DNA of 64,000 bases from Acidobacteriota bacterium (lineage in GTDB: Bacteria > Acidobacteriota > Blastocatellia > Pyrinomonadales > Pyrinomonadaceae). The notes under the pieces were generated by a model that was not told the origin of the DNA, did not search any database, and saw only the letters and a program-made list of their open reading frames with translations. Each line of letters starts with the position of its first letter. The first letter of the stretch is position 1. The stretch spans positions 496,001 to 560,000 of the forward strand of contig JAIVJZ010000041.1 of the NCBI GenBank assembly GCA_020199775.1, read 5' to 3'. This document shows, one piece after another, positions 1 through 64,000 of the stretch. The position numbers and the translations under genes are program-made.

Positions 1-2
1 CC

Positions 3-2447
3 GGCACGAATGCGTGGCACGGGTCGCTCTACGCATTTCACCGTAACGACAACTTCGACGCGCGCAACTTTTTCGACAGGCCGCGCAAACCCGAATTCAA
101 GCGCAACCAGTTCGGCGGCTCAATCGGCGGCCCCGTCAAACGCGACAAAACTTTCTTCTTCTTCAACTACGAATCCTTGCGCGAACAACTCGGCCGCACC
201 GTCTCCACGGTCGTGCCCGACCTTGCCGCGCGCAGCGGCGTGCTCACCGTGCAAGACCGCAACTTCCCGAACGAGCCTTGCCGCACCACCACCCAGAACG
301 TCACCGTCAACGCCGCGATCCGCCCGTTCCTCGACGAGTTTCCGCTGCCGAACGGCGCGCCCATCGGCTGCACCGGCAACCTCGCGGCCTACAACTTCGG
401 CTTCAACCAGCAGATCACGCAGCACTTCTTTCAAGGCCGCATCGATCACAATTTTAACGACCGCAACCAGTTTTTCGCGCGCTACACTTTCGACGACGCC
501 GATCAAGCGCTGCCGACAGACTTTCCGCAGTTTCCGCGCGCGTTCCTTTCGCGCAACCAGTTCTTCACCGCCGAACACCGCTTCATCCAGTCGGCGCGCA
601 CGCTCCACACTTTCCGCTTCGGCTTCGGGCGCACGCGCATCGGTCAGGACATCGAATCGAATACGGCCGGAGCATTGACGCCTTTCATCCCGGGGCGCGA
701 CACCATCGGCAACATAGACATCGGCGGCATCCCGCGCTTCGGCCCGCAGTCGTCGGCCAATCTTCGTCTCACGCAAAACGTCTTCAGTTTCGAGCACGGC
801 ATGGTGCACACGCGCGGGCGACACCTGCTGAAGGTCGGCGGCCTCGTCGAGCGTTATCAGGACAACATGTATAACCCGACCTTCTCGCTCGGCACCTGGG
901 GGTTCTCCAACCTCAGCAACTTCCTGACGAACACGCCGCAGAATTTCATCGGCCTGCCCATCAGCGGCGCGCTCGACCGCTACTGGCGTTTCACCCTCTT
1001 CGCCGGTTACGTGCAAGACGCCTTTCGCGTCCACGAACGGCTCACGCTCAACGCGGGCTTGCGCTACGAGACGACGACCATGCCCGTGGACATCTACGGG
1101 CGCGATTCCGCCCTGCCGTCGATTTTCGCGGATCGCGCGCCCACCACGGGGTTGCTCTACCAGAACCCGACGCGTAAGAATCTCTCGCCGCGCGTCGGCT
1201 TCGCGTGGGACGTGACAGGCTCCGGCAAGACTTCCTTGCGCGGCGGCTACGGCGTCTACTTCAACACGAACAACCAGCAGAATTTGATCGTGACGGTGAC
1301 GAACCCGCCCGCCACACCGCGCATCGCCATCGGCTTCACGGCGACTTCGCCCTGCCGCCCCGCCTTCCCCGTCGCGCCGCTCTCGTGCGCTTTCGCCAAC
1401 TCGATCCGCCCCGTCCAGTTCGATCTCGAAAACCCGTACCTGAACGTTTACAACCTGAACTTCCAGCGCGAACTGCCGTGGCAAACTATCGTCACGCTCG
1501 GCTACGCCGGGTCGCGCGGCGTCCACCTCCTGCGCAGCAACGACGTGAACATCGCCGTTCCGGTGATGCGGCCTGACGGCACGCCCTTCTTCCCGCAGGG
1601 CGCGCCCCGCCGGAACACCGCGTTCTCGACTATCGAACTCAAGAGCAGCGACGGCAACTCTTGGTACAACGCGATGATCTTCGAGGTGCGGAAGCGTTGG
1701 AATCAGGATTTCAACGTCCAGTCGTCCTACACCTTCTCGCGCAACATCGACACGACGCAGGCTTCCACCTTCTTCTCCGACGCGACGAACGGCACGACGA
1801 CGGCCTTCCCCGAGTTCCCCGGCTTCAACTACAACAAGGGGCTCGCAGACTATCACGCCAAGCACAACTGGGTCGTCAACTTCGTCTGGAAGATTCCCTT
1901 CGCGAAGAACCTCGACGGCGTCGCGGGCGCGCTCTTAGACGACTGGCAGTTGGCCGGCATCGGTCAGGCCAGAAGCGGCAGCCCTCTGACCGTCTTCGTT
2001 CAGGCGAACCGTTCGCGCTCGCTCTGGCAGCCCTCGCTCGGCCCCGGCATCGGGCGCGACCGCGCGAGCATCGCCCCCGGCTACACCTACGAGACGGCCG
2101 TGCTCGGCGACCCCGATCAATACTTCGACCCGAAAGCCTTCATCCTCCAACCGGCGGGCACGCTCGGCAACACCGGGCGCGGCGCGTTCATCGGCCCCAA
2201 CCTGCGCACCTTCGATCTGTCCGCGATGAAGAACATCCGGTTCGGCTCGCCGCTCGGCGAAGACACGAACGTGCAGATTCGCGTCGAGGCGTTCAACCTC
2301 TTCAACCGCGCCAACTTCGCGCCGCCCGCTTTGACGGTCTTCGCGGGCGCGGCCGACAACGAAACCCCGCTCACGACCTTCGGGCGCATTCGCTCGACCG
2401 TCACCTCCGCACGGCAGATTCAACTCGGCGTGCGCGTGCAGTTTTAA
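3..2447 (+). CDS. TonB-dependent receptor, Oar-like (C-terminal part; gene starts upstream of window)
   Basis: Frame is open from base 3 (GTNAWHGSLYAFHRNDNFDARNFFDRPRKPEFKRNQFGGSIGGPVKRDKTFFFFNYESLRE...), typical acidobacterial Oar-like receptor; ends ...QLGVRVQF*. The 177 start is internal. Confidence 0.9.
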   Translation, partial: GTNAWHGSLYAFHRNDNFDARNFFDRPRKPEFKRNQFGGSIGGPVKRDKTFFFFNYESLREQLGRTVSTVVPDLAARSGVLTVQDRNFPNEPCRTTTQNVTVNAAIRPFLDEFPLPNGAPIGCTGNLAAYNFGFNQQITQHFFQGRIDHNFNDRNQFFARYTFDDADQALPTDFPQFPRAFLSRNQFFTAEHRFIQSARTLHTFRFGFGRTRIGQDIESNTAGALTPFIPGRDTIGNIDIGGIPRFGPQSSANLRLTQNVFSFEHGMVHTRGRHLLKVGGLVERYQDNMYNPTFSLGTWGFSNLSNFLTNTPQNFIGLPISGALDRYWRFTLFAGYVQDAFRVHERLTLNAGLRYETTTMPVDIYGRDSALPSIFADRAPTTGLLYQNPTRKNLSPRVGFAWDVTGSGKTSLRGGYGVYFNTNNQQNLIVTVTNPPATPRIAIGFTATSPCRPAFPVAPLSCAFANSIRPVQFDLENPYLNVYNLNFQRELPWQTIVTLGYAGSRGVHLLRSNDVNIAVPVMRPDGTPFFPQGAPRRNTAFSTIELKSSDGNSWYNAMIFEVRKRWNQDFNVQSSYTFSRNIDTTQASTFFSDATNGTTTAFPEFPGFNYNKGLADYHAKHNWVVNFVWKIPFAKNLDGVAGALLDDWQLAGIGQARSGSPLTVFVQANRSRSLWQPSLGPGIGRDRASIAPGYTYETAVLGDPDQYFDPKAFILQPAGTLGNTGRGAFIGPNLRTFDLSAMKNIRFGSPLGEDTNVQIRVEAFNLFNRANFAPPALTVFAGAADNETPLTTFGRIRSTVTSARQIQLGVRVQF

Positions 2448-2465
2448 GTTCTCACGCTCTCGAAA

Positions 2466-2945
2466 ATGACGATGGAAAAAGGAAAAGAGAAATCTATGAT
2501 CTGGATCGTGTTTGCGCTCGGCGCGGCACTGTCGTGGGGGCTTTACGGCGCGATGCTCCATCAGGGACAGGTCAAACTCGGCAACCCGATGCGCGCGCTG
2601 CTGTGCGTCGGCGTGGCCTACTTTCTGATCGGCGTGCTCGTGCCGGCCGCGTGGCTCTGGTCGCAGGGCGCGCTCGGCGGCTTCAACTCCGGCGGGGCGA
2701 CGACGGCCACGGCGGCGGGCGCGCTCGGCGCGCTCGGCGCGGTCTGTATCATCTTCGCCTTCCGCACCGGGGGCTTGCCGACCTACGTGATGCCCCTCGT
2801 CTTCGGCGGCGCGCCCGTCATCAACGTCCTCATCACGATGTGGCTGCACCCGCCCAAGCACTCGCCCAACCCCGTCCTCTACCTCGGCTTCCTCATGGTC
2901 GTCGTGGGCGCGGCGATGGTGCTCTACTTCCGGCCGCAGTCCTGA
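2466..2945 (+). CDS. DMT/EamA-like small membrane protein
   Basis: Multiple hydrophobic helices (IWIVFALGAALSWGLYGAML..., YLGFLMVVVGAAMVLYF); small-transporter size. Confidence 0.65.
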   Translation: MTMEKGKEKSMIWIVFALGAALSWGLYGAMLHQGQVKLGNPMRALLCVGVAYFLIGVLVPAAWLWSQGALGGFNSGGATTATAAGALGALGAVCIIFAFRTGGLPTYVMPLVFGGAPVINVLITMWLHPPKHSPNPVLYLGFLMVVVGAAMVLYFRPQS

Positions 2946-3013
2946 ATCCTTCAGCGCGCAAGCCCGCGCCGGAAAGTCCTCTATGCCCGAACTCAAACCG
3001 CTCGAATGATGTG

Positions 3014-4291
3014 TCAGCGCGCTGCGCGTTTGCCGATGCAATAGAGGTGGCCGGACGTGCGTATGAAAATCTGGCCGTCCGAGACGGCGGGCGAACTGAG
3101 GCAGTATTCGTTCAGATTGTTCTCGGCGAGCACTTCAAACTTCGCGCCCGCCCGGATGACGGACGTGATGCCCTCTTCGCTCGTCGCGTAAATCTTCCCG
3201 TCGGCCAGCACGGGCGAGGCAGAATAGTCGCCCGGCTTGATGCGGACGGGACCGTAAACTTCCTTGCCCGTCTTCGCGTCCAGACACCAGACGATCCCCT
3301 TGTCGCCGACGATGTAAAAATATTTCCCATCCGTGACGGGCGTCGGCACGTCCGGGCCGAACTGCGCCGACCAGACGAGGTGCGACTTCGAGATGTCGCC
3401 GCGCCCGCCCGCGCGGAAGGCCAAGAGCGGCTTGACGCGCGTCGGCGCGTAGATGATGCCGTCGTAGACGACGGGCGAGGCGACGATGCGGTAGAAGCCT
3501 AAGTTCTCCGGGTTGAGGCCGCCCGCGCGCCAGAGTTCTTTGCCGTCGCGCGGGTCGTGGCCGGTCACCACGTCGCCGCCCGTGACGACGATCTCGGTGC
3601 GCGCCGCGTAGCGCAGCAGGGCGGGCGTCGAATAGGCGTCGGGCGATTCCTGAATCGCGTCGGTCGGCCGTTCGACTTTCCAGACGGTCTTGCCCGTCGC
3701 GCGGTTGATCCGCAGCACGTATGAAGGCGCGTCCGTCTTCATGCCGTGGAGCACCTGCACGTAGAGCGCGTCTTCGTGCAGGAGCGGCGAGGAGGCGTAG
3801 CCCCACTGTAGGCCGAACTGCCCGTAGTCCTTCTGAATGTCGCGCGCCCAGAGTTCGCGCCCGCCGAAGTCGAAACCCTTGAGGACGCCCGTGCCCGTCA
3901 TCACGTAGACGCTCTTGCCGTCGGTCACGGGCGAGGGCGAAGACATGTTGTGCTTGCGCTGCCGGTGGTTGCCGCCGCCGAGCAATTTCTTCCACGCGAG
4001 CGTCCCCTTGCCGCGCTCCACGCACCACAGGAAGAGGTTATCGCCCTCCGCGACGTTGAGAAAAATGCGGTCGCCCCACACAATCGGCGTCGAGCCGCTG
4101 CGATCCGGGAGCGGCAGCTTCCAACTGACGTTCTCCTCCGCGCTCCACTTGTGCGGCAGGTTCCGCTCGTCGCTCGTCCCATTCAACTGCGGCCCCCGCC
4201 ACTGCGGCCAGTTGCCCGCGCGCGCGCTCCACCCATACGAGCACATGACGAAGACGACGAGCGCGGCGAACAGAAAGTTTTGACGACGCAT
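3014..4291 (-). CDS. PQQ-binding-like beta-propeller repeat secreted protein
   Basis: Signal peptide MRRQNFLFAALVVFVMCSYGWSARA then NWPQWRGPQLNGTS and repeated propeller blades (SSPSPVTDGKSVYVMTGTG, DAKTGKEVYGPV). Confidence 0.85.
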   Translation of the reverse strand: MRRQNFLFAALVVFVMCSYGWSARAGNWPQWRGPQLNGTSDERNLPHKWSAEENVSWKLPLPDRSGSTPIVWGDRIFLNVAEGDNLFLWCVERGKGTLAWKKLLGGGNHRQRKHNMSSPSPVTDGKSVYVMTGTGVLKGFDFGGRELWARDIQKDYGQFGLQWGYASSPLLHEDALYVQVLHGMKTDAPSYVLRINRATGKTVWKVERPTDAIQESPDAYSTPALLRYAARTEIVVTGGDVVTGHDPRDGKELWRAGGLNPENLGFYRIVASPVVYDGIIYAPTRVKPLLAFRAGGRGDISKSHLVWSAQFGPDVPTPVTDGKYFYIVGDKGIVWCLDAKTGKEVYGPVRIKPGDYSASPVLADGKIYATSEEGITSVIRAGAKFEVLAENNLNEYCLSSPAVSDGQIFIRTSGHLYCIGKRAAR

Positions 4292-4407
4292 GGATTTCCT
4301 CCTCAATCGAAACGGACTTAATATATACGCATCTTGCTTAAAACGAACCACAAAATTTCCGCGACGGTCGCGCGTGCAGCCGGTCTGCGAGCATATACGA
4401 ACGCCAC

Positions 4408-4836
4408 ATGAAAAATTTTTACCTGCCAATTGTTCTGGCCGTCGGCGGCAACCTGCTTTATCACCTGTCGCAGAAGTCCATGCCGAAGGCGGCGAACCCC
4501 GTGTTCATCATCACCATCGCCTACCTCGTCGGCATCCTTGCGTGCGTGCTCTACTCTTTCGCCTACCCGAGCGAAAAGTCTTTTCTCGACACGCTGCGCG
4601 AGTCGAACTGGGCGGTCTACGGCATGGGCTTGGGGGCGGCGGTCATCGAAGTCGGTTTCCTGCTCGCCTATCGCGCCGGTTGGAACATCAGCACGGCGGC
4701 GGTCGTGTGCAGCACGGCCGTCACGCTCATGCTCATCCCCATCGGCGTCGTCGCCTTCAAGGAACATCTGTCGGTGCGTAACGTCGTCGGCCTGCTCCTC
4801 TGCATGGTCGGCCTCGTGCTCGTCGCGAAAAGATAG
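4408..4836 (+). CDS. EamA/DMT-family half-size transporter
   Basis: 142 aa, about 4-5 TM helices, ends VVGLLLCMVGLVLVAKR as in EamA domains. Confidence 0.7.
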   Translation: MKNFYLPIVLAVGGNLLYHLSQKSMPKAANPVFIITIAYLVGILACVLYSFAYPSEKSFLDTLRESNWAVYGMGLGAAVIEVGFLLAYRAGWNISTAAVVCSTAVTLMLIPIGVVAFKEHLSVRNVVGLLLCMVGLVLVAKR

Positions 4837-4882
4837 CAGGGCGCAAATCGCGCGCGCCGCGCTCTGCTTGCGCCCGCGTCTC

Positions 4883-7800
4883 CTATTCGGCGCGCAACGC
4901 CGGGAGCAGCGGCGAACGCAACGCGGCGACGGTCGCCACGACCGACGCCGCGAGTCCGGTGGCGACCACGAGCGCGAGCAACACGGCGAGCGACGCGGTG
5001 GGGAGACGGCCGCCGCGCGCGTAGAAGGCCGGGGCGATGGCGAGCAGCGCGCACAGCACGCCCGTGAGCAAGCCGCAGAACAGCAGCAGCGCGTTTTCCG
5101 CGACGACCATCAGCGCGAGGTGGCGCGCGTTGTAGCCGACGGCGCGCAGCAGCGCGAGTTCCCTCTTGCGCTCCAACACGTTGCGGAGAAGCACCGTCGC
5201 CAGTCCGAGCGTGCCGAGGATCGTGCCGAGGCCGCCGAGCGTCTGGAAGGTCGAGAGGTAAGTGTTCTCCACGCGATGAAACTCTGCGAGCCGTTCGCCC
5301 GCGCCCGTCGCGTCGAAGCCGAAATCCGACAGGCGTGATTCCAACAGCGCGGCGACACTTGCGCCTTTTTCCGGCGCGGCGTCCAGCAGGAAGAAACGAT
5401 AGCCCTCCTGTTCGGGAAACGCGCGCAGGAAATTCCGCTCCGACATCAACAACTCCGACTGGAACAAACTATCGGAGAGCGCGGCGACGAAACGCAAGCG
5501 CAGCGCATGATCCGTCCCCTCGTTCAAGACGATCTCTTCGCCGAGTTTGCGATGCAGCACGTAAGCCAGAGAGTTGGCGTCGGCGATGACCGGGATCGCG
5601 CCCTCCGGCAAATCTCGTTCGAGGAGCAGCCACGGGTTAGCCCGCTCGGCGTCGGTCGCGGCGAGCGAATCGGCAAACGCGAAGCGGTTCTCCGCGAGAA
5701 ATTTGGGCGCGGGCGCGAGTATGCGCGGGTTGCGCGGCTGGTACAGATTCAAACAACTCGCGTCGTCGCCCGGCCGCAGGCGAAAGCGCGTGAAGGACGT
5801 GCCCGCGAGCGTCGCCGTCTCCTCCTGCGCGCTGAGGTTCAAGGCTTCCCGGCCCGCCGCGTCGTTCGGGTCGTGCGCGAGCGGCAGCAGCGACTCGGCG
5901 AGCAGAGTGTAACCGCCCGTGCCGGTTTTTTTGTCGGTCGAAGCGGCGTCGGACGGGTCGCGCCGGAAGGCGTCAACGGCGACGATGATGAACGCGGCCG
6001 ACGCGATGAGCGCGATGCACAGGACGCTTCTCGCGGGGCGATGCGTCGCGTTGCGAAAGCCGAGCCGCACGACCGGCCACCAGCCGCGCCCGTGAATCGT
6101 CGCGCGCCCGTTCGCCCGCCGCCGAAGCCACGCCGATTGAAAGCAGAGCAACGCGACGAGAAACAGCGTGCCCGCGCCGAAGAAGCCGGCCACGCCGCCT
6201 ATTAACTTCGACGCGGCGGCCACGAGCAGCAACCCGCCGAGCGTCGCGCACACGACGGCGGCCGCGAGATAAGTTGACGCGCCGCGCCGCACGCTGCGCA
6301 CGAACGGCACACTGAATTTTCCCTTCGACTTGGGCGCGCGTCGTCCGGTCGTCGTCGCGTCAATCGTCCCGGTCAGCAGTTCGCGCGCCGAGACGGGGGC
6401 GAGCAGGCGCAGCGTCCACCAGATGCAGGCGAGCGCGGCCAGAATGCCGCCCGCGCCGCCCAGCGCGAGCGACCACGGCGAGACGTGCAGCGCGAGAGAG
6501 CGCGTGCCCACTGCCTCGACCCACCACGTCCGCAGGCCGTACATCATCAACCCGCCGTAGAGCAGCGCGCCCGCCAGTCCGAGCACGCTGCCCGCGGCGG
6601 CGAGCAGCAAGCCCTCGCCGAGAAAGAGCGCGCGCAGACGCGCGGCGGGAAAGCCGACGGCTTGCAGGATGCCGATCTCTCGCAGGCGTTGCTCGATGCC
6701 GAGTTTGAAGAAGAGCGCGGTGAGCATCAGCGCGGAGACGACGAGGAAAAAACTGAAGTAGAGAAAATACTCGCCGAAGTCGGTCGCCCCGCGCGATGCA
6801 CGGAGTCCTTCGTCGCGCGCCGCGTAGAGCGAGAAGTTCGCCGCGAGCGGATCGATGCGCGCGCGCAAACTTTGCTCGAAGTTTGCGCGCGCCGTTTCGA
6901 GCGAAGTTTCCCGGCCGGGGTAGAGACGCAGCGAGGTGAGTTTGCCGTAGCGCGTCTGCCAGAGTTCCTGCCCGCGCGCGAGGGGGATGAAGGCTTTCGG
7001 CGTCGTGCGAAATTGCTTCCAGTAGTCTTCGTCCTGCGGGCGCACGCGCGCGAGGTCGAGCGGGAACGGCGGATCCCAATCCGACAAACTCTCCGTGCCG
7101 CTGATGCCCGGATACTCCGGCGTCAACTCGCGATCCGCCGCGAGGCCGCGCATCGGCACCACGCCCGCGAGGCGAAACTCCGCCCCCTGCGTCTCCAGCC
7201 GCCCCTCGTCTCTCCACACGTAATAATCGAGCGACACCGCATCGCCCACACGCGCGCCGAGATCGCGCGCCGCCCAATCATTCAACAAGATCGGCGGACT
7301 CTGCTTCGGCGGCGTCCCGGCAGGCTCTCGCACCTCGGACTCCGACGTTTGACCGGCTTCGCGCCGCAACCCCGCAAAGCTCTCCTCGTCAATCGCCGTG
7401 ACGAGCGAATAAGGAATCTCTTTCCCGCCCGCGCGGATCGAGTTGGCGAGATACGAATAGATCGCCGACGCGCCGAGGCCGACGCTTTGCGCTGCATCAC
7501 TGGCCTGCCGCCTGAGCGCGTCGCCCACGACCGCGCTCTCCGTTTCGAGCGACAGCGCGTGCGGCGCGTCGAGCGTGCGGACTTTGACGCCCAAGTCCGC
7601 GAGCGTGAACGTCTCGCGCAAAATCTTCGTCGCCGCCGCCGCCGCCGCTTGTTGCGCCGCGCCGTCCGCCTGCGTCGCGCCGTCTCCCGTTTTTGTGGAG
7701 AGCAGGATCGTGTTGATGCGTCCCTCCTGCTCCGCATCCTTTTGCACGCGCCGCAGCGGCACGAACACCGCGCGCACCGCGCCCTGCTGCGGTCGCAAGC

Positions 7801-8398
7801 TGAACTCGCCGAGGTCTCCTGCCGCCCCCAACACCTCGCGCACCGTCAGGCGCATCGTGCGCCCCACGTCCTCCTTGCGCCCGTGCAGCGATTCGACGGG
7901 AATGGCCGAAGGCTTCTCGATGCGCAGCAACACTTCGCCCCCGGCGTGCGCCCCCAACTCCGACGCCAGCCCCGCGCTCACGAACGCTTCGCGCTCGCCC
8001 AAACTTCGCCGCCCCGCGTCCGCCCCTTGGAATCGCCAGAATCGCTCGTCAACTCCGTAGACCTGCACGCCCCCCGCGCGCCGCCCGCTCGCCTCGTCAA
8101 CAAGGACGCCCTCGAACACGACGAGCGGGCACGCCCCCTCGAACGAAGCATTCGCGAACGCCGGGTGCGCGCCGAGCTTACCGGCCAACTCTTCGCGGAA
8201 GAAATTCGACGCCGAGACGACATACGCCGTCCGCCCCAGACGCCCCAACACGAGCGCGCGCAAACTCGCGCGCACCGAGTCGCCCACGAGTAGCGCGCCC
8301 GCCAGCACGGCCACCGCAATCGCCACGCCGCACACCACCGCCGCGTTCGTGCGCCGGTAATAAACGAGATTGCGTTTGAGCAGCGTGGCGGTCTTCAT
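4883..8398 (-). CDS. ABC transporter permease, FtsX/MacB-type, large (1171 aa)
   Basis: MKTATLLKRNLVYYRRTNAAVVCGVAIAVAVLAGALLVGDSVRASLR; repeated FtsX-like segments (RLREIGILQAVGFPAARLRALFLGEGLLL; RKRELALLRAVGYNARHLALMVVAENALLL). Confidence 0.9.
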   Translation of the reverse strand: MKTATLLKRNLVYYRRTNAAVVCGVAIAVAVLAGALLVGDSVRASLRALVLGRLGRTAYVVSASNFFREELAGKLGAHPAFANASFEGACPLVVFEGVLVDEASGRRAGGVQVYGVDERFWRFQGADAGRRSLGEREAFVSAGLASELGAHAGGEVLLRIEKPSAIPVESLHGRKEDVGRTMRLTVREVLGAAGDLGEFSLRPQQGAVRAVFVPLRRVQKDAEQEGRINTILLSTKTGDGATQADGAAQQAAAAAATKILRETFTLADLGVKVRTLDAPHALSLETESAVVGDALRRQASDAAQSVGLGASAIYSYLANSIRAGGKEIPYSLVTAIDEESFAGLRREAGQTSESEVREPAGTPPKQSPPILLNDWAARDLGARVGDAVSLDYYVWRDEGRLETQGAEFRLAGVVPMRGLAADRELTPEYPGISGTESLSDWDPPFPLDLARVRPQDEDYWKQFRTTPKAFIPLARGQELWQTRYGKLTSLRLYPGRETSLETARANFEQSLRARIDPLAANFSLYAARDEGLRASRGATDFGEYFLYFSFFLVVSALMLTALFFKLGIEQRLREIGILQAVGFPAARLRALFLGEGLLLAAAGSVLGLAGALLYGGLMMYGLRTWWVEAVGTRSLALHVSPWSLALGGAGGILAALACIWWTLRLLAPVSARELLTGTIDATTTGRRAPKSKGKFSVPFVRSVRRGASTYLAAAVVCATLGGLLLVAAASKLIGGVAGFFGAGTLFLVALLCFQSAWLRRRANGRATIHGRGWWPVVRLGFRNATHRPARSVLCIALIASAAFIIVAVDAFRRDPSDAASTDKKTGTGGYTLLAESLLPLAHDPNDAAGREALNLSAQEETATLAGTSFTRFRLRPGDDASCLNLYQPRNPRILAPAPKFLAENRFAFADSLAATDAERANPWLLLERDLPEGAIPVIADANSLAYVLHRKLGEEIVLNEGTDHALRLRFVAALSDSLFQSELLMSERNFLRAFPEQEGYRFFLLDAAPEKGASVAALLESRLSDFGFDATGAGERLAEFHRVENTYLSTFQTLGGLGTILGTLGLATVLLRNVLERKRELALLRAVGYNARHLALMVVAENALLLFCGLLTGVLCALLAIAPAFYARGGRLPTASLAVLLALVVATGLAASVVATVAALRSPLLPALRAE

Positions 8399-8515
8399 AA
8401 GTAAGGTGTCAGCAGTCAGCGGTCAGCAAGTCAATGCAAAGTCCATCTCGCGCCTCTTTGTCGAACCCGAACGACCGTTGCCGGCCGCGGGCGACGGGCG
8501 TGCGGCCTTCGTCGT

Positions 8516-9202
8516 TCATCCTTCAACATTTCTGACGAGATTTTGTTCCTGCAATTCGTACCGCACGGGAAACTTCGCGGCCAGTTCCGCGCTGTGCGTG
8601 ACGACGACGAGGATCGTCTCCTGTTGCCGGTGGAGTTCGAGCAAAAGTTCGGCGACCGTGGCGGCGGACGCGTGATCGAGGTTGCCGGTCGGCTCGTCGC
8701 AGAGCAGCAGGAGCGGGCGGCGTATGAGCGCGCGGGCGAGCGCGACGCGCTGCTTCTCGCCGCCCGACAATTCCGCCGGGCGATGCTCGCTGCGCGCCGT
8801 CAGTCCCACCTGTGCGAGCAACCCGCGCGCCCGCTCCAACTCCTCGTCGCCGTCACTTTTCGCGCCCGCCGAGACGAGCGTCGGCGTCAACACGTTTTCG
8901 AGCACGGTCAATTGCGGCAGCAGGCAGTGGTCTTGAAAGATGAAACCGATGCGGCGATTCCTGAACGCGGCGAGTTCGCGCTCCGGCATCGCGAAAGGGT
9001 TCTGGCCGTCGAGCGTGACCGTGCCCGACGTGGGCGGTTCGAGCGCGCCGACGATGTAGAGGAAACTGCTCTTGCCGCTCCCCGAAGGCCCCATGATCGA
9101 AATTGCGTCGCCGCGCGCGAGACTCAGCGACACGCCCGACAAAATCGGCAGCCCGCCCCGCGGCGTCGGATACTCTTTGGAGAGATTGTTGACTTCAAGC
9201 AT
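8516..9202 (-). CDS. ABC transporter ATP-binding protein (LolD/MacB-like)
   Basis: Walker A GPSGSGKSS, signature LSGGEKQRVALARAL, Walker B LLLLCDEPTGNLD. Confidence 0.95.
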   Translation of the reverse strand: MLEVNNLSKEYPTPRGGLPILSGVSLSLARGDAISIMGPSGSGKSSFLYIVGALEPPTSGTVTLDGQNPFAMPERELAAFRNRRIGFIFQDHCLLPQLTVLENVLTPTLVSAGAKSDGDEELERARGLLAQVGLTARSEHRPAELSGGEKQRVALARALIRRPLLLLCDEPTGNLDHASAATVAELLLELHRQQETILVVVTHSAELAAKFPVRYELQEQNLVRNVEG

Positions 9203-9232
9203 AAGCCGGAACAGCCGAGGGTCAGGGGCAAA

Positions 9233-9299
9233 GGGTAAAGGGAAAGGGATAAAGAAAACTGTTTCCCGCCATTCAACCTTTACCCCTTTCCCTTTACCC
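9233..9299. repeat. Near-perfect inverted repeat (22-nt arms) overlapping the stop codon of the glycosyltransferase gene
   Basis: gggtaaagggaaagggataaag (9233-9254) vs ctttacccctttccctttaccc (9278-9299), one mismatch. Confidence 0.8.
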
Positions 9300-10604
9300 C
9301 TTCACCTCTTGATAAACTTCGAGCGCGCGTTCGGCCATGCGCGCGACGCTGTAGTGTTGGCGCACCCCGCGCGCGCCCTCTCGGCCAAGCGCGGCGGCGC
9401 GCGCCGGGTTCTTCCAGAGTTCGTAAAGTCCCCCGGCGAGGCTTTCGGCGTCGTCGGGCGCGACGAGCAGGCCGCCGCCCGTGCGCTCGACGATCTCCGT
9501 GCACGCGCCGCGTCGCGGCTGGACGACGGGCACGCCGCAGGCCATCGCCTCAAGCAGCGAGATGCCTTTCGGCTCGTCGTAGGTGGCGGGCATCGAAAAG
9601 ACGTGCAACTTTCGCAGGAACGCGATCTTCTCGGCGCGGCCGGGCGCGCCGCGATAGTTGAACTCCGCGCCGAGTCCCCAATCACGCATCTGCCGTTCGA
9701 TGCCGCGCAGGTAAGGCTCGTGTTCCGGCGCGAGATAGCCCGCGACTTCAAGCCGCGCCTGCGATGCCCCGTCGCGTTCGCGCAAGCGTCGGTAAGCCTC
9801 GCACAGTAGATGCAAGCCCTTCTCCGGGGCGACGCGCGCGAAGTAGCCGACGGTGAAGGTGTCTTCGGCGGCCGGGCGCGTCGCCGTCGCCGCTGCGTCG
9901 AGCTCCCCGTAATCTTCGAGGTTGATGCCGAGCGGGACGACGCGCATTTTGCTCGCGGGGATGCGCAAGAGTTCGGACATGAACCCGGCGTAAAACTCGC
10001 TGACGGCGACGAACGCATCGACGTGTGCGACGCTCGCGCGGATCAGTTCGAGCGATTGGCGGCGATACGTCTCTTCGAGGCCGTCGAGAAACAAGTCCTC
10101 GCCTTGCAGCGTGCAGACGACGGGACGATTCAAAGTTTGCCTGACGGGGCGCGCGAAGCCGAGGAGGAGCGAGTTCGGCAGCGTCACCACGTCGGGCGTC
10201 TCCTGCTCGCCGAGCCAGTGCGCCATCTTGTCGAACTCTTTGCGCTGGCGTCCGTCCTCGCCCCTGAGCATCGAGACGGTAAGCTCGCCCAGCAGTTTCG
10301 GGTTGACGGGAATGCTGCGGCGCGCGGCGAGTTTCAAAGCGGCGGTCGAATCCCACAGCCTGTCCAGCAGCCACGGCGTCTTGCGAAAGACGGAGGCGTG
10401 TTGCTGGAGGTAGACGCTGATGCCCCCGAAGAGAACTTTATCGGGGCGACTGACGTTCGGCTCGTCCGTGAGGGTCGGCGTGTAGACGGGCAGGAGCATC
10501 ACGTCGTGCCCGCGCGCGATCAGTTCGGTGGCGAGCGCGTTGTCGCGCAGGCAACTGCCGCAGTACATGTTGGCCGCGCCGGTCGTGAGATAGAGAATCT
10601 TCAT
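9294..10604 (-). CDS. Glycosyltransferase family 4 (GT-B) protein
   Basis: MKILYLTTGAANMYCGSCLRDNALATELIARGHDV...; C-terminal GISLLEAMACGVPVVQPRRGACTEIVERTGGGLLV. Confidence 0.9.
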   Translation of the reverse strand: MKILYLTTGAANMYCGSCLRDNALATELIARGHDVMLLPVYTPTLTDEPNVSRPDKVLFGGISVYLQQHASVFRKTPWLLDRLWDSTAALKLAARRSIPVNPKLLGELTVSMLRGEDGRQRKEFDKMAHWLGEQETPDVVTLPNSLLLGFARPVRQTLNRPVVCTLQGEDLFLDGLEETYRRQSLELIRASVAHVDAFVAVSEFYAGFMSELLRIPASKMRVVPLGINLEDYGELDAAATATRPAAEDTFTVGYFARVAPEKGLHLLCEAYRRLRERDGASQARLEVAGYLAPEHEPYLRGIERQMRDWGLGAEFNYRGAPGRAEKIAFLRKLHVFSMPATYDEPKGISLLEAMACGVPVVQPRRGACTEIVERTGGGLLVAPDDAESLAGGLYELWKNPARAAALGREGARGVRQHYSVARMAERALEVYQEVKG

Positions 10605-12055
10605 GTGCGCGTTGTCGTCGTCGCCGTAGCGGCCGCGCGTTGGAAAGCCCGGCGCGCGTAGAGGTGCTCGAACAAATTCCCCTCGTGCGGCTGATCCCAA
10701 CTGATCCGCGTCGTCGGGATCGCGCCGACGTTCAGACGATCAACGTGCGGCGACGCTAAAAGTTTCGCGATCAATCCTTCGTCGCGCGTGATCGCCGTGA
10801 CGACCAGACTCGCGCCGAGCGATTGCGGCAACTCGTCCTGCCCGACCTCGACCACGCTCGCGAACGGGAACAGAAACTCCCGGTTGGCGAGCGCGTGCGA
10901 CGGCGCGTCGCAACGCACGACGGTGGGCAACAGGTAAGCGCAGGAGTCCCACTCGCGCAGCCGCGCGCCCTCTCGGCCGCGCCGCCCGGCCGTCACGTCG
11001 CGCGCGCCCGCTTCCAGCAACCCCTGATCGATCACCTGCGAGATGCGCGCGGCCACGCGCGCGTCGGCAAACGGCGCGAGTTGCGCCGCCTCGTCTTCGG
11101 CCGCGCGCGGGACTATTTCGGCGAACCGCGCGGCCAACGCCTCCGCGATCTCGTCCGCGTGTCTCGACACCCACACGCCTGAGGCGTTAACGCACGAACG
11201 CCCGCCGTTATCCAGAATCGAAGCCGCAATCACGTCAAGATGGTCTTCCCACTCGTCAGCGAGATCGTCGCCGATGACGACTTTGCTGTAGCCCGGCCCG
11301 TGGACTTCGACGCGCCCATCCTCCTGCCACTGCGAGACGGAAGCCACGTCGCCGAAGACAATGCCGCGCCCGGTGTGTCTGAGAATTTCCGCCGCGCCGC
11401 CGTGCCCCGTCGGGTAATAGCCGAACGCCTCGCGCGGCACGCCCGCCTTCATGAACGCCTGCACGATGCGATACGGCGTCCACGGCTCCGCGCCGCCCGG
11501 CTTCAACACGAGCGGAATCTTCAACGCCACGGCCGGAACCCACAGCGAATGCACGCCCGGCGAATTGCTCGGCAGCACCACGCCCAGAGACTCTGCGCGC
11601 GGGAAGAAGCTCACCGCCTGCCCCTCGATCTCGCCGTACCCGCGATCCAGAATTTCCAAATCCAGATTGCGCGTCAGGCCGCGCAGCACGTTCTCCATCT
11701 GCGCGAGCGCGCCGCGAATCTTCTCCATGTTGCGGCGCGCCATCACGAAGGGCAGCCCCGTCGTCGCCGACACCTGCTCGACGTAAGCGTCCGGCGTCTG
11801 CGTTTCCTCTCCCACCGGCAACTCGTCGTGCGCGAAAATCTCCGCCGCGCGCACAGACATCTCGATCAACTCCCTGACGCTGAACGCCGCCAGCGCGGCG
11901 CGCGCACGCTCCTGACCGGCGAGGTCGCGGCGGATCAACCCGGCGTTCGCCTGACTGATCTCCACGAACGGCTCGCGCGTCCGGTGATGCACGACGCGCA
12001 CCACGTCCAGACTTTTATAAGGCTCGCCTCGGCGTAGGAGTGGAATGTGCAACAT
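10601..12055 (-). CDS. Aldehyde dehydrogenase-superfamily / acyl reductase (LuxC-like)
   Basis: SPGVHSLWVPAVALKIPLVLKPGGAEPWTP, catalytic-Cys region ILDNGGRSCVNASGVWV; ATGA overlap with downstream GT gene. Confidence 0.75.
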   Translation of the reverse strand: MLHIPLLRRGEPYKSLDVVRVVHHRTREPFVEISQANAGLIRRDLAGQERARAALAAFSVRELIEMSVRAAEIFAHDELPVGEETQTPDAYVEQVSATTGLPFVMARRNMEKIRGALAQMENVLRGLTRNLDLEILDRGYGEIEGQAVSFFPRAESLGVVLPSNSPGVHSLWVPAVALKIPLVLKPGGAEPWTPYRIVQAFMKAGVPREAFGYYPTGHGGAAEILRHTGRGIVFGDVASVSQWQEDGRVEVHGPGYSKVVIGDDLADEWEDHLDVIAASILDNGGRSCVNASGVWVSRHADEIAEALAARFAEIVPRAAEDEAAQLAPFADARVAARISQVIDQGLLEAGARDVTAGRRGREGARLREWDSCAYLLPTVVRCDAPSHALANREFLFPFASVVEVGQDELPQSLGASLVVTAITRDEGLIAKLLASPHVDRLNVGAIPTTRISWDQPHEGNLFEHLYARRAFQRAAATATTTTRT

Positions 12056-12142
12056 ATTTTTCGCTTGCGGATCGCGGGTTGCGGATTAAGAAGGCGAACG
12101 AACGACGGCGACGCCCCGGTCTTTCAATCCGCCATCTTAAAT

Positions 12143-13267
<1,125 letters not shown>

Positions 13268-13436
13268 GCGCCTGATTCTACAGACGGCTCGAACGCGAGC
13301 GCAAACGCGCAAACTCTTTTTGCGATTACGAATTTTTGGATACGGCAAGGGAGCGAGATTGACACCTCGCTCCCTCACCCTACACAAGCATCTCCGCGCT
13401 TTCGCTCTCGCGAACTTCAGCCGCGCCACTTCCCTT

Positions 13437-15287
13437 TCAATAACTCTTCATGCGCTCGCTGCCGAGTTGTTCCAACACGCGGTCGGCCTCCTGCGCGTCG
13501 AGGCGGCGAAGCAGGAGCACGGTGTCGAGCAGCATCCGGTCGTTCCACCGGCGGCGCGACTGCGCGTTGATCAACTCCTTCGCCTTCTCGACGAGCCGCG
13601 TCTTCAACGCGGGGTCGCCGAGTTCGACCAACCCCTGCAAGGCTTTGTATTGCAGGACGGCCGACTCGTGTTCGAGATAGCCGACGAACAACTCGCGCAG
13701 TTCGGGACGCTCCCTGATCCGGCCGCGCAACCCGCCGAGGGCGTTCGCCCGCACGAGCATCTTCTGATCGTTGCGCGCGGCGTGCAGGAGCAGTTCGTAA
13801 ACTTCCGCGTTGTCCGCGCGCTTGGCGAGCGCGCTCGCCGCGCGCATCCGTACGATGTCGCTGCGGTCGTTCTTGAGTGATTCGCCGAGTGCGCGCTGCA
13901 CGTTTGCCTCCTCCGCGTACTTGCCGATTGCGGCCACGATGTTCATGCGCACCATGTCGTTCTGTTCGGAGGCGAGGACGCGCAGCAAGGCGTCGCGGAC
14001 TGACTTCTCCGCCGCGTACTGCTTCGAGATGGCGCGCACGGCCGTCATGCGCGCGATGCCGTTCCCGCTGCCCGTCTCGATTGACCTCATGAAAGCCTCG
14101 CGCACTTCCGGTTCGGCCACGTAGGGCGCGAGCGCGCGGGCGGCGGTCATTTTCACCGTCCCGCTCTGCTCGCCGTTCAGGGCTTCGACGAGAGCCTGCC
14201 GCACCTGCCTGTTCCCGACGTGCAGGGTGAGATCGCGCGCCGTCTCCGTGCGCGCCGCTGAACGTTCCTGCGTCTTCATTGCGCCGAGCATCTCCGCGAC
14301 CGTGCGGCCGCGCGAGAGGCGGACGCTGCCCGTCACGTCGGAGAGACGGATCGGCACGCCGCCCGTCCCGATGCGGGCGCGAAAGTCTGCGCGGTTCATC
14401 TCGCCCTGCACCGACACGTTCGCCAGTTCGACGTAGACCTTGCCCTTGATGCCCGTCGTCCGCAAATCCGCGTTCACGTCGTCCATGAAGCCGAGCGAGA
14501 CTTTGCCGCTGACGCCGCCGACGCGCACGCCGCCCGCGCCCAATTTCGCCATCTTCAGCGTGACGCTGCCGCTCACCTGAGACACCTCGGCCGACCCCGC
14601 GGCCTGCGCGACGCCGACGCTCCCGCTCACGTTCGTCAGGCGCACCGCGCCGTCCAGTTCGCCGACGCGGACGTTGCCGCTCGCGCCGTTCACCGTCAAC
14701 TCGACGCGGCGCGGCAACTTCAAGGCGACGCGATAACTCGTGTGGTCGAAGTTCAAGCCGCCGCCGCCGTCGCCAGCCCGGCGCGCCTCGCCGCCGACGG
14801 CGAGACTCGACGGGGTCTGTGCGACATTCAGCTTGCGCGGGTTGGCTTCGCGGGAGTAGCTCGTGATGCGCAGTTCGGCGGTGTTGCCCTCGGCCGTGTC
14901 TATGTCAACCGAGCCGTTGATGTTCGAGAGTTCGACGCGCGCGCCGGGCGAGAGTTGATAAGTCTGCCGCAACTCTTCGCGCTCGGTGCGCCCGTCGCCC
15001 TCGTCGTCGAACCACGCGCCGCCCATGTCAAAGTTCATTTCGGGCAGTTCGATGTTGATGTTAGGCAGTTCGATGTCGATGCCGGGGATGGCGATGGGGG
15101 CGATTGCCGGCATCGGCATGATCCACTCCGGCGGCGCGATCATAACTTCCGGGGCAACCCTCGCCCCCGGCGTTTTGCTCTTCTCTTTTTCCTGCGCCCG
15201 CGCGTGCCAGCCCGTGACGGTAAATGAAGAGGCCGCCGTCAGGGCGGTCGCGGCCACGAGGGATGCGCTGAGTAGTCTGAGTTTCAT
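13437..15287 (-). CDS. Secreted protein: N-terminal DUF4097-like beta-strand repeats + C-terminal HEAT repeats
   Basis: Signal-like N-terminus; ELSNINGSVDIDTAEGNTAELRITSYS, VRVGELDGAVRLTNVSGSVGVAQAAGSAEVSQVSGSV; then helical repeats VRDALLRVLASEQNDMVRMNIVAAIGKYAEE... Confidence 0.8.
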   Translation of the reverse strand: MKLRLLSASLVAATALTAASSFTVTGWHARAQEKEKSKTPGARVAPEVMIAPPEWIMPMPAIAPIAIPGIDIELPNINIELPEMNFDMGGAWFDDEGDGRTEREELRQTYQLSPGARVELSNINGSVDIDTAEGNTAELRITSYSREANPRKLNVAQTPSSLAVGGEARRAGDGGGGLNFDHTSYRVALKLPRRVELTVNGASGNVRVGELDGAVRLTNVSGSVGVAQAAGSAEVSQVSGSVTLKMAKLGAGGVRVGGVSGKVSLGFMDDVNADLRTTGIKGKVYVELANVSVQGEMNRADFRARIGTGGVPIRLSDVTGSVRLSRGRTVAEMLGAMKTQERSAARTETARDLTLHVGNRQVRQALVEALNGEQSGTVKMTAARALAPYVAEPEVREAFMRSIETGSGNGIARMTAVRAISKQYAAEKSVRDALLRVLASEQNDMVRMNIVAAIGKYAEEANVQRALGESLKNDRSDIVRMRAASALAKRADNAEVYELLLHAARNDQKMLVRANALGGLRGRIRERPELRELFVGYLEHESAVLQYKALQGLVELGDPALKTRLVEKAKELINAQSRRRWNDRMLLDTVLLLRRLDAQEADRVLEQLGSERMKSY

Positions 15288-15308
15288 CTGTGTCTACCTC
15301 TCGATGAT

Positions 15309-16814
15309 TTACTTGCAGGTCGTGACCGTGCCCGCCGCGAGTTTGGTCAGGTAAACCGGCTGGCCGAAGGAGTCGAGCGTGATCTGCGCCAGCCCGTCGC
15401 CCTGTTTGACCACGACGCGGCGGTTGACGCGCGTGCTGCCGCCTGCGAGCGTCTCTGTGGTGATGGGGAAGTTCGTGATCACGTCGTTGTTGTAAGAGGC
15501 GAGAATGGCCGTGAAGCCGCGCGAGCTTTCGGGGATCGCCATGATCACGCGCCCCTCCATGGACTTCAGGCGGTAGCGGCCCTCGCGCCGGATCGCGCCC
15601 GTGAAGTTGATGTCGGCGTCGGTCGTGGAAGCCTCCACGTCGCCCTCGATGCCGTTGAGGACGATGCCGCCGCGCGCGTTGCTGGCGTCCACGCGCCCGC
15701 GCACGCACTGGATGTTGATGTCGCCGTTGATGGAGGTGGCGCGCACGTCGCCGCCCGCGCGGCGGACGATGATCTTGCCGCTCGTCGCGACGATGTAGAC
15801 GAGACCTTCGACGCCGTCCACGTTGATGTTGCCGGAACGCGCGCGCACTTCGAGCGCGCCGACGCGATTGACGGTGATGTTGCTGTTGCCGCCGGAGATC
15901 GAGACGGGGCCGTCTATGTCCGAGATGTTCACGTCGCCGGAGCGCACTTCGATGGCGTCGAGCAGGGCATAGCGCGGCATCCGAACGTGCAGGCTGATGC
16001 TGCCGCTCTCGCCGCCGCCGCTGCCGCCACCCGCAACCCCGCCGATGCCGCCACCCGCGCCGCCGCTACCCTGCGCGCGCGCCGTGGCCGCGGCTCTCGC
16101 CGCCACCGAAGGTTGACGCGGCGACGCCGGACTTGCGACGGCCGCCCCCGGAGCGTCTGCGATGTCGGGCATGGGGATGATGATGACGTTGCTGTTGTGG
16201 TCGTCATCGTCATCGTCATCGTTGTCGTTGTCGTTGCGTTGCGGCTTGACCTTGACGGGCTTCGCTGGTTTGGCCTTCGCGGCGGGCGGCGTGACGCCGC
16301 CCTGCGGCGACGGGGTCGGGTAAACGCGCGGCGCGGGAGCGGGAGCCGGGTTGCGCGGGGGGTTGATGTTCGGGTTCCTGTAAATGTAGGGCGCAAGTTC
16401 TATGGAGGGGTTCGCATAGACGAAGGGGAAGGAGGCGCGCCGGCCGGGTCGGCCGGGCACGGTGAGCGTGAGCACGCTCTGCGCCGCCGCCGGGTCGGCC
16501 GTCATCTCAACCTGCACGGCCTCCGCGCCGCGCTCGCTCGTCGCCGTGGCCTCGACCGTGTCGCCGTCCCAACCAATCACCGTGATGCGCCCGAAGCGGT
16601 TGCTGATGGCGACGCGGCTGCCGCGTTCGAGTTTGATCTGCACGCGCCCCGCCTGATTGTTGATCGAGACCGAGCCGCTCTGAGCAGAAGGGGCAGGAGG
16701 GGCGGGAGGAGCGGAAGACGCGCCCTGCGCCCGTGCGTGCATGTTCGCGGGCAACGCCGCGCCGTGAATCATGGCGACGGCGACGATTAAAGCTGTCAGA
16801 GTTTTCTTGTTCAT
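15309..16814 (-). CDS. DUF4097-family beta-strand repeat exported protein
   Basis: MNKKTLTALIVAVAMIHGAALPANMHARAQ signal; DIDGPVSISGGNSNITVNRVGALEVRARSGNINVDGVEGLVYIVATSGKIIVRRAGGDVRATSINGDINIQ. Confidence 0.8.
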   Translation of the reverse strand: MNKKTLTALIVAVAMIHGAALPANMHARAQGASSAPPAPPAPSAQSGSVSINNQAGRVQIKLERGSRVAISNRFGRITVIGWDGDTVEATATSERGAEAVQVEMTADPAAAQSVLTLTVPGRPGRRASFPFVYANPSIELAPYIYRNPNINPPRNPAPAPAPRVYPTPSPQGGVTPPAAKAKPAKPVKVKPQRNDNDNDDDDDDDHNSNVIIIPMPDIADAPGAAVASPASPRQPSVAARAAATARAQGSGGAGGGIGGVAGGGSGGGESGSISLHVRMPRYALLDAIEVRSGDVNISDIDGPVSISGGNSNITVNRVGALEVRARSGNINVDGVEGLVYIVATSGKIIVRRAGGDVRATSINGDINIQCVRGRVDASNARGGIVLNGIEGDVEASTTDADINFTGAIRREGRYRLKSMEGRVIMAIPESSRGFTAILASYNNDVITNFPITTETLAGGSTRVNRRVVVKQGDGLAQITLDSFGQPVYLTKLAAGTVTTCK

Positions 16815-16870
16815 AACTACTTCGGGTCAAAAAGACGTTCAAGTTTCGATTGCGGTAATTTCAACTTCCG

Positions 16871-17812
16871 TTAGTCGAGCGCGGCCATCTCGCGCATCAC
16901 TTCGACCTTCTTGGCGTAGGCCGAGAGCATGTACTGGACGGCGACCGGATCGTTGCGCTGCCGGAGCACGGTGCGGCGCGTCTCGGAGATGGAGCGGTCG
17001 ATGGTGGCGAGCGTTTCGTCGAAGCGCGCGGCGACCTGCGGGTCGAGTTGCGTCCGCCTGCGGTTCACGTCCTCGGACAACATCCTGATCGCGGCGAGGT
17101 ATTTCGATTCCGCCTCGCGGACGAGTCGCTCGGTGGCGCGCTGTCGCCTGAGAATCTCGTTGTTTTGGCTGGCGACTAAAATTTGCGCCGGGTCGTTCGA
17201 CGGCACAAACGGCTTGCGCTCCGCGTCTCGCTTGCGCGGCGGTTCGGCCTTCCGGTTCTTTTCGCGTTCGTCCGGTTGAACGTCTGCGCCGCCGGACGAT
17301 TCGCCGTTTTGCGATGCGGCCGGGGCGGAGGCCGGGGTCGCTTCCGGCGTCGGCTGCCGCACGACGCTCGCAGGCGTTGCCGTCGGCGCGCCGCCTGCGA
17401 GTTCGCGCGGCCCGACGGGCTGCGAGTTCATGTAACGCATCACAAGCGCCGTCGCGCCGATGGCGAGGAGCATCATGGCCGCTGTCATCGCGGGGCTGAA
17501 ACGCGGGGCGACGAACGCGGGCGCAAGCCACGCGCGGACTCTCTGAAACAGACCCGCCCCGGCCAAAGGCTGCTCGCGCGGCTGCTTCGCCGTAATGCGC
17601 GCCGCGACGCCCGCCCACAACGCTTGCGGCGTCACCTCCAGGTCGCGCTCGTAGCCCGCGTAGATTGCCTGCTCGTCGAGCAGCCGGTCATACGCCGCGG
17701 CGCAGGCGCGGCAGGCGGCGAGGTGCGCGCCCATTTCGGCGGCGCGGCGCGCGTCGAGTTCGCCGTCCAAAAATTCTTCGAGCGCGTTCGCGGTGCATTC
17801 CTCACACTTCAT
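16871..17812 (-). CDS. Anti-sigma factor, zf-HC2 type
   Basis: MKCEECTANALEEFLDGELDARRAAEMGAHLAACRACAAAY (HxxxCxxC), one TM; start overlaps stop of the sigma gene. Confidence 0.85.
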   Translation of the reverse strand: MKCEECTANALEEFLDGELDARRAAEMGAHLAACRACAAAYDRLLDEQAIYAGYERDLEVTPQALWAGVAARITAKQPREQPLAGAGLFQRVRAWLAPAFVAPRFSPAMTAAMMLLAIGATALVMRYMNSQPVGPRELAGGAPTATPASVVRQPTPEATPASAPAASQNGESSGGADVQPDEREKNRKAEPPRKRDAERKPFVPSNDPAQILVASQNNEILRRQRATERLVREAESKYLAAIRMLSEDVNRRRTQLDPQVAARFDETLATIDRSISETRRTVLRQRNDPVAVQYMLSAYAKKVEVMREMAALD

Positions 17813-18465
17813 TGCTTCACCCCCAGATACGGACTCATGCGGCGGCGCATCTCCGTCCGCGCGCGGTGCAGATCGGTCTTCACCTTCGGCAGGGAAAAAC
17901 CCGTGATCTCGGCGATCTCCTCGTAACTGCGCTGCTGGAAAATTTTCAACGTGAAGACCAGACGCTTGTCCTCGTCGAGCGCGCCGAGCGCGTGTCGCAC
18001 GACGCCGTTCAACTCCTTGTCGAGCAGCGCGATGGCTGGCGTCGGCCGCTCGTCGAGCAACTCCAGCACCGTCTCGTCATCGAGATCGACCTTCTTGCTA
18101 CGGCTGTGCGCGGAGCGCAGATGTTCGCGCGCGACGTTCTTGGCGATGCTGAACAGCCACGTCGAAAACTTCGACTCGTCGCGCAGCGCGTCCAGATATT
18201 TGTAAGCGCGGACGAAAGTCTCCTGCGTCAAATCCTCCGCGAGCGCGCGGTCGCCCACCATGTCGTAGACGAAGGAGACGACCGGGCGCGCCCACCTGTC
18301 GAAGATGAGCCGGAAGGCTTCCTGGTCGCCGCGGCGCGCCGCAACGATGAGTTGCTCAGGACTATTCATCAAAGGCTTCGCGCGTGCGCCCGGCTGTTCG
18401 ACCGTCCCCGGCTGTTCGACCGTCCCCGGCTGTTCGACCGTCAATGTCCCGCTCAGTGCTTCCAT
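17809..18465 (-). CDS. ECF RNA polymerase sigma factor
   Basis: FRLIFDRWARPVVSFVYDMVGDRALAEDLTQETFVRAYKYLDALR; RSYEEIAEITGFSLPKVKTDLHRARTEMRRRM. Alternative start at 18369 (MNSPEQLIVAARRGDQEAF) excludes the N-terminal repeat. Confidence 0.92.
   Translation of the reverse strand: MEALSGTLTVEQPGTVEQPGTVEQPGARAKPLMNSPEQLIVAARRGDQEAFRLIFDRWARPVVSFVYDMVGDRALAEDLTQETFVRAYKYLDALRDESKFSTWLFSIAKNVAREHLRSAHSRSKKVDLDDETVLELLDERPTPAIALLDKELNGVVRHALGALDEDKRLVFTLKIFQQRSYEEIAEITGFSLPKVKTDLHRARTEMRRRMSPYLGVKQ
18391..18444. repeat. 18-bp tandem repeat x3
   Basis: cggctgttcgaccgtccc at 18391, 18409 and 18427 (third copy ends tcaa). Confidence 0.9.
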
Positions 18466-18587
18466 AACAGGCCGTGTCGTCCGACTTCCAGTATGTTAGT
18501 GCCGATCCGGCGTGAAAAGTTTCAGACGTGCGGGATAAAAGTAAGGCGAACGGCGGGAAATGGGAAACCGCGGCGATAAAACGGGGG

Positions 18588-18669
18588 TTTGGAGGGGCGC
18601 GCAGGCTCTTCCACCCGCGCGCCTGCATAACACGCGGGCGGGGCTTTCGAGCCTGCGCGCCCCTCCAAA
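18588..18669. terminator. Long hairpin, perfect 21-nt arms, 3' of the DUF5916 gene; putative terminator
   Basis: tttggaggggcgcgcaggctc (18588-18608) / gagcctgcgcgcccctccaaa (18649-18669), with further inner complementarity cccgcg...cgcggg. Confidence 0.65.
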
Positions 18670-18687
18670 GTCGATCTCCGGCGCGCG

Positions 18688-21162
18688 TTAAAAACTGCGC
18701 CGGAAGAGGTAGGACATTTTGACGAAGAAGGTGCGGCCGTTGCGGCGGAAGCCGGGTTCGAGTTGGCCGGTGAAGCGGTTGAAGCCGTCGCGGTTGAGGT
18801 CGTCGTTGTAACCGGCGTAGAAGGCCGTGCCGGGGTTCGGCGTCCAGCCGAGGAGAAACTGGCCGCGCGCGTTCGCGGCGAGCGTGTCGTAATCGACGCG
18901 CGCGCGCAAGGCAATGAAGCGCGTGAACTGGTAGGTCGTGCGCAGGGTGACGATGTTCGTGTCGAAGGCGACGAGGCCGGTGTCGCGGCGCGTCATGCGG
19001 TTTTTCGTGTAGGAGAGCGAACTGTTGAGCGCGCTCGCCGGCTTGTAAGTCACGTCGAGACTGTATTGCAGGAGATTGGCCGCGCCGGGGTCGAGGGGTG
19101 CGTCCGGGTCGGCGAGCGCGGCGGGGCTGACGCGCGGGAATTTCCGGCCGTTGCCGAAATCGAAATCGAGTTGCCCCCAGCGATAGCCGAAGAAGTTGAA
19201 GAAGGAGAGTTTTTTATTGACGGTCGAGCCGCCGTAGGCGAAGACGTTTTTGAGCACCGAACCGCGCTCGGAGTTGTCGCCCGCGAACGCGCCCGCGCGC
19301 GCGGGGCTACGGTTCGCGCCGAACTCCGACTCGAAGACGCGCTCGTAGCCGCCGTTGTAACCGACGCGGAAGAACGTCTGGCGTTGGAAGTTTAAGCCGA
19401 ACTGAAACTCGTCGTTCCAGTTTTGCAGGTTGCCCGCCCAGTCGTGGTTGCCGCCGAGATAATTGTAGAGGCTGACGGAGACGATGCGCGCCTTCGGCTT
19501 CGGCTCGGTGTTGTAACTCAGGTTGAGGTTGTGGTTGTTGGTGTTGGTGCGGCGCGTGAAGCCCACGTCGGCGCGGTAGTCGCGCGTGCGCCCGACGCCG
19601 TTGACGTTGACGCTGAAGCGCCGCCCGCTCTTGTTGAGGTTGTAGGCGTAGGCGAAGCCACGGCCGTTGCGGTAGACAGACCGGTCGAGGTTCGGGTCGT
19701 AGAAGAAGCGGCGCGAATGCGTGCCGAGCACCTGCACGTCGAGCGTGGTCTGCCGGTCGAGACGGAAGCGACCGTCGAGGCCGCCGAGTTGGTTATGTTT
19801 CTCGACGAAGTTGTAACTCGTGGCGAGCAGGCCGATGGAGTGCTCGCGCCCCACGTCGCGCTTCAAACGCAGCACCGCGACCGTGGCGTTCTTATCCAGC
19901 ACGCGGTTGAACTGAAACTCGCCGCGCCGCGCCTCTTCCAGACGCCCGGCGTAGGCCGCCTCGCTCTCGCCCGCCTCTCTGGGCGCGCGCAGGGCTTGCA
20001 ACTCGTCCAACTTGTTTTCGCGTTCCTCTTCGCTGAAGTTGCCGGGCGCGTTGTCCGAGGCGACGAGCAGGCCGAAGGTGTTGCGGCCGCGCTTGCCCGT
20101 GAGTTTGACGGCCATGTCGGGATCGACGATGGCGCGCGTGTGGACGGCGGCGATCTGCGTGCGAAAGATTTCGATGCCTTCGAGAAAGAACGGCCGCTTC
20201 TCCTCGAAGAAGATCGGGAAGCGTTGGTTGGCCGTGACGACGGTCGCGTCGGCTTCGACCTGCGCGAAGTCCGGGTTCAAAGCGAAGTCGAGCGTAACGG
20301 TCGGCGTGATGCCGAACTTCGCGCTGAGGCCGGGGTCGAGTTCGACGGGCTGGTTGACGAAGCGGCCGGAGTCGAGCAGCGCGGGGTTGCGCGCGAGCGC
20401 GCTCGGCCGGATGGTGCGGACGCGCCGGCCCGTCTCCGAGACGGTGAGACTCGGAATCAGTTCGAGCGAGCGTTCGGTGGAGATGCCTTCAAGTCCGGTG
20501 AGGTGCCCGGCCTGATTGAGCGTGCCCGACTTGTCGCGCGAAATCGGCATCCACGAATCGATCTCGTCGTTGAAGCGGTCGATGTTGCGCCAGAGGTGGA
20601 AGCCCCAGAGTTTGTCCTTGCCCGCCTCGTAGCGCAAAGACTTGAAGGGAATCGCCACTTCGAGCGTCCAGCCGTCGGCCGTGAGCGTTCCCTTCGATTC
20701 CATCACGATGTCCACGCTGAAATCCGTTCCCTGTCCTTCGGTCATCACCCCGTCCTGCTGGATGCCGAGCGGGTTGAAGCCGAGCACGTAAGCCTTGCGC
20801 TGGTCGTTGAAGGTGTCGAGGAAGATACGCACGTTGTCTTCGCCGAACACGTTGTCGCGCTTGGCGACCGTGGCGCGCACCTTGCCCGGCTCGTCGTAAG
20901 CGCGCACGGCGAAATAGAGAAACTTCGCGTCGTAGCCGAGCCACGCCTCGGTCGCTTTCGAGGGCGCGATGTTGTCGCCCGGCTGAATCTGGTAGAAGTC
21001 CTTGAGGGCGACGGCGCGCTTCCAGACCTCTTCGTCCAACTTGCCGTCGATCACGGGCGCGGCGTCGAAGCGCGCGACGCGCACGGGCGCGGTCTTCTCC
21101 GGCGCGAGCGGCGCGCCGCCGGCGGTCTTCGGCGCGGCGGGCGCACCTGTTTTTCGTTTCAT
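18688..21162 (-). CDS. DUF5916 / CBM9-like N-terminal domain outer-membrane-type protein
   Basis: APVRVARFDAAPVIDGKLDEEVWKRAVALKDFYQIQPGDNIAPSKATEAWLGYDAKFLYFAVRAYD; FPIFFEEKRPFFLEG; C-terminal beta-rich ...FFVKMSYLFRRSF. Confidence 0.85.
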   Translation of the reverse strand: MKRKTGAPAAPKTAGGAPLAPEKTAPVRVARFDAAPVIDGKLDEEVWKRAVALKDFYQIQPGDNIAPSKATEAWLGYDAKFLYFAVRAYDEPGKVRATVAKRDNVFGEDNVRIFLDTFNDQRKAYVLGFNPLGIQQDGVMTEGQGTDFSVDIVMESKGTLTADGWTLEVAIPFKSLRYEAGKDKLWGFHLWRNIDRFNDEIDSWMPISRDKSGTLNQAGHLTGLEGISTERSLELIPSLTVSETGRRVRTIRPSALARNPALLDSGRFVNQPVELDPGLSAKFGITPTVTLDFALNPDFAQVEADATVVTANQRFPIFFEEKRPFFLEGIEIFRTQIAAVHTRAIVDPDMAVKLTGKRGRNTFGLLVASDNAPGNFSEEERENKLDELQALRAPREAGESEAAYAGRLEEARRGEFQFNRVLDKNATVAVLRLKRDVGREHSIGLLATSYNFVEKHNQLGGLDGRFRLDRQTTLDVQVLGTHSRRFFYDPNLDRSVYRNGRGFAYAYNLNKSGRRFSVNVNGVGRTRDYRADVGFTRRTNTNNHNLNLSYNTEPKPKARIVSVSLYNYLGGNHDWAGNLQNWNDEFQFGLNFQRQTFFRVGYNGGYERVFESEFGANRSPARAGAFAGDNSERGSVLKNVFAYGGSTVNKKLSFFNFFGYRWGQLDFDFGNGRKFPRVSPAALADPDAPLDPGAANLLQYSLDVTYKPASALNSSLSYTKNRMTRRDTGLVAFDTNIVTLRTTYQFTRFIALRARVDYDTLAANARGQFLLGWTPNPGTAFYAGYNDDLNRDGFNRFTGQLEPGFRRNGRTFFVKMSYLFRRSF

Positions 21163-21309
21163 GTCGAATCTCCGTCACGCCGGAAAAGCGTCCGGCATTT
21201 TCGCGCACACTTCTCCCGCATCTGCCGGAAGCGTTCGTCGGCAGACCGCGTGTTCTATTTAGTTTCGCGCTTGAATCCCGGGCGGCGTACTCATCTCACG
21301 CCGTCGCCC

Positions 21310-21771
21310 TCAGTTCGTGTCGAGGCGGTAGAAGATGCTTGTGAAGGTCATATCCTCAAACTCAACTTCGACGTTTTCCACTATGATGCCGAAGGAGCTT
21401 TCGCCGTTCATAATCCGGTTGGCGAACGTGGCCTCGAACTCTTTCGTCGTGCCGTCCGAATAGACACGCGTGGCCGTCAGCCGCGCGCCCGCGAGACGGA
21501 TGTCCCGCAGCGTCGCGCGGCGTTTGCCCTCCTGACTCGTGACGGAGAGTGTGCCGTCAGCAGTCGCCGCGACCTCAAGATAATAGTCGGGCATGATGCC
21601 GACGTAGCGACCCGCGTATTCTTCGACCCGCTGTTTGACGACCGGCTCGAAGCGTTTCTCTTTCTTCTTGTTCTTCAACTTCTGCCCGCCGGAGACGGGC
21701 GCGGCGACAAGCAACGCGAACACGGCCAACAACGCCATGGTGGCGGCGGCGAGAGTTTTCTGTGACTTCAT
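21310..21771 (-). CDS. Small secreted protein of unknown function
   Basis: MKSQKTLAAATMALLAVFALLVAAPVSG signal peptide; operonic position after the HEAT-repeat genes. Confidence 0.6.
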   Translation of the reverse strand: MKSQKTLAAATMALLAVFALLVAAPVSGGQKLKNKKKEKRFEPVVKQRVEEYAGRYVGIMPDYYLEVAATADGTLSVTSQEGKRRATLRDIRLAGARLTATRVYSDGTTKEFEATFANRIMNGESSFGIIVENVEVEFEDMTFTSIFYRLDTN

Positions 21772-21777
21772 CCCGTT

Positions 21778-23430
21778 TTACTCCTTTTCGCTCCTGAGCA
21801 GTTCGCGGAAAAATTCGAGTGCGCGCGGGTCGCCCGATTCGCCGAGGACGTGGATGGCGCGGCGGCGCACCTGTTGGTTGGGGTGCGTGCGCGCGACCTT
21901 GATGAGCACCGGCACGCTCTCTGCGGCCGGGCGTTCGCTGATGGCGTGGACGGCCTGCATCTGCACCTGCGTCTCCGCGCTCGGACTCTCGACCGTCTCG
22001 CGCAACAGATCGAGACTGCGCTTTCCGGCGCGCGCGCCGATCATGTGGATGGCGTGGCGGCGCAAGTCGGCGCTCGTGCCCGCGCCGCCGCGCGCCACTT
22101 CAAAGAGTTTGTCTTCGGCCTGCACGCTCTTCATCTCGGCGAAGACGTGGAGGAGTTGACGCCGCACGTCGTTGCTCTGCTCCGTGTCGTAAAGTTTGAG
22201 CAACTCGCCGACCATCGCTTCGCCTTTGATGTCGGCGAGCAGGTGGATGGCGTGGCGGCGCATGTTCGGGGTGTTGCCCGTGCGCGCGATCTCAAGAATT
22301 TTCCCCCGCGCGCGGGGCGTGTCGATCTCATGGAGGGCGTGGAGTACGGCGCGGCGCACGTCCTCGGTTTGATCGCCGGCGAAGATGCCCATCAGGTCGT
22401 CGATCACCGCGTCGCGCCCGTGGTTGCCGAGCGCGTGGACGGCCGCGCGGCGCGATTGCTTGTCCGCATCGGTCTTCGCCACTTTCAGGAGAAACGCCGC
22501 CGCGCCTTCGCGGTTCTCGTTGTTCGAGACGGCGTTAATGATGCCGCGTTTGACTTCGTGCCGCGTGGACTGCGACAAGCCATCGTAGAGACTCTGGAGC
22601 GTCGAGAGAGCGGCGCGGTCGCGGCTCGCGCCGATGGCGTGCGCGGCCTGCCGGCGCAACTCGTCCTTCTCGCCCTCGTTGCGCACGATGTCGGCCAAGA
22701 ACTGAGTCTCGCCGCCAATCTGGCCGATCCAGTAGACGGCGGTCGAGCGCACTTTCGGGTCGCTCGAAGACTTGACGAACCCCTTGAGCGTCCCGGCCAC
22801 TCGCGCGTCGTCGTGCAAGCCGATGGCGAGCGTGGCGTGCTGGTTGAGCAGACCCGCGCCGGTGGTCGAGGCGGGCGCGGGCGTGGATTCGGCAAGCCCG
22901 CGCAGGTAATTCAAACTCTCCTCGTTGCCCGCGCGCCCCAGCCAGTAGACGGGATAGCCGCTGTATTCGCGCTTGCGGTCGAGGTTGTAAATCTCCAGAC
23001 GCGTGACGGCCGCAGCGTCCGCTTCGCGCAGGACGAAGACCGCGAGGTTGCGCGTCTCGACCGTCATGCCGTTGGAGGTGCCGACGAAGACGGTCGTGCC
23101 GCCGCTGGTATTCATCGAGCCGTGAAACTCGCCGCCGTTCGGGTCGACGGCCACGCCGGGTCGCACGTCGAACGAGTAGGCCGACCAGTAAGGCGTGCGC
23201 GCCGAACGAGAGCGCGTGCTCGCCGCGTCGAGTTTCGCACGCAAGTCCGCGCCTTCGACCGGGATGAAACTCGAACTTTGCGCGGCGACCGCAGCAGCGG
23301 CGGCCGTTCCCGCCGCAGCCCGGTTCGTGGCCGCCGCCGCCGCCGCCGCGTTGCCGGGGTGCGCGCAGGCCGAATTGCCGAACAGGGACAGACCGATCAA
23401 CAGAGAGCCGAACGTGAATGATCTACGCAT
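21778..23430 (-). CDS. Secreted HEAT-repeat protein (550 aa)
   Basis: Repeated RRxAIHxLGE..DP/RRHAIHLLADIKGEAMVGELLKLYDTEQSNDVRRQLLHVFAEM motifs; signal-like N-terminus. Confidence 0.85.
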   Translation of the reverse strand: MRRSFTFGSLLIGLSLFGNSACAHPGNAAAAAAATNRAAAGTAAAAAVAAQSSSFIPVEGADLRAKLDAASTRSRSARTPYWSAYSFDVRPGVAVDPNGGEFHGSMNTSGGTTVFVGTSNGMTVETRNLAVFVLREADAAAVTRLEIYNLDRKREYSGYPVYWLGRAGNEESLNYLRGLAESTPAPASTTGAGLLNQHATLAIGLHDDARVAGTLKGFVKSSSDPKVRSTAVYWIGQIGGETQFLADIVRNEGEKDELRRQAAHAIGASRDRAALSTLQSLYDGLSQSTRHEVKRGIINAVSNNENREGAAAFLLKVAKTDADKQSRRAAVHALGNHGRDAVIDDLMGIFAGDQTEDVRRAVLHALHEIDTPRARGKILEIARTGNTPNMRRHAIHLLADIKGEAMVGELLKLYDTEQSNDVRRQLLHVFAEMKSVQAEDKLFEVARGGAGTSADLRRHAIHMIGARAGKRSLDLLRETVESPSAETQVQMQAVHAISERPAAESVPVLIKVARTHPNQQVRRRAIHVLGESGDPRALEFFRELLRSEKE

Positions 23431-23531
23431 GATGAATTCCTTTCAAATGGGGGACGGGGATGACGGCAAATTAGTTTCAGCGTTAGTTGCGGCGGAGCGG
23501 CGTTTTCGTCCCCCGCCTTCGACCTCGCTCT

Positions 23532-25097
23532 CTAGGGTTTCAGAATCTCTTCGAGAAAACGCAACGCGTCAGGGTCTCTGCTCTCGCCGATTTGCCGTAT
23601 GGCCTGACGGCGCAAATCGAGCGAGGCGTCTGAGCGCGCGACCTGCATCAGTTTGCGCAGGGCGGTCTTGTGCCCGGATTCGGCGAACGCGTTGAGCAAG
23701 ACGCGTTTGATGTCGGGGTTCTGTTCGGCGTCGTAGATCGAGATCAGCAGTTCGACGGTCTGCACGTCGTTGCGGCGTTCGGCGATGCGTTTGATGACGG
23801 TGCGGCGCAGGGTGACGTTCTCCGCGGGGTTGCGCGCGATCTCGTAGAGTTTGACCGTGGCGCGCGGGCTGTTCATGTCGGAGAAGGCATGGAGGATTTC
23901 GCGCTTCACGTCCGCGTCGCGCTCCGTCTGGTAGACACGCATCAACTCGTCGAGTATGGCTTCGCTGTTCTTCTCGCCGAGACGGCGGATCGCGAACTTG
24001 CGCAACTCCGGGCCGTCGCCGCTGCGCGCCACTTCGAGCAGCTTCGAGAGGGCGCGCGGGTCGCCCGACTCCGAGAAGGCGTTGAGCAGACGCTTGCGAA
24101 TTTCGACGGTGCGGTCGGCGTCGTAGAGGCGGACGAGGTTGTCGAACGCGTCCCTGCGCTCGCTGAGACGGCTGATGGCGGTCTTGCGCAGTTCGATCTC
24201 TCCGCCCGCGTTCTGCGCGATCTCAAGGAGTTTCGCGGCGGCGCGCGCGCCGTCCATTTCGGCGAGCGCGTGGAGCACCTGCCGCTTGATGTTCGGGTCG
24301 GGGTCAGCCGAATAGATGCGCATGAGTTCGTCCATCACGACCTCGCCGCCCGCTTCGCCGAGACGGTGGATGGCCGTTCGCCGGAGCTTCGCGTCCGGCT
24401 GGTTGCGCGCGATGTCGAGCAGGATGGGGACGGCCTGTTTGCCGCCGTGCGCGCCGAGCAGCGAGACGGCCGACTCCTTCATGCGGCGGCTCGCCGTCGA
24501 GTTGGGCTTCAACCAATCGGCGACGAAGCCGAGCGCGCGTTCCGGGTTTGACTCGAAGAGACTCTGCAAAGCGATGATCTTGAGTTCCTCGTTCTCATTG
24601 CCGAGCGCGTCGTCGATGATCTTGGGCTGGCCGAGCGCGGGCGCGAGTTCGGTGAGCATCGCGTCGGCCTCTTCGCGCCAGCCCGAACGCTCGTGCTCTT
24701 TGATCAGACGCTTGAGAGCTTTGGCCGCCTCTTTCGTGTTGCCCTGACGCTTGAGGGCGTACGCGTACCAGTAGAGCGCGGCGTCCACGTCGTTGTCGCG
24801 CGGGTAGGTGTCGATGAAACGGCGGAACGCCTCGGCGGCCTTCGCCCATTCCTCGTTCTCGATCATGTCGCGCCCCGCGCGAAACATTTTCATCGCGGGC
24901 GTGTTGCCCGTCTGCACGAAGCGGTTGAGCTTGGCGAGGTCTTGATTCGCGCCGCGTGCGACCGCCCCGCGCGTAAGCCACGCGCCGGAGGCGAAGACGA
25001 AGAGGGCGGCGCACGCCAGCAGCAGGGCGAAGCTGTTCGCGCGCCTCGTCAGGAGCGGGCGCAAGCGGCGCGCGTGTTTGTCGAGTGTGTGTGACAT
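23532..25097 (-). CDS. TPR/HEAT-repeat protein (521 aa) with N-terminal TM/signal
   Basis: TPR-like AAEAFRRFIDTYPRDNDVDAALYWYAYALKRQGNTKEAAKALKRLIKEH then HEAT repeats (RRTAIHRLGEAGGEVVMDELMRIYSADPDPNIKRQVLHALAEM). Confidence 0.85.
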   Translation of the reverse strand: MSHTLDKHARRLRPLLTRRANSFALLLACAALFVFASGAWLTRGAVARGANQDLAKLNRFVQTGNTPAMKMFRAGRDMIENEEWAKAAEAFRRFIDTYPRDNDVDAALYWYAYALKRQGNTKEAAKALKRLIKEHERSGWREEADAMLTELAPALGQPKIIDDALGNENEELKIIALQSLFESNPERALGFVADWLKPNSTASRRMKESAVSLLGAHGGKQAVPILLDIARNQPDAKLRRTAIHRLGEAGGEVVMDELMRIYSADPDPNIKRQVLHALAEMDGARAAAKLLEIAQNAGGEIELRKTAISRLSERRDAFDNLVRLYDADRTVEIRKRLLNAFSESGDPRALSKLLEVARSGDGPELRKFAIRRLGEKNSEAILDELMRVYQTERDADVKREILHAFSDMNSPRATVKLYEIARNPAENVTLRRTVIKRIAERRNDVQTVELLISIYDAEQNPDIKRVLLNAFAESGHKTALRKLMQVARSDASLDLRRQAIRQIGESRDPDALRFLEEILKP

Positions 25098-25120
25098 GTG
25101 GGTAACTTTGAGTCCTCTGA

Positions 25121-26353
25121 TTAATAAGAGCGCGCGGAGGCAGATTCGACCGCGCTGATTTGGAGCATGGCGACGAGGTTCTTCCGGCGCATGCGTTCGT
25201 TGATCTCTCTCACGTCTGCGGGCGCGGGCTTGTCCGGCAGGTTGGCGATGTCGATCAGGATCGGCTCAAGACTGTCGAGCAGAGATTCGACGGGCAGGTT
25301 GCCGCGACTGGCCGCCTCGCGCCGGAGCACGATGTTCTCGTAGAGCAATTTTTTGGAACGCTGTTTTTCGTAGGCGAGGTCGGACGAGGCGCGGCGTCCG
25401 GCGTCGGCGGGGCGGGCGTTGCGGAACGAACGCAAAAGCAACTGCGCCTGTTCGACGTGGCGCGCGGTCTTCGACTCTCTCGTCGTATCCGCCACTCCCG
25501 CTTCTTCCGTAACGCGCCGCGCCGCGTCGTTATCGCCCGCGTCGTTATCGCCCGCGTCGCTTGCGCCGACGCCGCTCTCGACGGCCGCGACATCATTTCT
25601 CGCCGACTCCGCAACGCGCGCTTCCGGTTCCGGCCGGTTGAAATTCGCGGGCGTTGACGCCGACTTCGGAACACCGCCGCGCGCATGCTCGCCGCGCCGC
25701 ACATTTGCGAGTCTCCTCCGGCGTCCGCTCGTGGCATTCAAAGATTCTTTCAAAGATTCTTTCAAAGATTCTTCCAAAGATTCTTCGCCCGCTTGCTTTT
25801 GATTATCTCCGGCGGCCTTGTCGCCGCCGACGGGTTTGCTCGCGCTCGCCGTCAAGTCATGCGGCGCGGGCGGCGGCGTGATTGAAGCCGCAGTAGTAGA
25901 CGAACTGTTGTTGCTGTTGTTGGCGTGCGCGGGCGTCGGATTGTTCGACACGACTTCCGCGGACGGGCGGCGCGAACTCATCAGAGAAACGACGCCGACC
26001 GCGACGCCGACCAGCAGCAACAGCAACGCGGCCAACCCGGCGCGGCCGAGTAGCGGCAGGCCGAACACACCCGCGAAACTTTCGCGGCGGCGGGGTGTCG
26101 GCGCGGCCGACGCGTGTTCGAGTCCGGTCGCGTTGCCTCCTGCCGCGAGTATGCGTTTGAGCGCGCGCTGCCGTGCGAAGGCGTCGGGTTCGAGCGGGTA
26201 TTCGGCGAGTTGTCGCCTGAGCAGGAGGAAATCCGCGCGTGCCGATTGGCAGTCGGCGCAGAGGTCGAGGTGTCTCTCGGTCTCGCGCGCTTCCGCCGGC
26301 GGCAGTTCGCCGTCGATCAAGAGCGAGACTTTTTGTGTCCAGACGCATTTCAT
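25121..26353 (-). CDS. Anti-sigma factor, zf-HC2 type, with long low-complexity periplasmic region
   Basis: MKCVWTQKVSLLIDGELPPAEARETERHLDLCADCQSARADF (HxxxCxxC); TM LAALLLLLVGVAVGVVSLM. Confidence 0.85.
   Translation of the reverse strand: MKCVWTQKVSLLIDGELPPAEARETERHLDLCADCQSARADFLLLRRQLAEYPLEPDAFARQRALKRILAAGGNATGLEHASAAPTPRRRESFAGVFGLPLLGRAGLAALLLLLVGVAVGVVSLMSSRRPSAEVVSNNPTPAHANNSNNSSSTTAASITPPPAPHDLTASASKPVGGDKAAGDNQKQAGEESLEESLKESLKESLNATSGRRRRLANVRRGEHARGGVPKSASTPANFNRPEPEARVAESARNDVAAVESGVGASDAGDNDAGDNDAARRVTEEAGVADTTRESKTARHVEQAQLLLRSFRNARPADAGRRASSDLAYEKQRSKKLLYENIVLRREAASRGNLPVESLLDSLEPILIDIANLPDKPAPADVREINERMRRKNLVAMLQISAVESASARSY
25523..25560. repeat. 15-bp tandem repeat, about 2.5 copies
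   Basis: cgcgtcgttatcgcc at 25523 and 25538, partial at 25553 (DAGDN repeats in anti-sigma protein). Confidence 0.85.
25740..25787. repeat. 12-bp tandem repeat, about 4 copies
   Basis: aaagattctttc x2, then aaagattcttcc, aaagattcttcg: ESLK/ESLE repeats in anti-sigma protein. Confidence 0.9.
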
Positions 26354-26388
26354 AGTTGTTAGCCCTTGAGACTTCCCCGTCCGCCGCT

Positions 26389-26934
26389 TCACCCGGCGGC
26401 CTTCTCGCGCGCCGGCGCGTGCTGTCGTTTGCCCCAACGCTCGCGCAAGGCCGTGCGCGCGCGGAAGAGATCGACTTTGACCTTGCTCTCGGAGACGCCG
26501 AGCACCTGCGCGATCTCGACGTAGCTCAACTCTTCCTGCTCGCGCAGGAGCAGGGCGGCGCGCTGTTGTTCGGGGAGCGTCTTGAGCATGTCCGCCACCA
26601 GACCTTTGCGCTCGGCCATCTCGAATTCCTCTTCCGGCGTCGGCACGTGGACGCGGAACACGTCAACCACACGGCCGAAGAGTCGCTGGCGCGTGCTCCT
26701 CTTGTTCAACTCGTTGAGGGCGAAATTGCGCGCCACGCGGTAGAGCCAGAAGCGCGCCTCGCCTTCCGGCAAACTACGCAGACCTTTATGGTGCAACTGC
26801 AAAAAGCTGTCCTGCGCGATCTCCTGCGCGATGCCGACCGCGCCGCGCCCCCCCAGCAGGCACTCTAAAAAACGGCACAGGCTTGGGTAGAACTCGTGGA
26901 ACATGATCGCAAACTCGTCTTCTTCGCTCGCCAT
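26389..26934 (-). CDS. ECF RNA polymerase sigma factor
   Basis: FYPSLCRFLECLLGGRGAVGIAQEIAQDSFLQLHHKG; LPEQQRAALLLREQEELSYVEIAQVLGVSESKVKVDLFRARTALRERW. Confidence 0.92.
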   Translation of the reverse strand: MASEEDEFAIMFHEFYPSLCRFLECLLGGRGAVGIAQEIAQDSFLQLHHKGLRSLPEGEARFWLYRVARNFALNELNKRSTRQRLFGRVVDVFRVHVPTPEEEFEMAERKGLVADMLKTLPEQQRAALLLREQEELSYVEIAQVLGVSESKVKVDLFRARTALRERWGKRQHAPAREKAAG

Positions 26935-27008
26935 ATAAACACTGTACGCCCACTAAAACAGGCGGGGGCGGGAAAAGTTACAAATATTTTTCGGGGGCGT
27001 GAAGGATG

Positions 27009-27089
27009 AACGATGAACGCGGAACGATGAACGATGAACTGAAAGTAACTTGTCTTTCATTCATCGTTCATCGTTCCGCGTTCATCGTT
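27009..27089. repeat. Palindromic dispersed repeat, copy 1
   Basis: aacgatgaacgcggaacgatgaacgatgaa (27009-27038) / reverse complement (27060-27089); short loop. Confidence 0.95.
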
Positions 27090-27095
27090 TCTTCT

Positions 27096-27959
27096 CTATG
27101 TTTCCGCGTCGGCCGCAACCTTGAGTTCTTCCAGCAGTCGCGCCGAGGCGTCGGCCTTCGCTTCCCACGCGCGCGCGCAGACGGCGAGCGGGGCGGGTTC
27201 GAGCCGGTGGCGTTCGCTCCAATTGTGAGCCTCGCGCGCGAGCCAGCCGAGCACGCCGCGCGCGTCCTGCGCGAAGAGGGATTCGAGGACGTACTTGCGT
27301 TCACCGGCGCGCAGGCCGAGCGAGAGCGTGCGCGCGGCGCGGCTCAAATCAGACCGCGTGAGAATCATCCCGCTGCGCGCCGGACTCAGGAGCGTCTGCA
27401 AAAATTCCGCCGTCTCGCCCGCACGCGGGTCGATGAGCCCGGCCGCTTCGCGCAGGTGCAGAGGGAGTTGCGGCGGCGCAGCGGTCGCGCGCGCTTCCTC
27501 GCGCAGCGCGTCCCGAAGCGTCTCGCCCCAACGGCGGTAAAACGGCGTGGCGATCTCGTGCAACTTGGAGAGGTAGGCGGGCAGCCAACTGAGCAGGTGC
27601 TCCCACAGATATGCGGCGCGGGCGCGTCGCCAACTCTCGCGCGGCGCGGCGTCGTCGGCGTCCGCTTCGAGTTCGGAGAGGTGCGCGTAGAGGGCGAGCA
27701 TGACGGAGAGGTGGTCGGGTTCGGCGGGCGGCATCTGCGAGAGCGCGCGCCAGAAGCCCGCCACGCGGTCGCGCGCTTCGCCGCCGAGCATCCCCTCCGC
27801 GCCGAGATAGACGGAGGCGTAAGGGTAGAGTTGGAAGACGAAAATCTCCGTGTACTCGCTCGCCGCGGGAAGCGCGCCGAGTTCGAGCGCGGCGGCGATG
27901 CTTGCCGTCTCATGCGACGGCGGCTCTGCGAAGACGGCGAGTGCGCGAAACAGTTCCAT
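27096..27959 (-). CDS. TorD-family molybdoenzyme chaperone
   Basis: MELFRALAVFAEPPSHETASIAAALELG...EIFVFQLYPYASVYLGAEGMLGGEARDRVAGFWRALS...EPDHLSVMLALYAHL; start overlaps stop of molybdopterin subunit. Confidence 0.8.
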   Translation of the reverse strand: MELFRALAVFAEPPSHETASIAAALELGALPAASEYTEIFVFQLYPYASVYLGAEGMLGGEARDRVAGFWRALSQMPPAEPDHLSVMLALYAHLSELEADADDAAPRESWRRARAAYLWEHLLSWLPAYLSKLHEIATPFYRRWGETLRDALREEARATAAPPQLPLHLREAAGLIDPRAGETAEFLQTLLSPARSGMILTRSDLSRAARTLSLGLRAGERKYVLESLFAQDARGVLGWLAREAHNWSERHRLEPAPLAVCARAWEAKADASARLLEELKVAADAET

Positions 27960-30877
27960 CACCCGACGCCCACGAGTTCCGACTCGTCCGGCAAGCGATA
28001 AAATTCCTTCGCCGGTTTGAGCGGGCGCAGCAACCAGTACGGGCGGCGCGTCTTGTCCGGCGAAAACTGATCCGCGCCGCGCGTCCGCGCGATCCACTTG
28101 AGATAAACTTCGTGCGCCTTCTGCGTGTCAACCGAGATGTCGCCGTAAGAATCGCTCGCGTCGGCCTTCGTGACGCGCACGGCCTGATGCCAGCAGTGCA
28201 TCCCCGAAATGGGGTCGGGGTGGACGGGGAAAGTTAAGTTTTGATGGACGCCCACGTCCGTCCACCAGATGCGCAGCGTATCGGCGTCGCTCGACTCGTA
28301 GGGCGCGACGCCGCTCTCGCGTTTCATGCCCCAGCGGTCGCCCTCGTGCGCGAGCGAGACGGTCGCCATCAACTGCCGCTGCCCCTGCTCCTTCAACTTC
28401 CAACGCCCCATGTGATGGCTACACGCGACGATCCCCGGCTTGATCCCCTCCGTCACCCACGCGCGCACGACGAAATAACCGATCTCCGTCTCGACGCGCA
28501 CGAGGTCGCCGGTGCGAACATTCAGCGCGCCGGCGTGCGACGTGTGTATCCACAGCGGGTTCGTGTGCGCGATCTCGTCGAGCCACTTGGCGTTGGCCGA
28601 GCGCGTGTGAATCTGCACGGGCAGGCGGAAAGTTGAAATCAGCACGGTCTCGTCGGCCGCCAGGTTGTCGGGGTGGATGTGGCTGCGGATGTAGGTCGGG
28701 ATGATGTACTCAGGCCAGCCCCAGTCGGCGAGCGTGCGCGAATAAAATTCGAGACGCCCGCTCGGCGTCGGGAAGCCGCGCAGAATTTCGCCGTCAACTT
28801 TGACGCCGACGAGCCTGCGCCCCTCCGAGTCGCCGTCGGGACTCGGAATGGGCACGATGTTGAGCGTGGGCGGCTTCGGCGTCTTCGTAAACACGCGCCC
28901 GAAGTGATCGGTGCGCGCGTCCTCCAACTCCTCCTCCGGCACGCCCTCCTGATAGATCGCCCCGACCTTCTTCCGCACCTCGAACGAACCGTAGCGGCGC
29001 ATGAACTCGAACGGCGACAAATTCTCCGTCGCCGCGCGCTCCGGCAAACCCGGCACGCTGTTCTCGAAAATGTAACTGTAATACTCGTCCACGCTCAGAC
29101 GCTCGCCCGGTCGCTCTTTCGACTCGACGTACTGACGGATGCCCAACTGACCGTCCGGGTCGATGCGCCACGACAGTTCCAGCCAGAACTCGTTCTCCTC
29201 CCACACCTCGCCGGGGTTGATCTCGCGCGTGTCCGTGACGCTTTCGCCGAGCCGCTCGCGCGCGGCGCGAAGCACGGGCTGGCGGAAACCGATCCACTGC
29301 GCGTCGTGCGTCTCGTAAGAATGGATGTCGTGCCGCTCCGAGCCGTGCCCCATCGGCAGGATGTAGTCTGCGAAGTAGGCCGTCTCGTTCCACGTCGGCG
29401 TGAGCGCGACGAAACAGTTGATCAGGCTCTCGTCGTTCAACACCTCGACCCAACTGAACCCGTCGGGGTTCGTCCACACGGGGTTATAGACGCGCGTGAA
29501 ATAGACATCCACCTTGCCGCGCCCTTCCTTCAAGAAGTGCGGCAGCAGGAACGAAAGCTCGTTCATCGCGAGCGGGTACTCGCGCGGCCACGTCAACTCG
29601 TTCCAGCGCGGCGGGTGCGGCGGCGTGTACATCGGCTTCGGCACAAACTTGTTCCACGCGTTCGGGAAGACGCCGCCCTCGGTCGCCACCGCGCCCAAGA
29701 GCGCGTTCAACATGAAGAGCGTGCGCGTCACCTGCCACCCGCCGCTGTTACCAGCGGACGCGGAACGCCAGTTGTGACTCGAAAAACGCGTCCCCGCCGT
29801 CGCCACGACGCGCGCGATCTCTTCGATCACTTTCGCGTCAACGCCCGACTCCCGCGCCGCGAACTCGAAAGTATATTCCGCGTAGAGCTCTTTCAGGAGC
29901 GTCTGAAAATTCTCGAAGTCCGTCACCCGCTCCGGGTACTCGCCCGCCATGAACTCTTCCCAGTTCCACCAACGCCGCACGTACTCCGCGTTATAGAGCC
30001 CGTGTCGGATCAGATAATTCGCAATCGAGAGCACGATGGCGGGTTCCGAGCCGGGGTAGGGCGAGACGAAATAATCGGCGTGCGTCGCCGTGTTGGAGAG
30101 TCGCGTGTCGAAGACGATGAGCTTCGCGCCGTCGGCCTTCGCCTCGATGACGCGCTGCGCGTGCGGGTTGAAATAGTGCCCCGCTTCGAGGTGCGAACTG
30201 ATGAGAAAAATAACCTTCGCGTTCGCGTGGTCGGGGCTCGGGCGATCCAGCCCCATCCAGTATTGATAACCGGCGCGGCTCGACGACGAACACACGTTCG
30301 TGTGCGAGTTGTGCCCGTCCACGCCCCACGCCGCCAGAATGCGCTCGGTAAAACCGTCCTCGCCCGGCCGCCCGACGTGATACATCACCTCGTTGTGCCG
30401 CTGCTCTTCGATAGCCTTACGGATGCGCGCCGCGATTGCGTCCAGAGCCTCGTCCCAACCGACGCGCTCCCACTTGCCCTCGCCGCGCTTCCCCGCGCGC
30501 TTCAAGGGGTACAGGATGCGGTCGGGGTCTGTAATCTGGTTCAGCGTCGCAGGGCCTTTGGCACAGTTGCGCCCGCGCGAGCCGGGGTGCTCCGGGTTGC
30601 CCTCGAACTTCTGCACCTGCAAGCTCTCCCGATCCACGTAAGCCAACAGGCCGCACGCCGACTCGCAGTTGAAGCACGTCGTCGGCACGAGCATGTAGCG
30701 ACGCTCCACGCGCCGGGGCCACGCGCGCGCATCGAGTTCCACCCAATCGTCCCAACGCTCCTTCGGCGGGAACGCCGCCAGATGAATCCGGCTCGGCCCC
30801 GGATAAAACGTCTCGCCACGCGCCTCCGTCTCCCTGCGCGCCGCGCTCACGCGCTCATTTAATTTACCAATGCTCAT
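27959..30877 (-). CDS. Molybdopterin oxidoreductase catalytic subunit
   Basis: VPTTCFNCESACGLLAYVDRESLQVQKFEGNPEHPGSRGRNCAKGPATLNQITDPDRILYPLKRAGKRGEGKWERVGWDEALDAIA; molydopterin-binding C-terminal region. Confidence 0.93.
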   Translation of the reverse strand: MSIGKLNERVSAARRETEARGETFYPGPSRIHLAAFPPKERWDDWVELDARAWPRRVERRYMLVPTTCFNCESACGLLAYVDRESLQVQKFEGNPEHPGSRGRNCAKGPATLNQITDPDRILYPLKRAGKRGEGKWERVGWDEALDAIAARIRKAIEEQRHNEVMYHVGRPGEDGFTERILAAWGVDGHNSHTNVCSSSSRAGYQYWMGLDRPSPDHANAKVIFLISSHLEAGHYFNPHAQRVIEAKADGAKLIVFDTRLSNTATHADYFVSPYPGSEPAIVLSIANYLIRHGLYNAEYVRRWWNWEEFMAGEYPERVTDFENFQTLLKELYAEYTFEFAARESGVDAKVIEEIARVVATAGTRFSSHNWRSASAGNSGGWQVTRTLFMLNALLGAVATEGGVFPNAWNKFVPKPMYTPPHPPRWNELTWPREYPLAMNELSFLLPHFLKEGRGKVDVYFTRVYNPVWTNPDGFSWVEVLNDESLINCFVALTPTWNETAYFADYILPMGHGSERHDIHSYETHDAQWIGFRQPVLRAARERLGESVTDTREINPGEVWEENEFWLELSWRIDPDGQLGIRQYVESKERPGERLSVDEYYSYIFENSVPGLPERAATENLSPFEFMRRYGSFEVRKKVGAIYQEGVPEEELEDARTDHFGRVFTKTPKPPTLNIVPIPSPDGDSEGRRLVGVKVDGEILRGFPTPSGRLEFYSRTLADWGWPEYIIPTYIRSHIHPDNLAADETVLISTFRLPVQIHTRSANAKWLDEIAHTNPLWIHTSHAGALNVRTGDLVRVETEIGYFVVRAWVTEGIKPGIVACSHHMGRWKLKEQGQRQLMATVSLAHEGDRWGMKRESGVAPYESSDADTLRIWWTDVGVHQNLTFPVHPDPISGMHCWHQAVRVTKADASDSYGDISVDTQKAHEVYLKWIARTRGADQFSPDKTRRPYWLLRPLKPAKEFYRLPDESELVGVG

Positions 30878-30912
30878 TGTTTAGTTTTCCACCGTCTGAT
30901 TCCGCGTTGCCT

Positions 30913-31239
30913 TCAAGTCAAGGCATCGAAGCCCAAAGCAAACTCGATGGCCGCGCGCACCTCACGCATGCGCTCAAGCGACAGGTGCGTGATGTAACCA
31001 TTAAGGCCGGATTTCTGAATGGTCTGTATGTTGTCAGCGTTCACGGCACAGTCAGCGGCGACACCGTCTTCTGTCGGAGTCAGAATCACTTCTGAGGGGA
31101 TGCCGCGAATCGTACTCGTAATCGGGGCAACCGTGATACCGGTCAGGAAAGGGATAATTGAGTTGCGTGTCAGGATCAGCACGGGGCGACGCTTGTCGGG
31201 CGCGCGGAAGGTGTGCCAGTAAACGTCGCCCTGATTCAT
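30913..31239 (-). CDS. Type II toxin, PemK/MazF family
   Basis: MNQGDVYWHTF...RRPVLILTRNSIIPFLTGITVAPITSTIRGIPSEVILTPTEDGVAADCAVNADNIQTIQKSGLNGYITHLS. Confidence 0.92.
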   Translation of the reverse strand: MNQGDVYWHTFRAPDKRRPVLILTRNSIIPFLTGITVAPITSTIRGIPSEVILTPTEDGVAADCAVNADNIQTIQKSGLNGYITHLSLERMREVRAAIEFALGFDALT

Positions 31240-31478
31240 GGTTCACCCCAGACCTGTTCGGCCTCCCACTCGGCAACCTCTTCGGGCGTCTGCGGCTGTT
31301 TAATGTACCCGCGCGAATGTTTCTGCTCCAGCGCGATGATCTCCTGCTGCCGCAAAGCACGCTCCAGCGCCGTGCGGACGAAATCCTCACGCGTCATCTC
31401 CAATGCGCGCGTCGCCAGATCAACTTCCGCCAGCACTGACTCTTCAATTGCCAACTCGATTGTTTTCATAGCTCTCAC
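31236..31478 (-). CDS. Putative RHH-type antitoxin partner of MazF
   Basis: MKTIELAIEESVLAEVDLATRALEMTREDFVRTALERALRQ; 4-nt overlap with toxin gene. Confidence 0.85.
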   Translation of the reverse strand: MRAMKTIELAIEESVLAEVDLATRALEMTREDFVRTALERALRQQEIIALEQKHSRGYIKQPQTPEEVAEWEAEQVWGEP

Positions 31479-31542
31479 TCAAGTTCAGCCGTATAGATAA
31501 ATTTTAACATGCTGCCGGATGAATCCGATTCGCAGAAGATCA

Positions 31543-32466
31543 CTATATGTCTTCACTGAAATAATCAGAGTCTATACGCTTAATTTCGTAACTCGTGGAC
31601 ACAGATACACCCACATTATGATCAATCATCAGTTGCGCTAACTGCTCTCCATTTATTAACACGATCTTGCTGCCTATCCTTGAGACGTATTCTTGCGCCT
31701 CGTTGGTAAATTTTGACGTAGTCAAGAATATTCCTTTGTTGGCTCTTTGCCCCTGTAAAGCACCGGCAAATTGTTGAACATCTGGTCTTCCAACCGTATT
31801 TTCATCCCATCTTTTGGCTTGTATATAGATCACATCGAGACCGAGGCGATCTTCTTTAATAATTCCGTCTATCCCACCGTCACCACTTCTACCGACGGCT
31901 CTTCCAGCATCGCTACGCGATCCGCCATAGCCCATCTTGACGAGAAGTTCGACTACAAGACGCTCAAAGAAACTAGGTGATGCCTGTTTGATTCTATCGA
32001 GAAGTTGTGATGCCAGATTCTCACGAATTTTTTGATACTCAATCTCTAATGACTCCTCAGGAGTTAGAGAATCTGCGGCATCATTGTCATCCCTAGTACC
32101 ATTTTCCTGTCCGGAACGGGCGGCATGAAATTCAATAAACTCAGGAAACTGTTTTAGATATTGAACATTTATTGCGGAGGGGTTCTGCGCCAACACATTC
32201 ATCCCCCTTTCCGCTAACTTAAAATATCCTCTTCTAACAGATTCTATCAGTCCCGCTTTTTTGAGATAGGTTGATGCCCACCCAACCCTGTTCACAAATG
32301 TTGCTTGTTTTCCGCTCGGCAGAAGTTCTTGTAATTCTTCATCTGTTAGATTGAATTTGCTCGCAAGCAAAGAGGCTGCTTCTCTGAGCGCAAATTCTTT
32401 CTCAGGATTGCTGGCTGCCAATTGGAGAAGAGGCAACATGATTGACTGATAATCTGGGATCGCCAT
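31543..32466 (-). CDS. mrr: Mrr-family restriction endonuclease-like protein
   Basis: N-terminal winged-helix (Mrr_N-like) and SPSFFERLVVELLVKMGYGG...GRSGDGGIDGIIKEDRLGLDVIYIQAKRW catalytic motif. Confidence 0.92.
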   Translation of the reverse strand: MAIPDYQSIMLPLLQLAASNPEKEFALREAASLLASKFNLTDEELQELLPSGKQATFVNRVGWASTYLKKAGLIESVRRGYFKLAERGMNVLAQNPSAINVQYLKQFPEFIEFHAARSGQENGTRDDNDAADSLTPEESLEIEYQKIRENLASQLLDRIKQASPSFFERLVVELLVKMGYGGSRSDAGRAVGRSGDGGIDGIIKEDRLGLDVIYIQAKRWDENTVGRPDVQQFAGALQGQRANKGIFLTTSKFTNEAQEYVSRIGSKIVLINGEQLAQLMIDHNVGVSVSTSYEIKRIDSDYFSEDI

Positions 32467-32511
32467 AGTGAAATGAAAGGCTCCTTCCCTAAAGTTACAT
32501 TTAACTATGCT

Positions 32512-33003
32512 CTAAGACTTTTTACTCGCGGCCAAGTCAGCAACCGCTTTCTCTATTCTCCGCGCGCGCGTTTCGGGGCGTTTGGCGTCTTCGACGGCGC
32601 GGGCGTGCTCCTTTTGGTGCGTGTAGCTGAGTTTGTCCCACGCGCGTTGCGCGGCCTTGTTGGCGCGCAGCGCGCGTGCGAGGTCGGCGGGCGGGGTGAC
32701 GGTGCGGGGTTCGTCGTCGCGTTCCATCGTGACGCTGACGGTGTCGCCGCCTTTGGCGTTTGCGCCCGCGCGGAGTTCTTTATTGACGGCCATCATGAAT
32801 TTGCCGCCCATCGGGACGATGGAACCGCGGTAGGGGAAGCCGTTGATCGTGCCGCGAACGGGGACGCGGGCGCGCGTGCCGAAAGTCGCGGGCACGTCGA
32901 AGGGGATGGTGATGCCGGTGGCTTCGCTCGTTTCGTGTTTTTCCAGCGGCACGCGGAAACGTTTCAACGTCGTCATAATCTCCTCCATGCGAGGCTTCGC
33001 CAT
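32512..33003 (-). CDS. DUF1905 / YdeI (OmpD-associated)-like protein
   Basis: FDVPATFGTRARVPVRGTINGFPYRGSIVPMGGKFMMAVNKELRAGANAKGGDTVSVTMERDDEPRTVTPPADLARAL. Confidence 0.85.
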   Translation of the reverse strand: MAKPRMEEIMTTLKRFRVPLEKHETSEATGITIPFDVPATFGTRARVPVRGTINGFPYRGSIVPMGGKFMMAVNKELRAGANAKGGDTVSVTMERDDEPRTVTPPADLARALRANKAAQRAWDKLSYTHQKEHARAVEDAKRPETRARRIEKAVADLAASKKS

Positions 33004-33101
33004 CCGATTTTCTGAAAGGGCCGCACGGGGCGTCGTCGTTTCAAGAGCCGCATGGGGCGTTATCGTTTTTAAGAGTGTCCGGTCAAATCTCCGAAGCTTT
33101 A

Positions 33102-34581
33102 TCAGGCCAGCGGGACGGATTGACCGGCCTGCACATAGGCGTGCTCGAAGAGCAGCAACCCGGCGAGCGCGAGCGGCACGGCGGCGAGGCCGAGCCACGG
33201 TGCGAAGACGCCCGCGAGCGAGAGCACGACGCCAGTGCGGAAGTAGACTTTGTAACGGCCGCGCGTCATCTCGCGGACGGCGAGGCGCGCGTGCGCCGTC
33301 GGGTGGACGATTGTTGTTTCGCCCCAGATGAACAACAGATGTATGAGACCGAGCGCGCCGAGCGACCACAGGAGCGGCGCGAAGACGTTCGGCTCAAGCC
33401 ACGCGGCGAACGGCAGGAGCGCGCCCGCGCCCGCCAGCAGCGATTGGACGAAGAGGTGCGGCGGCAGCAAGGGGTTCTGCCACATGTCGCGCGCCTTGGC
33501 CTGCGCGAAGAGGTAGGCCGTGTAGATGGCCGTCAACGCCGCGAGCGGCAGCCCCGCGATCATCAGGAGGCGCGGGAGCGTCGTGTTGCCAAAAAAGCTC
33601 GCCGCGAAGTGGAGCGCGAGGACGAGCGAGTAGCCCGCGATGATGAACGCGCCGCGCACGAGCCAACTGCGCCATTGGGGACGTGTGAAGATGAGGTAAA
33701 AGCGTTCGGGGTGTTCCAAGTCCCAGATCAATAGTGCGCCCGTGAGCGCGAGGAACGCGCCGGAGACGACGGGCGCAACCTGGAGCCAGAGCGCGCTCTC
33801 AGGCTTCAGGAACCCCAGCAGGACGAGCAGCAGCGGCACGAGGTACGCGCCCGCCGTGATGCCCTTCGTCCAGGTGTAGAGGCTGACGCGCCAGTCCCAC
33901 GGGATCGTGTGCGGCACGTCGTAGGAGAGCAGGGCGGCGGCCGACGTGTTGTTGTAATCGGGGTGGCCGGAGACGACGTAGTCCGTGCCCGTGCGCTGTT
34001 CGCTCCACATGAAGAGTTCGCCGTCGGGGCGGCGCGCGGCGAGCGGGTCGAGCGTCGCCTGATGCGCGCCCTTGTAGAAGAGTTTCGGCTGCGTCTCCTT
34101 CTCCGGCCGCCGCACGTTGACGGGGTCGCGGTTGACGATGCGCGCGACTTTGGAATCGGGGTCGTGCATGTCGCCGACGAGGATCGCCTCGACCGGGCAG
34201 ACGACGACGCACGCGGGTTCGAGTCCCACGTCGATGCGGTGCGCGCAGAAGTTGCACTTCTCGGCCGAGTGGTCTTCGGGGTTGATGAAGATGGCGTCGT
34301 AGGGGCAGGCGGCCATGCACGCCTTGCAGCCGATGACACTGGTTGCAGCGCGTCACCTGATGCGCGCGGCGCGTCTGCGGGTATTCGCCCACGTCCACGT
34401 GCTTGACGTAGGTGCGCGTCACGGAGAGCGGGACGAGGTTCTCGGACTTGCAGGCGGTCGTGCACGCGTGGCAACCGATGCAGCGCGTCTGGTCGATGAC
34501 CTTCCCCCAACGAGGCGCGCGTCCTTGCTGTTCAAGCGGCGCGTCCCCGCCGCCGTTCACGGCTGGCTCTTGCATTAACAT
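33102..34581 (-). pseudogene. 4Fe-4S ferredoxin / NrfD-type membrane fusion subunit; reading frame broken near 34332-34340
   Basis: N-terminus in one frame (CIGCHACTTACKSENLVPLS...VTRCNQC), remainder in another (CKACMAACPYDAIFINPEDHSAEKCNFCAHR... plus multi-TM NrfD). Confidence 0.85.
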
Positions 34582-34660
34582 CTCCGACAGGATGGTTTGA
34601 CGACGATCTAAACGACAGACTACACCGAAACGCGCGCGACTGCACAACCCGCCGTGCGGT

Positions 34661-35557
34661 TTAAACCTCGCCCGCCCAATCCGCCCCCGCGCGCTCCGCC
34701 CAACGCGCGCGAATCGCCGCGAACCCGGCCTCGTCGAGCGCGCCCGCCCGCAGCGACGCCGCGTTCCGCCGCCAGCGCTCCGGCTTCTCCGTGCCGACGA
34801 TGGCCGTGTGCACGCCGGGCACGCTCAGTGTGAAACGCAACGCCGTCGCGACCGCCTCGGCCATGTCGCCGCGTAAAAATTCGTAGTCGAGTTTTTGCAG
34901 TCGCTCCCAGTAGGCTTGGACGTAAGGGTCGCCCGGCCGCGCGTCGTTTTTCCAGACGGCGTTGGCGATGGGACGTTTGGCGATGACGCCGAGGCCGCGC
35001 TCGCGCGCCGGGGGCAGCGTGAGCGTGAGCGACTCCTGATCGGCGATGTTGACGGAGGTCTGCAACGTGTCGAACGCGCCGCACTCGACCGCGTAGAGCG
35101 CGGCGCGGCCGTCGCCGCTGTAGCCGATGTAGCGCGTCCGCCCGGCCTCGCGCGCGCGCCGCAAAACTTCGATCACGTCGCCCCGCCGCAACACCTCGTC
35201 CGAGCAACTGTGCAACTGCAACAGGTCGAGGTGATCCGTTCGCAGGCGACTGAGGCTGCGTTCGATGCTCTGCTCCAGCAGGCGCGCGTCCCAGTCGGGC
35301 AGGTCGATCCCGGCGGCGTGGCCGCATTTCGTGAACAGGTAATAATCCGCGCGGCGGTGCGAGACGGCGCGGCCGATCAACTCTTCGCTCGTGACGTAAC
35401 ACTCGGCCGTGTCGATCACGTTGAGTCCGGCGTCGAGCGCGCCGCCGAGCAGACGCTCCACCGTCTCGACGGCCGCGTGCCCGTAGCCGATCTCCGAGCC
35501 GCCGAAGCCGAGCACGCTCACGCGCATGTCCGTTTTTCCCAGCGTTCTTTTCTCCAT
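34661..35557 (-). CDS. Aldo/keto reductase
   Basis: MEKRTLGKTDMRVSVLGFGGSEIGYG...LDAGLNVIDTAECYVTSEELIGRAV...DHLDLLQLHSCSDE. Confidence 0.92.
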   Translation of the reverse strand: MEKRTLGKTDMRVSVLGFGGSEIGYGHAAVETVERLLGGALDAGLNVIDTAECYVTSEELIGRAVSHRRADYYLFTKCGHAAGIDLPDWDARLLEQSIERSLSRLRTDHLDLLQLHSCSDEVLRRGDVIEVLRRAREAGRTRYIGYSGDGRAALYAVECGAFDTLQTSVNIADQESLTLTLPPARERGLGVIAKRPIANAVWKNDARPGDPYVQAYWERLQKLDYEFLRGDMAEAVATALRFTLSVPGVHTAIVGTEKPERWRRNAASLRAGALDEAGFAAIRARWAERAGADWAGEV

Positions 35558-35589
35558 CAGTTTCCCCACGCTCGCCTCGAAATTCAACT

Positions 35590-36525
35590 TCAACGCGCCG
35601 GCGTTTGCCGCAACAGCGCGATCAATTTGTCCGGGTAGTCGGTCATGATGCCGTCCACGCCCGCGGCGAGCATGCGACGCATCCCGGCCTCGTCGTTGAC
35701 CGTCCAGACGTGCACCTCTATCCCGGCGCGATGCACGGCCGCGACGAGTTCGGCCGTCAGCCACCCGCGCCCGCCCAGAAGAGTCTCCGGCACCTGCACG
35801 ACGCGGAATGGCGCTTTGCCGGCCGCCGGCCCTCGCCCCGCCTGCAAGTCTGCCGCCAGCGCGAACACCTCGTCCGTACCGGCCGACGTGGCGACTTCGG
35901 GGCACTCGCGCCGAAACTCCGCGAGCGTCTGCGAACTGAAAGAGGCGACCGTCACCCTGCCGCCCGCGCCCGTCTCGCCGAGCATCCGGCAAAAAGGTTT
36001 GACGAGCGAAGGCTGCGACTGCTTGATGTCTATGTTGAGCCGCACGCGCGGAAATTCGTCGAGGACTTCGCGCAGGGTCGGCACGGTGATCCCTTTGCCC
36101 CTGAAGGGATGCGTGCGCCCGCCGTCCGTCGTCCAGCGATAACCGGCGTCGAACCGCTTGAGTTCGGCGAGCGTGAGCGCATTCACGCGCCCCGCGCCGT
36201 TCGTCGTCCGGTCAACCGTGGCATCGTGGATGACGACGAGCGCGCCGTCACTCGTGCCGTGCAAGTCCATCTCCAACACGTCCGCGCCGAGCGCGACCGC
36301 CCCGGCGAAGGCGTGCGAAGTGTTCTCCGGCCACAGTCCCGCGCCGCCGCGATGCGCCATCACGAGCGGGCGGCGCGGTGCGGCGGCGGCGGGGCGAGTC
36401 TCAGAAATGCGCTGGTCGCGTGCGTCCATGTCCGGGCTCTCCCGCGCGAATCCGTAAAGCGCGCCCGCGAGCAGCGCGACCGCGCCGAGCGATAACACGA
36501 GCCATGCCGCACCGCGTTTCGTCAT
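35590..36525 (-). CDS. Glycerophosphodiester phosphodiesterase
   Basis: VMAHRGGAGLWPENTSHAFAGAVALGADVLEMDLHGTSDGALVVIHDATVDRTTNGAG. Confidence 0.95.
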   Translation of the reverse strand: MTKRGAAWLVLSLGAVALLAGALYGFARESPDMDARDQRISETRPAAAAPRRPLVMAHRGGAGLWPENTSHAFAGAVALGADVLEMDLHGTSDGALVVIHDATVDRTTNGAGRVNALTLAELKRFDAGYRWTTDGGRTHPFRGKGITVPTLREVLDEFPRVRLNIDIKQSQPSLVKPFCRMLGETGAGGRVTVASFSSQTLAEFRRECPEVATSAGTDEVFALAADLQAGRGPAAGKAPFRVVQVPETLLGGRGWLTAELVAAVHRAGIEVHVWTVNDEAGMRRMLAAGVDGIMTDYPDKLIALLRQTPAR

Positions 36526-36737
36526 CGTGAATAAACTTCTCTCTCAAACTTAAGATTCTCTCTTTCGAGTCTCCGAGTTTAACACCCCGGCCGCCGCTAG
36601 TTTGACCGGCCGCGCGTTGACTTCGCCTCGGCCGCCGTGTTTGACTGCGACGAACCGGACAATAGATTTTCGACTCGGAGCGAACAGGGGGTGCAGGCGG
36701 CGCGTGTGCAGAGAGCGCGTCTCAAGCGGCAAACGAC

Positions 36738-37673
36738 ATGGCGGAACAACTCTACGATTGCATCGTGATCGGGGCGGGGCCGGCGGGACTCTCGGCCGCA
36801 CTTTTTCTCGCGCGCTACCGCAGGCGCGTGCTCACCTTTCACCACAACAGCCCGCGCAACATCTACTCGCACGGCGTCCACGGATTCCTCGGCCACCACG
36901 GCATCCAGCCGACCGAACTGCTCGCGCGCGGCCGCGACGAGGTGGCGGCGCACGGCGGGCTGATCGTCGAAGGCTGCGTGACGCGCGTCGAGCGCATCGG
37001 CGAAGAACATTTTCGCGTCTCGACGGGCGACGGTCGTGTCGTGGGACAGTCGTTCGACGCGCGCCGCCTGCTGCTCGCCACGGGCTTGCGCGATTTCACC
37101 CCCGACTGTCCCGGCTTCCGCGAGTTCTACGGCGTCTCCGTCCACCACTGCCCCGACTGCGACGGCTTCGAGGTGACGAACAAGCGCGTCGCCATCCTCG
37201 GTCGCGGCAAGAGCGCGGCGGGCTTCACGCTCGGCATGCTGACGTGGACTGACAAATTGACGCTCATCACCAACGGCGACCCCGGCGACATCTCGGACGA
37301 ACATCTCGCCAAGCTCGCCGAATTCAACATCCCCGTCACCAACCAGATCATCGCCAAGCTCGAAGGCGACGCGGAGACGAATCAACTCGAACTCGTGCGC
37401 TTCGAGGACGGCGACGCGCTCGCGTGCGACGCCCTCTTCTTCAACCTCGGCACGGAAACCGCTTCCAATTTGCACGAGATGCTCGGCTGCCGCATTGACG
37501 AAGATTGCGAACTGGTGTGGGTGGACGCAGACCAGCAGACGAGCGTCCCCGGCGTCTACGCGGCGGGCGACCTCACGCCGAAATCGCAACTCGCCGTCGT
37601 CGCCGCCGCCGAAGGCGCGATGGCCGCCATCCACATCCATAAGTCGCTGATCCCGGAGTCGCAGCGAGTCTAA
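36738..37673 (+). CDS. NAD(P)/FAD-dependent oxidoreductase, thioredoxin-reductase-like
   Basis: DCIVIGAGPAGLSAALFLARY, CPDC redox motif, GVYAAGDLTPKSQLAVVAAAEGAMAA. Confidence 0.92.
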   Translation: MAEQLYDCIVIGAGPAGLSAALFLARYRRRVLTFHHNSPRNIYSHGVHGFLGHHGIQPTELLARGRDEVAAHGGLIVEGCVTRVERIGEEHFRVSTGDGRVVGQSFDARRLLLATGLRDFTPDCPGFREFYGVSVHHCPDCDGFEVTNKRVAILGRGKSAAGFTLGMLTWTDKLTLITNGDPGDISDEHLAKLAEFNIPVTNQIIAKLEGDAETNQLELVRFEDGDALACDALFFNLGTETASNLHEMLGCRIDEDCELVWVDADQQTSVPGVYAAGDLTPKSQLAVVAAAEGAMAAIHIHKSLIPESQRV

Positions 37674-37680
37674 ACAAAGT

Positions 37681-37762
37681 ATGAACGCGGAACGATGAAC
37701 GATGAATGAAAACATTCAACAGAGTGAGTGCCTTCATTCATCGTTCATCGTTCCGCGTTCAT
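37681..37762. repeat. Palindromic dispersed repeat, copy 2 (larger loop)
   Basis: atgaacgcggaacgatgaacgatgaa (37681-37706) / ttcatcgttcatcgttccgcgttcat (37737-37762); inner tgaa/ttca pairing. Confidence 0.95.
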
Positions 37763-37770
37763 CGTTTAAT

Positions 37771-38733
37771 TCAATTGCGGAAGTTCTGCGTCACCATCAG
37801 GCCACGCCGCCCGCCGTCCATGACGCCGATGCCGACGCGGCCGAATTGCGGGCGCAGGATGTTGGCGCGGTGGCCGGGCGAGTTCATCAAACCCGTATGG
37901 GCGATGGAGAGCGTGGGCGCGAGCGCGAGGTTTTCGCCCGCCGTGCGGAACTGGACGCCGCCCTCGCGGATACGCGCGAAGGGGTCGCGGCCTTCGGGCG
38001 TGACGTGCGAGAAGTAGCCGCGCGCGAACATGTCCGACGAATGACGGCGCGCCACTTCCCGCAGTTCGTCGTCGGCCGCGAGGGGCGCGAGCCCGGCGGC
38101 GACGCGTTCGCGGTTGACGAGTTCGAGCATCTGCGCCTCCAGTTCCGGCCGCGGTTTCGTCTCGGCCACTTTGAAAGGCAGTTCGACGCTCTCGTTCGAC
38201 TCCGGCTTGACGGTCAGGCGGTTGAGCGTCTGCGCGATGGCGTCGTTGAAGACGGGCGCGAGCGCGCTCTCCAATTGCTCGGTGGAGGCGGCGAGGCGGT
38301 TCGCCAGCTCGCTCGCGCGTGCGCGCTGCTGCATCCCGTCGGGGAGCGGCGCGGCCATCAGCAGCGCGGCGGCGATTGATGCGGTGATGAGTCCGCTGGC
38401 GAGTCCGGGCGCGATGCCCGCCGCGCGATTCAGACGCCTCCGGTGCACGTCTCGCGGCAGTCGGCGCAGGAGCGCGGAGCCGAGCAGTTGGATCGCCAAC
38501 CCGGCACAGATCGCCACGAGCAGGAAAGCGACGGGTCTGTCCCACGCCTCCGCCCAGTCGAAATGCGGCGCGATCAGGCGCGCGAGCGGCTGGTAGAAGC
38601 GCAAGCCCAGAAGCAGGCTGCCGATCCAGCGCAGCAGATCGAGCAGGCCGAGGATGAAGCCGCGATACCAGCCGTAATACGCGCTCAGGAGCACGATCAG
38701 GATCAGCAACAGATCAATGTAGTTCACGCTCAT
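37771..38733 (-). CDS. CvpA-like membrane domain fused to C-terminal CAP/SCP domain
   Basis: MSVNYIDLLLILIVLLSAYYGWYRGFILGLLDLLRWIG (CvpA-like) and MLELVNRERVAAGLAPLAADDELREVARRHSSDMFARGYFSHVTPEGRDPFARI...GENLA...GLMNSPGHRANILRP (CAP). Confidence 0.9.
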   Translation of the reverse strand: MSVNYIDLLLILIVLLSAYYGWYRGFILGLLDLLRWIGSLLLGLRFYQPLARLIAPHFDWAEAWDRPVAFLLVAICAGLAIQLLGSALLRRLPRDVHRRRLNRAAGIAPGLASGLITASIAAALLMAAPLPDGMQQRARASELANRLAASTEQLESALAPVFNDAIAQTLNRLTVKPESNESVELPFKVAETKPRPELEAQMLELVNRERVAAGLAPLAADDELREVARRHSSDMFARGYFSHVTPEGRDPFARIREGGVQFRTAGENLALAPTLSIAHTGLMNSPGHRANILRPQFGRVGIGVMDGGRRGLMVTQNFRN

Positions 38734-38947
38734 CGCCGTAGCACCGTCCGACCGCAAGAGGACGTTTCGATAATTTGTTTGACTTCATGCGCCGAAAATT
38801 TGTTCCTCAAACGTACACGCAAGAATTGTCGGAAGCGTGACGCCGAGCACAGATAAACGTGACGATTGGCGCGAGCAGCAGTCCACGCGCCCTAATCCCG
38901 CACGCGCGCCCCACATCCGGCAAGCGCGCCGCGTCCGAGGAGTTTTG

Positions 38948-39439
38948 ATGCCGCTCACTTTGCCGCCCAGAGATAAATACGTCGTCGGCGTCATCTCCGA
39001 CACGCACAATTTGATGCGCGCGGAAGCCCTGCGCGCTCTAGCGGGCGCGGAGTTGATCGTCCACGCGGGCGACATCGGCCGACCCGAAGTGCTCGACGCG
39101 CTCAGCGCCGTCGCGCCCACGGTCGTCGCCGTGCGCGGCAACAACGACCGCGAGCCGTGGGCGCGAGGCATCGCCGAAACGGAGACGATTGAGATCGGCG
39201 AAGTCAGGCTTTACCTCCTGCATGCCTTGCAGGAACTCGCGCTCGACCCCGCCGCCTCCGGCTTCGACGTGATCGTCAGCGGCCACTCGCACCGCCCGTC
39301 CGTCGAACGGCGCGGGCGGGTGCTCTACCTGAATCCGGGGAGCGCGGGGCCGCGCCGCTTCAAGCTGCCCGTCACGGTCGCGCGCCTCACGGTGCGCGGG
39401 CGCAGTTGCCGCGCGCGGATCGTCGAGTTGGCGGTGTGA
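38948..39439 (+). CDS. Metallophosphoesterase, YfcE/MJ0936-like
   Basis: YVVGVISDTHNLM...ELIVHAGDIGRPEVL...VRGNNDRE...VIVSGHSHRPS...LYLNPGSAGPRRF. Confidence 0.92.
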   Translation: MPLTLPPRDKYVVGVISDTHNLMRAEALRALAGAELIVHAGDIGRPEVLDALSAVAPTVVAVRGNNDREPWARGIAETETIEIGEVRLYLLHALQELALDPAASGFDVIVSGHSHRPSVERRGRVLYLNPGSAGPRRFKLPVTVARLTVRGRSCRARIVELAV

Positions 39440-39465
39440 GCCGCCGGGCACGCCCGCGAAAGTTT

Positions 39466-40404
39466 ATGATCCTGATCGTCAATCTCAACCTCGCCGTCGA
39501 TCACATCGTCGAAGTGGACGAGTTGCGCGCCGGCGCGGTGCAACGCTCGCGCGGCGCGCGACAACAGGCGGGAGGCAAAGGCGTCAACGTCGCGCGCGTG
39601 CTGAAAACTCTGTGCGAGCCGTCGCTGCTGCTGGGCTTCTGCGGCGGGCGCGCGGGCGATCTCATCGCGGCCGGTTTGCGCGCGGAGAAGATCGCGTCGC
39701 ACACGACGCGCGTCCGCGAAGAGAGCCGCACCTGCCTGATCATCAACGATCACGGCCGCCGCGAGCAGACCGTCATCAACGCCCCCGGTGCGGCCGTCGG
39801 CGACGCGGAACGGCGCGACTTCGAGGCGACGTACACGCGCGAACTTCCGCGCGCGGAGTTGGTCGTCATCAACGGCAGCCTGCCCCCAAACGTACCCGAA
39901 GACACTTACGCACGCCTGACGACCGAGGCCAACGACGCGGGCAAGCGCGTGCTGCTCGACTGCGCGGGCGTGCCCCTCGGCCACGCGCTCGGCGCGCGCC
40001 CCTTCCTCGTCAAAATCAACGCGGCGGAGGCGGCCGAACTCTCCGGCGCGCCCGTCACGGACTTTCTCACAACCGCTCGCGCGTCGCGCCGCCTGCGCGA
40101 CGCGGGCGCGGAGAACGTGATGATCACTCTGGGCGAGCAGGGCGCATGGCTTGATTTCGCGGGCGTGCGCTACAGGTTCGTCGCGCCGCGCGTGCGGGCG
40201 ACGAACAGCGTCGGCAGCGGCGACGCCGCGCTCGCCGGACTCGCCGCCGCGTTCCGACGCGGCCGGACGCCGGAAGAGGCGGGCGCGCTCGCCGTCGCGG
40301 CCGGGGCGGCAAACGCCCTGCACGGCGCGGGCATGTGCAGCGCGGAAGAGATCGCGGAGTTGCGGCCGCGCGTGCGTTGTGAAGTGGAAACTTTTAGCGG
40401 TTGA
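39466..40404 (+). CDS. PfkB-type hexose kinase (1-phosphofructokinase family)
   Basis: MILIVNLNLAVDHIVEVDEL...QQAGGKGVNVARVLKTL...ATNSVGSGDAALAGLAAAF. Confidence 0.9.
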   Translation: MILIVNLNLAVDHIVEVDELRAGAVQRSRGARQQAGGKGVNVARVLKTLCEPSLLLGFCGGRAGDLIAAGLRAEKIASHTTRVREESRTCLIINDHGRREQTVINAPGAAVGDAERRDFEATYTRELPRAELVVINGSLPPNVPEDTYARLTTEANDAGKRVLLDCAGVPLGHALGARPFLVKINAAEAAELSGAPVTDFLTTARASRRLRDAGAENVMITLGEQGAWLDFAGVRYRFVAPRVRATNSVGSGDAALAGLAAAFRRGRTPEEAGALAVAAGAANALHGAGMCSAEEIAELRPRVRCEVETFSG

Positions 40405-40409
40405 TTTGC

Positions 40410-42482
40410 TCAGTGAACCCAATCGGGCGGCACGAACTCGACGGCGACCACTTCGCCGTCGGCGGTGCGCGCGTCCTTCGGCAGACGGTAGGTGACGAGG
40501 ACGGGGTTAGCGCGCGCCCGCAGGCCGCACTCGACGCGGCCGCGCACGTCGGCCGTGTAGGTGACGAAGCGAATGCGGTTGAGGGCGGGGCTGCGCAATT
40601 TCAGCGTGCCGTGAGGCGTCTCGACGAGCAGCACGACGCCCGATGCGTCTTCACATTCGACGCTCACGAGTTGGCCGCAGACCTGCCGCCCGCCGAAGCG
40701 CAGGAGCTTGAACTGCGGGCCGGGCTGCGGCATGTCGCAGGGCTGCGCCTCTTCCGCGTCGGGCGTCGCCGCCGCCCCGGCTTCGGCCTCCTGCGGTGTT
40801 GCTCCCGGCGCGACGTTAGACGTGCCGCCGCTGCTCAACGAACCGCCCGGCGGCGCACCCGCCGCCGTCGCCGCGCGCCCGTTACTCGCCGCGAGAGCGT
40901 TCGCCGCGTCGCCCGGCGTGATGCTTTGCGCCTTGCGCTGCGCGGCGGCCTGTTCTTCGCTGATAGACACTTTTTCGAGCAGCGTCTGCGCTTCGGCTCG
41001 CGTCTGCGCCGAACGGCGGTCGCGCGCGAGCGGTTCGAGCATCCGACGCGCACGCTCGAACTCTTCGCGCCGCGCGTGTAGTTGCGCCAGCAGCAACTTG
41101 AAGTCCTGCCGTCGCGGCGCGAGCGTCGCGGCGTGGCGGAGCAGGGCGAAGGTCTCGTCCACACGCGGGCTGCGTTCGAGGTCTATGCGGCCGAGCAACG
41201 CGTAAGCTTCGAGAAAGTTCGGCGCGAGTTCGATGGTCTTTTTTAGTTCGGCGCGGATCAGGCGCGTGGTCGCGGCGTAGCCCGCCACGGTCTTTTCAGT
41301 CTCCAACCCCTCGCGGCGGAGTAAATCCGCGTAATAAAAATGCGCGAGATAATGCTCAGGCGCGACGGCGACGGCGCGCTCCAGATGCTCTCTCGCCTCG
41401 GCGAGGCGATTTTGTTGGAGGTGCATGAGGCCGAGCGAACTGTGCGCCGTGCCGAGGTTCGCGTCCAGTTTCAACGCGCGTGCGAGATATTCTTCGGCGT
41501 CGTCGGCGCGGTTCGTGTGCAGGAGCAGGTCGCCGAGCGCGGCCTGCGCTTCGGCGTCCGTGAGCGCGCGGCTCTCCAGTTTCGCGCCCGCGGGCACGGG
41601 CGCGTCGAACGATTCGCTGCGCTCTTGGTAGCGCGCGGCGCGGACGTAGGCGGCGAGCGCGCTCTCCATCCCCCCGAAGTCAACTTTGAACGCTTCGCGG
41701 AAACTCTCTTCGACGGGCGTGCCCGCCGACACCAGTTCGAGGTAACGCGCCAGTTGCGCCTGCCGCACGCCGCCCGCGTCGCTCAAGAGGTAATGCACGA
41801 ACGCCCACGACTGCGCGTAGAAGACGGCGTGCTTGTCGTGTTGTTGATAGTGCGCGGAGGAAGCGTCAACTGAAAGGAGCGTCCTCAGCGGCAGCAAGCT
41901 CTCGCGTGCCAGAGAGTCGAGGCGATGCGTGAGTCCGCGTCCTAGACGGACGCGCCGCCTGTCCTCGGACAACTCGAACTCGCTGTAATATTGCGCCAAC
42001 CCTTCGTTGAACCAGACGGGCGCGCCCGCATAGTTGTTCCTCACGAGCGCGTGGACGTATTCGTGGAAGAGCACGGAGAGCGGGTCGCGCCCGTACCCGA
42101 CGTTGCGTGAGAGCGTGATGTAGTTCACGTCCGGGCCGAACTGGAAGTAACCGGCCACGTCGCGGCGCAGGTCGCCGCCGTACGTGGGCTTGAAAAACTC
42201 GTAGTCGCCGTCGTTCTGAAAGAGGATCACGGTGACGGGGATCGACACGTCGAACCCGTCCTGCGCCTGCAAGCGCGAAAAGATCGCGCGGAGTTCTTCG
42301 AGTCGCGCGGCGGCTTGGCGCGCTTCGGCCTCGCCCGCATTACTGATGACGACGAAATTCTCCGACTTCACATTTATCCAGCCACGCGCCTCCGCCCTCT
42401 CGCCGCACAGCAGCGAGAGGGCGACGAAACACACGGCGGCGACGAGGGGGCGGGCGAGACGTGGGGGCATCAGCGTTTTCAT
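40410..42482 (-). CDS. TPR protein with gluzincin-like peptidase domain (HEYVH)
   Basis: MKTLMPPRLARPLVAAVCFVALSLLCGERAEA signal; GRDPLSVLFHEYVHALVRNNYAGAPVWFNEGLAQYYSEF; TPR repeats AEEYLARALKLDANLGTAHSSLGLMHLQQNRLAEAREHLERAV. Confidence 0.85.
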   Translation of the reverse strand: MKTLMPPRLARPLVAAVCFVALSLLCGERAEARGWINVKSENFVVISNAGEAEARQAAARLEELRAIFSRLQAQDGFDVSIPVTVILFQNDGDYEFFKPTYGGDLRRDVAGYFQFGPDVNYITLSRNVGYGRDPLSVLFHEYVHALVRNNYAGAPVWFNEGLAQYYSEFELSEDRRRVRLGRGLTHRLDSLARESLLPLRTLLSVDASSAHYQQHDKHAVFYAQSWAFVHYLLSDAGGVRQAQLARYLELVSAGTPVEESFREAFKVDFGGMESALAAYVRAARYQERSESFDAPVPAGAKLESRALTDAEAQAALGDLLLHTNRADDAEEYLARALKLDANLGTAHSSLGLMHLQQNRLAEAREHLERAVAVAPEHYLAHFYYADLLRREGLETEKTVAGYAATTRLIRAELKKTIELAPNFLEAYALLGRIDLERSPRVDETFALLRHAATLAPRRQDFKLLLAQLHARREEFERARRMLEPLARDRRSAQTRAEAQTLLEKVSISEEQAAAQRKAQSITPGDAANALAASNGRAATAAGAPPGGSLSSGGTSNVAPGATPQEAEAGAAATPDAEEAQPCDMPQPGPQFKLLRFGGRQVCGQLVSVECEDASGVVLLVETPHGTLKLRSPALNRIRFVTYTADVRGRVECGLRARANPVLVTYRLPKDARTADGEVVAVEFVPPDWVH

Positions 42483-42591
42483 TTCTACTTCTTTTAAGAG
42501 AATCGCGTTCGCGACCGGGAGACGTGCCCTACTAGCTTGCCCGCCATTATACTCTTCCCGCGCCCGCCGCAAAACTTTCACCACACATTCA

Positions 42592-42629
42592 AACTAACCT
42601 TTGCGGATCGCGCGAACTAACCTTTGCGG
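42592..42629. repeat. 15-bp direct repeat x2 upstream of sigma factor gene
   Basis: aactaacctttgcgg at 42592-42606 and 42615-42629. Confidence 0.85.
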
Positions 42630-42674
42630 CTTGCGGTTGACATTCGGGCGCACACGCCGGAAGATCAACGGACA

Positions 42675-43286
42675 ATGAAGGGGCAAAATATGAGTGCAGC
42701 AGAGACCAACGAAGCGGCGACCGAAACGAAGTCGAAGGTGTCGGATTTCGAACTCGCGCAAGGGAGCGCGGCGGGCGACCGCGAGGCGTTCGAGCAGTTG
42801 TATCACCGCCATTTCCGGCGCGTCTATGCCCTCTGCCTGCGCATGACGACCAACCCCTCGACCGCCGAAGACCTGACGCAGGAAGTGTTCATCCACCTCT
42901 TCAACAAGATCGGCAGTTTCCGCGGCGACTCGGCCTTCACCACCTGGCTGCACCGCATGACGGTCAACCACGTCCTGATGTACTTCCGCAAGAGCAGCAC
43001 GCGCTCCGAGTTGTTGACGAAGGAGGGTGAAACTCCCGTACAGATCGTGCGCGGCACGGAGAATCAGGATAAAATGCCCATCGTTGACCGCATCGCGCTG
43101 GAGAAAGCCATCTCGGAACTGCCGCCCGGCTATCGCAGCGTGTTCATCCTCCACGACGTGGAGGGCTACGAGCACGAAGAGATCGGGCGCATGCTCGGCT
43201 GCTCCACGGGCACGAGTAAATCGCAACTGCACAAGGCGCGTTTAAAATTAAGAGACCTCATCAGGCGACAGGCGGCGCAAAATTAG
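42675..43286 (+). CDS. ECF RNA polymerase sigma factor
   Basis: [116 protein letters not shown]; start could also be 42624. Confidence 0.93.
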
Positions 43287-43336
43287 CATCTTAGGTGCGC
43301 CAGAAATTTTAAGCCCCCTCCGGGAGAAACCCTCTA

Positions 43337-43561
43337 ATGGACTGTGAAGAAAGTTTACCGCTGCTCAGCGAATACCACGCCGGTGCGCTCGACGAATCGA
43401 CGCGAGAAGGGGTGCGCGAGCACCTCGGCTGTTGCCCTCCTTGCGACGGCGTCTACCGCGATGTCGAAACCATCATCGTCTCGGCGAGTTCCCTCCGCGA
43501 AGAAGAAAGCATCTCGTTTCCCGACGAAACGGCCGTCTGGCAACGCATCCAGTTTTCCTGA
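43337..43561 (+). CDS. Short anti-sigma factor-like zf-HC2 protein (74 aa)
   Basis: MDCEESLPLLSEYHAGALDESTREGVREHLGCCPPCDGVY (HxxxCxxC), directly after sigma gene; no TM. Confidence 0.75.
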   Translation: MDCEESLPLLSEYHAGALDESTREGVREHLGCCPPCDGVYRDVETIIVSASSLREEESISFPDETAVWQRIQFS

Positions 43562-43790
43562 ATTCACGCGCACCGCGCCGCCCTGTGCCGCCCCCGCGAC
43601 ACTCGCGCGGGACGCGCCCGCGTCCCCGGCGCTTTTTTTAGTCGCCGCAGTTAAGGCGAACTTCAACAGCGGTCGTCGCTTTCAGAGGTCGTTTCCCGTG
43701 ACCCTTTTGGAGCCGTTTCGCCAGCATTTTGTTGGAGTTACGCCCTACTTCCCTCACACAAAGCAGTTAATTTCCCCTGCGATAAAACTT

Positions 43791-43796
43791 TATAAT
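43791..43796 (+). promoter_or_regulatory. Candidate -10 element upstream of rpoD
   Basis: Exact TATAAT in a locally AT-rich stretch within the long leader before rpoD; no convincing -35. Confidence 0.3.
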
Positions 43797-43959
43797 CTTT
43801 TAACTCATCTAACTCGTACCAAGGGCGCGACGCAGAAGGGGGTTGCCTCGCACGCCGAAGGAGTTTATGCTACAGGCAACGTGGCTTTATTAAATAGTTT
43901 ATCGTAGAGGCGGCACTTTTCGCGCATCGTGCGCTAAAGAGCGGCAGGCGCAGAGGTTA

Positions 43960-45511
<1,552 letters not shown>

Positions 45512-45537
45512 GGCAACACGAACATAGACACTAAGAC

Positions 45538-45582
45538 GCGAAGCCACGAAGTTGACTCGTAAAGTCAACTTCGTGGCTTCGC
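45538..45582. terminator. Hairpin, perfect 20-bp stem, 5-nt loop, 3' of rpoD
   Basis: gcgaagccacgaagttgact cgtaa agtcaacttcgtggcttcgc followed by tctttt. Confidence 0.85.
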
Positions 45583-45621
45583 TCTTTTGACGGTCAGGCT
45601 TGCCTGCCGCGCTAAAGATTT

Positions 45622-45921
45622 TCAGGGTCTATTGGCGTTCGCGCCTCCCGCGCCCTGCCCGGCGTTCTTGTTGACGCCCGTCGGTTCGACGTTGGAGTTG
45701 CCCTTGACGGCCGAGTTGGCGTTGCCCTCGCTCGTGCCGCCGATGCCCGTGTCCTTCGGCCCGATCCCTTCGCGGCTGCCCGTGCTGTTGTTGCCGACGC
45801 CCGCCGCGTTGGCTGTGTTCGCGCTGTTGGCGTTAGCGGGCGAGTTGACTCTCTCGGACGTGCAACCGCCGGAGAGTGTGAAAAGAGCGAGCGTGGCGAG
45901 AAGCATGTATGTTCGTCGCAT
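45622..45921 (-). CDS. Asn/Gly-rich lipoprotein-like small protein
   Basis: MRRTYMLLATLALFTLSGGCTSERVNSPANANSANTANAAG (lipobox LSGGC). Confidence 0.7.
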   Translation of the reverse strand: MRRTYMLLATLALFTLSGGCTSERVNSPANANSANTANAAGVGNNSTGSREGIGPKDTGIGGTSEGNANSAVKGNSNVEPTGVNKNAGQGAGGANANRP

Positions 45922-45967
45922 TTGGTCGGTTCCTCCTGTTGGCCGTTCGTGTCGATGACTTAAAGAT

Positions 45968-46573
45968 TCACGCGCGCTGTCGGCTGCCGGACGCCCGCGC
46001 GTCGAGCAACCGGCGGCTCTCGATGATGCGTACCCCGGCGGCGGCCATCTCTTCGAGGGCACGCGCCGTGTCGCCCTCGCGCACCTCGACGCCGCGGCAG
46101 GCGTCGGCCACGACCGTCGTTTTGAATCCGAGCATCACGGCGTCGAGCGCGCTGTACTTCACGCAGTAGTCGGTGGCGAGTCCGGCGATGGCGACATCCG
46201 TCACGCCGCGCTCCTTCAGGTAGCCGCCGAGTCCGGTCGCGCGCCGGTGCTCGTTGTCGAAGAAGCCGCTGTAGGAATCAATGTCCATGTCCGTGCCCTT
46301 CAGGAAGACGCGCGCGACGCGGCTCGTGTCCAACCCCGCGACGAACTCCGCGCCCTCCGTCTCCTGCACGCAGTGCGGCGGCCAGAGCGACGCAAAACTC
46401 GAATGCCCCGCCGGGTGCCAGTCCTTCGTCGCGACGACGAGCGCGAAACGCTTTTGCAGTTCGTTGACCACGGGCACGATCCGGTCGCCCTCTTTCACGG
46501 CGAGCGAGCCGCCCGGACAAAAATCGTTTTGGATGTCGATGATGATGAATGCGCTGTGATTATTCACGATCAA
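45968..46573 (-). CDS. pncA: Nicotinamidase/pyrazinamidase (isochorismatase family)
   Basis: AFIIIDIQNDFCPGGSLAVKEGDRIVPVVNEL...ATKDWHPAGHSSFAS...VAIAGLATDYCVKYSALDA. Confidence 0.93.
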   Translation of the reverse strand: MIVNNHSAFIIIDIQNDFCPGGSLAVKEGDRIVPVVNELQKRFALVVATKDWHPAGHSSFASLWPPHCVQETEGAEFVAGLDTSRVARVFLKGTDMDIDSYSGFFDNEHRRATGLGGYLKERGVTDVAIAGLATDYCVKYSALDAVMLGFKTTVVADACRGVEVREGDTARALEEMAAAGVRIIESRRLLDARASGSRQRA

Positions 46574-46593
46574 TTATTCTCTGCGTCCCCGTC

Positions 46594-47076
46594 TCACGCC
46601 TCGCCGTTCAGCACGCGCACCGGCTGGCCGACGGCGAGTTTGCCCGTGCGGATAACGCGCGCGTAGAGGCGCGCGTCGCCCGCGTGCTCTTTCTGCGAGA
46701 CGCGGCTGAACTTCCCGCCGCCGAACGAGCCTCTGATGTTCCGGCACGGCGTGGTGTAGGAAGTGAGTTCGATGATCACTTCGTCGCCCAGAGCCAGCCG
46801 ATGGCCGGGCGCGAGTTGCGCCCATTCGAGACCCGCGACCGTGACGTTCTCGCCGATTGACCCCGGATAGATGGGATGACCTTCGGCCTGCAATGCCCGA
46901 ATCACTTCGAGCGAGTAGAGGCAGAGGGCGCGCTGCGGCCCGCCGTGAATGGTCGTGCGTCGCTGCCTATCGCCGGCGAGTCCGGTCGGCGTCAGTTGCG
47001 CTTCCTCGACGGGAAGTTTCGGCACGCCGCCCCCCGAACAATTCAGTTGGTGGATGTAGCCGTGGCCTCCGGCCAT
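46594..47076 (-). CDS. MOSC domain protein
   Basis: GVPKLPVEEAQLTPTGLAGDRQRRTTIHGGPQRALCLYSLEVI...PGSIGENVTVAGLEWAQLAPGHRLALGDEVIIELT. Confidence 0.9.
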   Translation of the reverse strand: MAGGHGYIHQLNCSGGGVPKLPVEEAQLTPTGLAGDRQRRTTIHGGPQRALCLYSLEVIRALQAEGHPIYPGSIGENVTVAGLEWAQLAPGHRLALGDEVIIELTSYTTPCRNIRGSFGGGKFSRVSQKEHAGDARLYARVIRTGKLAVGQPVRVLNGEA

Positions 47077-47082
47077 GGGGTT

Positions 47083-47265
47083 TCAACTCGCGTCGTCTTT
47101 TAACTGTTCGGCCGTCTCGTCGTCGCCGATCAAATGGTTCGACTTGTCGCGCGGCAGTTGCGCGGGCTTCTGCCCCGCCGCGCGTTCCGCGACGGCCTCG
47201 TGCATCTCCGCGCGATCCCCGTCCTTGCGCTCCCCGTCCTTCTTCTCGCGATCCTTGTTCGACAT
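47083..47265 (-). CDS. Small charged hypothetical protein (60 aa)
   Basis: MSNKDREKKDGERKDGDRAEMHEAVAERAAGQKPAQLPRDKSNHLIGDDETAEQLKDDAS; sits between two same-strand genes. Confidence 0.5.
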   Translation of the reverse strand: MSNKDREKKDGERKDGDRAEMHEAVAERAAGQKPAQLPRDKSNHLIGDDETAEQLKDDAS

Positions 47266-47299
47266 GATTTCCTTCTCCTGTCGGCTCGTTGGAATTTAC

Positions 47300-47935
47300 T
47301 CAAGCGGCGACGCCGCGTTGAACTTCTCGCACGCGTTCGACGAGACGCGGCAAATCTTCTCTCGTGTAGACCGGGATGCCGCGCGTCAAGTTCTCGTCCG
47401 GCGCGCGCCACGCGTCGAAACGCTCGCGCGCGACACGGGCGTCCTCGCCCTCGTCGAAGAGGTAGAGCGCGGACGTTTTAGAGAGCGCGCGCCGCGCCGA
47501 CGGCTTGATCTTTTCCGCGCCCGACGCGCGCGCCGCCATCAGCATCAGATCGACTTCAACGAACTGCACGAAGCTCGTGCCCTCGATCAGCACGCCCCGC
47601 GCTCGGACGCGCTCAAGCACGCTCTTGATGCCGCGCTCGACCTGCTTGTCCGTCACGACGACCCAGTGAACGTTCGACGCCCCGGCGTCCCAGTATCGCC
47701 CTGTGTCTTTGCCCGCGGCGTAAGTCTCCGCGCGCCCGGAACGAATCACGGGCTCTTCCGCGAGCAGGTGGCTCACGCAACAGGCGTGCGCGCTCTTGCC
47801 GCACGAACGATAATGCCCGCGCGTGATCTTGACGGCCTCCCAACCGGGCTGTAGCGCCCGGAGCAGTTCGCACATCAAAGTGGTCTTGCCCGCGTTCGAG
47901 GAAAAGCCCCCGACGCCGACGGTGGTGAAAGTCAT
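47300..47935 (-). CDS. P-loop NTPase, possibly MobB-like
   Basis: MTFTTVGVGGFSSNAGKTTLMCELLRAL (Walker A); Cys-rich HYRSCGKSAHACCVSH. Confidence 0.65.
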   Translation of the reverse strand: MTFTTVGVGGFSSNAGKTTLMCELLRALQPGWEAVKITRGHYRSCGKSAHACCVSHLLAEEPVIRSGRAETYAAGKDTGRYWDAGASNVHWVVVTDKQVERGIKSVLERVRARGVLIEGTSFVQFVEVDLMLMAARASGAEKIKPSARRALSKTSALYLFDEGEDARVARERFDAWRAPDENLTRGIPVYTREDLPRLVERVREVQRGVAA

Positions 47936-48133
47936 AGCCTTCTGAAAACTCTTTCAAACCCGGTGACGACATTATGCAATCGCGCGCCCGCGAAACGGAA
48001 GCGCGCGGCACACACCCCGGCGCGGCGACTTGGCCGTCTCGCGTCGCACGCGCGCCACCCCACTTGGCAAGGGGCGCGTCCGCGCTATAGATTAGCCGAC
48101 TGCGATTATTCACGCGAACTTGAAAAGACTTTT

Positions 48134-48502
48134 ATGACGAACGACGACGCCCCGGCGTCCGAACCACAGGCCGCGCTCGTCCGGCTGATCGGCGAGACGC
48201 TCCGGCGCCACGGCGACGACGCTTTACACGGCGGCGCAAATCTTGACGCGGCCGCGCGCGCGTGGCTCGACGCGGGCTTCGCCGACCCGGAAGAAGTTGA
48301 CGACTGGCTTGCCGCGCGTTGCTTCGACCCGCGCCACGCGCAGACGCTCGACGCGGCGGGCGTCACGCCCGAACAGGCCGCCTTGCGCACGCGCGCGGGG
48401 CGCGCCCCGTACGAAGAGACGGTCGCCTACAAGCTCGCGCACGGCGACCTGACGCTCGAAGAGGCGCGGCGCATCATCACCAGCGATTTTTGGAATTCCT
48501 GA
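48134..48502 (+). CDS. Hypothetical protein (122 aa)
   Basis: MTNDDAPASEPQAALVRLIGETLRRHGDDALHGGANLDAAARAWLDAGFADPEEVDDWLAARCFDP...; immediately upstream of ATP-grasp gene. Confidence 0.6.
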   Translation: MTNDDAPASEPQAALVRLIGETLRRHGDDALHGGANLDAAARAWLDAGFADPEEVDDWLAARCFDPRHAQTLDAAGVTPEQAALRTRAGRAPYEETVAYKLAHGDLTLEEARRIITSDFWNS

Positions 48503-48520
48503 AGGAGTCGGCTTTCGCCA

Positions 48521-49741
48521 ATGACGAACCAGACACGTCCGCTCACCGTTCTCTGCATCGCCAGTTATGAAAAGGGGCAGGAGTTTATGCGCGAGTGCAA
48601 GCGGCAGGGCTGCCGCGTTCTCCTGCTCACGTCCTACAGCATCCGTGATGCGGACTGGCCGCGCGCCGAGTTGGACGAAATCTTCTACATGCCCGACGAC
48701 AATCACAGGTGGATTCTCGAAGACGTGATCAAGAGCGTCTCCTTCATCGCGCGCACCGAAGAGATCGACCGCATCGTCCCGCTCGACGATTTCGACTTGG
48801 AGACCGCCGCCGCCCTGCGCGAACACCTGCGCGTCCCCGGCATGGGCGACACCACGACGCGCTACTTCCGCGACAAGCTCGCCATGCGCATGCGGGCGCA
48901 GGAGGCCGGGATCGGCGTCCCCGAATTCGCGCACGTCCTCAACTATGAACGTCTCCGCGCGTTTATGCGCCGCACCCCTGCGCCGTGGCTCTTGAAACCA
49001 CGCTTCGAGGCTTCGGCCACGGGCATCAAAAAGATCAAGGAAGCCGATGCACTCTGGCCTGCGCTCGACGCGCTCGCCGACCGCCAGTGCTTTCACGTCC
49101 TCGAACGCTACGTGCCCGGCGACATCTACCACGTCGATTCCATCGTCTACGATTCGCAAATCATCTTCGCCGCCGTCAACCGCTACGGCCACCCGCCGCT
49201 CGACGTGGCGCACGGCGGCGGCATCTTCACCACGCGCACCTGCGTGCGCGGCACGCCGGACGAAGTGGCCTTGCAGGAGATCAACCGCCGGGTGCTCGGC
49301 GCGATGCGCCTGCCGCACGGCGTCTCGCACACGGAGTTCATCAAGGGGCGCGAGGACGGCGAGTTTTATTTTCTCGAAACGGCCGCGCGCGTCGGCGGCG
49401 CGAACATCGTGGAGCTCGTCGAGGCGGCGACCGGCATCAACCTCTGGCGCGAGTGGGCGAAGATCGAGATCGCGGGCGGCCGAGCGGGCGCGTACCAACT
49501 GCCGCCGCGCCGCGAAGACTACGCCGGGCTGCTCGTCTCCCTCGCGCGCGAACGCTACCCCGATACTTCAAATTACGACGACCCCGAAATCGTCTGGCGC
49601 ATGAACAAAGAGTCGCACGTCGGCCTCATCGTCATGTCGCACGACGCGGCGCGCGTCGAGTATTTATTGAACGACTACTCGGAGCGTTTCTACCAAGACT
49701 TCCACGCCGTCCACCCGCCGAGCGACCGCCCGACGAGCTAG
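48521..49741 (+). CDS. ATP-grasp domain protein (406 aa)
   Basis: FRDKLAMRMRAQEAGIGVPEFAHVLNYERLRAFMRRTPAPWLLKPRFEASATGIKKI...DGEFYFLETAARVGGANIVELVEAATGINLWREWAKIE. Confidence 0.88.
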   Translation: MTNQTRPLTVLCIASYEKGQEFMRECKRQGCRVLLLTSYSIRDADWPRAELDEIFYMPDDNHRWILEDVIKSVSFIARTEEIDRIVPLDDFDLETAAALREHLRVPGMGDTTTRYFRDKLAMRMRAQEAGIGVPEFAHVLNYERLRAFMRRTPAPWLLKPRFEASATGIKKIKEADALWPALDALADRQCFHVLERYVPGDIYHVDSIVYDSQIIFAAVNRYGHPPLDVAHGGGIFTTRTCVRGTPDEVALQEINRRVLGAMRLPHGVSHTEFIKGREDGEFYFLETAARVGGANIVELVEAATGINLWREWAKIEIAGGRAGAYQLPPRREDYAGLLVSLARERYPDTSNYDDPEIVWRMNKESHVGLIVMSHDAARVEYLLNDYSERFYQDFHAVHPPSDRPTS

Positions 49742-49753
49742 CGGCGTGAACCT

Positions 49754-50974
49754 TCACTCCGGGCGTTCGAGCGGCGGCGCGACGGCGATGAACTCGTCTG
49801 CGAAGCGGCGGGCGTACCCGTCGAGCAACTCGCGCGCGCGCGCGTGGTCGGGCGAGCGCACGACGAGGCCGACGTGGTAGGGCTTGCGCACGCGGTAGAC
49901 GATCTCCGCGTCCGTGTAGCCGGAAGTGTCCGGCCATTCCTGCCGCGCGAGCGAGAGCACGATGCCGCCGTACTCTTCGCGCGCCGGTTCGGCTTTGTAA
50001 GCGCGCGCGTCGTCGCCCAGTTCGAGCTTCGCCCATTCGCGCCAGAGGTTAAGGCCGCTCGCGGCCTCCAACGCCTCTGCGATGTACGCGCCGCCGACGC
50101 GCGCGGCAATTTCGAGAAAATAAAACTCGCCGTCCGCCGCGCTCTTGATGAACTCCGCGTGCGTCACGCCGCGGCGCAGGCCGAGGGCTTTAATCACCTG
50201 CCCGTTGATCTCCAGAAGTCTGCGCCGGTCGCGGCTCTTTCGTTCGAGCGAATGAGAGATGAAGACGCCGCCTTCGTGCGCGACGCTCATCGGCGGCCGC
50301 CCGTAGATGCTGACCCCCGCGAACTGCGCCTTGCCGCCGGAGACGATTGAATCGACGTGATAGACCTCGCCCGCGACGAAGCGTTCGAGCAGGTAAAAGG
50401 ACGACTGTTCGTTGAGCCGTGCGCGCGCGTCGAGCGCGTCAATCGCGCGCCAGACCTGCTCCGCGTCGTGCATCTTCTTGATACCGATGGCCGACACGTC
50501 CGTGCGCGGCTTCAAGACCCAGGGCGCGGGCACGCCCTCCATGAACTCGTGCAACTCGGCGTAGTTGAGCACGTGAACGAACTCGGGCACGTTGACGCGC
50601 GCGGCCTCGGCCACCCCGCGCATCGCCAGCTTGTCGCGGAACAAGCGCGCCTCCGCGCTCGTCATGCCGGGCAGCCGCAGGTGTTCGCGGATCAGTCCGG
50701 CGGTGATCACGTCGAACTCTTCGAGCGCGACGACGCGCGACAATTTGTGCCGCCGCGCGATCTGCGTAACCGCGTAGATGAAGTGGTCGGGCGAGGCGTC
50801 GTCCGGCAGGGTGATGAATTCGTCAATCGAGTCGTGCGGCCATTCTTCGGCGCGCAACTTCTCTTTCGTGATGAGAAAGACGCGGCAGTTCCGCCGCCTG
50901 CACTCGCGCAGAAACTCGACGCCTTTGAAATAACTGGCGAGGCAGACGATGTTGCGGGGAGATGTTTCGGACAC
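49754..50974 (-). CDS. ATP-grasp domain protein (406 aa), paralogue of 48521..49741
   Basis: FRDKLAMRGVAEAARVNVPEFVHVLNYAELHEFMEGVPAPWVLKPRTDVSAIGIKKM...DGEFYFLEIAARVGGAYIAEALEAASGLNLWREWAKLE. Confidence 0.88.
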   Translation of the reverse strand: MSETSPRNIVCLASYFKGVEFLRECRRRNCRVFLITKEKLRAEEWPHDSIDEFITLPDDASPDHFIYAVTQIARRHKLSRVVALEEFDVITAGLIREHLRLPGMTSAEARLFRDKLAMRGVAEAARVNVPEFVHVLNYAELHEFMEGVPAPWVLKPRTDVSAIGIKKMHDAEQVWRAIDALDARARLNEQSSFYLLERFVAGEVYHVDSIVSGGKAQFAGVSIYGRPPMSVAHEGGVFISHSLERKSRDRRRLLEINGQVIKALGLRRGVTHAEFIKSAADGEFYFLEIAARVGGAYIAEALEAASGLNLWREWAKLELGDDARAYKAEPAREEYGGIVLSLARQEWPDTSGYTDAEIVYRVRKPYHVGLVVRSPDHARARELLDGYARRFADEFIAVAPPLERPE

Positions 50975-51087
50975 GGGCCACTCTCTCGTTTATCTGTCGG
51001 CGCGCATCGAGCGTCGGGGCTTGCGCCTCTCCGGGATTTACGTTGCCCAGTATATAACGGGCGCGCGACGAGAGACACGAAGAAAAG

Positions 51088-51170
51088 AAACGATGAACGC
51101 GGAACGATGAACGATGAACTGAAGAATGGTTGCCTTCAGTTCATCGTTCATCGTTCCGCGTTCATCGTTT
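51088..51170. repeat. Palindromic dispersed repeat, copy 3 (perfect 37-bp arms, 9-nt loop)
   Basis: aaacgatgaacgcggaacgatgaacgatgaactgaag (51088-51124) / cttcagttcatcgttcatcgttccgcgttcatcgttt (51134-51170). Confidence 0.97.
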
Positions 51171-51206
51171 ACCGTCGCCGCCGTCGTCCGTCGCGCTGAA
51201 CAGGCT

Positions 51207-52589
51207 TTAGTAGATGTTGAAGTTGTATTCGATGGTGACGTATTGCGACACCTTGCGGCCGTCCTTTTCGGCGGGCGTGAAGCCGATTTTGCGCGCGGCC
51301 TCAATCGCCTTTTCGGTCAATCCGTCGGGCAACTTCGTGAGCGGCGTGATGTTCGTCACCTGTCCCGAAGCGGAGAGGACGAGGCGCAGGCGGACGGTGC
51401 CGGTCACTTGATTCCTGCGCGCCTCTTCGGTGTAGAGCGGTTCGGGCTTGGAGGTGATCTGCGCCCGGCGCGTCACTTCGCCCACGCGAAAGTTGCGCGC
51501 GTAATCCACGCCGCCGCCGCCCGTGCCGCCCGGGCCGCCCCCGCCCAAATTCGTCGCGCCGCCGCCCGTGTTGTAGCCTACGCCCGGCCCGTAGCCCGTG
51601 CCGCTGCCCGCGCCGACGCCGCCGCCCGTGCCTTCGCCGATGCCGCCTCCGCTGCCCGAACCGGAAGAGAGTTCGGTCGCTTTAGATTTCGGGTCGCCGT
51701 AGTTGATGGCGCGCGAGTCCGTGGGGAACAGGACGGGGTCGGCGCGGATCGTCGCGGCCGTCGGCAACGAAGGGTTCCGGATCGTCGGCGGCTTCGGATC
51801 GGGCGCGAGCACTTGCGGGTCGAGCGTCGCCTGCGGCAGTTTGCCGTGCACGGCCGGTTTGTCTTCGAGACGACCGCCGCCGCCCCCGCCGCCCGGCCGC
51901 TCCTGCTGCGCCTTCGCGCCGCCGCCCGCGCCCTTCGCCATCCCGGCCGCGCCTTCGTCGGGCTTCGGCTGCTCCTTCGGAATCTCGGTCACGCGGCCGA
52001 GGTAGATCAAATTCTCATTCACGCGTTCGGCCAACAGGCTGCCGCGCGTCGTCTGAAAATTATTGAACGCGGCGACCGCGCCCGCGAGCGTGACGACGGC
52101 GACGAACGCGGCGAGCACGCCGTAAGCCGTGTTCTCCTGACGAAGCGTGCGCCACGCCATCGCGGCGTAGGCCGCGCTCATGCGCCGCACGAAGCGAAAG
52201 GGGTCGCGGCGAAACTCCGCGCGCGTGAGTTCCGCGTCGTGCGCCGTCTCACGCACCTCTGCGAGCAGGCGCGTCAAGAGCCCGCGCTCCTCCAAGATCG
52301 TGAGTTGGTATTCGCCGGGCAGGGCGTACTGCGGCGCGAGCGTTTCGCCGGGGCGGTGCAAATTCATTTCTTTCTCCTTCAACAGTTCGCGATACGAATT
52401 AAGGACGCGCGCGTCGAGCGACGCGGGCACGACTTGGGGAGACTGCCAACCGTCAAGTAACGCTTTCAAATCTTCATCCGACGCCTGCTGCGCGGACGAC
52501 TCGCGCGCGAATGCGTCCGGCGGGTCGAGTTCGACGCCGCGGCGGCGGCGCGCGTGCGGAGAATCCTGATGCGTCTTCTTCTCACTCAT
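51207..52589 (-). CDS. Energy transducer TonB-family protein
   Basis: C-terminal RAQITSKPEPLYTEEARRNQVTGTVRLRLVLSASGQVTNITPLTKLPDGLTEKAIEAARKIGFTPAEKDGRKVSQYVTIEYNFNIY; Gly/Pro-rich linker. Confidence 0.92.
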   Translation of the reverse strand: MSEKKTHQDSPHARRRRGVELDPPDAFARESSAQQASDEDLKALLDGWQSPQVVPASLDARVLNSYRELLKEKEMNLHRPGETLAPQYALPGEYQLTILEERGLLTRLLAEVRETAHDAELTRAEFRRDPFRFVRRMSAAYAAMAWRTLRQENTAYGVLAAFVAVVTLAGAVAAFNNFQTTRGSLLAERVNENLIYLGRVTEIPKEQPKPDEGAAGMAKGAGGGAKAQQERPGGGGGGGRLEDKPAVHGKLPQATLDPQVLAPDPKPPTIRNPSLPTAATIRADPVLFPTDSRAINYGDPKSKATELSSGSGSGGGIGEGTGGGVGAGSGTGYGPGVGYNTGGGATNLGGGGPGGTGGGGVDYARNFRVGEVTRRAQITSKPEPLYTEEARRNQVTGTVRLRLVLSASGQVTNITPLTKLPDGLTEKAIEAARKIGFTPAEKDGRKVSQYVTIEYNFNIY

Positions 52590-52591
52590 CT

Positions 52592-53365
52592 TTACTTCTC
52601 CGGCGCGCCGACCAATTCCGCGCGACGTTCGAGATGCGGGGCGAGCGCGCGCCGCAACCCTGCGCGAGCGCGCGCCAGACGCGACTTCGCCGTGTTCGCT
52701 TCCGCCCCCACCACGACGGCGATCTCCTGCAAACTCAAATTTTCAAACTCGAACAAAATCAAGACCTCTCTCTGCAACGCCGGAAGCCTCTCGACCGTCG
52801 CGCGCACCGCCGCCGACAATTCCGCTTCGAGCACCCGGCTCAAGGGCTGCTCGGCATCGGGCGCGCTCCGTTCGTCGGCCGCTTCGTCAATCAACGTCTC
52901 CTGCGCCGCGCGTCGAAACTGCTTCAAGGAGAGATTGCGCACGGCGGCGAAGAGATAGGTGCGGAGCGTTGCGCCGCGCGCCGCGTCGAAACGTTCCGGG
53001 TGTTTGAACAGGCTCAGGAAACAATCGTGCGTCACGTCTTCGGCGGCCGACGAGTCGCCGAGCAGGCGGCAGGCGAAGCGATACATCGCCACGCGGTGTC
53101 GCGTGTAGATCGAGAGGAACGCGTCCTCGTCGCCCGCGCGTGCGCGTTCGAGTAGAGATTCGTCTGTGTCCGTGTCAGGCAAAACCTGAGGTGCTCGTTT
53201 CCGTCGAGAACTTCTCGGCCGTCTGTTGTTACCGCGAGCGGGGCGAAAGGATCGGGGCGACGCGCTAATTTTTTTCAGAGACGCGAAATTGTTTCGCGCA
53301 GGCGAAGCACGACCGGGATGACAACAGCCCCGACTTGGTGTGCTGCCGCTTTGTTGCTCGCTCAC
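52592..53365 (-). CDS. ECF RNA polymerase sigma factor (true start probably downstream of 53365)
   Basis: ESLLERARAGDEDAFLSIYTRHRVAMYRFACRLLGDSSAAEDVTHDCFLSLFKHPERFD; LPALQREVLILFEFENLSLQEIAVVVGAEANTAKSRLARARAGLRRAL. Confidence 0.9.
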   Translation of the reverse strand: MSEQQSGSTPSRGCCHPGRASPARNNFASLKKISASPRSFRPARGNNRRPRSSRRKRAPQVLPDTDTDESLLERARAGDEDAFLSIYTRHRVAMYRFACRLLGDSSAAEDVTHDCFLSLFKHPERFDAARGATLRTYLFAAVRNLSLKQFRRAAQETLIDEAADERSAPDAEQPLSRVLEAELSAAVRATVERLPALQREVLILFEFENLSLQEIAVVVGAEANTAKSRLARARAGLRRALAPHLERRAELVGAPEK

Positions 53366-53485
53366 TCGCGCGCGGTTGCTCGGGCGCGTGCGACGAAATT
53401 TTCATGACAAAAAATATTTTTTCGGATGCCGCAACAACCATTGTGCGAGAGGCGCGCATCACAGCCGCACTATTGGAGGTGTCCC

Positions 53486-56400
53486 ATGCGCCGTAGATGG
53501 CTCTCCCTTCTACTCTGTCTACACGTGTGTCTCTGCGCTCTCGCGGTCGCATCACTTGTCGCCACAGCCCAAACCTTTTCGCTTCGCGTCAACGAAGCGG
53601 CGACGCGAGTCTCGCTCGCCGGAGGCCAAAGCAAAATCTCGCTCGCCGTCGAGAACAACACGAGCGGCAACGCGCCCGCCCACATCAAACTCGAACTGCT
53701 CGACCCGCACGACAAAGTCGTCGCGCGCACGCGGCGACGCGAGATGTTGAAGCCCGGCGCAAACGTCGTCGCGGCCTTCATGCCCGTCTCAAACCTCGCG
53801 CGCTCCGGCAATGACTTCAAACAACTTCTCTGGCTTCGCCTGCGCTACGAGATCACGCCCGCCGACGGTTCGCCGCGTCAAGGCATCATCTCGCTCTCAG
53901 AGATCACGCCCGACCTGTTCGAGTTGGACGTGGCGGCGGCGAGCAACGCCGGCGCGGGACAGCTTTACCGCGTGCGCGTGCGCGCCACGCACCCGCTCAC
54001 GTCACGCCCCGTGCGCGGCGTCGAGGTGGCGGCGGAGGTCGTTCTGGATGACGGCGGCGAAGAGGGAAAAAGCGGCGCGTTGAGGTTGTCCGGCGCGACG
54101 GGCAGGGACGGCTACGTCACGCTCGACTTCAATCTTCCCACACGCATCGAGACGGACGAGGGCGAGATCAAAGTGAGCGGGCGGCGCGGCGATGTCGTCC
54201 GAACCGCCTCCGACGGTATTGAAATCAACCGGATGACGCGCATCCTGCTGACGAGCGATAAGCCGCTCTACCAGCCCGGCCAGACGCTCCACCTGCGCGC
54301 CCTCATGCTCAACCACGCGACGCGGCGCGCCGTAGCCGACGCCGCGGCCACTCTCAAGATCGAAGACCCGGAAGGCACGACCGTCTTCAACGCGCCGCTC
54401 AAGACCTCGCGCTTCGGCGTCGCCAGTTGCGACTGGCCGATCCCGGACAACACGCGGCTCGGCGATTACCGCGTCAAGGTCTCGGCCGACGACGACAATT
54501 CGCACGAGAGTCAGGCGTGGCAACTCGTCAAGATCAGTCGCTACGAGTTGCCGAACTTTGCCGTGAGCGCGACGCCGGATCGCGGCTACTACTTGCCGGG
54601 CGAGAGCGCGCAGGTCGAAGTGCGCGGCGATTACCTGTTCGGCCAGCCGCTCAAGCGCGGGCGCGTGCGCGTCGTGCGCGAAACGGAGCGCGAGTGGAAT
54701 TACAAGGAGCAGAAGTACGACACCAGGGAGGGCGACAAGCAGGAGGGCGAGTTGGGGGCGGACGGCAGTTTCCGCGTGCGCCTCAACCTCTCGCAGGGGC
54801 ACGCCGAACTGGCGAACAACTCGTGGCAACGCTTCTCCGATCTCAACTACGCCGCCTACGTTATAGACCCGACCACCAATCGCACCGAGCAACGACGCTT
54901 CCGCGTGCGCCTCTCTAAAGAGCCGATTCACATCTACGTGACGCAGGGCAACTATCGTCAGGCCGCAAGGCTGCCGCTCGCCTTCTACGTTTCCACTTCC
55001 TACGCCGACGGCACGCCCGCCTCGTGCGAGTTGACATTGACGCACACGCAGGCGGACGACGGCGACGTGAAAATGCCCGCCGCGATCAAGACGAACTCTT
55101 ACGGCGTCGCCAAAGTGGTCGGTTCTACTTTGCCCGCAGGCGAAAATGAATCCTTCAACGTCCAATTCACGGCGCGCGACCGCGCGGGGCGCGAGGGACG
55201 GCACACCGAAAACTTCTGGATCACCTCGCAGCCCGTCGTGCGCGTCGAGACGGACAAGACGATCTATCGCGCGGGCGAAGGCATCACGGCGCGCGTCAGT
55301 TCCAATCAAGCGGACATGAAAATTCTGCTTGACATCGTCTGCAACGGCCGCGTCGTGGCGACACAGAGCGCGCGGCTGCGCGGCGGGAGCGCGCTCATCG
55401 AGTTGCCCTACCGGCCTGAATTTCAAAACCGCGTGACGCTCGCGGCCTACACGACCGACTTTCCCAAAAAACCTTATGAAGACTACGCGCACGGCGCGCG
55501 CACCCTCGTCTACCCGCGCAACCGCGAGTTGAAATTCGACGTGCGCATGAGCCGCGCGAGTTACCAGCCGGGCGAGGAGGCGGCGGCGGGCGTGCGCGTG
55601 CGCAACGCCGCCGGGCGCGACGTGGAGAGCGCGCTCGGCGTGGTCGTCTTCGATAAGGCCGTCGAGGAGCGCGCGCGCACCGAACAGGAGTTCGGTTCGT
55701 CTTACGGCTTCTCGAATTATTTTTACCAATTCTGGTACGGCCTCGAATCAATCGGCGGCCTCGGCCTCCGCGACATCGAGCAACTCGACGCGGCGCGCGC
55801 GCTCCCCGAAGGGTTGGAGACCGTGGCCGACTTGCTCCTCCAGCGCGACGAGGAATACTACCGCCCGAACTTCTTCAGTTCCACCGAATCCGACCCGAAT
55901 CAAGCGCAGGTCTTCGCCGCGCTCGCCTCCGCCCAACTTCAGGCGACGCGCGACGCACTGGCCGCGCGCCACAATAAGAGCGCCGAGCACCCTACGGACG
56001 AGGCGAGCTTGCGCCGCCTGCTCTCCGGCGAAAGGATCGCGCTCGAAGAGTTGCGCGACCCGTGGGGCATTGCCTACCGCCCCGTCTTCTCCGTCGAACG
56101 CGCCGAGGACGTGTTGGAATTCAAGAGCGCGGGCGCGGACAAACAGCACGGCACGGACGACGATTGGGTGGCCGCGCGTTTCAACTGGTACTACTTTCGC
56201 CCGACGGGCGAGGCGTTCAACCGCGCCCACCTAGAGCATCACAAGCGCACCGGCGGTTTCATCCGTGACGCCGCCACGCTCAAGAGCGAACTCGCCCGCT
56301 CCGGCCTAAACCCCGCCGCGCTGCTGGATCGCTGGGGCAATCCTTACGTCCTGAACTTCGAGATCAACGGCACAAACTACGCCACACAAATCTTGAGCAG

Positions 56401-59400
56401 CGGCCCGGACGGCCGTCTCACGTCAACGCCGAACAACTACGGCGCGGGCGACGACTTCCTTCTCTGGACGACGTGGACGGACTACTTCACGGAGACGCGC
56501 GCGCGGATCGACGCGGCCATCGACGCCTATCTCAAAGCGACGAAACGCTTCCCGCGCGACGAGTCCGCGCTACGAGACATGCTCCGTCGCGTGGGACTCG
56601 ACCCCGCGCACTTGAAAGACCCGTGGGGGCATGCCTACTACGCGACCTTCCACGACGAGTCGCGCTACGCCGACCGCGTCCGAATCGAGAGCGGCGGCGC
56701 CGGGCAGAGTTCGACGCAACAAAGGAGCGCGACGCCCGTCACGCGGCGGTTGGAGTTCGTCACGCTGCGCAGCGGAGGCGCGGACGAGAAGCCGGGGACG
56801 GCCGATGATTTCAACGTCGCGGTGTTTACACGCATCGTCTCCGAGCAATCGGCGCAGGACGTGATGCCGCTGGACGCGCCCGCCGCCCTCACTTTTTCGG
56901 GCGAGACCGGAGCCATCGGCGGCACGGTCGCCGACCCGTCCGGCGCGGTCGTGCCCGGAGCGACCGTCACGGCGACGCACCAGTATCAGACCGACCGCGT
57001 GTTTGAAACCAAGACCGGCGAGGACGGCAAGTTTCTCCTGCGCAACTTGCCCGCCGGGCCTTACACCGTGCGCGTTGACGCGACGGGGTTCAGCCAGACG
57101 GTCGCCATGAACGTGATGGTCTATTCGGCGACGCTCGCCACGATGAACTTCAACCTCACCCTCGGCCATGTGTCGGAGACGGTGACGGTCACGGCGGATG
57201 TGGCCGTTAATCAGACCGAATCCCTCAGCATGGCAACGACGGTGCGTAAGGAACAGGGGTTGCCGCCCGCCGCGCGCAAGCCGCCGATCTCGACGCCGCG
57301 TTTGCGTAAGGATTTTCCCGAAACCTTGTACTGGCAGCCCGCCATCGAAACCGACGCGCGCGGGCGCGCCGAACTTCGCTTCAAACTCGCCGACAACATC
57401 ACCACCTGGAAGATGTCCATCATCGGCTCGACCGAGACGGGCGAACTCGGCACAATCGAACGGGAGATACGCGCCTTCCAGCCTTTCTTCGTCGAACACG
57501 ACCCGCCGCGCGTCCTAACCGAAGGCGACGAGATCAGCCTGCCCGTCGTCCTGCGCAACTACCTCGAACGCGCGCAGACGGTCGCGCTCGACATCAAGCC
57601 CGAAGACTGGTTCACGCTGCTCGGCCCGGCGAGCAAACAGTCGAACGTCGCGGCGGGCGATGCCGCGCGCGAGACGTTCGGCTTCCGCGCCGTCTCGTCC
57701 GTCAAGGAAGGCTTGCAGCGCATCACGGCTATCGGCGGCGAGGCGAGCGATCAGATAGAGAAGCCCGTCCACGTTCACCCGGACGGCGAAGAGTTGGCCG
57801 AGACCACGACGCAAATCCTGCGCGAGTCTTCCCTGCTCGAAGTCAACCTGCCAGCCGAGGCCATCCTGCGCACGGCGCGCGCCGAGTTGAAGATTTACCC
57901 GAACCTCATGGCGCACGCCATCGAAAGCGTCGAGGCGATCATGTCGCGCCCCTACGACTGCGCCGAACAGACGATCTCCTCCACCTATCCGAGCCTGCTC
58001 GTGCTGCGCCACTACAGACGCGCGGGCGGCGCGGGCAAAGCGACGCCGCCGCCCATCGCCGCGAAGGCCACGCGTTACGTCCGGCAAGGTTACGAACGCC
58101 TGCTCTCGTATCGCTCCGAGAGCGGCGGCTTCTCCTACTGGGGGCGCGGCGAACCCGACCTCGCGCTCACCGCCTACGCCGTCAGATTTCTGACGGACGC
58201 GCGCGACTTCATCGACGTTGACGAGAGCGCGCTCGCGGACGCGCGCGAGTGGCTCATCCGGCAGCAGAAAGCCGACGGCAGTTGGGCGGCCGACGCGTGG
58301 GACAAAAACACGGGCGGGCGGCGCGACGCGATTCTCACCTCCTACGTCGCGCGCGTCCTCGCCATGCCGCACGCGGACGCGAAAGCCGCGCCGCAAGATC
58401 AAAACGGAACTCAGACCGCCGCCCCGCTCCGCCGCGCGCTCGCTTATCTCGCGCCGCACACGGAAGTGATGGACGAGCCGTACCTGATCGCCTCCTACGC
58501 GCTGGCCGCGATTGACGGCGGCGAGTCGCCGGAAAAGATCGCCCGCGCGCTTCGACGCCTGCGCGCGCTCGCACACGACGAAGCGGGCGGCTCTTACTGG
58601 TCGCTCGAAACCAACACGCCCTTCCACGGCTGGGGTAACGCCGGGCGCATCGAAACCACCGCCCTCGCCGTGCAGGCGCTCACGAAGGCGAAGGGCGCAG
58701 GCTTTGAAGTGAAAGGTGAAGCCGGAAAGACAGGCGTAGAGGTTGAAGGCGGGCGGTTGAAAGATGAAAGTAAAGCTGACTCGAACGTCGCGCCTTCCGC
58801 ACCCGCAGACGTCGCGCCTTCCGCACGCGCAAACGTCGCGCCTCCTCTTGCGCGCGCGCCTTCCGCCTCTGCGCCCGCGCCTGCGTCCGCGCCTGCGTCC
58901 AAAGTCGCACCGCGTTCTTCGGATGAACTCGTTGATCGCGGCCTCCTGTTCCTGTTGAAGAACAAGGATCGCTACGGCGTGTGGCTCTCGACGCAGGCGA
59001 CGGTCAACGTGCTCGACGCGCTGAACGCGCTTTCGCCGGCAGGCGCAACGCGTGGGGGCGACGACAAGGTTGTTAGCGCGGCACAGTCCCAGACGGGTGC
59101 GGCGCAGACTGTCGAAGTCTTCGTCAACGGCCGGAGCGCGGGCGCGGTCACGCTCCCGGCGACGCACGAACCGGCGAACCCCGTCTCGCTCGACCTCTCG
59201 CGCCTCGTCGCCGTGGGCGCGAACCGCGTCGAGATCAAACGCACTACGACGGGCGCGTCGCTCGCCGCCACCGCGCAACTCGTCACGACTTATTATCGCC
59301 CGTGGTCTGCCGCCGTCGCCGACGGCGCGCACGACGCCCGCCCGCAAGACTCGCGCGCTCTAAAACTCAACGTCGCGTTCGACCGGACGACGGCGGCGAC

Positions 59401-59776
59401 GGGCGATGTCGTGACCTGTCGCGTCGCGGCCGAACGCATCGGGCATCGAGGCTACGGGATGCTGCTGGCCGAAGTCGGTCTGCCGCCGGGCGCGGACGTG
59501 GATCGCGCCTCGCTCGAACTGGCGATGAAAGAGTCGGGCTGGGAGTTCAGCCACTACGACGTGCTGCCCGACCGCCTCGTCGTCTACCTCTGGCCGCGCG
59601 CCGGGGGCACGAATTTCCAATTCACCTTCCGCCCGCGCTTCGGCCTCGCCGCCAAGAGCGCGCCGTCCGTAGTTTATGACTACTACAACCCGGAAGCGCG
59701 CGCCGTGCTCGCCCCGACGAAGTTCAACTTCAACGACAAGGCGAAGCCCGCACCCGCGCAAGCCAAGCGGGAATAA
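53486..59776 (+). CDS. Alpha-2-macroglobulin family protein with additional inserted domains (about 2096 aa)
   Basis: Signal peptide [29 protein letters not shown]; macroglobulin domains ([22 protein letters not shown]), bait-to-C3 region ([40 protein letters not shown]), thioester-like DCAEQ at 57956-57970. Confidence 0.93.
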   Translation: [2096 protein letters not shown]

Positions 59777-59910
59777 AGCGAAGCCGGAGATACATGCCGC
59801 CCGCGTCGGTGTGGCTCAGGCTCGAATGTTGGAAAAGAATTTTTTCGCCGTCTTATGTTAGGCACGGCCCCGGCGAATGGGCGCGCAGATGTTCCGGCTA
59901 TGCAGACGGT

Positions 59911-59957
59911 ATCAAGTGACAGGGGGCGTCTAATTATGACGCCCCCTGTCACTTGAT
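59911..59957. terminator. Perfect 20-bp hairpin between convergent genes; putative bidirectional terminator
   Basis: atcaagtgacagggggcgtc taattat gacgccccctgtcacttgat. Confidence 0.75.
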
Positions 59958-59973
59958 CTAAAGTGCCGTCGTC

Positions 59974-60471
59974 CTATTTGCCGGTCGCCTTCTTCTCGGC
60001 GCCCTTGCTCTGGTACTCCACTTTCTTCCCTGAGCGTGCTTCAAGGATCGGCAGCGTGCTCCTGACCATGTCCTTGTTGAGTTTGAAGATTGCCACCTGC
60101 TCTTTCCCCTCTGCATCCTTGAAGCCGAGGGTCAGGAAGTGATCCTGCTTTTTCGAGAACAAGGTGAGCAGACCGAGTGGGCCGAGCAAGATGGTAGTTG
60201 CCACCGCAGCCCCAACGCGCCTGCCGGATTTCTGTCCATACTCCATATCTATGAAGTCCGCATAGGGGATCGAGACTGTCTGATTCTTCCCGTAGTTGAA
60301 GATCAGTGCGGTTTCATCCGTAGCTATGAGATGCCCCTTGACTTCCTTTTTGGCATCTTTAAAAGCAGCCATCGTGCCGCCGTAATACGAGGCACTGTTG
60401 GATTTGGCAAAGGCGGCGGTTGTTCCGAAAACTAAAGAGAAGACGAGTGCCAGCGAGAGTGTTTTTAACAT
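59974..60471 (-). CDS. Exported hypothetical protein (165 aa)
   Basis: MLKTLSLALVFSLVFGTTAAFAKSNSASYYGGTMAAFKDAKKEVKGHLIATDETALIFNYGKNQTVSIPYADFIDMEYGQKSGRRVG. Confidence 0.7.
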   Translation of the reverse strand: MLKTLSLALVFSLVFGTTAAFAKSNSASYYGGTMAAFKDAKKEVKGHLIATDETALIFNYGKNQTVSIPYADFIDMEYGQKSGRRVGAAVATTILLGPLGLLTLFSKKQDHFLTLGFKDAEGKEQVAIFKLNKDMVRSTLPILEARSGKKVEYQSKGAEKKATGK

Positions 60472-60716
60472 GAAGGGCCTTTCGATGGGGTGTGTGAGCC
60501 GGGGGTTGAAGGTCGAACGCCTCAGCAGACTGCTGAAGCGCAGAAGTGATGAGAGAAAATACACTAACGGGTGGTGGATGTCTAACTAATTATGGGCGCA
60601 TTCATCTACTACCTGATTCGGATTTCGAGTCGGGCTATTACTTCCGCCCCGCGGGTTTTGGCGGCGCGCGGGCGAACTGTTAATCTAGGCCGTAACTTCA
60701 AAGAAGGGGGCTGAAG

Positions 60717-61745
60717 ATGCGTCTGACTGAGATGGTCAACTGCGCCGGTTGAGCGGCGAAACTCGCGCCCGGCGCACTCGCTCAGGTTCTGGGCGGGCTG
60801 AACATCCCGAAACATCCCAACCTGCTGGTCGGCATCGAGACGGCGGACGACGCCGGGGTCTATCAACTGACCGAAGACCTCGCGCTCGTCCAGACCGTCG
60901 ATTTCTTCACGCCGATTGTTGACGACCCCTACGACTACGGGCGCATCAGCGCGCTCAACTCGATCAACGACGTGTGGGCGATGGGCGGGCGTCCCATCAC
61001 CGCGCTCGCCATCACCTGCTTCCCGAAAAAGGGTCTGGACTTTTCCATCCTCGGCGAGATCATGCGCGGCGGGCTGGACGTGTTGACCGCGCACAATGTC
61101 GCGCTCGTCGGCGGCCACAGCGTAGACGATCCGCAGATCATGTTCGGCTACGCCGTGACGGGGACGATCAACCCGCGACGCATCATCACCAACCGCGGCG
61201 CGCGCCCCGGCGACGCCCTCATCCTGACGAAGCCGCTCGGCACGGGCGTCATCTCCACCGGCATCAAGTTCGGCAAGGCGAGCGAAGAGATCATGGAGGC
61301 GTCGCTCAAGACGATGCTGCTCGCCGGGCGCGAGGCGGCCGACTTGATGCAGGAGTTCGACGCGCACGCCGCGACCGACGTGACCGGCTTCGCGCTCCTC
61401 GGCCACGCGTGGGAGATGGCGCGCGGAAGCGACGTGACGATTGAGATCGAGGCGGGGCGCGTGCCCCTCATCCCCGGCGCGCTCGAACTGGCGGCGCAGG
61501 GTTTGTTGACGAGCGGCGACAAGACGAATCGCCTCTACGTCGGCGACGACATAGAGGTCGGCGTCGAAGTGAGCCGCCCGCTCACGAGCCTCTTCTTCGA
61601 CCCGCAGACGGCGGGCGGCCTCCTAATTTCAATCGACCCGTCGCGCGCCGACGCCCTCGTCGCGCGCCTCCGCGAAGTCTACCCGGACGCCGCGCGCATC
61701 GGTCGCATCGGCGTGCGCGGCGCGCATTCCCTCTTGGTCAGATGA
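60717..61745 (+). CDS. selD: Selenide, water dikinase with in-frame TGA (Sec) at 60750-60752
   Basis: Read through [106 protein letters not shown]...; same frame as ORF 60972-61745. Confidence 0.95.
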
Positions 61746-62707
61746 CGGACGCACGCTTCGAGTCGGGCGCGCCCGCTTACGCCGCCTACTTGCAGACCGT
61801 CGAGGGGCGTCTGCGGCTCGACATCGCGTGGGAAAACTTTCTCTCCGCCATCGACGAGGCGAGCGCGGCACAATCCACATTCAGCAAACCGGAGACAAAC
61901 GCGGGAGCGTCGGAACGCGCCCGCACCGAAGTGGCCGGGCGCGACAACGCGCGAGACGCCAGACACGACGGCGCACCGGACGCGATACGCGCGAAAGGAG
62001 GGGCGCGAGACGTGAAGCACGATGGGGTGCGAGACGTGAAGCGCGCGCTCGATCTCGGCGGCGGCACGGGCGCGCTCGCCCTGCGTTTCGCCGCGCTCGG
62101 CTGGCACTCGTCAATCGTTGACCCGTCGGCTTCGATGCTCGCGCTCGCCGCCGATGCCGCCCGCGCCGAAACGTTCGCCGCGCGCGTCACCTTCCATCGA
62201 TCCGCTGCCGAGACCGCACATCAACTGTTCGCCCCGCGGACGTTCGACGCGGCGACGTGTCATAACGTCCTCGAATACGTCTCCGACCCGCGCGCCTGTG
62301 TGCGCTCTCTGGCCGCCCTTCTCAAACCGGGCGCGGTCGTCTCTCTCGTCGCGCGCAACCGCGCGGGCGAGGCCATGCGCGCGGCCTTGAAGTCTCACGA
62401 TCTCGACGAAGCGGAGCACGCGCTCACGGCCGGGCACGTCAACGAATCTCTCTACGGCGGCCCGGCCAGACTTTACGACGCGGGCACCCTTCAGGAGTTG
62501 GCGACCGACGCGGGGTTGCATGTGCTCGCCGCGCGCGGCGTGCGCGTCGTCGCGGACTACCTGCCCGCCTCGCTCTCCGACACGGCGGACGCTTACGCGC
62601 GCCTGCTCTCGTTTGAACGAACGCTTGGCGCACGCCCCGAATTCGCAGCCGTCGCGCGTTACACGCAAATCATCGCTCGCAAAGAGCAGGTTGCGGCAAC
62701 CGCGTGA
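61742..62707 (+). CDS. Class I SAM-dependent methyltransferase
   Basis: [38 protein letters not shown]...[43 protein letters not shown] overlap with selD. Confidence 0.88.
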
Positions 62708-62727
62708 AGCGAGCCACTCATCTTAAA

Positions 62728-63573
62728 ATGATGCCTGACGAAACAAATGAAAACGAAACCTCGACGCGCGGCGCGAACATCAGGGTAGATCGCAGGCCGT
62801 GGTCGCTGGCCGTCAAACTCTTCATCTGCGTGGCTGCGAGTTTCACGCTCCTCGGCGGCACGGTCGTCTCGTCCTTCCCGCAGGAGATCGGTTGGGGATT
62901 CCCTTCCGGCAACTTAATCGGCATTAACGAGAGAGCCGCGCTGTTTGACCAACAGCCGAAGACGGCGCAGGTTCCGGCGCGCGACCCCGACCGACTCGAC
63001 CGCCCGACGAGCGACCCTTACACGGGCAGCCTCTCGATCTTCGAGGACGCGAAGCGCGAAGAGAAACTTCAGATCAACCGCGTGATGGACATTTTGCGGA
63101 TTAAGGAAGGCGCGCGCGTGGCCGACATCGGCGCGGGTTCGGGTTGGTTCACGGTGCGCGCGGCGCGGCGGGTCGGCGCGGCGGGCGCGGTCTATGCGGT
63201 CGAGATCAACCGCGAGTATCTCAAGCACATCGAGGAGCGCGCCGCGCGGGAGGGGCTGGCAAACGTCCGCGCCGTGCTCGGCAAAGAGGATGACCCGTCG
63301 CTGCCCGCGGCGGGCGTCGATGCCGTGCTCATCCTGAAAACCTATCACGAGATCGCCGAGCCGATCCGGCTGATGCGCAACCTGCGCCGCTCGCTCGCCG
63401 CAGGCGCGCTCGTCGGCATCATAGACCGCAACGGCGCGGGCGACGATCACGGCTTGGACGACCGCAAGGTGATCGCGGAAGCCGGGCGCGCGGGCTTCGC
63501 GCTCGTCGAACGACACGACTTCGTGAAGCCCGACGGGATGGATTATTTCCTCGTCTTCCGCGCCCGCGATTAG
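62728..63573 (+). CDS. Class I SAM-dependent methyltransferase with N-terminal TM/signal anchor
   Basis: MDILRIKEGARVADIGAGSGWFTVRAARRVGAAGAVYAVEINREYLKHIEERA; N-terminal hydrophobic LFICVAASFTLLGGTVVSSF. Confidence 0.88.
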   Translation: MMPDETNENETSTRGANIRVDRRPWSLAVKLFICVAASFTLLGGTVVSSFPQEIGWGFPSGNLIGINERAALFDQQPKTAQVPARDPDRLDRPTSDPYTGSLSIFEDAKREEKLQINRVMDILRIKEGARVADIGAGSGWFTVRAARRVGAAGAVYAVEINREYLKHIEERAAREGLANVRAVLGKEDDPSLPAAGVDAVLILKTYHEIAEPIRLMRNLRRSLAAGALVGIIDRNGAGDDHGLDDRKVIAEAGRAGFALVERHDFVKPDGMDYFLVFRARD

Positions 63574-64000
63574 TCTTCGTTAATTGAACGGAGGCCGCCC
63601 CTGAGACGGCCGCGACGCACGGGGCTGCGTTTGAAGTTGCTCTGCTCTCCCTCTCTGAAGAGGATGCCGTGCGCGACGGCGAGGCGCGCGGGCAGTCGCA
63701 CTTCGGGGCGTTGAAACCTGCCGGCAATCGAGCGCGCCTGCTCGAAATCGACGCGCGCGAGCGCGGCCAGCGTCTCGTTGCATTGCGTGGCGAGCGCGCT
63801 CCACACGTAGCCCTCCTGCCCCTTCAACTCGTCCTCTGCGAAAGCATCCTGCCCGAAGCCGTCGAGGACGGCCGCGGCGGCGACGAGTTCGTTGAGGTGC
63901 GTGACGCTCGCCTCGATGATCTCGAAGGCGCGCGGCGGCGCGAGCGGCGCGTAATTATGAGCCACCTGCAACTGCAAGCCGAACTGCGAGTGATTTTTGG
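63570..64000 (-). CDS. Hypothetical protein, partial (N-terminus beyond window)
   Basis: Frame remains open to the window edge (KNHSQFGLQLQVAHNYAPLAPPRAFEIIEASVTHLNELVAAAAVLDGFGQDAF...). Confidence 0.55.
   Translation of the reverse strand, partial: KNHSQFGLQLQVAHNYAPLAPPRAFEIIEASVTHLNELVAAAAVLDGFGQDAFAEDELKGQEGYVWSALATQCNETLAALARVDFEQARSIAGRFQRPEVRLPARLAVAHGILFREGEQSNFKRSPVRRGRLRGGLRSINED

Follow-up and report, generated by a model that had tools for sequence, protein, structure and literature searches.

REPs and the GGGAATC heptamers of Xanthomonas are the closest precedents for the elements described here. REPs are described as 20 to 40 bp long, with a shared consensus and an associated RAYT (PMC3733652, PMC2817692). 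PMC12306157 places a subset of REPs within 15 nt of a stop codon, cites reports that REPs at most 15 nt from the stop codon stall ribosomes in Escherichia coli, and describes REP hairpins as able to protect upstream mRNA against 3' exonucleases. In Xanthomonas, GGGAATC occurs about 185 times per genome (about 70 as inverted pairs), and is rare between divergent genes, and in 83% of cases the sister species retains that repeat at the corresponding gene; there, and in Nostoc with GGGGA(T/C)T, each genome has one G-rich alphabet, which was read as G-quadruplex (PMC4692102). Other heptamers include the TAACTGA direct repeats of Beggiatoaceae, which lie mostly just upstream of start codons and put a stop in every frame (PMC4679880), and the heptamer repeats of cyanobacteria, e.g., ttgtcagttgtcag in Nostoc (PMC2408588). 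Here, we report palindromes with arms of 7-nt units, found at gene ends of an Acidobacteriota genome in several unit alphabets, three of them of one alphabet in the window (the whole 64,000-nt stretch of DNA that was analyzed).

Materials and methods

The palindrome scan was hypothesis free and covered 1,055 intergenic regions in 1.6 Mb of the same genome (contig C11, complete, joined to positions 1-960000 of contig C40), with genes called by a home-made hexamer model and with dinucleotide shuffles of the same regions as the control. Orthologous gene ends were compared with those of two genomes of the same genus, G002 and G001; part of the G002 sequence was fetched for its GATGAAC element.

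Results

The initial annotation had proposed a dispersed palindromic family with three copies in the window, each 3' of a gene. All three palindromes were present, the flanking genes were as it had named them (NarJ/TorD-like PF02613, CvpA-CAP, TonB_C, and Pyr_redox_2), and their stop codons lie 6 to 36 nt away. The features are as follows, together with a fourth palindrome of the window, which has another alphabet.

9233..9299, no strand assigned: fourth heptad palindrome in the window, written in the GGGTAAA alphabet; it overlaps the 3' end of the minus-strand gene 9294-10604
27009..27089, no strand assigned: copy 1, GATGAAC-type heptad palindrome; its perfect arms measure 30 nt, and it lies 6 nt 3' of the TorD/NarJ-like gene
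27096..27959, minus strand: nitrate reductase delta/TorD-like gene (PF02613), its end beside copy 1
36738..37673, plus strand: pyridine nucleotide-disulphide oxidoreductase gene (Pyr_redox_2), its end beside copy 2
37681..37762, no strand assigned: copy 2, heptad palindrome of the GATGAAC type whose loop is GGGATGA-type, lying between the convergent oxidoreductase (plus) and CvpA-CAP (minus) genes
37771..38733, minus strand: CvpA-CAP gene, its end beside copy 2
51088..51170, no strand assigned: copy 3, GATGAAC-type heptad palindrome; its perfect arms measure 37 nt, and it lies 36 nt 3' of the TonB gene
51207..52589, minus strand: TonB C-terminal domain gene (TonB_C), its end beside copy 3

Perfectly complementary arms span 27009-27038 and 27060-27089 in copy 1 (30 nt) and 51088-51124 and 51134-51170 in copy 3 (37 nt); copy 2 has a 22-nt loop between 30-nt arms and lies 7 and 8 nt from the stop codons of its two convergent genes. 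The different loop noted for copy 2 was borne out and is similar to loops of the GGGATGA alphabet, while that of copy 1, described as short, is actually 21 nt between perfect arms and not clearly shorter. The arms do contain a sub-repeat, as annotated, in the form of a run of 7-nt units (GAACGAT, GAACGCG, etc.) rather than the one described. The core CGGAACGATGAACGATGAA has six exact occurrences in the window (0.02 expected by chance with up to three mismatches), and predicted RNA folds of the three copies range from -60 to -68 kcal/mol (z = -13 to -15 versus shuffles). An Rfam search of the window gave no match above the gathering score, and copies 1 and 2 were absent from the list of a terminator scan. 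In the 5.9-Mb assembly, the GATGAAC core arm had 271 matches with at most two mismatches (reversed control pattern, 0), so the family is far larger than three copies.

The 1.6-Mb sample contained 326 long intergenic palindromes (1 in the shuffles), about 212 of which had arms of 7-nt units. Arm autocorrelation was highest at 7 nt (mean, 0.60), followed by 8 nt (0.32), and of about 247 arms that were 20 nt or longer, 184 had 7 as their best period, with at least 60% match. The main alphabets were GATGAAC (51), GTGAATC (47), GTTTCAA (45), GGGTAAA/GGGGAAA (22), and GGGATGA (19), with TCAGCTA (9), AGTGAGC (7), GTGACAA (3), AGAGGTC (3), GTCAGTT (2), and a few others as minor ones; the units were listed by eye, which makes the figure of about ten alphabets approximate, and some may be interrelated. 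Elements measured about 60 to 105 bp, with family-specific sequence and with loop cores that were family typical and partly common to several families. In five families, arms agreed at 0.89 to 0.95 within copies versus 0.80 to 0.88 between copies, the within-copy figure being somewhat inflated by the palindrome filter, which itself favors arm agreement. G runs were present in the units GGGATGA and GGGGAAA and were not seen in GATGAAC, GTGAATC, or GTTTCAA.

Like REPs, these are high-copy intergenic palindromes: 206 of the 207 heptad palindromes with a score of at least 16 in the 1.6 Mb were intergenic, and the single one inside a called gene touches the end of that gene. At 60 to 105 bp and in about ten alphabets, they are not the short 20- to 40-bp palindrome with a shared consensus that defines REPs, and no REP-type GTAG/CGTC tags were seen, GTAG occurring inside the GAAGTAG unit, away from the palindrome end. 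Their tandem 7-nt units near stop codons agree with heptamer simple sequence repeats of the Xanthomonas GGGAATC type. A 50-kb stretch of E. coli K-12 held no palindrome of this size, a weak control, as E. coli terminators fall below the threshold.

Palindromes outside period 7 were also observed. This genome has two further dispersed intergenic hairpin families, CTTTGCGCC (period 8) and GGGCAGGGCTTGTCCCTGCCC, the latter usually more than 60 nt from stops (example sites of the two, C11:50833, C11:104685, C40:430279 and C11:6360, C11:264534). In G041, which belongs to a different family within the class, a 20-kb stretch contains six long palindromes that have the common motif AACGGAACAAACGAAA...ACGGAAA with no clear period 7 and apparently represent another dispersed palindrome family.

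The placement at gene 3' ends that had been proposed from three copies was found across the 1.6-Mb sample, and the copies were neither randomly distributed relative to gene ends nor limited to those three. A total of 199 heptad palindromes face a 3' end: the stop codon is overlapped by 62, 109 start 0 to 20 nt after it, 13 start at 21 to 60 nt, and 15 lie further away, with 171 (86%) falling from 30 nt before to 20 nt after the stop codon; the same bins hold 1, 19, 44, and 19 of 83 other hairpins, which lie mostly at 21 to 60 nt. In spacers with 150 nt or more of freedom, 17 of the 30 heptad palindromes were within 25 nt of a stop (4.9 expected). Occupancy was 28% in convergent, 22% in codirectional, and 9% in divergent spacers, and at most 30 nt of other spacer remained beside 71 of the 162 codirectional palindromes. 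The ordinary hairpins of the genome, at 20 to 60 nt from stops, are those concentrated between convergent genes.

Each of six consecutive spacers in an enoyl-CoA hydratase/SDR/RidA/acyl-CoA dehydrogenase/FAD-monooxygenase run is filled by a heptad palindrome. Within this acyl-CoA/enoyl-CoA catabolic run (C40:79095-85560), alphabets vary among the six palindromes, and several G002 counterparts are in other alphabets. T was modestly enriched after the stem, and A before it, with a weak T tract (mean, 3.1 T in 8; background, about 1.9; at least 5 T in 31 of 147). A weak T tract and operon-internal copies do not agree with an intrinsic terminator, which has a GC-rich stem and a T tract and lies at transcription unit ends. 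Since many heptad palindromes fill spacers of apparent operons, not all can be terminators, and general transcription termination, one of the two uses suggested by the initial annotation, is unlikely; the other, stabilization of mRNA 3' ends, may apply, as may a role in translation. Loop orientation was considered as a sign of RNA-level polarity and rejected, as it had no consistent link with gene direction, cores standing either way round relative to transcription.

Exact GATGAAC matches numbered 114 here, 108 in G027 (another genus), 14 in G003, 0 in G001, and 1 in G002; the congeners G001 and G002 do carry diverged GATGAAC copies. GTTTCAA had 115 matches here and 60 and 28 in two congeners, GTGAATC had 126 here and 52 and 67 in two congeners, and GTCAGTT had 2 here, 149 in G001, and 15 in G002. 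Alphabets were thus amplified in a lineage-specific manner. This amplification and the occurrence of cores in both orientations favor copying of whole elements, by which the class probably dispersed. Against this, the best copy pairs were at most 94% alike, and neither a target-site duplication nor a RAYT was found.

The RAYT that was to be expected of a REP family was not found in this genome (the assembly is about 92% complete, so the absence is not absolute). Only two PF01797 (Y1_Tnp) matches were obtained, one with five in-frame stops and one truncated and IS200-like, with no palindromes in their loci; this does not match a RAYT-mobilized REP/REPIN, in which the repeat would flank such a gene. 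Target-site duplication, which together with terminal inverted repeats defines a MITE, was not found either (flanking direct repeats of at least 4 nt in 3.8%, versus 6.4% in mismatched flanks). The REP/MITE-like description thus held for a dispersed palindrome at 3' ends and failed on RAYT and target-site duplication; nor does a single family fit, since the same build recurs in about ten alphabets, and the element represents one of them.

The few composite or nested palindromes indicate that one palindrome can come to sit within another. As a general route of alphabet exchange, nested insertion was rejected, being too rare here (3 strong cases among 212, versus 0 in a mismatched-flank control, and 2 mirrored hybrids), and in this genome it is a minor route at most. 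In MAG52 / G003 and G029, composite palindromes have AGTCAGA or CACAGAGG units as outer arms, mirrored in both arms, and a GATGAAC palindrome inside.

Among the matches listed, GATGAAC palindromes were also present in further acidobacterial MAGs, subgroup 4 and 7 bins among them; other matches, from Bacteroidota and Cyanobacteria, are mostly tandem heptamers, not palindromes. GATGAAC-type palindromes with other loops were found in the betaproteobacterium MAG RIFCSPLOWO2_12_FULL_62_58, reflecting either horizontal transfer, binning error, or convergent units. Short samples from relatives showed further heptad alphabets in several other genera, and most genomes sampled from the same class showed none. 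Three viral-contig matches were obtained, none within a recognizable palindrome. Viral contig IMGVR_UViG_3300049432_000151 has long direct tandem heptamer arrays with a changing unit (GTTCGCC, GTTCATC, CCCGCTT) at about 3500-3660.

At orthologous gene ends of this genome and G002, a heptad palindrome was present in both at 17, in this genome only at 9, in G002 only at 5, and in neither at 66 (Fisher P, about 1e-8; convergent sites counted for both genes), a shared occupancy that is inflated because the G002 sample was partly chosen by GATGAAC content. In contig C124, chosen solely by synteny with the window, a heptad palindrome was still present at 5 or 6 of 8 sites that have one here. The alphabet differs at roughly 10 of the 16 shared sites. 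G002 has a GTCAGTT-type palindrome at the ortholog site of copy 1, a GTGAATC-type one at that of copy 2 (GTCAGTT-type in G001), and an ordinary GC-rich hairpin instead at that of copy 3; at C40:770108, three alphabets occur across three congeners. GGGTAAA sites are the stable ones between congeners, and the orthologous site of the palindrome at 9233-9299 also has this alphabet in G002. The pair at C40:79927 (GTTTCAA here, GTGAC-type in G002) aligns unit by unit and has part of the core in common, so heptad units may change in place and in concert. That congeners often keep a hairpin at the same gene end in another 7-letter word suggests that shape rather than sequence is kept.

Discussion

We see about an even chance, judging from sequence, that these are REP-like stop-codon hairpins in multi-alphabet gene-end slots, kept for structure and acting in mRNA. 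Each copy would be a member of a large REP-like hairpin class, with arms of 7-nt units flanking a short core typical of its family, situated at a stop codon, and some copy process would have amplified about ten coexisting alphabets in a lineage-specific way. The gene end would be a slot in which a stable hairpin flush with the stop is kept between species and the heptad alphabet is replaceable. Starting 0 to 20 nt behind the stop, or overlapping it, the hairpin, of roughly 30 bp, would act in mRNA, where it would meet the terminating ribosome, block 3'-to-5' exonucleases, and so set the expression and stability of the upstream cistron, within operons and at their ends. Because loop orientation is unlinked to transcription, nothing proves an RNA-level role; such a role, at mRNA 3' ends or in ribosome termination, is most likely, we infer, and ribosome stalling and exonuclease block, being independent of orientation, operon position, and sequence, would fit what is conserved. 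More tentatively, the palindromes may form one structural class in which the hairpin slot at the stop is conserved between species and the 7-nt word is replaced by arm-synchronizing copying or conversion.

The main rival, which we find doubtful, takes them for purely selfish dispersed repeats (MITE- or REPIN-like) that are found near stops as insertions elsewhere were purged; alphabets would be competing families overwriting one another at tolerated spots, and the hairpin would serve element mobility. Lineage-specific amplification of each alphabet, patchiness in taxa, insertion of cores in both orientations, and some nested or composite palindromes agree with this, but the lack of a RAYT or target-site duplication, best copy pairs only 94% alike, the preference for the stop even in roomy spacers, and slots that stay filled across species while sequences change argue against it. 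Bidirectional transcription terminators made of long hairpins would account for the enrichment of convergent (28%) over divergent (9%) spacers and for the modest rise in T content that follows the stem and in A content that precedes it. They are nonetheless improbable given the 71 of 162 codirectional cases with at most 30 nt of other spacer, the run of six inside one operon, the concentration between convergent genes of ordinary hairpins at 20 to 60 nt instead, and the absence of copies 1 and 2 from the terminator scan.

It is quite improbable that the palindromes are all-frame stop cassettes giving three-frame stops from both sides. Since 7 = 1 mod 3, tandem units with one stop each place a stop in every frame, the same logic as published for TAACTGA repeats (PMC4679880), and 62 of the 199 elements extend over their own gene's stop codon; a stop is found on one strand in 10 of 11 alphabets, but unit composition alone predicts 7.5 of 11, which makes this figure weak evidence. 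Moreover, stops are on the exit arm in GTTTCAA and TCAGCTA, and there are none in GCGGAAT (here) or Xanthomonas GGGAATC. We give very little credence to neutral replication by-products, in which slippage yields heptad tandems and hairpin-templated (quasi-palindrome) correction keeps arms alike with no function. PMC4679880 describes heptamer over-representation in many bacteria, with polymerase slippage proposed, and in one site pair both arms change unit by unit and the core is partly kept, but replication alone leaves stop-codon placement, family-typical cores, and shared occupancy unexplained.

Returning to stop-codon hairpins kept for structure, we found no described equivalent, in the open-access literature, of elements whose structure is conserved and whose sequence is interchangeable, with a multi-alphabet repertoire within a single genome. 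Repeats are normally recognized by a common sequence, and here the constants are the place at the stop codon, the period of 7 nt, and pairing, so a repeat finder that relies on sequence breaks the class up or overlooks it. With about 200 loci in 1.6 Mb and three congeners, there are many natural replicates for asking whether stop-codon hairpins govern mRNA 3' ends or ribosome release. The question raised is which process writes both arms in one 7-nt word, and why the unit has seven letters, a point left open by reports of heptamer over-representation in bacteria.

With REPs, BIMEs, and REPINs, the elements have in common that many dispersed intergenic palindromes lie near gene 3' ends and inside operons and can form mRNA hairpins; unlike REPs, they are 60 to 105 bp long, with period-7 arms, about ten unrelated-looking alphabets in this one genome, and no RAYT found. 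Intrinsic (rho-independent) terminators likewise place a hairpin behind a gene, often between convergent genes. Heptad palindromes differ in directly abutting the stop, in their long stems and weak T tract, and in being found inside operons too. The Beggiatoaceae TAACTGA and cyanobacterial heptamers are intergenic and patchy across phyla, as here, and the Nostoc unit ttgtcagttgtcag is the GTCAGTT alphabet of this genome, but those are direct repeats and these are palindromes at stop codons. Xanthomonas GGGAATC and Nostoc GGGGA(T/C)T are similarly heptameric, intergenic, and near or overlapping stop codons; here, in contrast, palindromes are the rule, alphabets are many, and they are exchanged at conserved sites. 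Compared with the heptamers and REPs published in the open-access literature, the elements thus differ in their multi-alphabet repertoire, in the palindromic rule, and in alphabet exchange at fixed slots.
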